Positions 1 through 36,444 of a stretch of DNA of 36,444 bases are shown here, in pieces. Below the pieces are notes generated by a model. The model saw only the letters and a list, made by a program, of their open reading frames with translations, was not told the DNA's origin and did no database searches. Positions within the stretch are counted from its first letter, which is position 1. The number at the start of each line of letters is the position of its first letter. Location: assembly GCA_902795865.1 (NCBI GenBank), contig CADBMV010000108.1, positions 1 through 36,444 on the forward strand, written 5' to 3'. The position numbers were made by a program, and so were the translations under genes. Origin of the DNA: an uncultured Erysipelotrichaceae bacterium (GTDB lineage: Bacteria > Bacillota_I > Bacilli_A > Erysipelotrichales > Erysipelotrichaceae).

Positions 1-68
1 ATATCCTGAGTTTTACTAATTATTACTACTTTTTTAACTCGTTTTATACAAAGTTATTATTTGTAGGG

Positions 69-1352
69 TTAAAATTTAAATGTAAGGTTTTTATTTATTA
101 AATTAACTAACTCTTCATTGTTTCTAGTGCGTATAAATAAATCTATTAAATTATCTATAGAATCATCTCGATAATAATCTAATAAATCTTTTCTAATAAT
201 ATTTACAGCACTTAATTCTTCTCCTGTTAACAATAAATCTTCTCTTCTTGTACCAGACTTTGCAATATCGATTGCAGGAAATAATCTTCTTTCTTGAAGT
301 TTTCTAGATAGAATTAATTCCATATTACCTGTACCTTTAAATTCTTCATAAATAACATCATCCATCTTTGAACCTGTATCAACCAAAGCTGTAGCTAATA
401 TAGTTAACGAGCCTCTTTCTCTAGTTTTTCTGGCTGCACCAAAAAATCTTTTTGGCATATATAATGCATTAGGATCTAAACCACCTGATAAGGTCCTACC
501 ACTACTTGCCTCAGTTGAATTATATGCACGAGATAATCTTGTGATTGAATCTAATAATATAAAGACATCTTCACCAGCTTCTACTAAACGTTTTGCATGC
601 TCAATTGTCATCTCTGATACAAATTTATGTTTAGAAGGTTGCTCATCAAAAGTTGAATAGACAATTTTAACTTTCTCTCCCTTAACAACCTCCTTAATAT
701 CTGTAACTTCTTCTGGTCTTTCATCTATTAACAGAATTATTAAATGAGCATTTGGACAACTTCTTTGAATAGATAAAGCAATATCTTTTAAAATAGTTGT
801 CTTACCTGCTTTAGGAGGTGAAACAATTAAACCTCTTTGACCTTTACCAATTGGCGCAATTAAATCCATAACTCGCATAGCTAAAGATTCACCTTGTCTT
901 TCAAGTTTAACTCTTTCATCAGGAAAAACAGGAGTTAAATCTTCAAAGACTACTCTTGATCTAATCATCTCTGTATCTAAAAAATTAATTTTATCTATAT
1001 AAATTAAAGCTCCATATCTCTCGTTATCTTTTGGATTTCTTCTTTTACCTATAATATGATCACCTGTTCTAAGTCTAAACTTTTTAATGAATGTTGGAGA
1101 AACAAAAACATTTTCATCACTAGTTTCAAAATTATCACCCCTAATAAAACCAAAACCATCTTCCATTACTGTTAAAACACCTTCAACAGGTAAAGATTCT
1201 TCTTTCTTTTCAATTATTCTTACTTCTTTTTCTGGTTCTGTAAGTAAATCAATAATTTCATCTTTTTTTAAACCAGTAACTTTTAAATCTTTTTCTTTCG
1301 CTAAATCTTTTAATTCATTTAACTTTAATTTACTTAATTCTTCTTTTTTCAT
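69..1352 (-). CDS. rho: Transcription termination factor Rho
   Basis: Hexameric RNA-dependent ATPase that ends transcription of untranslated RNA. The 427 residues match the normal family length. An N-terminal Rho_N helical domain (about 1-45) is followed by a cold-shock-like RNA-binding domain (about 55-125, with GFGFIR and NVFVSP). The RecA-like ATPase core has Walker A SPPKAGKT at 178-185, the catalytic Glu in LIDERPEE (E211), Walker B VFILLDS with D268, and the Q/R-loop segment LSGGLDPNALY. The ATG is preceded by GGAG in ATTGGAGTTCCT, a good SD. Minus-strand neighbour upstream is a small unknown gene; no clear terminator lies between them, so co-transcription is possible. No hairpin is obvious in the 68 bases downstream. 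Identification is very secure. Confidence 0.98.
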   Translation of the reverse strand: MKKEELSKLKLNELKDLAKEKDLKVTGLKKDEIIDLLTEPEKEVRIIEKKEESLPVEGVLTVMEDGFGFIRGDNFETSDENVFVSPTFIKKFRLRTGDHIIGKRRNPKDNERYGALIYIDKINFLDTEMIRSRVVFEDLTPVFPDERVKLERQGESLAMRVMDLIAPIGKGQRGLIVSPPKAGKTTILKDIALSIQRSCPNAHLIILLIDERPEEVTDIKEVVKGEKVKIVYSTFDEQPSKHKFVSEMTIEHAKRLVEAGEDVFILLDSITRLSRAYNSTEASSGRTLSGGLDPNALYMPKRFFGAARKTRERGSLTILATALVDTGSKMDDVIYEEFKGTGNMELILSRKLQERRLFPAIDIAKSGTRREDLLLTGEELSAVNIIRKDLLDYYRDDSIDNLIDLFIRTRNNEELVNLINKNLTFKF

Positions 1353-1438
1353 AGGAACTCCAATCTAATACAAAAAACCAATATACAAAAATTATTTTTT
1401 AAAGGATATTTAATAGTACAGGTAGAAATATTTAATAA

Positions 1439-1807
1439 CTAAATCATGAAATAACTTGCTTTGTCATCACAAAGCATAATAGCTGAAATCAAATGTTCAT
1501 AATTGTATGGTTCATATGATTCTTCACCATCACTTACATATTCTTTGTCATCTGAAACATACTTAACATACCATTTAACACCATCTTCAATAGGATTAAT
1601 TGCTGAATAATGTCTGTCCCATTTTTCTATTTGAGCATTGTTAACCTCTTCAAGAAACTTCTTAGAAAGATCTATATCAAGTTCACCTTCTTTACTTTCT
1701 AATCCTTCTATATCAGTTTCAATAGAAAAAATAACAGTATCTTTTATTTCGCAATTAAATTCATATTTTCCTTCAAGGCAATTAAAAATAAATCTAAGAT
1801 TATTCAT
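1439..1807 (-). CDS. Hypothetical protein, 122 aa
   Basis: I do not recognise this family. It is an acidic soluble protein with no signal peptide or membrane segment. The N-terminal half (about 1-45) looks like beta strands. The C-terminal half has conserved-looking aromatic and acidic positions (EKWDRHY, DGVKWYVKY, EESYEPYNYEHL). The start is supported by AGGAG seven bases before the ATG and by an extended -10 promoter just upstream. It lies between the end of the nucleoside transporter operon and rho on the same strand, behind a hairpin terminator, so it is probably a separate unit. Coding status is likely; function is unknown. Confidence 0.75.
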   Translation of the reverse strand: MNNLRFIFNCLEGKYEFNCEIKDTVIFSIETDIEGLESKEGELDIDLSKKFLEEVNNAQIEKWDRHYSAINPIEDGVKWYVKYVSDDKEYVSDGEESYEPYNYEHLISAIMLCDDKASYFMI

Positions 1808-1826
1808 ATTTGTCTCCTGTAATCAC

Positions 1827-1835
1827 ATTATAACA
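1827..1835 (-). promoter_or_regulatory. Extended -10 promoter for the 122-aa gene
   Basis: On the minus strand this reads TGTTATAAT, a perfect TGn-TATAAT extended -10. It lies about 20 bases before the ATG at 1807 and upstream of its SD. No good -35 is visible, which extended -10 promoters often do without. It would start transcription just after the nucleoside operon's terminator. Confidence 0.55.
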
Positions 1836-1856
1836 TCTGCTACGAATTTATAACGA

Positions 1857-1878
1857 AAGGAAGTGTTTCCACTTCCTT
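1857..1878 (-). terminator. Hairpin at the end of the nucleoside operon
   Basis: A nine-base-pair stem, AAGGAAGTG/CACTTCCTT, lies 4 bases after the last permease stop. On the minus strand the loop is GAAA, a stable GNRA tetraloop. The following tract (TCGTTATAAATT) is a poor U-run, so termination may be incomplete or the hairpin may protect the 3' end. Confidence 0.65.
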
Positions 1879-1882
1879 CACT

Positions 1883-2806
1883 CTATTTATTTCCTCTTTC
1901 AATTCTTTTTTGTTTAGAAATTGAATAGATGCTTGTGAATATTATTGCAAGTATTGTTGCAAGATATGGAATCATTTCCAAAAATTCTGTTGGAAAACTT
2001 GATTGTGATTTTAAGGTTGTTGAAAAAGAAGTAGTTGTACCAAACAACAAAGACACTAAAGCAGATCCAATAGGAGATCCATTAGCCATGTTTTGTGCTG
2101 ATAAACCTATATAACCTCTTCCTGAAACCATTCCTTTCATAAAGAATGTAACCCACGACATTGACAAGAATGTTCCTGCAAGTCCTGCAAACAAACCACA
2201 AAGTAAAAACGCGATATATCCAACTTTGGTTACTGAAATGCCTACCGATTCAGCGGCCTTAGGGTTTTCACCAACCGATCTAATTCTTAAGCCGATTCTA
2301 GTTTTATAAAGAATAAACCATACTACAAATACTGATATAAACGCTAAATATGTCAACAAGCTTTGTCCAGATAAGATTTTTCCAATAAATGGAATGTCTT
2401 TAATAATTGGAATGTTGATATTTGGAATTTGGTATGATCTAAAAGCTCCTGATGTTGTTGATTTTTCACCAGTTAGTAGATACATTACAAACACTGTTCC
2501 ACCTGTTGCCATTAGGTTAAAGGCAATACAAGTTAAATACAAGTCTGTTTTACCAGTTAAGTGCGCAAAAGCAATAAACAAACCTGTTATTACTCCTGTT
2601 AAAACACCGCCTAGTACACCAATCCACATATTTCCAGAATAGTGTGCAACTGTAACAGCTCCTAACGCAGCACAAAGAATCATACCTTCAATACCCATGT
2701 TGAACATTCCAGCATGTCTGTTTATCAAAGCTGCAAGAGCAGCAAATATAAGAGGTGTAGCCATCTTGATAGCATCAGCTATAAAAGCAGCAATATCAAT
2801 ACTCAT
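1883..2806 (-). CDS. Nucleoside ABC transporter permease (NupQ/YufQ-like)
   Basis: Membrane subunit of the BMP/simple-sugar ABC importer family (BPD_transp_2 type), inferred to carry nucleosides from its operon. The 307 residues are mostly hydrophobic with about 8-9 membrane helices. Family features include the early GMFNMGIEGMIL segment and the coupling region GLRIRSVGENPKAAESVGI. AGGAGG lies 8 bases before the ATG, and the upstream permease stop codon abuts the start codon, so translation is coupled. It is the last gene of the operon and is followed by a hairpin. It pairs with the permease at 2807-3919 as a heterodimer. The family is secure; the exact substrate is inferred. Confidence 0.93.
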   Translation of the reverse strand: MSIDIAAFIADAIKMATPLIFAALAALINRHAGMFNMGIEGMILCAALGAVTVAHYSGNMWIGVLGGVLTGVITGLFIAFAHLTGKTDLYLTCIAFNLMATGGTVFVMYLLTGEKSTTSGAFRSYQIPNINIPIIKDIPFIGKILSGQSLLTYLAFISVFVVWFILYKTRIGLRIRSVGENPKAAESVGISVTKVGYIAFLLCGLFAGLAGTFLSMSWVTFFMKGMVSGRGYIGLSAQNMANGSPIGSALVSLLFGTTTSFSTTLKSQSSFPTEFLEMIPYLATILAIIFTSIYSISKQKRIERGNK

Positions 2807-3919
2807 TTATTTAACCTCCTTATTACTTTCACCTTGTTTTTCAGCTTCTTCTTTTCTTACAGTATTATAGATTAGTCTTCTCTTCGTACCTGATAAGAAT
2901 GATTCGGCAGCTACAAGTAATATAATAATTCCTTGAATAACTGTAACAAATTCGCTAGGAATATCACCTGATGTATTAACTACATCAGCACCAATTCTAA
3001 TATATGACAAGAATAGTGCACCAATAGGAACTAAGATTGGATTTTTTCTTGCAAGCACAGCAACTAACAATCCATCAAATCCATGTCCTGTAGTAGCGGT
3101 CCACAAATAACGCTTATAAGTATTCATTATTTCTGTTGCGCCACCAATACCTGCTAAAGCTCCACCTAATAATTGAGCAGTGAATGATATGCCTAAAGTT
3201 GAAAAGCCTACAGCTCTAGCAAAATTAGGGTTTGCGCCAACAATTCTCATCTTCCATCCAAAAGATGTTTTAAAGAATAAAATTGAAATTATTACAACCA
3301 ATATTAAGGCAATAATGATGCCCGAACCAATACGTAGATTTCCTAAAATTGTAGGAAGTTGCATGCTCTCAGGAGTCGTCTTAGAACCTGTAAATGAAAT
3401 AGTAGTATCTCTCATGTGATATCTTAAAATCCAAATTGCAAGTTGAGCAATTACAGAATTAAGCATCAACGACACAACAACAACATTAGCGTTTAATTTT
3501 CTATCCATGATTGCAGGAACAAAAGACAACACCGCTCCCACAATTGCTCCTATTATAAGTAGTAGAGGCACCATTATAATCATTGGTAATCTATCACCAA
3601 TTAATATACCCACAAATGTTACAACACACCCTGAAAGCATAAATATACTTTCACCAATTAAGTTGAACTTATTTACAGCATACATAAAACACATTGATAG
3701 ACCACAAATAATAAATGGTACTGCAAGATTTATGATTGATCCTATTCTTCTAGGAGAAGAGAAAGGACCTAAAATAAATTGTCTAACAATAAATATTGGA
3801 TCATCAGAAATAAGTACTAGTATCAATAAAGCTACAGCATATGCAATGGCCATACCAGCAACGATACGTACAACCTCCATTATGGATTCAATTAATTGAG
3901 TTTTACGTGACCCTTTCAT
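2807..3919 (-). CDS. Nucleoside ABC transporter permease (NupP/YufP-like)
   Basis: Second membrane subunit of the nucleoside importer, 370 residues with a short cytoplasmic N-terminus and about 8-10 helices. Recognisable family segments are NKFNLIGESIFMLSG and the ATPase-contacting loop GWKMRIVGANPNFARAVGFS. A charged tail (about 345-370, rich in Glu and Lys) ends the protein. The start codon overlaps the ATPase stop codon in an ATGA, a typical tight operon junction. The neighbouring permease, ATPase and BMP lipoprotein, and the purine enzymes upstream, point to purine nucleosides as substrates. Family confidence is high; substrate is inferred. Confidence 0.93.
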   Translation of the reverse strand: MKGSRKTQLIESIMEVVRIVAGMAIAYAVALLILVLISDDPIFIVRQFILGPFSSPRRIGSIINLAVPFIICGLSMCFMYAVNKFNLIGESIFMLSGCVVTFVGILIGDRLPMIIMVPLLLIIGAIVGAVLSFVPAIMDRKLNANVVVVSLMLNSVIAQLAIWILRYHMRDTTISFTGSKTTPESMQLPTILGNLRIGSGIIIALILVVIISILFFKTSFGWKMRIVGANPNFARAVGFSTLGISFTAQLLGGALAGIGGATEIMNTYKRYLWTATTGHGFDGLLVAVLARKNPILVPIGALFLSYIRIGADVVNTSGDIPSEFVTVIQGIIILLVAAESFLSGTKRRLIYNTVRKEEAEKQGESNKEVK

Positions 3920-5466
3920 AGTAAGCCCTCCATTTGTTGCGCATTCATTTCTTTTAGACCTAACATGTATTCTCCAAGTTCCTCTTCAGAAACTTCATTA
4001 GCTTTAGGGAAAGCTGCAACAACCTTTCCTTTTCTCATAACTAATAATCTATCAGAACACTCAAGAACTTCATTTAAATCTGCAGAAATTAGAATTGTTG
4101 CGGTACCTTCTTCACGAGATTTTCTAACAATAGTTTTTCTAATCATTTCAGCAGTACCAACATCAATTCCACGTGTTGGTTGATTAGCTAGAATAAAGTT
4201 TGCACCTGAAGTAAACTCTCTTGCAACAACAACTTTTTGTACATTACCACCAGACAACATTCTTACAGGTTGATCTGCACCATCACACATCACTTCAAAT
4301 TGTTTGATGTATTCATCTACTTCTTCTCTAATTTTCTTAGCATCAACAAACAAGCCTTTTTTATATCGCTTATCATCAAATCTGTCTGCCATGATATTCA
4401 TTTCAATAGACATATCTGCAGCAACACCTTCTACCATTCTGTCTTCAGCAATATAAGCTAAGCCATTATCTCTTATTTCTTTAACAGATAAACCCTTTAT
4501 GGATTTTCCATTTAAAATAACGTCTCCTTCAGCAAACTCAGCCAAACCTGCAATTACTTCTGAAAGTTCGCTTTGACCATTTCCTTCAACACCTGCAATA
4601 CCTACAACTTCACCAGATCTAACACTGAAAGAAACACCATCAACCACATGTTTACCAAAGGAATTTATACGAACGAGATCTTTAATCTCTAGAATATTCT
4701 CAGCTATTTTAGGATCTTCTTTTTCAAATTTCAACACAACATCTCTGCCAACCATCAGCCTTGAAATCTTGCTTTCATCTAGATTAGCAGTGTCATAAGT
4801 ACCCATGCATTGACCTCTTCTTAGTACTGTAACTTTAGAACAGATATGCATAACTTCTTCAAGTTTGTGTGAGATAAAAATAATTGAAACACCCGAATCT
4901 CTTAAAGCAAACAGTTGTTCAAATAACTCCTCAGTTTCTTGTGGAGTTAAAACAGCTGTAGGCTCATCAAGAATCAAAATTTTTGCACCTTTGATAAGTG
5001 CTTTTAATATTTCAACTTTCTGCATTTGTCCTACAGAAAGATCCTTTACTTTTGATGTTGCATCAACTTTAAAATTATATCTATCAGCAATCTCTTGAGT
5101 ATTTTTAACTGCTGCTTCATAATCTAGTAAACCATTTTTCATTGGCTCAACACCAAGAGTAACATTTTCTGCAACACTAAGAGATGGAAGCAACATAAAG
5201 TGCTGATGCACCATACCTATTCCCTTAGCAATTGCATCAAGAGGGTTTTGAATATTAGCCTCTTCACCATTAATATAAATTTTACCTTCCTGGCAGTCTT
5301 CCATACCAAACAAGATTTTCATCAACGTTGTTTTACCAGCGCCATTTTCTCCTACTAAAGCATGAATTTCGTTTTCACCAACACTAAAACTAATATCCTT
5401 GTTGGCCATAAAGCCATTGGGGTATATTTTTGTAACTCCATCTATTTGTAATACTTCTTTTGCCAT
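3916..5466 (-). CDS. Nucleoside ABC transporter ATPase, two ABC domains (NupO/YufO-like)
   Basis: Energising subunit of the importer, with two fused nucleotide-binding domains as in RbsA, MglA and YufO. The first domain has Walker A GENGAGKT, signature LSVGQMQKVE and Walker B ILILDEPTAVLT. The second has a degenerate Walker A region (GVEGNGQSE), signature LSGGNVQKVVVAREF and a Walker B with Asn-Gln where Asp-Glu is usual (FILANQPTRGID). That asymmetry is normal for this family. I prefer the ATG at 5466, giving 516 residues and starting MAKEVLQ. AGGGGG at 5475-5480 is 8 bases from this ATG but only 2 bases from the upstream in-frame ATG at 5472. A hairpin separates it from the lipoprotein gene. 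Confidence 0.95.
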   Translation of the reverse strand: MAKEVLQIDGVTKIYPNGFMANKDISFSVGENEIHALVGENGAGKTTLMKILFGMEDCQEGKIYINGEEANIQNPLDAIAKGIGMVHQHFMLLPSLSVAENVTLGVEPMKNGLLDYEAAVKNTQEIADRYNFKVDATSKVKDLSVGQMQKVEILKALIKGAKILILDEPTAVLTPQETEELFEQLFALRDSGVSIIFISHKLEEVMHICSKVTVLRRGQCMGTYDTANLDESKISRLMVGRDVVLKFEKEDPKIAENILEIKDLVRINSFGKHVVDGVSFSVRSGEVVGIAGVEGNGQSELSEVIAGLAEFAEGDVILNGKSIKGLSVKEIRDNGLAYIAEDRMVEGVAADMSIEMNIMADRFDDKRYKKGLFVDAKKIREEVDEYIKQFEVMCDGADQPVRMLSGGNVQKVVVAREFTSGANFILANQPTRGIDVGTAEMIRKTIVRKSREEGTATILISADLNEVLECSDRLLVMRKGKVVAAFPKANEVSEEELGEYMLGLKEMNAQQMEGLL

Positions 5467-5474
5467 GAGCATTA

Positions 5475-5480
5475 CCCCCT
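5475..5480 (-). promoter_or_regulatory. SD that decides the ATPase start
   Basis: On the minus strand this reads AGGGGG. It is 8 bases from the ATG at 5466 and only 2 bases from the alternative ATG at 5472, so the shorter product is favoured. Confidence 0.7.
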
Positions 5481-5498
5481 ATAAATTGATAATTAAAA

Positions 5499-5522
5499 GG
5501 GAGCAGGTCAAAACCTACTCCC
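5499..5522 (-). terminator. Intercistronic hairpin between BMP lipoprotein and ATPase genes
   Basis: On the minus strand GGGAGTAGGT and ACCTGCTCCC form a ten-base-pair stem with a single T-G wobble and a four-base loop, followed by TTTTAATTAT. It sits 19 bases after the lipoprotein stop. The short T tract suggests partial termination or 3'-end protection, which would leave more binding-protein mRNA than ATPase/permease mRNA. The stem is seen directly; the role is inferred. Confidence 0.7.
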
Positions 5523-5541
5523 CTTCATAAAAACATATAAA

Positions 5542-6657
5542 TTATTGAGCTGGTTTGAATGATTCTAAGTATGCATCATATTCAGCTTCGTTTGCGAAAT
5601 CAAAATATGATTTAACTTTTAATGTGCCAGCTTTTGCTTCTTCAAATGATTGAGCCATAGCATCTCTAACTTCTTGAGGAACATTAGCCTTGAAGAAATC
5701 ATTATCAACATAACCTACAGCATTTTCAACTAAACCTAAAGTATTAGTTTTCTTCCAAACGTCTTCACCATTATCAATTGAATGAACAATTGAAACTAAT
5801 GAGTTACCAACTTCTTTTAACATTGAAGTTAAAATAACGTCAGCTTTTTCAGGATTTTCTGAATCTTTATATGCTTGATATTGGTCTGAGTCAACACCAA
5901 TTGCCCAAGTACCTGTTTCTAAGCAAGCTTCAAACAAACCATCACCAGAGCCACCAGCAACTTGATAGAATACATCAGCATTTAAGTTTCTTGCTTGGTC
6001 TAAACAGATTTGTTTCATAGTAGCAGGATCGCTCCAACCACCAACAGCAGCCTTAACAACCTTTACATCTGTGCCATGAGTAGCATTCCAGTTTTCAACA
6101 CCGTTAACATAACCAGTAACAAAGTCAGCAATAACTGGGTTATCCATACCAACGTTAACTGCAACAACTCCACTTTCAGACATAGCAGCAGCCATTAGAC
6201 CTACTAAGTATGAGCCTTCTGATTGAGCATAGAAGATAACAGACATGTTATCTAATAAATCTGCAGGTTCCTTGTTGTCATCAAAAATAACAAATTTAAC
6301 TTCAGGATATTCGCCAGCTAATTCTTTAGCTACATCAAAATATGTAGATGAAGCAACGATTAAGTTAGCACCATTATCAATAACGTCATTGATTTGGTCT
6401 TTATATTTTGATTGGTCTTCACCAACCTCAACTGTACGTGCATCATAACCTTCTTTACGAAGTTGTTCCATACCTCTTTCACCACTATCAGCAAATGATT
6501 TGTCACCTAAGTGTGAAACGATATATGCGATATGTAATGCATCATCAGTTGGTTCAGGTTCTGATCCACCATTGCCACCATTACCAGAGTTTGAATTACA
6601 TCCAGCAAGTGTGAAGCAAAGTAGAGCAGCCACAAGAATAGTAAGTAGTTTTTTCAT
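5542..6657 (-). CDS. BMP-family nucleoside-binding lipoprotein (BmpA/PnrA/NupN-like)
   Basis: Substrate-binding protein of the importer, anchored outside the membrane. Lys-Lys and a hydrophobic signal lead to lipobox LAGC with Cys20, then a Gly/Asn/Glu/Pro linker (about 21-38). The mature domain starts with LHIAYIVSHLGDKSFADSG, which matches the opening of BMP/Med family proteins. Length (371) is typical. PnrA and BmpA members bind purine nucleosides, which fits the upstream adenosine deaminase, nucleoside hydrolase and DeoD. AAGGAG lies 5-6 bases before the ATG. The 68 bases upstream hold a 6-bp inverted repeat (CTTCTA/TAGAAG at 6700-6714) of unknown role. An intercistronic hairpin follows the gene. 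Confidence 0.95.
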   Translation of the reverse strand: MKKLLTILVAALLCFTLAGCNSNSGNGGNGGSEPEPTDDALHIAYIVSHLGDKSFADSGERGMEQLRKEGYDARTVEVGEDQSKYKDQINDVIDNGANLIVASSTYFDVAKELAGEYPEVKFVIFDDNKEPADLLDNMSVIFYAQSEGSYLVGLMAAAMSESGVVAVNVGMDNPVIADFVTGYVNGVENWNATHGTDVKVVKAAVGGWSDPATMKQICLDQARNLNADVFYQVAGGSGDGLFEACLETGTWAIGVDSDQYQAYKDSENPEKADVILTSMLKEVGNSLVSIVHSIDNGEDVWKKTNTLGLVENAVGYVDNDFFKANVPQEVRDAMAQSFEEAKAGTLKVKSYFDFANEAEYDAYLESFKPAQ

Positions 6658-6725
6658 TTTTTCTCCTTTTCTTTTACTTTCCTTTTTGAACTATCTAAAC
6701 TTCTATTTTAGAAGATAATTCCTGA

Positions 6726-8072
6726 TTAATTATTAGTTAAATTTTTAACCCATTTATATTGAAAGACTCTAGTCCATCCAACAACAGCTTCTAATACTAT
6801 TATACCTTTTATTATAGCAACAATCATCCAAGGTTGGGCATGATTTTTGAAAGCCAAAAACGCTAAAGGTATACATATAAACCACATAACAATTAGATCT
6901 GTATAAAAGCCAACCTTGCCATCTCCTCCAGATCTTAATATAGATACCATCGTAACCATTTCTATCAAAGAAAACGGCCATATAACCGCAATAATATTTA
7001 TGAATTGTTTTGCATATTTTAAAGCATCTGTATCTAAAACATATAAACTCAAAAAACTATTTTTAACTAGTAAAGTTATTAGACTCATAGAAAAACCAAT
7101 AGCTAAGGCAATGAGCAATATTGAATTAGCTTGTTTTTTGGCCTCATCTATTTCTCCTTTACCTAAACTCATAGGCAAAACAACACTTGCAGCAGTTAAA
7201 TAACCATTGCCTAATGTGGCACATAATTCATACAAGACGTTTGTAACATTATATCCCGCAACAGCTGACTTACCCATTTGTCCTGTAATCATTGCTCCAG
7301 AAGATGTGCCTAAAGACCAAACCAATTCATGTCCTACTATAGGCAAAGAAACCTTAAATAACATTTTTCTTAAATCAGCATCAAACAATTTTAAATCTCT
7401 CAACATAAATGGAATAGCAGGATCTTTAATAAAAAACATTCCACATATTAAAAACTCTACTATTCTAGCAATGATGGTACCAACTGCTACACCCTCAATT
7501 CCCATAGGAGCAATACCTAACTTACCAAATATCAAAATATAATCTAGAAAAATATTTACTCCATAAGAAATGATGTTTGTTACTAAAACAACTCTAACTT
7601 GTTCTAAAGCTCTAGAAGATGCAAGCGTTGTTGTAGATATTGCACATATTGTATACATCAAACATACTTTTCGTAAATGTTGACTTCCTATCGCAATTAT
7701 TTGTGCATCTGAAGAATATATTCTCATAAACATTTCAGGAAATAATCCTACTAATATACTTACCAGCATTCCAAATACAAAAACCACTCTTAAAGATTGA
7801 GCGATTATTATAGAAATTGAATTATAATCTTTCTTACCCCAATGTTGTGAAACTAAAACAGCACAACCTGAAGCCAAACCATTACATAATGCAAAATATA
7901 CAAAAAATATTTGATTTGCTTGAGACAGGGCAGACATCTGTATTTGATCAATACTGCCAAGCATTATGAAATTAATAGTATCAACAGATATTCTTAAAAG
8001 TTGTTGCAAAAAAAGTGGAATAGTTAATTTCCATAAATGTTTATAAAATATTTTATCACTTGATATAGTCAT
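6726..8072 (-). CDS. MATE family efflux transporter
   Basis: Twelve-helix multidrug and toxin extrusion type transporter, 448 residues, which exports substrates using an Na+ or H+ gradient. The N-terminus (YKHLWKLTIPLFLQQLLRIS), the AISTTTLASSRALEQ segment and the two-fold repeat of six helices are typical. It begins 2 bases after the deoD stop with no clear SD of its own, so translation is probably coupled to deoD. Lying inside a nucleoside uptake and cleavage operon, it may export a base, a nucleoside or a toxic analogue; that is inference. Family assignment is secure and substrate unknown. Confidence 0.93.
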   Translation of the reverse strand: MTISSDKIFYKHLWKLTIPLFLQQLLRISVDTINFIMLGSIDQIQMSALSQANQIFFVYFALCNGLASGCAVLVSQHWGKKDYNSISIIIAQSLRVVFVFGMLVSILVGLFPEMFMRIYSSDAQIIAIGSQHLRKVCLMYTICAISTTTLASSRALEQVRVVLVTNIISYGVNIFLDYILIFGKLGIAPMGIEGVAVGTIIARIVEFLICGMFFIKDPAIPFMLRDLKLFDADLRKMLFKVSLPIVGHELVWSLGTSSGAMITGQMGKSAVAGYNVTNVLYELCATLGNGYLTAASVVLPMSLGKGEIDEAKKQANSILLIALAIGFSMSLITLLVKNSFLSLYVLDTDALKYAKQFINIIAVIWPFSLIEMVTMVSILRSGGDGKVGFYTDLIVMWFICIPLAFLAFKNHAQPWMIVAIIKGIIVLEAVVGWTRVFQYKWVKNLTNN

Positions 8073-8074
8073 TT

Positions 8075-8785
8075 CTATAAAGTTATAGCTGTATCCAAAG
8101 CAATTTCTATCATTTCTCTTAAAGCAACTTGTCTTTCTTCTGGTGTAGTTATTCTTTCTTTTTTATCAGAAACTGTAAGCATACACGCTGCTTTTTTATT
8201 TAAGTATCTAGCATTTGCAAACAAAGCAAAACTCTCCATTTCTCCTGCAATTGTTGGATATGGATCTTTTCTATCTAAATCACGATTTCTATAAAATGCA
8301 TCGCCACAAGAAACAATACCCTTATAAATATGTTTGTTTTTTAAATTAGCAATCTCTTCTATTTTCTTAGTTAGTTGCTCATCTGGATACATCAAATCAT
8401 CATCATAATCAAAAGCAACTTTTCCAAAAGAAGAAGAACTATATGATGCCTCAACAAGCACCACATCAAACAAATTCATTTCTGGTAAGTATCCACCACA
8501 CGAGCCAATACGAATAATATTATCAACGTCATAGTAATCATATAGTTCATATGAATAAATCGCCATAGAAGGTATACCCATACCCGAACCCATAACAGTT
8601 ATTTGTTTTCCTTTATATGTTCCAGTATATCCAAACATATTTCTTACATGATTTACTTCTTTATAATCATCTAAATAATTCTCTGCAATAAACTTTGCTC
8701 GTAAAGGATCTCCTGGCATTATTACAGTTTTAGCTATTTCTCCTTTTTTAGCATTGTTGTGAATTGTTCCATCAAGTTGATTCAT
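8075..8785 (-). CDS. deoD: Purine-nucleoside phosphorylase, DeoD type
   Basis: Cleaves purine (deoxy)ribonucleosides with phosphate to give the base and (deoxy)ribose-1-phosphate; hexameric family. Length 236 is typical. Motifs include GDPLRAKFIAENYL near residues 25-38, NMFGYTGTYKGK, GSGMGIPSMAIYSYEL, the phosphate-site IRIGSCGGY, the ribose-binding GEMESFAL and the base-site Asp in LTVSDKKE. AAGGAGG lies 5 bases before the ATG. It is 11 bases after the nucleoside hydrolase gene and overlaps the same operon. Inosine made by the adenosine deaminase upstream is the expected substrate. A MATE gene follows after a 2-base gap. Confidence 0.95.
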   Translation of the reverse strand: MNQLDGTIHNNAKKGEIAKTVIMPGDPLRAKFIAENYLDDYKEVNHVRNMFGYTGTYKGKQITVMGSGMGIPSMAIYSYELYDYYDVDNIIRIGSCGGYLPEMNLFDVVLVEASYSSSSFGKVAFDYDDDLMYPDEQLTKKIEEIANLKNKHIYKGIVSCGDAFYRNRDLDRKDPYPTIAGEMESFALFANARYLNKKAACMLTVSDKKERITTPEERQVALREMIEIALDTAITL

Positions 8786-8796
8786 AGTTCCTCCTT

Positions 8797-9732
8797 TTAA
8801 ACCTTATAATTATTAATCTTCTCTACTAACCATTTTCTAAACGCTTCAACGTCAACATCCATTGCAACTTTCACATTAGCTTTATTACCAATTTTATTTC
8901 TTACATCTGCAAAGGTGTGACCTCTAGTATATGTACCAGTTGTTTCTACATCCATCCAATATTCTTTATATGTCATACATTCTGGATATAAAGCAGCAGC
9001 TAATGCTAAAGCATCATGCATCACCAAGTCTTCTCCACCTTTATCTCTTCTAATAACCATAAAATCCAATAAATCTGCTGCTAGATTAGATGCTTTGGTA
9101 TTGTTGTTTCTTAAATCTTCTATATCTTGTATAGTCATTATTGCTTTTAATGTCACATCTAAACCAATCATAGTCATAGGTATACCAGAAGATAAAACAG
9201 TATGTCCTGCTTCAGGATCAGCCCAAATATTAAATTCAGCAGTAGTAGTAACATTGCCGCCCCAAACACTTCCTCCCATAAAGTAAATGTGTTTAATTAA
9301 ATCTGTTAATTCTGGATATTCAATTAAGGCAATCGCAATATTAGTCATTGGACCAATAACTAGTAATTCTAATTCTCCTTTTAATTCTTTAGCTTTTTCA
9401 TATATAAATAATGGTGCCATTCTTGAATCAAATTTAGTTCTTGTTGCATCTGGCAAGATTATAGAACCCAAACCAGTCTTACCATGTGTTATATCACTTG
9501 AATTACGATATCCACTTGATAAAGGTAAGGTTGCACCATGAGTAACAGGACAATCAAAATTTAAATATTCACATAAATCTAAATTATTTTTTGAAGTATA
9601 TTCTTCATTCACGTTTCCATTAACTGATGTAATTCCCACTAGTTCAATTTCTTCACTACCAAACGCTGCAAGTATTGCAATTGCATCATCAGTACCTGTA
9701 TCACAATCAATGATAAATTTTCTTTTTTCCAT
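8797..9732 (-). CDS. Inosine-uridine preferring nucleoside hydrolase family protein
   Basis: Hydrolyses the N-glycosidic bond of ribonucleosides to free base and ribose. The Ca2+-binding signature near the N-terminus is DCDTGTDD (Asp9, Asp11, Asp15, Asp16 from the chosen start). Other family segments are ELLVIGPMTNIA, the glycine-rich FMGGSVWGGN, and the late VMHDALALA, whose His-Asp matches the active-site pair. I chose the ATG at 9732 (311 residues). AGGGG is 7 bases away and the ATG follows the adenosine deaminase stop by one base. The upstream in-frame TTG at 9750 would need a 17-base overlap and has no SD. Family is secure; purine or pyrimidine preference is not. Confidence 0.93.
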   Translation of the reverse strand: MEKRKFIIDCDTGTDDAIAILAAFGSEEIELVGITSVNGNVNEEYTSKNNLDLCEYLNFDCPVTHGATLPLSSGYRNSSDITHGKTGLGSIILPDATRTKFDSRMAPLFIYEKAKELKGELELLVIGPMTNIAIALIEYPELTDLIKHIYFMGGSVWGGNVTTTAEFNIWADPEAGHTVLSSGIPMTMIGLDVTLKAIMTIQDIEDLRNNNTKASNLAADLLDFMVIRRDKGGEDLVMHDALALAAALYPECMTYKEYWMDVETTGTYTRGHTFADVRNKIGNKANVKVAMDVDVEAFRKWLVEKINNYKV

Positions 9733-9733
9733 T

Positions 9734-10729
9734 CTAGTTCCCCTTTTCAATTCTTTCTCTTATATATTCTTTTGTTTCCATATCACAAAAAGCCGCATCT
9801 ATTGCATTATAGGTGCAGTTCATTAATGTATTATCACTTATTCCTATCATTCTTAATTGATTATGTTCGTTAACTAGATCAGTTCTAGAAAAAATCATAT
9901 TATCAGAATTGATAGTCACTTTTAAACCTCTTTCAATCATATATCTTACAGGATGAGCTGCATAATTTTTTTCTGTTTTTACATTAGAAGAAACACATAC
10001 TTCAAGTGGTGTATTGTTTTTTAATAAGGCTTCAATATATTTTTCATCTTGTATACAATTTATACCATGTCCAATTCGATATGCACCCATATTTAATGCA
10101 TCTAAAATATGTGAACCATCTGACATTTCTCCTGCGTGTATTGTATAAGGAATATTATACTCTCTAGCTTTTTCAAATAAATATCCATATTCTTTAAAGT
10201 CACAATTATTTTCAAAACCAGCTAAATCTAGAGCCAAAACTGTTTTGCCTAATAGTTTCTTTGTTACTTCAATTGTTTCTAAGTTTTCTTCATCATTATA
10301 TTTAGCACTATCGCCTTTATGCATTAAACAATTGATTATTCCAATTTTAATAGGAAAATCATTCATAGCCTTTTCAGCACCTAGTTTAACCGCTTCAAGA
10401 GCTTCGTATTGACTAAGACCTTTCTTACAATGTTGTTGAGAAGCAAAGCGAATCTCTGCATATAACAAACCTAAATTATTTAGTCTTGATGCAAGATCAT
10501 ATGTTGCATCAAATAAATCTTCTTTATATTGTAATAGATCACAAACTAAATCAAACTTTTTTATACTTTGTGCAGAATGAGCCCCATTATTAGAAAACAA
10601 CAAATTATAAAACTGCTCAAAACTAGTATCTTTTTCAATAACTTGTCTTTGTAGAGCTTTTTTATATGCCCACATAATATTTAATGAGCCATCTAAATGT
10701 AAATGTAATTCTATCTTTGCGGTGTTCAT
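9734..10729 (-). CDS. add: Adenosine deaminase family protein
   Basis: Deaminates adenosine (or deoxyadenosine) to inosine, probably in the cytoplasm. The zinc site HLHLDGS has His9 and His11, followed by the substrate region, then IHAGEMSDGS with the catalytic His-Ala-Gly-Glu, and RIGHGI. The last motif is TINSDNMIFSR: the usual Asp-Asp pair of classical enzymes is Asp-Asn here, a form I recall from other Firmicute members. Length 331 is normal. It is the first gene of the nucleoside operon, with a modest SD (GAGAG). No strong promoter is seen in the 48 bases upstream. Adenosine is the likely but not proven substrate. Confidence 0.88.
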   Translation of the reverse strand: MNTAKIELHLHLDGSLNIMWAYKKALQRQVIEKDTSFEQFYNLLFSNNGAHSAQSIKKFDLVCDLLQYKEDLFDATYDLASRLNNLGLLYAEIRFASQQHCKKGLSQYEALEAVKLGAEKAMNDFPIKIGIINCLMHKGDSAKYNDEENLETIEVTKKLLGKTVLALDLAGFENNCDFKEYGYLFEKAREYNIPYTIHAGEMSDGSHILDALNMGAYRIGHGINCIQDEKYIEALLKNNTPLEVCVSSNVKTEKNYAAHPVRYMIERGLKVTINSDNMIFSRTDLVNEHNQLRMIGISDNTLMNCTYNAIDAAFCDMETKEYIRERIEKGN

Positions 10730-10749
10730 TTTTACTCTCTATATAAAAG

Positions 10750-10766
10750 AAAAGCTATAAGCTTTT
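10750..10766 (-). terminator. Weak hairpin after the unknown lipoprotein gene
   Basis: A perfect seven-base-pair inverted repeat, AAAAGCT/AGCTTTT, with a three-base loop lies between the lipoprotein stop and adenosine deaminase. On the minus strand it is followed by CTTTTATATAG. The stem is short and AT-rich, so read-through into the nucleoside operon is likely. Confidence 0.45.
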
Positions 10767-10777
10767 AGCTCATAACT

Positions 10778-11689
10778 TTATTTAACTGCTACACTTTGAT
10801 CCATACCATCAATCATTGATGTTATTTCTTCAATGCTTAAACCTTTTCCTTCTTTTCCTAAATTAAAGGCGATTGAATAATGATCACCATTCATATCAAA
10901 CCATACCACATTCGCAAGTTTTCCATCACCTGCTAAATTAATATCAATATCTTGATATCTACTTGTCCATGTTTTTGAATATTCATTGTAATCACCAGCT
11001 AAACCTTCTTTACCTTCCATCTCAAATGATTTTCTAATCATCATTTCATTATCGTTTCCTTCATATAATGCTGATAATGTACCAAAAGTAGAAATGAATT
11101 TAGTAGGCATAACTTTATGATCACCTGTAGGTAATGATTCAATTAATGGTGGTTCAAATTCTACACCTGCATTTTTAATTGCTACATTAATATCTGTAGT
11201 TTCAATCCATGGATTAATCATACCAACGATATCTTCTTTTCTATCAATATCTCTTGAAAATACTACATCCTCATCATATTCATCATTATCACTATGCCAA
11301 ACTAAACTATCGCCATCAACCTTAAAAGTTCCTGTTCCGTTATTGTATACATCTTTTTCACTATAGTTACCAGAACTATCATATGTTCTAATGGTGTGAA
11401 TTGCATCTTTATATGTGAAGGTACTGGTATTAGGATCATATTGAGCTTTCATTTCCCAGTGACCTGTCTCTGCAGAAGATGAACCCCAATCGATTGTTAC
11501 ATCAACACTACCATCTGTAGACGGATTTACAAGATTTATTATTCCTCTTCCTGCAATCTTTTCATAGAAATAACCTAAATAATCATCTGATATTTCAATT
11601 GGTTCATTATTTACAGGATCTTGTTTCTTATTACAAGCTGTAAGTAATAAAGCAAATATCAATACAATAAATAATAGTTTCTTTTTCAT
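10778..11689 (-). CDS. Hypothetical lipoprotein, 303 aa
   Basis: Surface lipoprotein of unknown function. The chosen ATG gives a signal beginning MKKKLLFIVLIF and lipobox LTAC, with GGAGG 8 bases upstream. A longer frame reaching 11785 adds 32 residues that would bury the signal peptide, so I reject it. The mature protein looks beta-rich. An early domain (DVTIDWGSSSAETGHWEM) resembles segments I recall from other Firmicute lipoproteins, and DSLVWHSDNDEYDEDVVF follows. The second half (about 175-303) resembles nothing I know. It is divergent from the M20 gene and lies upstream of the nucleoside operon on the same strand, so it could be partly co-transcribed. Confidence 0.85.
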   Translation of the reverse strand: MKKKLLFIVLIFALLLTACNKKQDPVNNEPIEISDDYLGYFYEKIAGRGIINLVNPSTDGSVDVTIDWGSSSAETGHWEMKAQYDPNTSTFTYKDAIHTIRTYDSSGNYSEKDVYNNGTGTFKVDGDSLVWHSDNDEYDEDVVFSRDIDRKEDIVGMINPWIETTDINVAIKNAGVEFEPPLIESLPTGDHKVMPTKFISTFGTLSALYEGNDNEMMIRKSFEMEGKEGLAGDYNEYSKTWTSRYQDIDINLAGDGKLANVVWFDMNGDHYSIAFNLGKEGKGLSIEEITSMIDGMDQSVAVK

Positions 11690-11708
11690 GTTTATAACCT
11701 CCACTACT

Positions 11709-11714
11709 ATTATA
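11709..11714 (-). promoter_or_regulatory. Candidate -10 box for the unknown lipoprotein gene
   Basis: Reads TATAAT on the minus strand, 19 bases before the ATG. No clear -35 is visible. The transcript would have a very short leader beginning near the SD. Confidence 0.35.
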
Positions 11715-11725
11715 TTTTCCCATAG

Positions 11726-11756
11726 TTTTGATAGAAATGTTATTATTTTGATAGAA
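11726..11756. repeat. Direct repeat of TTTTGATAGAA in a divergent intergenic region
   Basis: TTTTGATAGAA occurs at 11726-11736 and again at 11746-11756, exactly 20 bases apart (about two helical turns). It lies between the lipoprotein gene and the M20 gene. The spacing suggests tandem protein-binding sites, but no regulator is encoded nearby. Confidence 0.5.
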
Positions 11757-11773
11757 GAAAAGGAGAAAATATA

Positions 11774-13027
11774 ATGCCTAAACATATACTAGACAAAGAT
11801 AAAAAAACTCTTTTTGAGCTTGGTGATGAACTATTTAAACATCCTCAACTTGGATATAAGGAAACTATAAATAAACAAATTTTAGAAGATTATCTTAATT
11901 CCCATGGAATCAAGACAACTAATTTAGGCTTTAAAACTGCTTTTAAAGCATCAATTGGTAGTGGCAATCCAAAAATAGGTTTAATTGCAGAGTTAGATGC
12001 TATACCAACCTTAGGTCATCCTTATGCCAACAAAGATGACAACAACGCCGCACATAGTTGTGGTCATTCTACTCAATGTGCAATCATGGCATATACTCTT
12101 GTAAAACTAAAAGATGTTTTGAAAAAAGGTACAGTGACTTTATATTTTACTCCTGCAGAAGAATTCACTGATGTTAAATATAGACAAGAATTAATTAAGA
12201 AAAAAGAAATTAATTATATTGGTGGAAAAATCAATATGCTTACTGCTGGTCAGTTTGATGATGAAGATTTATTTATTCATCTACATACTATGGGAAATTC
12301 ACAATATCATTTCTCTTTAAATACAGCCTTAACTGGTTTTATATATAAAGAAATAACTTTCAATGGTAAAGCTAGTCATGCGGCTGTCGCACCTGAAAAA
12401 GGTGTTAATGCCTTAGGTGCCTTTACTTTGTTTAATAATGCAATTAATATCCTTAGAGAAACATTTAAAGAGGAAGATTATATTAGACTTCATGGTATTG
12501 TTTCTAATGGTGGGCAAACTGTAAACTCAATTCCTGAAAAAGTTGTATATGAATGTTATGTGAGATCTTTAAATAATAATGTCTTATTAGATGTTGCAAA
12601 TAAAATTGATAATGCTGCAAAACATTGTGCTAAAGCTTTAGGTGCGTCTGCAACAATCAAATCAATACCAGGATATTTACCAATGCACCAATCCAGATTA
12701 ATAAATGATGTCATTAAAAAACAAATGTTAAAAATATGTAAAGAAGAAGATATTCATGATGATGAAATATCAATGGCTGCTGGAGATATAGGTGATTTAT
12801 CTTGTTTTAAACCTACAGTACAATTTGGCTATAGTGGTTTTAAAGGCAATTGTCATGGTAAAGATTTATGTGTTGTTGATTATAATAGAGCTTATCTAGA
12901 TCCTAGTAAAGTAGTTTATGATACAGTATTATATCTTTCAAGCAACAACGAATATGTAAAGAAAATTAAAAAGGACTTTAAGCCAGCCCTTAGTAAAAAA
13001 GAATATCTAGAATATATAAATTCTTAA
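11774..13027 (+). CDS. M20 family amidohydrolase/peptidase
   Basis: Zinc-type hydrolase of the M20D amidohydrolase group (aminoacylase, hippurate or aminobenzoyl-glutamate hydrolase relatives). Length 417 fits. The N-terminus LGDELFKHPQLGYKE is typical. Then come the metal-site segments IGLIAELDAIP, AAHSCGHSTQ (HACGHD in most members), YFTPAEEF with the catalytic Glu pair, and a late CHGKDLCVVDYNRAY supplying the last His. The dimerisation-domain hallmark ITFNGKASHAAVAPEKGVNA is present. AAGGAG lies 9 bases before the ATG. It has no signal peptide, so acts in the cytoplasm. Its stop overlaps the convergent nucleotidase gene by four bases. Natural substrate unknown. Confidence 0.9.
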   Translation: MPKHILDKDKKTLFELGDELFKHPQLGYKETINKQILEDYLNSHGIKTTNLGFKTAFKASIGSGNPKIGLIAELDAIPTLGHPYANKDDNNAAHSCGHSTQCAIMAYTLVKLKDVLKKGTVTLYFTPAEEFTDVKYRQELIKKKEINYIGGKINMLTAGQFDDEDLFIHLHTMGNSQYHFSLNTALTGFIYKEITFNGKASHAAVAPEKGVNALGAFTLFNNAINILRETFKEEDYIRLHGIVSNGGQTVNSIPEKVVYECYVRSLNNNVLLDVANKIDNAAKHCAKALGASATIKSIPGYLPMHQSRLINDVIKKQMLKICKEEDIHDDEISMAAGDIGDLSCFKPTVQFGYSGFKGNCHGKDLCVVDYNRAYLDPSKVVYDTVLYLSSNNEYVKKIKKDFKPALSKKEYLEYINS

Positions 13028-14541
13028 ATAATTACTTTTATATTGTGTTTTTCTTCAAAATCTATAATCTTATTTTTAATAATGTAATCTGCAATTATAT
13101 CAATAACGCTTTTTTGTATTTCTTTAATAGTTGGTGCATCTTTAATCATGTCAAAACCACCAGAACCACCTGAACGATAATTATTAACCGCTAAAGTAAA
13201 CTCATCATCATCTTTAACATCAACACCATCCTTAGTTAAAGAGATAATTCTTTTTCCTTCAGGATTAGAAACCTTAATAGTATATTCAACGCCATCAACC
13301 ATATCATAGTTATGATGAGCTGGTGTAGGAAAATCATATATTGGATTAACAATTATTTCATTATCTTTAATTTGCCAGAATTGTGCACATCTTTCTAAGT
13401 ATTCTCTTAATATCTTACCAGTAACTTTTTTAACTACTAAGGTATTTGGAAAGAAATATGTAGACATTAAATTACGCATAGTTATATCTGTATTTAAGCC
13501 TGACGCAAAAAGAAAGATTGCAGCACCTGATAGTTCAGCACCACTCACTTCTCTTTGAACATTATTAATAAATGTTACTAATTGTGATTTATTTAATCTT
13601 GCAGTAAAACCATCTTCAATTTTCAAATTAACTTTTGTTTGTCCTAAAGGAGTATCTAACCATTTTTGTACTTCATCTTCTTCTTTTTGACATATTTCCA
13701 TAATTTCCTTATCAGCTTCAAGTTCTGGAACTATTAACTGAGTAGATATTTTATTTGTATCAGTATCTATCTCTATGTAAGATAAGTATTCTCCTCTTTG
13801 AAATGATTGGGTGTATGCACAATCATATAAAACACCTTGGATTGTACGATGTTGGTGACCAGTAATCATAATATCAATGCCCTGGATTTCTCTTAATATT
13901 CTACACGCTTGATTTTCACCTGAACTTTGTTGAGGCTCACCTGTTTCTAAATTATCTTCAAAGCCACCGTGATATACACATATTAAATAATCAGGATTCT
14001 CTTGTATTTTAATTTTTTCTACTAGTGTTTTAGCACACTCATATGCATCAATAAATGTAAAACCTTTAATGTTTTCTTTTTCTTCCCACAAAGGAACAAA
14101 ATGAGTTGTAATACCAAAAAATACTAATTTTTTTCCTTGAATATTTTTAACTACATATTCAGGACCTAAAAGTTTATCATTATATAGAACATTTGCACTA
14201 ATACATGGGGCATTAACTGCTTCAATATGTCTAAATAAAGCTTCAGGACCATAATTAAAATCATGATTACCAACATTTATAAAATCATAATTCATCTTAG
14301 ACATAGCTATAGATAGTGGGCAAACTTCATCAGCTTTATTTGCATAATGATAATAAGTATAAGGAGACCCTTCTATTACATCACCATTATCAATTAAAAT
14401 AGTATCTTCATCTCTTATTGATTTAATTAATGATTGAATTTTTGCTAAACCAAAATTCATATCTTTATTATCAGCATAATTATATGGATAAAAAATTCCA
14501 TGTATGTCTGTAGTTGATAGTATTTTAATCTTATTGCCCAT
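13024..14541 (-). CDS. 5'-nucleotidase / 2',3'-cyclic phosphodiesterase family metallophosphatase
   Basis: Two-domain enzyme of the UshA/CpdB/YfkN family. The calcineurin-like metallophosphatase domain has TTDIHG (Asp12, His14), DNGD (Asp51, Asp54), GNHDFNYG (Asn92, His93), the VYHGGF His and GHQH. The C-terminal 5'-nucleotidase domain ends with NNYRSGGSGGFDM, the substrate-stacking region. Family members are normally exported; here there is no signal peptide or anchor, so the protein should be cytoplasmic. GGGAG lies 8 bases before the ATG. It is divergent from the phosphatase at 14607 and convergent with the M20 gene. Dephosphorylating nucleotides would complement the nucleoside operon, but the exact substrate is unknown. 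Confidence 0.9.
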   Translation of the reverse strand: MGNKIKILSTTDIHGIFYPYNYADNKDMNFGLAKIQSLIKSIRDEDTILIDNGDVIEGSPYTYYHYANKADEVCPLSIAMSKMNYDFINVGNHDFNYGPEALFRHIEAVNAPCISANVLYNDKLLGPEYVVKNIQGKKLVFFGITTHFVPLWEEKENIKGFTFIDAYECAKTLVEKIKIQENPDYLICVYHGGFEDNLETGEPQQSSGENQACRILREIQGIDIMITGHQHRTIQGVLYDCAYTQSFQRGEYLSYIEIDTDTNKISTQLIVPELEADKEIMEICQKEEDEVQKWLDTPLGQTKVNLKIEDGFTARLNKSQLVTFINNVQREVSGAELSGAAIFLFASGLNTDITMRNLMSTYFFPNTLVVKKVTGKILREYLERCAQFWQIKDNEIIVNPIYDFPTPAHHNYDMVDGVEYTIKVSNPEGKRIISLTKDGVDVKDDDEFTLAVNNYRSGGSGGFDMIKDAPTIKEIQKSVIDIIADYIIKNKIIDFEEKHNIKVII

Positions 14542-14606
14542 AATCTGTCTCCCTTGGATAACAATTTATAGTATGATAAAAATTAGATAAAGTAAAGGAT
14601 GATTAT

Positions 14607-15374
14607 ATGCAAATACATGAACATTTTAAAAATAGTCTTAACTTTAGAGATCTAGGTGGACTTCAAACAAACGATAATAAAACTGTTAAACACAAGCTGT
14701 TTTATAGAGGTGCTGGTTTAAACTTTTTTGATGATAAAGAATTAGAGTATTTCAAAACTCTAAACATCAAAACCATTATGGATCTTAGAAGTAAACAAGA
14801 AATAACTACTTATCCTGATCCTATTATTGAAAATGCTCATATGATTCAACATAGTGGTCTAGTTGTGAAAGGATCTGAAGATATTGATTGGTCACCTACT
14901 GGTATGAGAAAGATTGGTGGCGAAGCTTTTGAACAATTAAACAAAATAGAAACATATTATAAAACTATTGCCTTTGATAATACAGCTTTTAAACTTATGA
15001 TTAAAGAAATAGAAAAAGATAATCTACCTATCTATTTCCATTGTGCTACAGGAAAAGATAGAACTGGTGTTGCAGCAATGATTATTTTATTGATGTTGGA
15101 TGTCAAATTAGAAGAAATTAGAAAAGATTATTTAATTACTAATGAATATCGTAAAGAAATAATAAATGAAAGTTTAAATAGAATTGAAGATACTAAAACA
15201 TATCCAGAACTTAAGACACTGATAACTATGCAAGATGGTGTAGTAGAAAAAGTATTCGATATTGTAATGAATTCAATATTAGAAAAATATGATTCATATG
15301 ATGATTATCTTAAATATGAATTTGATTTAGATGAAGACAAATTAATAGAATTAAGAAATAAATATACATATTAA
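14607..15374 (+). CDS. Tyrosine-protein phosphatase-like protein (Y_phosphatase3 type)
   Basis: Cysteine-based phosphatase, 255 residues, cytoplasmic. The N-terminus NFRDLGGLQT and the FYRGAGL and IMDLRSKQE segments are hallmarks of this family. The P-loop is HCATGKDRTG, with nucleophile Cys146 and phosphate-binding Arg152. The Lys-Asp inside the loop (CxxGKDRT) is shared with lipid and broad-specificity phosphatases such as LipA of Listeria, so phosphoinositides or phosphosugars are also possible substrates. AAAGGA precedes the ATG by 7 bases. A perfect bidirectional hairpin lies just after the stop. Family is secure; target unknown. Confidence 0.92.
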   Translation: MQIHEHFKNSLNFRDLGGLQTNDNKTVKHKLFYRGAGLNFFDDKELEYFKTLNIKTIMDLRSKQEITTYPDPIIENAHMIQHSGLVVKGSEDIDWSPTGMRKIGGEAFEQLNKIETYYKTIAFDNTAFKLMIKEIEKDNLPIYFHCATGKDRTGVAAMIILLMLDVKLEEIRKDYLITNEYRKEIINESLNRIEDTKTYPELKTLITMQDGVVEKVFDIVMNSILEKYDSYDDYLKYEFDLDEDKLIELRNKYTY

Positions 15375-15378
15375 TGAC

Positions 15379-15402
15379 AAAGGTGCATATAAATGCACCT
15401 TT
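15379..15402. terminator. Bidirectional terminator
   Basis: Perfect ten-base-pair stem AAAGGTGCAT/ATGCACCTTT with a four-base loop. It lies between the convergent phosphatase and phosphoglucomutase genes and overlaps the phosphoglucomutase stop codon. Flanking A and T residues let it work on both strands. Confidence 0.85.
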
Positions 15403-17098
15403 ATTCAACTTTGTTTACTATTTCCATTACTGCTTCTTTAATATTCTTATTTACATCTAATGCTTTTTGTCTAGAATCTTGTTTTGTATAGAAATAGAAT
15501 TTAATCTTAGGTTCAGTACCAGAAGGTCTAATCGCGAACCATGATCCATCTTCTAGATAGAATCTTAATACATTAGAAGCAGGAATATCTTCATAACCAT
15601 TAATATAATCAACAACTTTATCTACTTTGATACCGGCAATTTCTTTAGGAAGATTTTCTCTTACATGAGACATCATTCTTGAAATTCTCTTAGAACCTTC
15701 AATACCTTCAAGTATTAGGTTTGGCTCATCTTCAGCGTAATATCCATATTTTTCATATAGTTCTTGTAAGACATCAAATAAAGTTTTACCTTGTTTACGA
15801 TAGTATGCAGCAGCTTCTGCAACTAACATACCTGCAGAAATACCATCCTTATCTCTAATTTCAGGAGAAGCTGCATAACCTACAGACTCTTCATAACCAA
15901 ATAAATATGTATAACCATTTTCTAATAGGAATGGAATTCTTCCACAAATATTTTTAAAACCAGTTAATGCTTCAAACATTTCTACACCATATGTTTTAGC
16001 AATTTCACTAGACATTGTACTAGTTACAATTGATTTAACCATGGCGCCTTTTTCAGGAAGAGTACCTGCATCTTTTCTTCCTTCTAAAATATAATTAACT
16101 AATAAATATCCTGTTTGATTACCATTAAGTGGTACATATTCGCCTTCATCATTTCTAAGTTCAATTGCGAATCTATCGCCATCTGGATCTGTTGCCATTA
16201 ATAATTCCGCACCTATTTTCTTACCTAGTTCTTCACTTAGCTTGAATGCTTTAGGATCTTCAGGATTTGGATAGCCAACAGTTGTAAAATCTGGATCTGG
16301 ATCTTTTTGTTCAGGAACAAATTGCCAATTCCTAAATCCTCTTTCATTCATTACTGCCTCAAAAGGCATAGTGCCACATCCATTTAATGGAGTATATACT
16401 AATGGAATATCTAAATCTAATTCATCATCACCATCATGAATAGCCAATGATTTCACATGATCAATATATTTTCTGTCATAGCTCTTATCTAAAACAACAA
16501 TCATTCCTTCTTGAACTAACTTGTCATAATCTCCATATACAACATCTTTAAACTCATCAATCTTTTCAATTTCCTTAAGCATTCCTTCAGCTATATCTGA
16601 ACTTACTTGGCAACCATCTTCCCAATAAGCTTTATAGCCATTATAATCTTGAGGATTATGCGAAGCGGTAATATTAATACCTGAAATTGTCTTTAATACA
16701 TTAATAGAATATGCAAGTTGAGGAGTAGTCCTTAATGAATCATAGATATATGCCTTAATTCCATTTGCCGCAAATATTTCTGCACTTAATAAACAAAAGT
16801 CTCTTGATTTATAACGACAATCATGAGCTATTACAACACCTTTACTCATTGCTTGTGGTCCATATGTTTTGATGTAGTTGGCAATACCTTGGCTAGCTCT
16901 AGCCACCATATAAGTATTCATACAATTAGTACCTGCTTTAAGTTTTCCTCTTAAACCTGCGGTACCAAAGGTGATGTATTGATAAAATCTTTCTTCTATT
17001 TCTTTTTCATCATCCTTAATATCTAATAACTCTTGATACAATGGATCATTTTTATCCATCTCATCTAACCATTTTTGATATCTTTCTTTTGCGCTCAT
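15401..17098 (-). CDS. pgcA: Phosphoglucomutase/phosphomannomutase (alpha-D-phosphohexomutase)
   Basis: Interconverts glucose-1-phosphate and glucose-6-phosphate, linking starch and glycogen breakdown and cell-wall sugar supply to glycolysis. The 565 residues fit PgcA-type enzymes. The active-site serine loop is TASHNPQDYNGYK (phospho-Ser146), the metal loop is TDPDGDR (Asp304, 306, 308), the sugar-binding loop is GYEESVGY, and the C-terminal phosphate-binding loop is RPSGTEPKIKF. FGTAGLRGK near residue 44 is also typical. AAAGGA lies 8 bases before the ATG. It lies 18 bases after the amidotransferase-like gene on the same strand, probably in one operon. The maltodextrin locus at 22012-33314 would feed it substrate. 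Confidence 0.95.
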   Translation of the reverse strand: MSAKERYQKWLDEMDKNDPLYQELLDIKDDEKEIEERFYQYITFGTAGLRGKLKAGTNCMNTYMVARASQGIANYIKTYGPQAMSKGVVIAHDCRYKSRDFCLLSAEIFAANGIKAYIYDSLRTTPQLAYSINVLKTISGINITASHNPQDYNGYKAYWEDGCQVSSDIAEGMLKEIEKIDEFKDVVYGDYDKLVQEGMIVVLDKSYDRKYIDHVKSLAIHDGDDELDLDIPLVYTPLNGCGTMPFEAVMNERGFRNWQFVPEQKDPDPDFTTVGYPNPEDPKAFKLSEELGKKIGAELLMATDPDGDRFAIELRNDEGEYVPLNGNQTGYLLVNYILEGRKDAGTLPEKGAMVKSIVTSTMSSEIAKTYGVEMFEALTGFKNICGRIPFLLENGYTYLFGYEESVGYAASPEIRDKDGISAGMLVAEAAAYYRKQGKTLFDVLQELYEKYGYYAEDEPNLILEGIEGSKRISRMMSHVRENLPKEIAGIKVDKVVDYINGYEDIPASNVLRFYLEDGSWFAIRPSGTEPKIKFYFYTKQDSRQKALDVNKNIKEAVMEIVNKVE

Positions 17099-17116
17099 AA
17101 TATTTTCCTTTCATTA

Positions 17117-17815
17117 TTATTCTATACAAGAAGCGATATATTCACTAAATAATCTATCTACATATTCTTCATCCATCATTAATTCAGGATGCCATTTTAA
17201 AGCTAATACAAATTTTTTATTTTTTAATTCAAATGCTTCTATTAAACCATCTTCACTATATGCACATATTGATCCATAGTCTTCCACATTCTTTTTATCC
17301 GCAATCATTGTATGCATACTGTTAACTTCATATTCACTCTTACCAATTATTTTATATAATCTACTATCTTCTTCTATAAATATCTTATGTCGATAATTCT
17401 TGTCATAATGATTATGTAGGTTTGTTTTGTCTTCATAAACATTAGAACCTAAAGCCCTTAGTATATTATTAAAACCTGCGCATATACCTAATATTGGTAT
17501 ATCTTTTTCTAATGCATACTTACATATTTCAACTTCAAACTGATTAGAATACATTCCACCTTGTAAGATAATGCCATCACACAAATCCACTTGTCTTTTT
17601 AAATCTTCAACTTCTTGATTAGTCAATGTCTTATCTTCACCATAATCGTTTGAATTAAAATCTAAAGTGATTTCACTTGGAAGCAACATTATAGAAATAC
17701 CACCGTGTTTATTAACTAAATAGCGAATTTCATCAACCATAGACATTCTATGCCATAAATCATTATCGATTGCTTCTTCTTGTTTACTAGCTATACCTAT
17801 TATTGGTTTTTTCAT
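17117..17815 (-). CDS. Class I glutamine amidotransferase-like hydrolase (peptidase C26/PuuD type)
   Basis: Probable gamma-glutamyl hydrolase, for example of gamma-glutamyl-GABA or polyglutamyl compounds. The 232 residues carry the catalytic triad: Cys112 in the nucleophile elbow GICAGFN, then His209 and Glu211 in KWHPEL. The N-terminal substrate-side segment is KPIIGIASKQEE, and CDGIILQGG follows. There is no synthase partner, which favours a stand-alone hydrolase. The SD is weak (GAGAT about 11 bases before the ATG). A TATAAT lies about 27 bases upstream inside an inverted repeat. The gene is followed closely by phosphoglucomutase. The family is clear; the substrate is not. Confidence 0.88.
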   Translation of the reverse strand: MKKPIIGIASKQEEAIDNDLWHRMSMVDEIRYLVNKHGGISIMLLPSEITLDFNSNDYGEDKTLTNQEVEDLKRQVDLCDGIILQGGMYSNQFEVEICKYALEKDIPILGICAGFNNILRALGSNVYEDKTNLHNHYDKNYRHKIFIEEDSRLYKIIGKSEYEVNSMHTMIADKKNVEDYGSICAYSEDGLIEAFELKNKKFVLALKWHPELMMDEEYVDRLFSEYIASCIE

Positions 17816-17833
17816 ATTTCTATTATCTCATTA

Positions 17834-17855
17834 ATGCTTTTATTATATAAAGCAT
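17834..17855. repeat. Inverted repeat around a -10 box in a divergent promoter region
   Basis: ATGCTTT/AAAGCAT is a perfect seven-base inverted repeat with an eight-base centre. The centre includes TATAAT on the minus strand (17842-17847), a good -10 for the amidotransferase-like gene. A symmetric element over a promoter suggests an operator; the regulator is not in this window. Confidence 0.45.
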
Positions 17856-17873
17856 CTTGTCTTAAAAATTATA

Positions 17874-17879
17874 TATAAT
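17874..17879 (+). promoter_or_regulatory. Candidate -10 box for the DUF4139 gene
   Basis: TATAAT lies 21 bases before the ATG at 17901, ahead of a GAGGTG SD. No convincing -35 is visible. Confidence 0.4.
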
Positions 17880-17900
17880 GATATTAAGAGGTGATAAAAC

Positions 17901-19367
17901 ATGTCTAATAGTATAGTTAAGCAATTGAGTATATATCGTCAATCTTGTTTTGTTAAAAGAGAAGGAAGTATAAAACTACAAAAAGGTAAACAAAATATTA
18001 TTTTAGATACCTTACCTAACACAATTGATAAAACAACACTAACTGTTTCTTTACAAGAAGGTGTATCAGGATCTAATGTTCAAGTTGAATTATTAGACAA
18101 AGATAAACAAGAAGAAATCACTAAAGATGTTCAATCAAAAATTACAAAGATAGAAAATAAGATCAATATCAAGAATAATCAAATTGAATTATGGAATAAA
18201 AATTCTGATTTTTCTAATCATAATTCTTTTGATATATCACAGATGTCTAGTTTTATTGAAAATCTACCAAACAAATTAGAAACAATTTATGAAGAAATTG
18301 AAGTATTAAATAAAGAAAAAGCTGAGCTTTTAAAACAATTAACAGAAAAACAAAAACTAGCAAATGCTTACCAAATCAGAATTGATATTGAAGCTAATCA
18401 AGATCAAGAATGTATATATGAAATAAAGTATAAAGATGATAATGCTTATTGGTATCCAAGATATGAAATACATACTGGTGATGATGATCAATTATCAATA
18501 CTAATGAAAGCAGGTATTGTTCAAAACACTGATGAAGATTTAAAGGATATTAAAATTAGATTATTATCTGGTAATCCATCTTTGAGTTCAGACATTCCTG
18601 TTTTATATCCTAAGAAATTAGATTTCTTTGAACCACGTGTATTTATGAATATGGCTGGTGCTGCTAAAGCTTCAATGATGCAAATGGACACTGCCATGGA
18701 AGTACTTGATGAAGAAGTCTCAATGTCGAAAGTAGCTAATGTTGTTGCACAGACAAAAATGGATGATACGATGATGGAATACGAATTAGATGGTACATGG
18801 AATATTGATTCTAATAAGGAACTTAATGCTTTACTACAAGAAATTAAAGTACCTTGTAAATATCATGTAATTGCAATACCTAAAATAGATGATAATGCTT
18901 ATTTAGCTGCTGAAGTTAATATAAATGATATTGAAAATATTCTAAATACAAATGCAACTGTTTACCATAAAGGTTCTTATGTTGGTGATATATATTTAAA
19001 TCCTGATTATAATCAAGAAAAATATGATATTTCTCTAGGAAAAGATGAAAGTATTAAGGTTAAAAGAACACAGAAGAAAAAATATACTTCAAATGTATTA
19101 TTAAAGAATCAAAAGAAAACAGAATTTGAATATGAAATAAGTGTAAACTCTTCTAAAAATGATAAATGTCTTGTGTCTTTAATTGATCAAGTACCTTTAT
19201 CTCAAGATAAGAGTATAGTTGTGGATATTGATAATATCTCTAATGCAAATCTTAATCAAGACACAGGTAAACTAACTTGGGACTTTGAACTAGATCCAAA
19301 ACAAAACAAAGTCTTCAATATTGCATATTCAATATCATGGCCAAAAGATAAACAAATCAATATTTAA
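17901..19367 (+). CDS. DUF4139 domain-containing protein (mucoidy-inhibitor-A-like)
   Basis: Protein of unknown function, 488 residues. The N-terminal beta-rich part (about 1-65) resembles DUF4140. A Lys/Glu/Gln-rich coiled coil covers about 70-155. The DUF4139 body starts near 175 with ECIYEIKYKDDNAYWYPRYEI, and NTDEDLKDIKIRLLSGNPSLS follows. A Met/Ala-rich insert (about 249-290) looks flexible. The C-terminus ends in a beta-sandwich-like section with LTWDFELDPKQNKVFNIAYSISWP. No signal peptide is present, so it should be cytoplasmic, although many relatives are exported. GAGGTG lies 7-8 bases before the ATG. A strong bidirectional terminator follows. It is divergent from the amidotransferase-like gene. 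Confidence 0.87.
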   Translation: MSNSIVKQLSIYRQSCFVKREGSIKLQKGKQNIILDTLPNTIDKTTLTVSLQEGVSGSNVQVELLDKDKQEEITKDVQSKITKIENKINIKNNQIELWNKNSDFSNHNSFDISQMSSFIENLPNKLETIYEEIEVLNKEKAELLKQLTEKQKLANAYQIRIDIEANQDQECIYEIKYKDDNAYWYPRYEIHTGDDDQLSILMKAGIVQNTDEDLKDIKIRLLSGNPSLSSDIPVLYPKKLDFFEPRVFMNMAGAAKASMMQMDTAMEVLDEEVSMSKVANVVAQTKMDDTMMEYELDGTWNIDSNKELNALLQEIKVPCKYHVIAIPKIDDNAYLAAEVNINDIENILNTNATVYHKGSYVGDIYLNPDYNQEKYDISLGKDESIKVKRTQKKKYTSNVLLKNQKKTEFEYEISVNSSKNDKCLVSLIDQVPLSQDKSIVVDIDNISNANLNQDTGKLTWDFELDPKQNKVFNIAYSISWPKDKQINI

Positions 19368-19392
19368 ATAAGACTCTAATGAGTCTTATTTA
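19365..19392. terminator. Bidirectional terminator
   Basis: Perfect twelve-base-pair stem TAAATAAGACTC/GAGTCTTATTTA with a TAAT loop. It lies between the convergent DUF4139 and Pr6Pr-like genes and overlaps both stop codons. Confidence 0.85.
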
Positions 19393-19984
19393 TATAATTA
19401 TCATATTTATTATTAACTCTTTTAATGACATATCCCATAAAATATGTAGCTAGGCTAATTACAACAAATACCACAACACCACCTGTATATCCCCAAGTGA
19501 AAAAACCATACCAATCATTAATGTTTGGCCAAGAACCAACACCATTTATAAATATATTTCCTACATAAAATAATCCATAAATAAACATTGGCATCAAGGC
19601 AAATAAATTATCTTTTTTACTAATTGTATATTTACTTAAAAATATTACTTCCATCACAGCTATAATTGGTATTATTAAATGAAACCAAAAATTAGAACCT
19701 ATAAACATAATTCTATAACCAAAAAGTGGTCCTAAAAAGAGTACTACAGTTATAAAAGTTAATGATAAAGATACTGAGGCAATATATTTAAGTTTTTCAT
19801 CTTTTTTATATAACCACATCATGCTTGCGTATGCTTCAAACAAATTAGATAAAACTGTAAAATATTTTAAAGATCTAAATCCTGAACTAGCTAAACCAGT
19901 ATTAGATAATCCTAACATCATTCTTATCCAATTAATAATAACAATTACAAATATAAATACATTTAAATATTTTCTATATTTCAT
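19376..19984 (-). CDS. Pr6Pr-like integral membrane protein
   Basis: Small membrane protein, 202 residues with about six helices. The segments RSLKYFTVLSNLFEAYASM, FWFHLIIPIIAVMEVIFL and DWYGFFTWGYTGG match the Pr6Pr/FAR-17a-like family, whose members are mostly uncharacterised. The family includes distant relatives of androgen-dependent fatty-acid-ester hydrolases, but I would not assign an activity. It begins 2 bases after the FliB-like stop, with a weak GAGAG SD, so it is probably co-translated with that gene. It ends in the bidirectional terminator shared with DUF4139. Confidence 0.8.
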   Translation of the reverse strand: MKYRKYLNVFIFVIVIINWIRMMLGLSNTGLASSGFRSLKYFTVLSNLFEAYASMMWLYKKDEKLKYIASVSLSLTFITVVLFLGPLFGYRIMFIGSNFWFHLIIPIIAVMEVIFLSKYTISKKDNLFALMPMFIYGLFYVGNIFINGVGSWPNINDWYGFFTWGYTGGVVVFVVISLATYFMGYVIKRVNNKYDNYINKTH

Positions 19985-19986
19985 AC

Positions 19987-21021
19987 TTAAACTCTCAACA
20001 TTATAGCTGCGTTATTAGCCAAAATAGAAGCGTTGTAATAAAAAGCAGTGTGTTCTATTAAGTGGAATAAACAAGCAATGCAATCTATTAAATATTCTCT
20101 TTCATCATTTATAGCACAAGCATTAATACAAACTAGTCTTAATAATCCATATGTGCAACAAAGACCCTTATAGACATCTGTTTTATCAATTCTTTTATCT
20201 ACAAATGGATAATTTTCATACAACATTGAATTATTAATAATTCTTTCAAATATATACATCCATTCAGGATATTTATCTTCAAATAATTCTTTATCTTTTT
20301 CAAATAAATTTGAATTATTTAAATATCTATCATTTATATTATTAATAATTTCATCTAATTGATAGTTACTACCATAAAATTTATTTAGTAAATTTATGCA
20401 ACTCATTAATGGATTAATATCTTCATAATAATCTTTTTGAAATTCATTTAAATTAATAATCTTACATATATCAATAATACTTTGAGCTAAAGTGGTAGAA
20501 CGATCTTTAATTAATTCTTGAAATTGTCTTATCTGTAAAACATCATCATAATCTACTTCATATATTATTTCAGGAACATCTTCTAAATCTATTTCTTGTA
20601 TAGTTAAACTGTCTTTATCAAAAAGTAATTCAATTACTTTTTCACACGAACTTGAACACGAAGCAAGATTTACACCATTAATGCTTTTTAGACTTCTAGG
20701 ATATAACTTACATACTTTAGGTAAAAACTCTTCTCCTTTTTCTTGGTGTAATAAACACAAACCTTTTTCTAGCATGTGACAATTACCTAGCCAATTAAAA
20801 GATATATATCTATAACAATCTTCACTAATATTTTCTGGAACTTCAAAACTCAATTGAACTCTATTATTCAAACTCTTTGAACAATCCATAGTTATCATCT
20901 TATTATACTCTTGCTTGCTTATAGGTATTCTCCAGTTACTGCAACAACTGTTTCGACACTTATCTGCTTTGCATCTAAAACTAAGATAGTAAAATGGAGC
21001 TAACCATCTTTTGTTTTTCAT
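19987..21021 (-). CDS. FliB-like (flagellin lysine-N-methylase family) Cys-rich protein
   Basis: Resembles FliB, the enzyme that methylates lysines of flagellin and probably carries an Fe-S cluster. The N-terminus YYLSFRCKADKCRNSCCSNW contains Cys17, 22, 26 and 27, the family's cysteine motif. CHMLEKGLCLLH and LPKVCKLYPR add Cys81, 89 and 104. The 344 residues are within range for the family. No flagellar gene lies in the window, so the target may be another protein. There is no SD, and a TATAAT lies only seven bases before the ATG, so the mRNA may be leaderless. A terminator hairpin of the preceding gene lies immediately upstream. Confidence 0.8.
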   Translation of the reverse strand: MKNKRWLAPFYYLSFRCKADKCRNSCCSNWRIPISKQEYNKMITMDCSKSLNNRVQLSFEVPENISEDCYRYISFNWLGNCHMLEKGLCLLHQEKGEEFLPKVCKLYPRSLKSINGVNLASCSSSCEKVIELLFDKDSLTIQEIDLEDVPEIIYEVDYDDVLQIRQFQELIKDRSTTLAQSIIDICKIINLNEFQKDYYEDINPLMSCINLLNKFYGSNYQLDEIINNINDRYLNNSNLFEKDKELFEDKYPEWMYIFERIINNSMLYENYPFVDKRIDKTDVYKGLCCTYGLLRLVCINACAINDEREYLIDCIACLFHLIEHTAFYYNASILANNAAIMLRV

Positions 21022-21028
21022 CTATGAA

Positions 21029-21034
21029 ATTATA
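21029..21034 (-). promoter_or_regulatory. Candidate -10 box almost adjacent to the FliB-like ATG
   Basis: Reads TATAAT on the minus strand, seven bases before the ATG. With usual geometry the transcript would start at or next to the A of ATG. No -35 match is seen, and the site lies in the T-rich tail of the upstream terminator, so chance is possible. Confidence 0.35.
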
Positions 21035-21041
21035 AAATAAA

Positions 21042-21065
21042 AAGATTTGAATTTCATCAAATCTT
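21042..21065 (-). terminator. Terminator after the flavin reductase gene
   Basis: Nine-base-pair perfect stem AAGATTTGA/TCAAATCTT with a six-base loop, followed on the minus strand by TTTATTTT. It overlaps the TGA stop and separates this gene from the FliB-like gene. Confidence 0.75.
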
Positions 21066-21569
21066 ATCTTCTTTTATTATATAGGCATCTAATATTTTCC
21101 CTATGTACATTGTATGAAAATCACCTTCAGGATAATGTCTATCGACTATTTCTGTAGGTATCTTATCTAATTCTTGATCTTGAGAATATATCACTTCACA
21201 CTCTATTGTAAGAGGGTATTGTTTTATACCAGGAGTGTTATTCAGATTTGCTTCTTCTAGTAACACATAATCTGCTTTATTTATATCTTTTCCAGATTGA
21301 CTACCAAATACTTTAAATATTTCTGGATGTATTTCATTGTTCATTGGAACACTGATTGTGAATCTTTCTGTTTTATCAAGTTGTGATTTTGTATATCTTG
21401 ATTGTCTTACATAAACAATAAAAGTTTCTATACCCCAGACAACTCCTAAATGTCCCCAACCAATAACCATACTATTAAATTTATCACCATTAGTATTTAA
21501 TAATAACCCAGGTTTTAAAGATTTTATTATGAGATCAGAATAATCAAATACATTAATTTTTTCTTTCAT
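21057..21569 (-). CDS. Flavin reductase family protein
   Basis: FMN-binding split-barrel protein of the flavin reductase (DIM6/NTAB) family, 170 residues. It would reduce FMN with NAD(P)H or use bound FMN in another redox reaction. Family features are the opening LKPGLLLNTNGDKFNSMVIGW, where substrate and FMN phosphate contacts lie, YVRQSRYTKSQLDKTERFTISVP in the middle, and HTMYIGKILDAYI near the end. Divergent from the MIF-like gene by about 40 bases. AAAGGTGC lies upstream of the ATG as a modest SD. A terminator overlaps its stop codon. The redox partner is unknown. Confidence 0.85.
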   Translation of the reverse strand: MKEKINVFDYSDLIIKSLKPGLLLNTNGDKFNSMVIGWGHLGVVWGIETFIVYVRQSRYTKSQLDKTERFTISVPMNNEIHPEIFKVFGSQSGKDINKADYVLLEEANLNNTPGIKQYPLTIECEVIYSQDQELDKIPTEIVDRHYPEGDFHTMYIGKILDAYIIKEDKI

Positions 21570-21598
21570 GTTGCACCTTTACTTATATAATAATATAT

Positions 21599-21603
21599 GG
21601 AGG
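21599..21603 (+). promoter_or_regulatory. SD that sets the MIF-like start
   Basis: GGAGG, eight bases before the ATG at 21612. It overlaps the earlier in-frame ATG at 21597 and so cannot serve it. The start it supports places proline directly after Met. Confidence 0.75.
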
Positions 21604-21611
21604 ATGAAATT

Positions 21612-21950
21612 ATGCCATATGTACATTTAACCACAAATAAAAATCTATCAGATAATGAAAAAGTAGATATTAAAAACTATATTATTGATGCTATTCAAGT
21701 AATACCAGGCAAAGGTATTTCAAACACCATGGTTCAAATTGATAATGCTTATATGTTTTTTAAACAAGATGATGCCAAATGTATCTTTATTGATTTAAGA
21801 GCATACAAGAAACAAGAAGAAATTCATAAACAAGAATTCATAAATAAAATGTGTGAATATCTAAAAGAAAAGTTAGGTATTGAAAAAGAATTTATTTACT
21901 TTAATATCCTAGAACTTGATTCTTGGGTAACAAACGGACTTATAAAATAA
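21612..21950 (+). CDS. MIF-like tautomerase superfamily protein
   Basis: Small protein of 112 residues with the length and layout of the macrophage migration inhibitory factor group of tautomerases. Members use an N-terminal proline as catalytic base, and the start supported by the GGAGG SD gives MPYVHLTT, so Pro1 would be exposed after Met removal. The earlier ATG at 21597 would add five residues and hide the proline, so I reject it. The last part (EKEFIYFNILELDSWVTNG) aligns by eye with the C-terminal strand and tail of MIF. A strong bidirectional terminator follows. Substrate unknown; phenylpyruvate-type keto-enol chemistry is possible. Confidence 0.8.
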   Translation: MPYVHLTTNKNLSDNEKVDIKNYIIDAIQVIPGKGISNTMVQIDNAYMFFKQDDAKCIFIDLRAYKKQEEIHKQEFINKMCEYLKEKLGIEKEFIYFNILELDSWVTNGLIK

Positions 21951-21971
21951 ATCATCCACAAGGATGATTTA
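21948..21971. terminator. Bidirectional terminator
   Basis: Ten-base-pair perfect stem TAAATCATCC/GGATGATTTA with an ACAA loop. It overlaps the MIF-like stop codon on the plus strand. On the minus strand it lies 41 bases after the small hydrophobic gene and is followed by TTTTAT, so it also ends the maltodextrin operon. Confidence 0.85.
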
Positions 21972-22011
21972 TTATTTATATACATATTAAATAAAAATAT
22001 AATAATTAACT

Positions 22012-22158
22012 CTAACCTATATATCTTGTATATAAGTAATATAAGACACACGCTATTATAATCGTGATAGTCAATTTAAATAATTTTTTAAGACCACTTA
22101 TTATCGCAATTACAACTAGTGCCATTATTACAATATACTTTAAATCCAAACCAAACAT
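22012..22158 (-). CDS. Small hydrophobic protein, 48 aa
   Basis: A short unrecognised gene. It starts MFGLDLKYIVIMALVVIAII, has a Lys-rich turn (GLKKLFKL, about 22-29) and a second hydrophobic stretch TITIIIACVLYYLY, then ends RYIG. This suggests a two-helix hairpin in the membrane. The ATG lies 2 bases after the stop of the MFS permease gene, and GGGGGA seven bases upstream is a good SD located inside the end of that gene. The tight coupling suggests a small partner or stabiliser of the permease. The shared terminator follows. Translation is supported by context only; no homologue is known to me. Confidence 0.6.
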   Translation of the reverse strand: MFGLDLKYIVIMALVVIAIISGLKKLFKLTITIIIACVLYYLYTRYIG

Positions 22159-22160
22159 AA

Positions 22161-23495
22161 CTAATCCCCCATGTCTTCATATGCACTTAAACCTTGTTTA
22201 GCTTCTACTTTTTGATCTCCATGTTTAACATTACTCATAGTCACAAAAGCTAGTAATACAAAGACAGCTGCATATATAAATAATATCTTATATGATATCA
22301 ATCTCATTAAAGTTCCTGCAAGTACCGGTGTTACAATTTGTGCTGCCATAGATGCAGTATAGTAATAACCAGTAAACTTGCCAATATCAGAACCTTTGCA
22401 CATTTCTACTACCATTGGTAAAGAATTAACGTTAATTGCAGCCCAAGCTAAACCAACTAAGGCAAAACTTATATACATAATCACATTGATAGAATCATAA
22501 ATACTAGTTAATACAAATCCAGCCGCAAACATTGTTGCTAATAAGATAACACCCATTAAGATTGTTTTTTTTCTTCCTATTTTTGAGGCAAGATTTCCAA
22601 TAGGAATATAAGAAACTATAGCTCCAGCTGTTGCTACTAATAAACATGTAGATGCACCACCTAAACCTTGTCCCATAACTACTGATACATAAGTAGTAAA
22701 CCAAGTAGTTACTGCATTATATCCAATAAACCATAAGGCAATTGATGCAAGTAAGAACCCTAAAGATTTTTTCACATCTTTAGGAAGTTTTTCATTACCT
22801 TGTCCATCATCTTGAGCTAAATTCCATTCAGGATGTTTTTCTTCTAAAGCTTTATTCTCTTCAACTAGTGCAGGTTCTTTTATAAAAATAAATAATGAAC
22901 CAATAGCTATAAACATTATTGCTGAAACAACAATAAATAATATTTGATAATTCACATGATCTAAACCTACTGTTTTAGAATTTGGATAAAGTATAGCTGC
23001 AACTGCTAAGTAAATAATTCCTCCAACTGCACCCATTAAATTAATAATGGCATTAGCCTTTGATCTTAAAGGTTTAGGTGTCACATCAGGCATTAAAGCA
23101 ACCGCAGGTGATCTATAGATACCCATTGCAATTAATAGTAAGCCTAAAACTGCCACAAAAGATATAACTTTAAACGTACTCGCTTTTGCATAATATGAAT
23201 TATCTATAATTGGTAGAATATTCATCAAAATAATAGCTAAACCTGTACCAAACAAGATAAATGGCATACGCTTACCTATTTTTGTTTCTTTCTTATCTGA
23301 TATAGAACCAAATATAGGCAATAAAAATAAAGCTAATATATTATCGCCAGCCATAATTGCTCCAGAGAAAGTTTCGTTTAAATGGAATGTGTTTGTAAGG
23401 ATTAATGGTATGACATTATCGTACATTTGCCAAAAGGCACTAATCGATAAAAAAGCTAATCCTACAAGAAAAGTTCTTTTATAGTTTAATTTCAT
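22161..23495 (-). CDS. MFS sugar permease, SLC45-like
   Basis: Twelve-helix major facilitator, 444 residues, probably a cation-coupled sugar symporter for maltose, sucrose or similar. The N-terminus SISAFWQMYDNVIPLIL and the loop RSPAVALMPDVTPKPLRSKANAIINLMG are typical of the SLC45/glycoside-symporter-like bacterial group. GSISDKKETKIGKRMPFI is the usual cytoplasmic loop 2-3. AGGGGG lies before the ATG. It sits 14 bases after the MalG-like permease in the maltodextrin operon, giving the cell a second uptake route independent of ATP. It is followed by a 48-residue hydrophobic protein. Confidence 0.9.
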   Translation of the reverse strand: MKLNYKRTFLVGLAFLSISAFWQMYDNVIPLILTNTFHLNETFSGAIMAGDNILALFLLPIFGSISDKKETKIGKRMPFILFGTGLAIILMNILPIIDNSYYAKASTFKVISFVAVLGLLLIAMGIYRSPAVALMPDVTPKPLRSKANAIINLMGAVGGIIYLAVAAILYPNSKTVGLDHVNYQILFIVVSAIMFIAIGSLFIFIKEPALVEENKALEEKHPEWNLAQDDGQGNEKLPKDVKKSLGFLLASIALWFIGYNAVTTWFTTYVSVVMGQGLGGASTCLLVATAGAIVSYIPIGNLASKIGRKKTILMGVILLATMFAAGFVLTSIYDSINVIMYISFALVGLAWAAINVNSLPMVVEMCKGSDIGKFTGYYYTASMAAQIVTPVLAGTLMRLISYKILFIYAAVFVLLAFVTMSNVKHGDQKVEAKQGLSAYEDMGD

Positions 23496-23509
23496 AGCTA
23501 TCCCCCTAT

Positions 23510-24433
23510 TTATCCTTTAACTGCACCAGCAGTTACACCTTCTACATAATATTTTTGTAAAAACATAAATAGCGTCACAATTGGTATTGCAACAACAACA
23601 CATCCAGCCGCAAATTGAGTAAATAGATTTGTATCTGGATGAGTACCAAACAATAATGAATATAAACCTACAGAAACAGTCCAAAACGGAGCATTATCTG
23701 CACCAATAATTACTTTCGCAAAGATAAAATCCATCCATGGTCCTGTAAAACTCATTAAGGCTTGGTAAATAATAATTGGTTTTGCTAAAGGAAGAATTAT
23801 CTTTAAAAATATTTCAAAGTTTGTGCATCCATCTAATTTAGCTGATTCAACCAAAGCATTAGCTATTACATCAAAGAAACCTTTCGCAACTTGAAAACCT
23901 AAACCTGCTCCTGCAGAATAAGCTAATACTAGACCTATCATTGAATATTCTGGATGAGCTGCATTACCTGTTAAACCAATTGATTTTAATAAGAAATAAA
24001 TCGCAATCATTGACATAAATCCAGGAAACAAACCTATGATCATCGCAATATTCATAAATGGCTTACGCATTCTAAATTTTAATTTAGACATACAATAAGC
24101 TACTGATAATACTAAAAATGTTGAAATAACACAATCAATAATCGCGATTATTAAAGTATTAAGCATCCATCTAGGAAAAGCATTTTCAACTCCATAGTAT
24201 TTAGCTGTAAATAAATCTTTAAAATTCTTTAAGCCATAAGCTTTAGGAAAGAAATTACTAGTAACTGTACCAATAAATGTTCCATCAGCTTGATATTCAC
24301 ATCTAAACGCAGATAAAACAATCCACAACAAAGGTACTAACCATATAATAGATAAAATAATTAATATCAAATATGTTAAACCAAGAGAAGTCTTCTGACT
24401 TTTTGATTGACTCTTATACTTTTTATTACTCAT
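23510..24433 (-). CDS. Maltodextrin ABC transporter permease (MalG-like)
   Basis: Inner-membrane subunit with six helices, 307 residues. The EAA loop, which docks on the ATPase, reads ALVESAKLDGCTNFEIFLKI. The C-terminus YVEGVTAGAVKG is the classic MalG/UgpE ending. A charged tail of about 20 residues (Ser/Lys/Gln) precedes the first helix. AGGAGG lies 11 bases before the ATG, and the start overlaps the MalF-like stop in an ATGA. It pairs with the protein at 24430-25857. The predicted cargo is maltose or maltodextrin from the adjacent amylase; substrate identity is inferred. Confidence 0.94.
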   Translation of the reverse strand: MSNKKYKSQSKSQKTSLGLTYLILIILSIIWLVPLLWIVLSAFRCEYQADGTFIGTVTSNFFPKAYGLKNFKDLFTAKYYGVENAFPRWMLNTLIIAIIDCVISTFLVLSVAYCMSKLKFRMRKPFMNIAMIIGLFPGFMSMIAIYFLLKSIGLTGNAAHPEYSMIGLVLAYSAGAGLGFQVAKGFFDVIANALVESAKLDGCTNFEIFLKIILPLAKPIIIYQALMSFTGPWMDFIFAKVIIGADNAPFWTVSVGLYSLLFGTHPDTNLFTQFAAGCVVVAIPIVTLFMFLQKYYVEGVTAGAVKG

Positions 24434-25857
24434 TGGAAAGTATCCTCCTGATTGTATGCTTTAGATCTACGATATGTTAATAAAGTGATTGAAGCAGTTA
24501 TTATGAAAGTAAAGATACCAATAACTGCACCTGTATTATATGAACCTTGATCAATAGTAACTTTATATAACCAAGTTACTAATAAATCAGTACCACCGGC
24601 TTGATAACCTGTATATGCAGGACCACCACCAGTTAATAAGAATATCGAATTAAATGAATTAATATTTCCTACAAAGCTAGATATTAGATATGGTGTAGTT
24701 ACAAATATTACATAAGGTAAAGTAATCTTGAAAAACATTTTAATAGTACTTGCACCATCAACTCTTGCAGCTTCATATAAATCTTGAGGAATATTCATCA
24801 AAATTCCTGATGTCATAAGCATAGTATATGGAATACCTACCCACATATTGATAATTATTACCATCAATTTAGCTAGTCTTTCAGAATCACCAGGACGTAA
24901 TCCTAAAAAACCTATAGGAGAATTTGTTAAACCCAGATTCATTAATAATCCATTAATAGGACCATATTCTCCCAAAAGATTTCTTACTGCTAATAAAGAA
25001 ATAAATTGTGGAATAGCTATTGTTAAGATAAAGATTGTTCTAAAAATCTTTTGACCTTTTAAACCTTTTTTATTAATTAATAAAGCTAGAATTATTCCTC
25101 CGAAGTAACATGTTAAAGTTGCAAAGATTGCCCAAATAAATGTCCAACCAAGTACTGGCATAAATCTGTTTTTTATTTCAATACCTAAAGAACCTTCACC
25201 TGTAAATACTGCTCTAAAATTATTTAGACCATTCCAATAAAATAGATTAGTACCCATTTCATTCATGTCTTGATCATTATACGTAGTAAAAGCTAAGGCA
25301 ATCATAAAGATTGTAGGTAAGATAGTAAACACCAGTGCCGCAATACATGTAGGTGTAAGCATCGTCACATGGAATTTTGAATCAAATAATTCACTTAAAT
25401 CTTGTTTAAAACTACTTGGTTTCTTACCAACTTTTAAATCATTATCAGCCTTAAATGATGAAGAAATATTTTTATCCCATAAGATAAAATAAATAATAAT
25501 TACTGCTATAGTTACAAAACCAAACAGTATTATTAATTTACAATCAGAACCATGAGTAAATACTCCAGTAGTTGGATCAAAAGCTCCTCCTTCTGATAAG
25601 TTCTTTAATGATAAATTTAATAAAGCTTTATAACCATAAGGAGTGTTATTAATCTCTGGGCATAAAACCATAAATAGAATTATACCTATTTGTAATAGTA
25701 GGAATAATAATCCTTTTATATATTGTTTATGATAAATATTACCAGCACCAAAGATAAAATGAGAAAGCTTGGTTCCAATTGAACCATCTTTAAAACGTCT
25801 AGTAAATCTAGATAACAAATTATTCATAGAACTAGTAATATTTATCTTATTATCCAT
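24430..25857 (-). CDS. Maltodextrin ABC transporter permease (MalF-like)
   Basis: Larger permease subunit, 475 residues, about eight helices. Two extra helices lie in the first 140 residues (GLLFLLLQIGIILFMVL and LIILFGFVTIAVIIIYFIL), as in other MalF-type proteins. The EAA loop is DLYEAARVDGASTIKMFFKI. A lumenal loop between the second and third helices carries Gly- and Asp-rich sequence. The gene begins 2 bases after the binding-protein stop without an SD, so it depends on translational coupling. It overlaps the MalG-like gene by four bases. Confidence 0.94.
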   Translation of the reverse strand: MDNKINITSSMNNLLSRFTRRFKDGSIGTKLSHFIFGAGNIYHKQYIKGLLFLLLQIGIILFMVLCPEINNTPYGYKALLNLSLKNLSEGGAFDPTTGVFTHGSDCKLIILFGFVTIAVIIIYFILWDKNISSSFKADNDLKVGKKPSSFKQDLSELFDSKFHVTMLTPTCIAALVFTILPTIFMIALAFTTYNDQDMNEMGTNLFYWNGLNNFRAVFTGEGSLGIEIKNRFMPVLGWTFIWAIFATLTCYFGGIILALLINKKGLKGQKIFRTIFILTIAIPQFISLLAVRNLLGEYGPINGLLMNLGLTNSPIGFLGLRPGDSERLAKLMVIIINMWVGIPYTMLMTSGILMNIPQDLYEAARVDGASTIKMFFKITLPYVIFVTTPYLISSFVGNINSFNSIFLLTGGGPAYTGYQAGGTDLLVTWLYKVTIDQGSYNTGAVIGIFTFIITASITLLTYRRSKAYNQEDTFQ

Positions 25858-25859
25858 AA

Positions 25860-27299
25860 TTATGCTTGTTCAGGTAAACTTGCAGGGAATTCACTAGGAT
25901 TTAAACCATGCATCCATAGATATTCCATCAAATATAATCCTTTTCTAACTCCTTCTAGACTTTCAGTTTCTTCTAAAATTTGATCACCTGTAGTTGGATA
26001 AGCTGTTTTATCTATCATCGCTCTAAATACTGCAGGAGCATTCTTAGAATAATAGTATGTATTTAAGGTGCCTGTTAAGAATGGTTGAGGTATACCCCAT
26101 TCAGCCATTTCTACTTGCATACAAGCTAAGTTGTATTGGCTTTCAGTTACACTTGAAGACTCATAGCAAGATTTAATATATTCGCTTGCTCCTACATATG
26201 CAGGAACATTTAAACAATTCACATATGATTCGTTTTGAATTTCTTTACTTGAAAGATACTTAACAATGTCTTGTAATGCAGTATATTTCTCTGGATCGGA
26301 GTGAGCATTAAGCATAAATACTTTACAATCTGCAAAAGTACCACCACGATAAGTATCACCTGCACTAACTGAACTTAAACCTTCAACAGCTGATTCAGTT
26401 AATGTAAACGTAGGGATTAAAGCAATTCCTAAATTTGTCTCACCTAATGCAGCTTTTGCAGCATTGTAGTGCCAAGCTCCACCAATAACTGCAAGTGCAC
26501 CATTATTTCTTAAATCAGCATCCCATCCATCAGATGATGCCCATTTAAAGCCATTAGGATCTGCAGCATATTCTTGTAGCCATCTAACAATCGCAACAGT
26601 ATCATCACCTTGACAATTAGATACGCCTTTAGAGCCACCAGAAACAGCTTCAGCACCTTCATAGATTTTTACGCTTGTGGAATGATCATCAACTTTTGTT
26701 GCTAGTAAAGCAAAAGACATATTATATCCATCATCACCAGTAACCGTAATAGCTTTAGTTCCTGCAGCTTGTGCAGCTTGTCTTAAACCTTCAAATGATT
26801 GTGCTTGCTCATCAGTAACTTTTTCTTTGTTGTAATAAAGGAATAGAGCTTGAGAAATATATGGAACACCATATAAATATTCTTTTCCATCTAAAGTAGA
26901 ATATATTACATTCTTAAAAGAAGCAGGATTATCAGCTAACACTTGATTAATTAAACTTTCATCCGCAAATGGTTTTGCACATTGAGTACTAGCTAATTTA
27001 CCAATATTGTCATGTGCTGTTGTATAAATATCTGCAGCAGCAGATGGGTCGTTTGTAACAACACCTGCAACAGCACCAGTATCCATTCCTTTAACTGTGA
27101 TAGTGTAACCAAGATCTGGATGTTCTTCTACATATTTGTCACAAACACCTTGGTAAAACTCTGCTGATTCTTCACCAACCCAAATCACAATCTCTGAGCT
27201 TCCTTTCTTATTTCCAGAAGAACCATCTGAACCACAAGCCACTAGGCATGTGATCATAAATAAAGCTAATAATAAACTTATAATTTTTTTCATTTTCAA
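25860..27299 (-). CDS. Sugar-binding lipoprotein of the maltodextrin ABC importer
   Basis: Extracellular solute-binding protein, family 1, 479 residues. The signal is followed by lipobox LVAC with Cys22 and a Gly/Ser/Lys linker. The mature start SEIVIWVGEESAEFYQGVCDKYVEEHPD is typical of MalE-type proteins. Many aromatic residues in the later part (for example WHYNAAK and QVEMAEWGIPQPF) suit stacking on sugar rings. AGGAGG lies 8 bases before the first of two close ATG codons, which supports the full length. It lies between the RDD protein and MalF-like genes. The amylase two genes upstream suggests maltodextrin as ligand. Confidence 0.93.
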   Translation of the reverse strand: MKMKKIISLLLALFMITCLVACGSDGSSGNKKGSSEIVIWVGEESAEFYQGVCDKYVEEHPDLGYTITVKGMDTGAVAGVVTNDPSAAADIYTTAHDNIGKLASTQCAKPFADESLINQVLADNPASFKNVIYSTLDGKEYLYGVPYISQALFLYYNKEKVTDEQAQSFEGLRQAAQAAGTKAITVTGDDGYNMSFALLATKVDDHSTSVKIYEGAEAVSGGSKGVSNCQGDDTVAIVRWLQEYAADPNGFKWASSDGWDADLRNNGALAVIGGAWHYNAAKAALGETNLGIALIPTFTLTESAVEGLSSVSAGDTYRGGTFADCKVFMLNAHSDPEKYTALQDIVKYLSSKEIQNESYVNCLNVPAYVGASEYIKSCYESSSVTESQYNLACMQVEMAEWGIPQPFLTGTLNTYYYSKNAPAVFRAMIDKTAYPTTGDQILEETESLEGVRKGLYLMEYLWMHGLNPSEFPASLPEQA

Positions 27300-27305
27300 T
27301 ACCTC

Positions 27306-27926
27306 CTAATCAAATGAACTATATGTTAACTTCTCTATATACATAGTAGAAGTCAAATAATCACAAAGTGTTTTATTTTTCTTATTCAATATCAACACAA
27401 TAAACCTTAATACCAATACAAATACAAACGAGTAGATACCAGTCCAAGGATAAACCATCGCACTTACTATATAGATAAATATAAATCGCAATAGTATTTG
27501 TCCTGAATTAATCTTTCTTTGTCTTGATTCATCAAACAACATAACCCCAGTTAACAGTTTTCCTAAACTTACACCATCCTTATTCATTAAAGGAATTACT
27601 AGGAACAATATAATTTCTGCAATAAATCCTTCTAATAGTTTCAATATGTAACTATGTAAATTAGCGGCAAACACTTCATCTTGATACACTTTATCATTAA
27701 GCAATATTTCATTAATCTTATCTACATCACTATTTTTAAGAACTTCTTGCTCAATGGCAGTATAGTTTGCTACATGATTTTTATAAGTAGCTGCAATCCC
27801 AGTAGATTCAATCACAATACTTAATATAATCACTAAGATAAATAAACAAACTGTATCAAAACCATCACACGTTAATCTTTTAATCAAGTTTGGTTTTTCA
27901 TTAACACCAATTTCTTCTTCTAACAT
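27306..27926 (-). CDS. RDD family membrane protein
   Basis: Integral membrane protein of 206 residues with about four to five helices. The RDD pattern is visible in LIKRLTCDGFDTVCLF near the N-terminus, and the second half has the hallmark KDGVSLGKLLTGVMLFDESRQRKI followed by helices. A soluble segment of about 55 residues lies between the first two helices. It overlaps the end of the ATPase gene by seven bases; GAGG is only two bases from the ATG, so start and coupling are uncertain. Placement inside a sugar importer operon is unusual. RDD proteins have mixed or unknown roles; some act as ion exchangers. Confidence 0.85.
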   Translation of the reverse strand: MLEEEIGVNEKPNLIKRLTCDGFDTVCLFILVIILSIVIESTGIAATYKNHVANYTAIEQEVLKNSDVDKINEILLNDKVYQDEVFAANLHSYILKLLEGFIAEIILFLVIPLMNKDGVSLGKLLTGVMLFDESRQRKINSGQILLRFIFIYIVSAMVYPWTGIYSFVFVLVLRFIVLILNKKNKTLCDYLTSTMYIEKLTYSSFD

Positions 27927-29797
27927 ATCCTCATATCTATCTTTGTTGAATAAACAAGTATATCCTTGCTATCAAAAGCTAAATTCACATTCTTTTTATC
28001 AAAATCTCTATCTACATTAATTAATACTTCATTAGATTTTGTTTTGATTCTAGCAAACCTAACATTACCATAATCTAATATCTCAAATACTTCACCATAT
28101 AAACCTTCATCAGCTAATTTAATATCGTTTCTTTTTATGCAGTATTTATATGTATTTTTATATGAATCATCACCATCAATAGAATTAATCTTATAACCGT
28201 TTTCTCTTGGTGCTTCTAATTTATAACCATCAATACTATAAAAGAAATGTAATACATTTTCTTTGTTTTCTCTTACTTCAGTTTTACTAAAGTCCCCTAT
28301 AAATTCTTCATAGTCATCAATTTGTTTTAATAATTGTTTGTTGTCACTAATTAAATTAACTTTTTCATTACAAATACTAAAACTATATTCTTCGTTTTCC
28401 TTAACATCGTCATCTACTAAGGCAAATATATAAGAACCATTATTATCTAAATAAGCTAAATTCTTATCATCAACTTTTTCTATTTTTACTACTTTTAATT
28501 TAAAATCATTGCCCTTTACAATCGCATGAGGTGGAACACTCAAATCAAATTGCTTAATATCTTTTAAAACATTTTTAAATACTTCAGGCATATTGATGCT
28601 AGTGTTTATTAAATTCATCTTTTCTAAATCGCTAGATACATGAATAGTATTATATTCAGGAATCTTATTCATTAAAGTTATTTCTGTATCATGATCAAAT
28701 AGATGAATTTTATTATTGTTAGGTAGAGCATAGACAACATCACCTATATTGATGTCGTCTTGTTCAACAACCTTCACAACAACACTATCACCTTCATCTT
28801 TTAAACTAAATTCTTGAAGTTTATCACCAAGTTTACCATAAACAATAGTTTCATTTCCTAATCTTTCAATATTACTTATCACAAGTTTTAAACCATTACC
28901 ATCTTTATTTAGAATTAAATGTTCAGGTCTAATACCTAATATAACTTTTTTATCACCAGTTAAATAAGAATCGTGTACTTTAGATACATCTTCATAAGAA
29001 ATATTAATCTTATCACCTTTATCAAAACTTACTTCTACGTTGTCCTTATCTCTTTTTAATGTCACATCAAAGAAATTCATTTGTGGAGAACCAATAAAAC
29101 CTGCCACAAATTTGTTGTATGGTTGATTATATAAGTTCATAGGTGTATCGATTTGTTGAACATAACCAAGTTTCATAACCACAATTCTAGTACCCATGGT
29201 CATAGCTTCTACTTGGTCATGAGTTACATAGATGAATGTTGTTTTTAAGCTTTTATGTAAAGCAGTTATTTCACTACGCATTGTGGATCTTAGTTTTGCA
29301 TCCAAGTTACTTAAAGGTTCATCCAATAAAAATACTTTAGGATCTCTAACTAAAGCTCTACCCAAGGCTACTCTTTGTCTTTGACCACCAGACATTGCAC
29401 GAGGTTGTCTATCTAAGTAATCCTCAATGTCTAGCATCTTTGCGGCCTTCATAACTCTTTGTTTAATTTCATCTTCTGGCATTTTTCTATTTCTTAAACC
29501 AAACGCCATATTTTCATAAACAGTCATGTGTGGATATAATGCATAACTTTGGAAAACCATCGCAACATCTCTATCCTTTGGTTCCATATCGTTAACCAAA
29601 GTATCACCAATAAAAAGATCCCCTGCTGTAATTGATTCTAATCCTGCTATCATTCTTAATGTAGTAGATTTACCACAACCTGATGGCCCTACAAACACTA
29701 TAAATTCTTGATCTTCTATATCAATGGAAAAATCATTTACGGCCTTTTGACCATTGTCATAAACTTTATAAATATGGGAAAGTTTTAAATTAGCCAT
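27920..29797 (-). CDS. MsmX/UgpC-like ABC ATPase with a long C-terminal extension
   Basis: Energises the maltodextrin importer. The ATPase domain has Walker A GPSGCGKST (37-45), Q-loop Gln83, signature MSGGQ (135-139), Walker B LLDEP (Asp159, Glu160) and H-loop His193. A normal TOBE/OB domain follows (about 240-375). MalK/MsmX proteins usually stop near 370 residues, but this one continues to 625. The extra part contains what look like two beta-barrel-like segments (about 431-484 and 565-625), the last with YGEVFEILDYGNVRFARI resembling another TOBE repeat. GGAGG lies 5 bases before the ATG. The extension may sense a ligand or bind a partner; that is inference. Confidence 0.94.
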   Translation of the reverse strand: MANLKLSHIYKVYDNGQKAVNDFSIDIEDQEFIVFVGPSGCGKSTTLRMIAGLESITAGDLFIGDTLVNDMEPKDRDVAMVFQSYALYPHMTVYENMAFGLRNRKMPEDEIKQRVMKAAKMLDIEDYLDRQPRAMSGGQRQRVALGRALVRDPKVFLLDEPLSNLDAKLRSTMRSEITALHKSLKTTFIYVTHDQVEAMTMGTRIVVMKLGYVQQIDTPMNLYNQPYNKFVAGFIGSPQMNFFDVTLKRDKDNVEVSFDKGDKINISYEDVSKVHDSYLTGDKKVILGIRPEHLILNKDGNGLKLVISNIERLGNETIVYGKLGDKLQEFSLKDEGDSVVVKVVEQDDINIGDVVYALPNNNKIHLFDHDTEITLMNKIPEYNTIHVSSDLEKMNLINTSINMPEVFKNVLKDIKQFDLSVPPHAIVKGNDFKLKVVKIEKVDDKNLAYLDNNGSYIFALVDDDVKENEEYSFSICNEKVNLISDNKQLLKQIDDYEEFIGDFSKTEVRENKENVLHFFYSIDGYKLEAPRENGYKINSIDGDDSYKNTYKYCIKRNDIKLADEGLYGEVFEILDYGNVRFARIKTKSNEVLINVDRDFDKKNVNLAFDSKDILVYSTKIDMRIC

Positions 29798-29839
29798 ATC
29801 ATCCTCCGATTCTTATATGATTTTAGTCTTCACTATTAA

Positions 29840-30289
29840 TTATAATACTTTTATCTTAGTCTCATAAAACTTATTCAATATAGCATCGATACCCAGTGCC
29901 AAACCATTAATGGTACCTACTTCTTCATTTTTATTATTATAAATATGATAAACATCATCTTTAAATTTAATATAGTTGACTTCACTTAATTTAATACTAC
30001 TTCTCTTAAACAAATAAGACATATATAAAACATCATCTTCTATATAAGCTTTATCACTAAACATTCCAAACAATACAACTGCGCATGCGATAGCCACAAC
30101 AGCAAACATAATACCCGCAAATATTGCTAAACCATTACTTGCATATTTAATAAAAAGAATTAGCGAAACTATAACACTCACAATAAAAGCTACAATAGTA
30201 AAAATTAATGTTTTAGTATCTATTTCTGTGCTAATTCTATTCTTATTAAGATCTTTCATATATTTCTGTAAATCTAGATTAATATTCAA
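29840..30289 (-). CDS. Small membrane protein with PH-like domain
   Basis: Unrecognised protein, up to 149 residues. Two close membrane helices lie at about 28-80 (TLIFTIVAFIVSVIVSLILF and the next). A small C-terminal domain (about 84-145) has YIEDDVLYMSYLFKRSSIKL and YIKFKDDVYHIYN, resembling bacterial PH-like domains fused to membrane helices. The start is uncertain: the longest reading uses TTG at 30289 with AAGGA eleven bases away, and ATG at 30259 has no SD. It follows the amylase gene by a few bases and precedes the ATPase gene, so it belongs to the maltodextrin operon. Function unknown. Confidence 0.72.
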   Translation of the reverse strand: MNINLDLQKYMKDLNKNRISTEIDTKTLIFTIVAFIVSVIVSLILFIKYASNGLAIFAGIMFAVVAIACAVVLFGMFSDKAYIEDDVLYMSYLFKRSSIKLSEVNYIKFKDDVYHIYNNKNEEVGTINGLALGIDAILNKFYETKIKVL

Positions 30290-30293
30290 TTAA

Positions 30294-32264
30294 TTAAAAA
30301 TCCTTCATATCCACAAAACCTTGACTTAAAACCTCACCAGTTATATCAACACTTTGTTTAATAACTTTTTCATCCCATTTATTAATATTAGTAACTTCAT
30401 AACCTTTTTCAAATACAGCTATTAAAAAGCCAGTCATACCAGTAGTATCAACCAATAGTACACCATCTTTAATTTCATAATCTTTTGACCACTTACTAGG
30501 AGACCAACTCCAAATATATATTTCATATTCACCATTTAAATATTTTTCATCTAAATTTAATACATTAAACTTATCAGATATTAAATCAATCTTTTTATAT
30601 TCATATTTTCTATTTAATTCATTCTTACCATTTTTCAAATATACATTAATAACAGTATCTGTATTTAAATGTATTTCATTTATATCTTTAATATCTTGTT
30701 TATTGTTTATATCATTATTTAAATAGTAATATCCTTCTTCATAATTAGAAGCATTAATTATTATATCTTTTTCACCCACAAAATATGTTTCTGTATCAGA
30801 TATTTCAATTTGTGGATGAACTGATTTACTTCTAGTTATAATACATACACCATTACTATCAAAATCTATATATGCATTACCTTCATGTACTACTACTTTT
30901 TTACCAGTTAAACTATCATAGTAATTTCCATCATCTAAATGACTCAACTTTACTACTACAGTTTCATCTTTAACTTCATCTGTATTAATAATCAATGCAC
31001 CTTGGTCATCGTCTTTTATTTTTTCATTTATATAATATGTTTCAAAAACTGATTCATATTGTTTTGCATCATAAAATCTATTATGAAATCTATTAGCTGT
31101 TGCGACATTTTCTGAAGAAAAAGCTAAAGAACCAATTTCACCTACTGTTAAAGTATCATTAGGTCTAGCTAAATATAAACCACCTAATCCTTTTTTAGCT
31201 GCCACAACACTCCAATATTTCGCAATTCTTAAATCAGTGTAATGAGTAGTTCCACTTATATATTCATCATGAGATTCAACCCAAGCAATTAACTTTTTAG
31301 GATCATCTGCTTTTAAGCTTGCGTTTAGTATTAAGCTTGGATCTTTTTTAGCCATTATATTTTTAAATTGTGATACATATCCATCATCAGTTATAAGCAT
31401 GTGTGAAGTATATACATCAAGACTTCTGCCAAGTGGAGAAGCTAATATTTCTCCATATGCATATAAATTCTTTCCTGTTTTTTCTTTATAATAATCTTTC
31501 GCAACTTCTAAAGTAGAAACCCAAAAGTTTGATGCATAATCTTTATCTTTTCCTGTTTCTATATGTTTTGCGGCATCAAACCTAAAACCATCTACACCTG
31601 CATCAATACATTCTTTAAAGAAAGATAAAACTCTTTCTTGAACATATTTATTAGATGTATTTAAATCAGGAAGATTGCCCCATTGATAAACTTGGGTCTC
31701 ACTTCCCGTACCCTTAGCATTTACATTATGATGGAAAGTTAAACCAATACCATCTATATCTTCATTTCTGTTTCTATATAACAATGGTTCATATTCTTCA
31801 ACAGATTTATCTACCATTGGTGTACCATCTTCTTCTTTAGCACTATCTCCAGCATTAGCCATATGATTAACTACAGCATCAATTAAAATACATATATTAT
31901 ATTTTTCTGCTTCATTACATAAATCTATTAAATCTTGTTTAGAACCTAAAGGAGATTTATCACCTATTGAAAAACTTAAAGGTTGATAAAAAGCCCACCA
32001 AGCACTACCAAAAGATTTAGGTTGTTGAACAGGCATAGTCAAAACATTTTTAAAACCAGAATAAGCAATTAATTGTAAATTATCTTTAATTTGTTTATAA
32101 GTCCAATTAAATGCATGTAAGGTTAAACCATCTTGCGCATTATCTGGTAATTTATCTATATAATTATCTGTAAAGTCATCAAAGTTAGGTAGTGTAATGT
32201 TCTTACAAGAAGCTAAACATACACATAACAATGATATTAGTAAAACATTTAAAACTTTTCTCAT
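30294..32264 (-). CDS. GH13 alpha-amylase-type lipoprotein
   Basis: Surface starch-degrading enzyme, 656 residues. Lipobox LASC has Cys20. The GH13 conserved regions are ILIDAVVNH (region I, Asp129 and His134), GFRFDAAKH (II, nucleophile Asp230), YGEI (III, acid/base Glu272) and ESHDE (IV, His332-Asp333). After the barrel, the segment from about 478 looks like carbohydrate-binding or beta-sandwich modules, one with YEIYIWSWSPSKWS. No SD precedes the ATG, and a TATAAT lies 8 bases upstream. A terminator hairpin lies before it. The products would be taken up by the adjacent ABC and MFS transporters. Endo-amylase or pullulanase activity cannot be told apart. Confidence 0.92.
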   Translation of the reverse strand: MRKVLNVLLISLLCVCLASCKNITLPNFDDFTDNYIDKLPDNAQDGLTLHAFNWTYKQIKDNLQLIAYSGFKNVLTMPVQQPKSFGSAWWAFYQPLSFSIGDKSPLGSKQDLIDLCNEAEKYNICILIDAVVNHMANAGDSAKEEDGTPMVDKSVEEYEPLLYRNRNEDIDGIGLTFHHNVNAKGTGSETQVYQWGNLPDLNTSNKYVQERVLSFFKECIDAGVDGFRFDAAKHIETGKDKDYASNFWVSTLEVAKDYYKEKTGKNLYAYGEILASPLGRSLDVYTSHMLITDDGYVSQFKNIMAKKDPSLILNASLKADDPKKLIAWVESHDEYISGTTHYTDLRIAKYWSVVAAKKGLGGLYLARPNDTLTVGEIGSLAFSSENVATANRFHNRFYDAKQYESVFETYYINEKIKDDDQGALIINTDEVKDETVVVKLSHLDDGNYYDSLTGKKVVVHEGNAYIDFDSNGVCIITRSKSVHPQIEISDTETYFVGEKDIIINASNYEEGYYYLNNDINNKQDIKDINEIHLNTDTVINVYLKNGKNELNRKYEYKKIDLISDKFNVLNLDEKYLNGEYEIYIWSWSPSKWSKDYEIKDGVLLVDTTGMTGFLIAVFEKGYEVTNINKWDEKVIKQSVDITGEVLSQGFVDMKDF

Positions 32265-32284
32265 CTATATATATTATATATTAA

Positions 32285-32311
32285 AAGGGTCCCGATTGAT
32301 TCAGGACCCTT
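32285..32311 (-). terminator. Hairpin between starch-binding lipoprotein and amylase genes
   Basis: On the minus strand AAGGGTCCTGA and TCGGGACCCTT form an eleven-base-pair stem with one wobble pair and a five-base loop, followed by TTAATATATAAT. It lies 25 bases after the lipoprotein stop and looks like a terminator or read-through attenuator. Confidence 0.75.
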
Positions 32312-32336
32312 AATGATTAATTAATAATAATTCTTA

Positions 32337-33314
32337 TTATTGTTTTTCAGCTGTAACAACTGGTGCATCACCTGAGAAATCGATTGTAACTAAGTAAGTA
32401 CCATCTTCTTCAGCAACTAAGTTAGCTCCATCTTCAGCTCCCCAACTATAATCCCAAGCACCATCAGCACGTACTTTGAATTCTGTACCAGCAGTTAAAT
32501 CTACAGTTGCTGTCCAAGTACTATTTTCGCCAGCTTCCATTTCAACTACGCCAGCATCAGCCCATTCATTGAAGCCACCGATTACAGCATAAGTGTGATC
32601 GCCAGCAACCCATTCAACGATTTGCTCATAAGCAATACCGTCTTTGTCTTCTTTCTTAACTAAACCAATACCATAACCTGGGTTTCCAGCTGCAGACACA
32701 CTGTTGTATTGAGCACAAACGATTGTGTATAAACCAGAACCACCAATAGCTACAGGGTTAGAAGCCCAAGAGAAACCATTTTCATCAGCTTCTTCTTGCC
32801 ATACAGGCATGAATAATGTTGCAGGTGTTAAACTTTCTGCATAAGCAGTCTTAGGATCTGAGATCCATTGATCTTCAGCATAAACAGTGTTATCACCGTC
32901 TTTATCTACTGAACATTGAGCAACTTTAAATGCATAAGAACCATTAGCTTTATACATTACGCCATCAATTAAAGCATTAGTAGTCCAACCAGCATCGTTT
33001 GTACCAAATATTACATCAGCAGTATATAGATACTTAACATCCTTGCTAGATAAAGTGTTATATAATTCTTCATCTAAAGCCTTGATATCATCTAATGATG
33101 CTGCAGTCATGCTAGAAGCTTCATAAACAGCTGTGTCTTTACCATTCCAGCCATTTTCTGTACCATCAGCTAATAAATATTGGCCATGTACAACCCAAGC
33201 TGCATGAGAATCATCTGCTAAAGCTTTTGAACCACCATTAGAACCACCATTGCTACAAGCAGCTAATGAGATAAGCATTAAAGCAGACAATAAAAGTATT
33301 AATAGTTTTTTCAT
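32337..33314 (-). CDS. Lipoprotein with SusE/SusF-like C-terminal starch-binding domain
   Basis: Surface lipoprotein, 325 residues. The start at 33314 has AGGAGG 8 bases upstream and gives a signal ending in lipobox LAAC with Cys20. A longer frame reaching 33404 adds 30 residues before the signal and has no SD. The mature part has a Gly/Ser linker, then a beta-rich body (about 35-235), then a last domain (about 240-325). That domain has YAVIGGFNEWADAGVV and FKVRADGAWDYSWG, resembling SusE/SusF or CBM-like starch-binding modules with surface tryptophans. It would hold starch for the amylase. A terminator separates the two genes. Binding function is inferred. Confidence 0.82.
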   Translation of the reverse strand: MKKLLILLLSALMLISLAACSNGGSNGGSKALADDSHAAWVVHGQYLLADGTENGWNGKDTAVYEASSMTAASLDDIKALDEELYNTLSSKDVKYLYTADVIFGTNDAGWTTNALIDGVMYKANGSYAFKVAQCSVDKDGDNTVYAEDQWISDPKTAYAESLTPATLFMPVWQEEADENGFSWASNPVAIGGSGLYTIVCAQYNSVSAAGNPGYGIGLVKKEDKDGIAYEQIVEWVAGDHTYAVIGGFNEWADAGVVEMEAGENSTWTATVDLTAGTEFKVRADGAWDYSWGAEDGANLVAEEDGTYLVTIDFSGDAPVVTAEKQ

Positions 33315-33418
33315 TTTATTTCCTCCTAAAAACCTTCCATTCTTGATTTTACAACATCTAAACAAAAAGTAAAACAAAAACTTAATATTTTTTTCACAAA
33401 TCATTTTCTTATTAAAAA

Positions 33419-33436
33419 ATGGGCACCAATGCCCAT
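33419..33436 (-). terminator. Terminator after malic enzyme
   Basis: Seven-base-pair GC-rich stem ATGGGCA/TGCCCAT with a four-base loop, followed on the minus strand by a T6 run. It lies 4 bases after the malic enzyme stop and is a classic intrinsic terminator. Confidence 0.85.
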
Positions 33437-33440
33437 CTAA

Positions 33441-34613
33441 TTATATTCTAGCTACACCTGTTTTAATTGCGGCTTCACTTACTGCTTTAGCCACTGCCTT
33501 TCCAACCCTTTCATCAAAAGCCTTAGGAAGAATATATTCTTCATTTAATTCTTCTTCACTTACAAGTTCAGATAATGCTTTTGCAGCAGCCATCTTCATT
33601 TCTTCATTGATGTCACTTGCTCTAACATCAAATGTACCTCTAAACACTCCAGGGAAAGCTAAAACATTATTAACTTGATTTGGATAATCACTTCTTCCAG
33701 TAGCCACAATTCTAGCTCCACCTTTTTTAGCATCTTCAGGCATAATTTCTGGAGTAGGATTTGCACACGCAAATACAATCGCATCTGAATTCATTGTCTC
33801 AACCATTTGTGTAGTTAAAGTGTTTGGAGCAGATACACCAATAAATACATCAGCACCTTTTATAACGTCTTGAAGTAAACCTTTTTCATTATTTAAATTA
33901 GTTAGTTCTGCCATTTCTTGCTTTATCCAATTTAAATTATCTCTACCTTTATAGATAGCTCCTTTTGTATCAGTCATAATGATATTTTTATATCCAGCAG
34001 ACAATAATAGTTTAACGATTGATATAGCTGCAGCACCGGCGCCTGAGGTTACAATTTTTATTTCTTCTTTCTTTTTACCGACAACCTTTAAAGCGTTTGT
34101 TAAAGCAGCTAAAGTGATGATTGCAGTACCATGTTGGTCATCATGGAAGATAGGAATATCACATTTCTCTTTAAGTTTTCTTTCAATTTCAAAACATCTT
34201 GGTGAAGAGATATCTTCTAAGTTGATGCCACCAAATGATCCTGAGATTAGATAGATAGTATTAACTATTTCATCGACATCTTTTGATTTAATACAAATAG
34301 GAAAGGCATCCACATCACCAAAAGATTTAAATAAAACACATTTTCCTTCCATTACAGGCATACCAGCTTCTGGTCCTATATCGCCTAAACCTAGTACTGC
34401 AGTTCCATCAGTAATAACTGCACATAAATTATGTCTTCTAGTTAACTCATATGATTTATTAATATCCTTTTGTATCTCTAGACAAGGCTGAGCTACTCCC
34501 GGAGTATAAGCTAAAGATAAATCTTCTTTACTATTTACACTAACTCTAGAATTAACTTCAATTTTTCCTTTCCACAATTCATGCATCTCTAATGACTTTT
34601 TCATGTAATCCAT
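33441..34613 (-). CDS. Malic enzyme (malate dehydrogenase, oxaloacetate-decarboxylating)
   Basis: Converts malate and NAD(P)+ to pyruvate, CO2 and NAD(P)H. The 390 residues match the short bacterial form without a phosphotransacetylase domain. Motifs are LAYTPGVAQPC (Tyr36 region), TDGTAVLGLGDIGPEAGMPV, KCVLFKSFG (Lys91), NLEDIS and FHDDQHGTA for metal binding, then the nucleotide fold with TSGAGAAAIS. AGGAG lies 8 bases before the first ATG; a second in-frame ATG three codons later is less favoured. It lies 11 bases downstream of the Ldh2-family gene and shares its operon. A strong terminator follows. Cofactor preference cannot be read from sequence with certainty. Confidence 0.95.
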   Translation of the reverse strand: MDYMKKSLEMHELWKGKIEVNSRVSVNSKEDLSLAYTPGVAQPCLEIQKDINKSYELTRRHNLCAVITDGTAVLGLGDIGPEAGMPVMEGKCVLFKSFGDVDAFPICIKSKDVDEIVNTIYLISGSFGGINLEDISSPRCFEIERKLKEKCDIPIFHDDQHGTAIITLAALTNALKVVGKKKEEIKIVTSGAGAAAISIVKLLLSAGYKNIIMTDTKGAIYKGRDNLNWIKQEMAELTNLNNEKGLLQDVIKGADVFIGVSAPNTLTTQMVETMNSDAIVFACANPTPEIMPEDAKKGGARIVATGRSDYPNQVNNVLAFPGVFRGTFDVRASDINEEMKMAAAKALSELVSEEELNEEYILPKAFDERVGKAVAKAVSEAAIKTGVARI

Positions 34614-34624
34614 AAAACTGTCTC

Positions 34625-35734
34625 CTATTCAAATTCAAATTTGTATGGAAGATTATGTTCATCACGAAGCTTTATCAATTCTTTTTGAACAGCCTCATTT
34701 ACTGGAACACCTTTATCTTTTCTTTCAAGCCATACCAAATGTTCCTTTTCTCCTGCGGTATAAATGCGCTCATATCCAGGAGCCTTACTACTGCTTCTTA
34801 ATTGTCTACATATTTCTCCTGCAATCTTTTTAAAAGTATCTAAACCCATAAAGCTTTCAGGATCTACCACGAAGAAGAAATGTCCTAGATGGAACATTTG
34901 TGGTTTACCATCAGCTGATACACCACTTAAAGCTTTCATAAATTCACCACCTGCTAGTGCAGAAGATAGAATCTCTACAACTGTTGCATAACCATAACCT
35001 TTATAACCAGCCATTTCATCAGATGGTCCACCACCTAAAGGTGCTAATGCAGCTTTACCCTCTACCAGCATCTTTAATATTTCTTTTGAATCAGTTACTG
35101 TACTTCCATCATGAGTTACCACCATACCTTCAGGAGTAGGTTTATCACTTCTTGCATAGTATTCAATCTTTCCTCTTTGAACAATTGAAGTTGCACAATC
35201 TAAACAGAAAGTAAAATCTTCATCTGTAGGCATAGAGAAAGTTAAAGGATTGGTACCCAACATATTTTCAACACCAAAAGTTGGTGCGATCGATGGTCTT
35301 GCGTTAGTGCCAGTAACACCAATCAAACCTTGCTTTGCAGCCATATCTGTCCAATAACCCGCAATACCATAATGTGTAGAATTACGAATAGCACCACCTG
35401 CCATTCCATATTTCTTTGCTTTTTCTATAAGCATTTCCATCATCTTGTGTGATGCCACCATGCCCATGCCATTATGGGCATCCATAACTACACTTGTAGG
35501 AGTTTCCTTTATGATTTCAATATTTGTTTTAGGAAGCAAAGTTCCATTCACAATTCGATCAATGTATATAGGTTTAAACCTATTACAGCCATGTGATTCA
35601 ATACCTCTTCTATCAGATTCCAATAAAACATCTGCACAAATTTTAGCGTCTTGTTCAGGTACCCCGTACACTTTAAAAACATCAATCATGAAATTGTTCA
35701 TTAAATCCCATGAAACATATGGTCTATTATCCAT
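34625..35734 (-). CDS. Ldh2/MDH2 family malate/L-lactate (or ureidoglycolate/sulfolactate) dehydrogenase
   Basis: NAD(P)-dependent 2-hydroxyacid oxidoreductase of the Ldh2 family, 369 residues. The family segments are ESHGCNRF near residue 47, MDAHNGMGMVASHKMME, RNSTHYGIAGYWT with the catalytic His, and the nucleotide-binding TGTNARPSIAPTFGVENMLGTNPLTFSMPT. LGGGPSDEMAGYKGYG also fits. GGGGG in AAAGGGGGAAATTAT precedes the ATG. Malic enzyme follows directly, so malate is an attractive substrate, although this family also reduces pyruvate and other keto acids. Substrate is therefore not fixed. Confidence 0.9.
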   Translation of the reverse strand: MDNRPYVSWDLMNNFMIDVFKVYGVPEQDAKICADVLLESDRRGIESHGCNRFKPIYIDRIVNGTLLPKTNIEIIKETPTSVVMDAHNGMGMVASHKMMEMLIEKAKKYGMAGGAIRNSTHYGIAGYWTDMAAKQGLIGVTGTNARPSIAPTFGVENMLGTNPLTFSMPTDEDFTFCLDCATSIVQRGKIEYYARSDKPTPEGMVVTHDGSTVTDSKEILKMLVEGKAALAPLGGGPSDEMAGYKGYGYATVVEILSSALAGGEFMKALSGVSADGKPQMFHLGHFFFVVDPESFMGLDTFKKIAGEICRQLRSSSKAPGYERIYTAGEKEHLVWLERKDKGVPVNEAVQKELIKLRDEHNLPYKFEFE

Positions 35735-35812
35735 ATAATTTCCCCCTTTGAATTATTTATTATCTTCTTCAATTTAATTGTACTATATATTAAAAAACTT
35801 GGCTTTACATCA

Positions 35813-36444
35813 CTATAGTTTTAATGCAACTTGTTTAGCTAAACCAAAATACGCAAGTCTAGAATCATTTTCCATTTCTCCAAGTATTCTTCTTAGCCAT
35901 GTATCATTTAGTGAATCAGCAGCATAAACAAATTGGTATAGTTGTAAACCTCTAAAATCACAAACCGCTTGTAATGCTGAACATTCCATTTCTACACATA
36001 TACAACCATCTTTTACTCTTGATTCTTTATTGTTTTTTGTCTCACGATAAAAAGCATCAGTTGTCCATGTTTTACCAACAACATAATCTACTTCTAACTC
36101 ATCAAATATCTTAGCTAATTTCTTACTATTCTTAATCTCAATAAAAGATCCTGTATCTGTATAGTGATAACTTGTTCCTTCGTCTCTATATGCATAATTA
36201 GGTATGATTATTTTAGTTTCTTCAATCTCTACTAATGCACCACAAGAACCAAAGACAATATAATTCTTACAATTAAATAAAGCAGACAATTCTTCAATAG
36301 AAGCTACAGCTACAGGGGCACCAATACCACTTAAAAAGACACCTATATTTGTATCTTTTATTCTATAGACATAATCTTTAAATGCAGCAGTACCTAGTTT
36401 TAAATCTTTATTTATTATTTCTATAATTTCTTTTTCTTTCAATA
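35813..36444 (-). CDS. Nucleoside phosphorylase family protein (5' end outside the window)
   Basis: Partial gene, open to the window edge, so the N-terminus is missing. Family members are about 250 residues and about 209 are present, so I estimate roughly 40 residues are lost. The phosphorylase fold is seen in YIVFGSCGALVEIEE, RDEGTSYHY, TWTTDAFYRET and the ribose-site CVEMECSALQAV, followed by VYAADSL with the base-contacting Asp. The pattern is closest to the uridine phosphorylase-like branch of the PNP/UDP family. It is on the same strand as, and 78 bases upstream of, the Ldh2 gene. Whether it prefers pyrimidine or purine nucleosides cannot be told. Confidence 0.88.
   Translation of the reverse strand, partial: LKEKEIIEIINKDLKLGTAAFKDYVYRIKDTNIGVFLSGIGAPVAVASIEELSALFNCKNYIVFGSCGALVEIEETKIIIPNYAYRDEGTSYHYTDTGSFIEIKNSKKLAKIFDELEVDYVVGKTWTTDAFYRETKNNKESRVKDGCICVEMECSALQAVCDFRGLQLYQFVYAADSLNDTWLRRILGEMENDSRLAYFGLAKQVALKL

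Follow-up and report, generated by a model that had tools for sequence, protein, structure and literature searches.

A 48-codon frame behind an MFS permease gene of an uncultured Erysipelotrichaceae bacterium: a probable membrane protein gene of a thin family with changing neighbours

An open frame of 48 codons lying directly behind an MFS permease gene of an uncultured Erysipelotrichaceae bacterium (GCA_902795865.1, contig CADBMV010000108.1) is very probably a real gene. We hold it to be reasonably likely that this gene specifies a 48-residue cationic integral membrane protein of a thin, fast-evolving family, and that the partner of this protein is not the neighbouring permease. That the frame is a small membrane protein gene, as proposed in the initial annotation, is supported by the frame statistics, the ribosome binding site (RBS), the homologues and the purifying selection seen in two pairs of homologues. 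The window referred to below is the whole stretch of DNA analysed, 36,444 nucleotides in length, and the features concerned are the following:

21946..21973 (no strand assigned): terminator-like hairpin of 12 pairs with a loop of 4, between two convergent genes
22012..22158 (-): small cationic, hydrophobic 48-codon frame, with two hydrophobic stretches flanking GLKKLFKL
22165..22170 (-): Shine-Dalgarno-like GGGGGA within the last MFS codons (ATG GGG GAT), 6 bases before the ATG of the small frame
22161..23495 (-): MFS permease of 444 aa, directly upstream of the small frame; Pfam MFS_1 (6.7e-42) and MFS_2 (4.9e-18), both above cut-off
23510..29797 (-): MalG-like, MalF-like, solute-binding, RDD-family and MalK/UgpC-like genes, in the same direction with gaps of less than 20 nt

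The small frame begins with ATG and is open throughout, and its setting is as earlier described: the Shine-Dalgarno-like site lies inside the end of the permease gene, the ATG follows 2 nt past the MFS stop (22163..22161), and a single terminator-like hairpin stands 38 nt 3' of the small-frame stop, in a region whose shuffles average 0.2 such hairpins. This hairpin is common to the small frame and to the convergent gene at 21597..21950. The remark that such a frame is too short for most gene callers was overstated; a common gene caller accepts frames from 90 nt. GGGGG-type sites occur also in the leaders of other genes of the window, that of the MFS gene included, so the RBS of the small frame is not unusual in type. 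The leaders of the small frame (22159..22171, minus strand, GGGGGATTAGTTATG) and of the MFS gene (23496..23505, minus strand, GGGGGATAGCTATG) are strikingly alike. The convergent gene (plus strand, 117 aa) has a tautomerase-like PF14552 match [0.00016, 22.1 bits], which is below the cut-off of 28.

Two hydrophobic stretches around Lys residues are evident in the window protein, and based upon hydropathy and charge we would place the Lys-rich segment in the turn of a hairpin, on the cytoplasmic face. The two-helix hairpin is nevertheless less secure than had been stated: the two hydrophobic stretches are there, but AlphaFold2, run on the single sequence, returned one continuous helix from residue 2 to 47 (mean pLDDT 89.3, pTM 0.45) and no hairpin, an alignment-free model that is weak evidence either way. 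The permease reached no cut-off in NCBIfam, and a sugar is an unproven candidate for its substrate. The mal genes, the MFS gene and the small frame may together form one operon. In the MalK/UgpC-like ATPase (27920..29797, minus strand, 625 aa) the NCBIfam, ABC, OB and TOBE models stop by about residue 372, and Pfam matches none of the roughly 250 C-terminal residues significantly.

Relatives of the small protein were found by successive searches, in which genomes (G) and loci (L) carry our own numbers. The first scan of genome contigs with the small protein gave no match, and when 61 genomes were searched with the protein alone, 19 had E values up to 1, as chance might give. Seven loci were read after this search and two (L003, L019) kept on their frame and surroundings. 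G034 (E 0.0116) and G006 (E 0.988), both of the window's own genus, have stand-alone frames of 50 codons with GGGG(G)AT upstream; since these two were chosen by looking at the frames, statistical support for them has to be taken from other tests. A profile of three members (the window protein, G034 and G006), run over 120 genomes, reached G082, in another genus, at 1.9e-4; of six loci read besides the window's own, L048 was kept, and L062 was kept later. G031 entered the profile by eye after an E value of 0.0661. The four-member profile (A2), run over 272 genomes of the taxonomic family, gave 21 matches at E values of 0.02 or below, four of them training sequences, and the five best of the others (1.2e-5 to 6.3e-4) were small frames, all from one further genus. 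Eleven loci were read at this stage and seven kept (L159–L163, L165 and, for G141, L167); the weak loci L168, L169, L170 and L174 were dropped on frame and surroundings.

An eleven-member profile, with G031 in it, found two new members that it did not contain, G141 (7.4e-17) and G153 (1.6e-9). It matched 13 genomes at 1.6e-9 or better, followed by a gap to 4.8e-5; in the other 11 of the 24 matched genomes the match lay within a frame of at least 127 aa or ran across stops. With thirteen members (A7) the profile recovered its own 13 sequences and no further member from 315 genomes of the order, the matches in seven further genomes being 3.8e-5 or weaker and in frames of at least 192 aa. The window protein scores 2.8e-13 with A7, a profile that contains it. 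The family thus delimited occupies 13 genomes of Erysipelotrichaceae (4 of the 36 of the window's own genus, 8 of a second genus and 1 of a third), with one copy found per genome and members of 42 to 65 residues as delimited here. Its pattern is a hydrophobic stretch, then roughly (I/L)(I/L)KK(L/I)(F/W)xLVKF, then another hydrophobic stretch. The same hydrophobic-basic-hydrophobic pattern is seen in a 73-aa frame of G052 (L002, 1459..1680, plus strand; E 0.00486 with the single protein), which is reminiscent of TcpD-like conjugation proteins; for the final profile at an E value of 0.001, the matches listed do not include this frame.

How far these likenesses reflect descent was judged in several ways. 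A decoy made by reversing the sequence and run over the same 272 genomes matched 12 of them (best 0.0036), including the family members G034 and G006; part of the signal is therefore the hydrophobic-Lys-hydrophobic pattern itself. Comparison of profile with profile, three members of the own genus against six of the second, gave a probability of 97, whereas the reversed decoy gave 65. Tested pair by pair against shuffles that preserve the pattern, 20 of 21 pairs had a score reached by at most 8 in 1000 shuffles, the exception being G006–G185 (111 in 1000); the window protein against G185 scored 87, reached by 0 of 1000, and this pair and the profile comparison support its place in the family independently of its inclusion in A7. 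Two pairs from the second genus gave dN 0.06/dS 0.24 and dN 0.37/dS 1.45 (dN/dS about 0.25), in keeping with a protein that is translated and constrained; for the window protein itself no homologue close enough for this test was found. Against the preferred reading, that of a genuine gene whose partner lies elsewhere, stand the weakness of the first links and their choice by inspection, the addition of G031 by eye, the pair G006–G185, the matches of the decoy, a codon score below that of larger membrane genes, the single helix of the AlphaFold2 model and the presence of the gene in only those few (4/36) members of the genus.

The genes beside the family members, whose names were read from the sequences by eye and not by way of a family search, are quite different from one another. 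They include a hydrolase-like gene in G034 (63 nt away), a radical-activase-like gene in G006 (60 nt), a uppP-like gene in G082 (the small gene 12 nt after it), a coaX-like gene in G185 (5 nt) and a chorismate-mutase-like gene in G160. G184, G187 and G141 have a HAD-like gene, one for a 160-aa membrane protein and, behind, a purC-like gene. Surroundings are shared within one genus by G184, G187 and G141, and also by G160 and G153. One would conclude from this variety that the window protein is probably free-standing and no dedicated partner of its permease. Activase-like genes occur near the small genes of both G006 and G185, and GltD-like genes near those of G034 and G197, but their arrangement differs; we regarded shared neighbours as suggestive only and made no use of them as a clue to function. 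A gene of 149 to 173 aa is common to G034 (L155, 2217..2738, minus strand) and G006 (L156, 5787..6236, minus strand), within 2 to 4 kb of the small gene.

The initial annotation saw in the small protein a membrane partner that modulates the permease. Spelled out, this would be a dedicated MFS regulator, made by translational coupling from one transcript with the permease and bound to it in the membrane, by analogy with SgrT and PtsG. The gap of 2 nt, an RBS inside the MFS gene and one terminator after both genes speak for it, as does the existence, according to passages of a review (PMC10710835), of small proteins which modulate transporters. SgrT of E. coli (43 aa) is similar in size and acts on a sugar transporter, inhibiting the glucose transporter PtsG, and the same passages give an AlphaFold model of it as a helical hairpin. 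It differs in being encoded within the regulatory RNA SgrS; for the protein described here no conserved link to a transporter was found. AcrZ of E. coli (49 aa), which modulates the AcrB pump, is again similar in size and has a membrane-embedded helix, but its partner is established, unlike that of the small protein. MgtS, MgtR and MgtU, which act on transporters by inhibition or by steering their FtsH-dependent turnover, are membrane proteins acting on membrane partners, as is proposed here; they are shorter (28–31 aa) and their partners are known. All are likened by description, not by sequence, to the small protein on the strength of what those passages (PMC10710835) say of them. Such precedents make the idea of a partner reasonable in kind, though the genomic comparison does not support it here.

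That comparison took two forms. At an E value of 1e-40 the MFS gene was matched in 22 of the 61 genomes, the window's own included, all from its own genus. A second collection, which overlaps the 61-genome set and is not additive to it, consists of the best 80 of 560 confirmed MFS loci, 73–87% identical, with titles that name Erysipelotrichaceae, Solobacterium, Oscillospiraceae, Lachnospiraceae, Clostridia and others. Of these best 80, 76 extend 250 nt or more past the permease gene, and none of the 76 has the small frame behind it, so that the search proposed earlier, for the same small frame behind the same permease in relatives, ended negatively. A loose test, for a hydrophobic frame of 30–90 aa near the MFS stop, was passed by seven of the 76 (L075, L081, L085, L088, L098, L105 and L153), two of which (L075 and L081) start within 15 nt of that stop; as homologues all seven were rejected, none having, by eye, a Lys segment between hydrophobic stretches or an evident RBS. 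Three of the 22 MFS-bearing genomes also hold a family member, namely the window's own, G006 and G031, and in the last two, which are sister species, the two genes are on different contigs, with the small gene well inside its contig. The small gene is present also in G034, where nothing matches the MFS at 1e-40, although the completeness of this assembly is 72%.

Nor does a conserved mal-MFS-small operon emerge. The malG-like genes of G015, G011 and G002, 88–90% identical and the three closest relatives, precede other genes and are followed by neither the MFS gene nor the small frame, G011 offering only about 0.5 kb there. By our own count malG stands directly before the MFS gene at none of 79 named loci, and no malG, malF or solute-binding match at 1e-20 was seen in the 40 of the 80 MFS loci covered. 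The arrangement thus looks peculiar to the window's own genome. A terminator within 150 nt after the MFS gene was found by a simple rule at 26 of 79 loci, which was not counted as evidence. The MFS gene (22161..23495, minus strand) is 73–87% identical across Erysipelotrichaceae- and Clostridia-titled loci (L075–L154, the best 80 of 560), a likeness that suggests strong constraint or transfer from one lineage to another. Elsewhere HAD-phosphatase-like genes often precede the MFS gene (at 13 and 7 of the 64 loci where an MFS frame was called), and a glycerophosphodiesterase-like gene is near it in 33 of the 80 loci, the names in both cases being read by eye.

Of the earlier proposal, then, the membrane protein gene is likely to stand, and the coupling to the permease is opposed by the absence of the small frame from all 76 loci, by the separate contigs of G006 and G031, by the small gene of G034, where no MFS match was found, and by homologues that adjoin non-transport genes. 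The partner is probably not the MFS permease, and a dedicated regulator seems to us unlikely. In its favour it may be added that the genomes compared do not include very close relatives of the window's own species, and since linkage is not needed in all known transporter regulators, SgrT being an instance (passages of PMC10710835), its lack lowers the claim without excluding it. Modulation of the permease may be confined to the window's own strain, where it is a candidate.

A second alternative is that the frame is open by chance, AT-rich intergenic DNA reading as a hydrophobic peptide where there is no gene. AT-rich DNA favours hydrophobic codons. When the 210 nt that follow the MFS stop were shuffled with dinucleotides preserved, a frame of at least 48 aa starting within 20 nt arose in 35 of 5000 shuffles, and one anywhere on that strand in 64 of 5000. 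The codon log-odds of the small frame are +7.4 bits, those of the other two frames and the antisense being negative, yet per codon the score is weak, 0.155 against 0.30–0.52 in five larger membrane genes. Taken alone, these statistics and the RBS are suggestive and not conclusive. Against chance are the RBS built with GGG, which over 30 genes of the window, the MFS gene among them, accounts for just 16 of 786 glycine codons, the terminator sitting after the frame, and the resemblance to stand-alone frames in other genomes; we regard a chance frame as quite improbable.

No described family fits the small protein in Pfam, NCBIfam, PHROGs, PADLOC or the PDB. The best E value was 0.044 in Pfam (11 members), 0.025 in NCBIfam (13 members) and 0.27 in a PDB profile search. 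CwrA [NCBIfam NF058608] was considered and rejected: 3 of the 13 members match it weakly (best E 0.032), two of ten members scanned singly matched, with 14.8 and 7.8 bits where the cut-off is 75, and of the 36 genomes of the genus 13 had E values up to 1 and none rose above the cut-off, while 6 of 14 control genomes matched as well. A literature search on small transmembrane proteins and sORFs of Erysipelotrichaceae returned no paper, from which we make no wider claim of absence.

Least probable of all, and hardly to be expected, is a small peptide with toxic or antibacterial action, of the sort of type I toxins or leaderless bacteriocins, which would be variably located as such genes travel: a small, hydrophobic, net positive product and a variable genomic location would fit, but the 13 members gave no PADLOC match at E 1 and nothing better than 0.11 in PHROGs, the plasmid search gave no match at E 1, one copy is found per genome, Rfam has no match in 21500..23600, and promoter-like sites at the locus are no commoner than in shuffles.

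If the gene is genuine and its partner lies elsewhere, as we prefer, the small frame would be the last to be read on the mal-MFS transcript, its translation depending on coupling at the MFS stop or on re-initiation there. Its product would be membrane-embedded, the Lys-rich segment lying at the cytoplasmic face, and its partner would be something other than the permease that is present wherever the gene lies, whether a core membrane complex, a protease or the lipid phase. The gene would change its neighbours among genomes and in this one end the mal-MFS transcript. On a broader view, to which we give about equal belief and doubt, these proteins of some 50 residues would form an undescribed cationic family, one per genome and fast-evolving, which moves between unrelated operons of Erysipelotrichaceae, assists a core membrane machine and not its neighbours, and borrows the RBS context and transcript of whichever gene precedes it.

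Functions are often assigned to small membrane proteins on the strength of the adjoining gene, a guide that serves poorly in this case; a gap of 2 nt in one genome is not to be taken as the mark of a functional pair. If translated, the family would offer 13 natural variants with which to seek the true partner.
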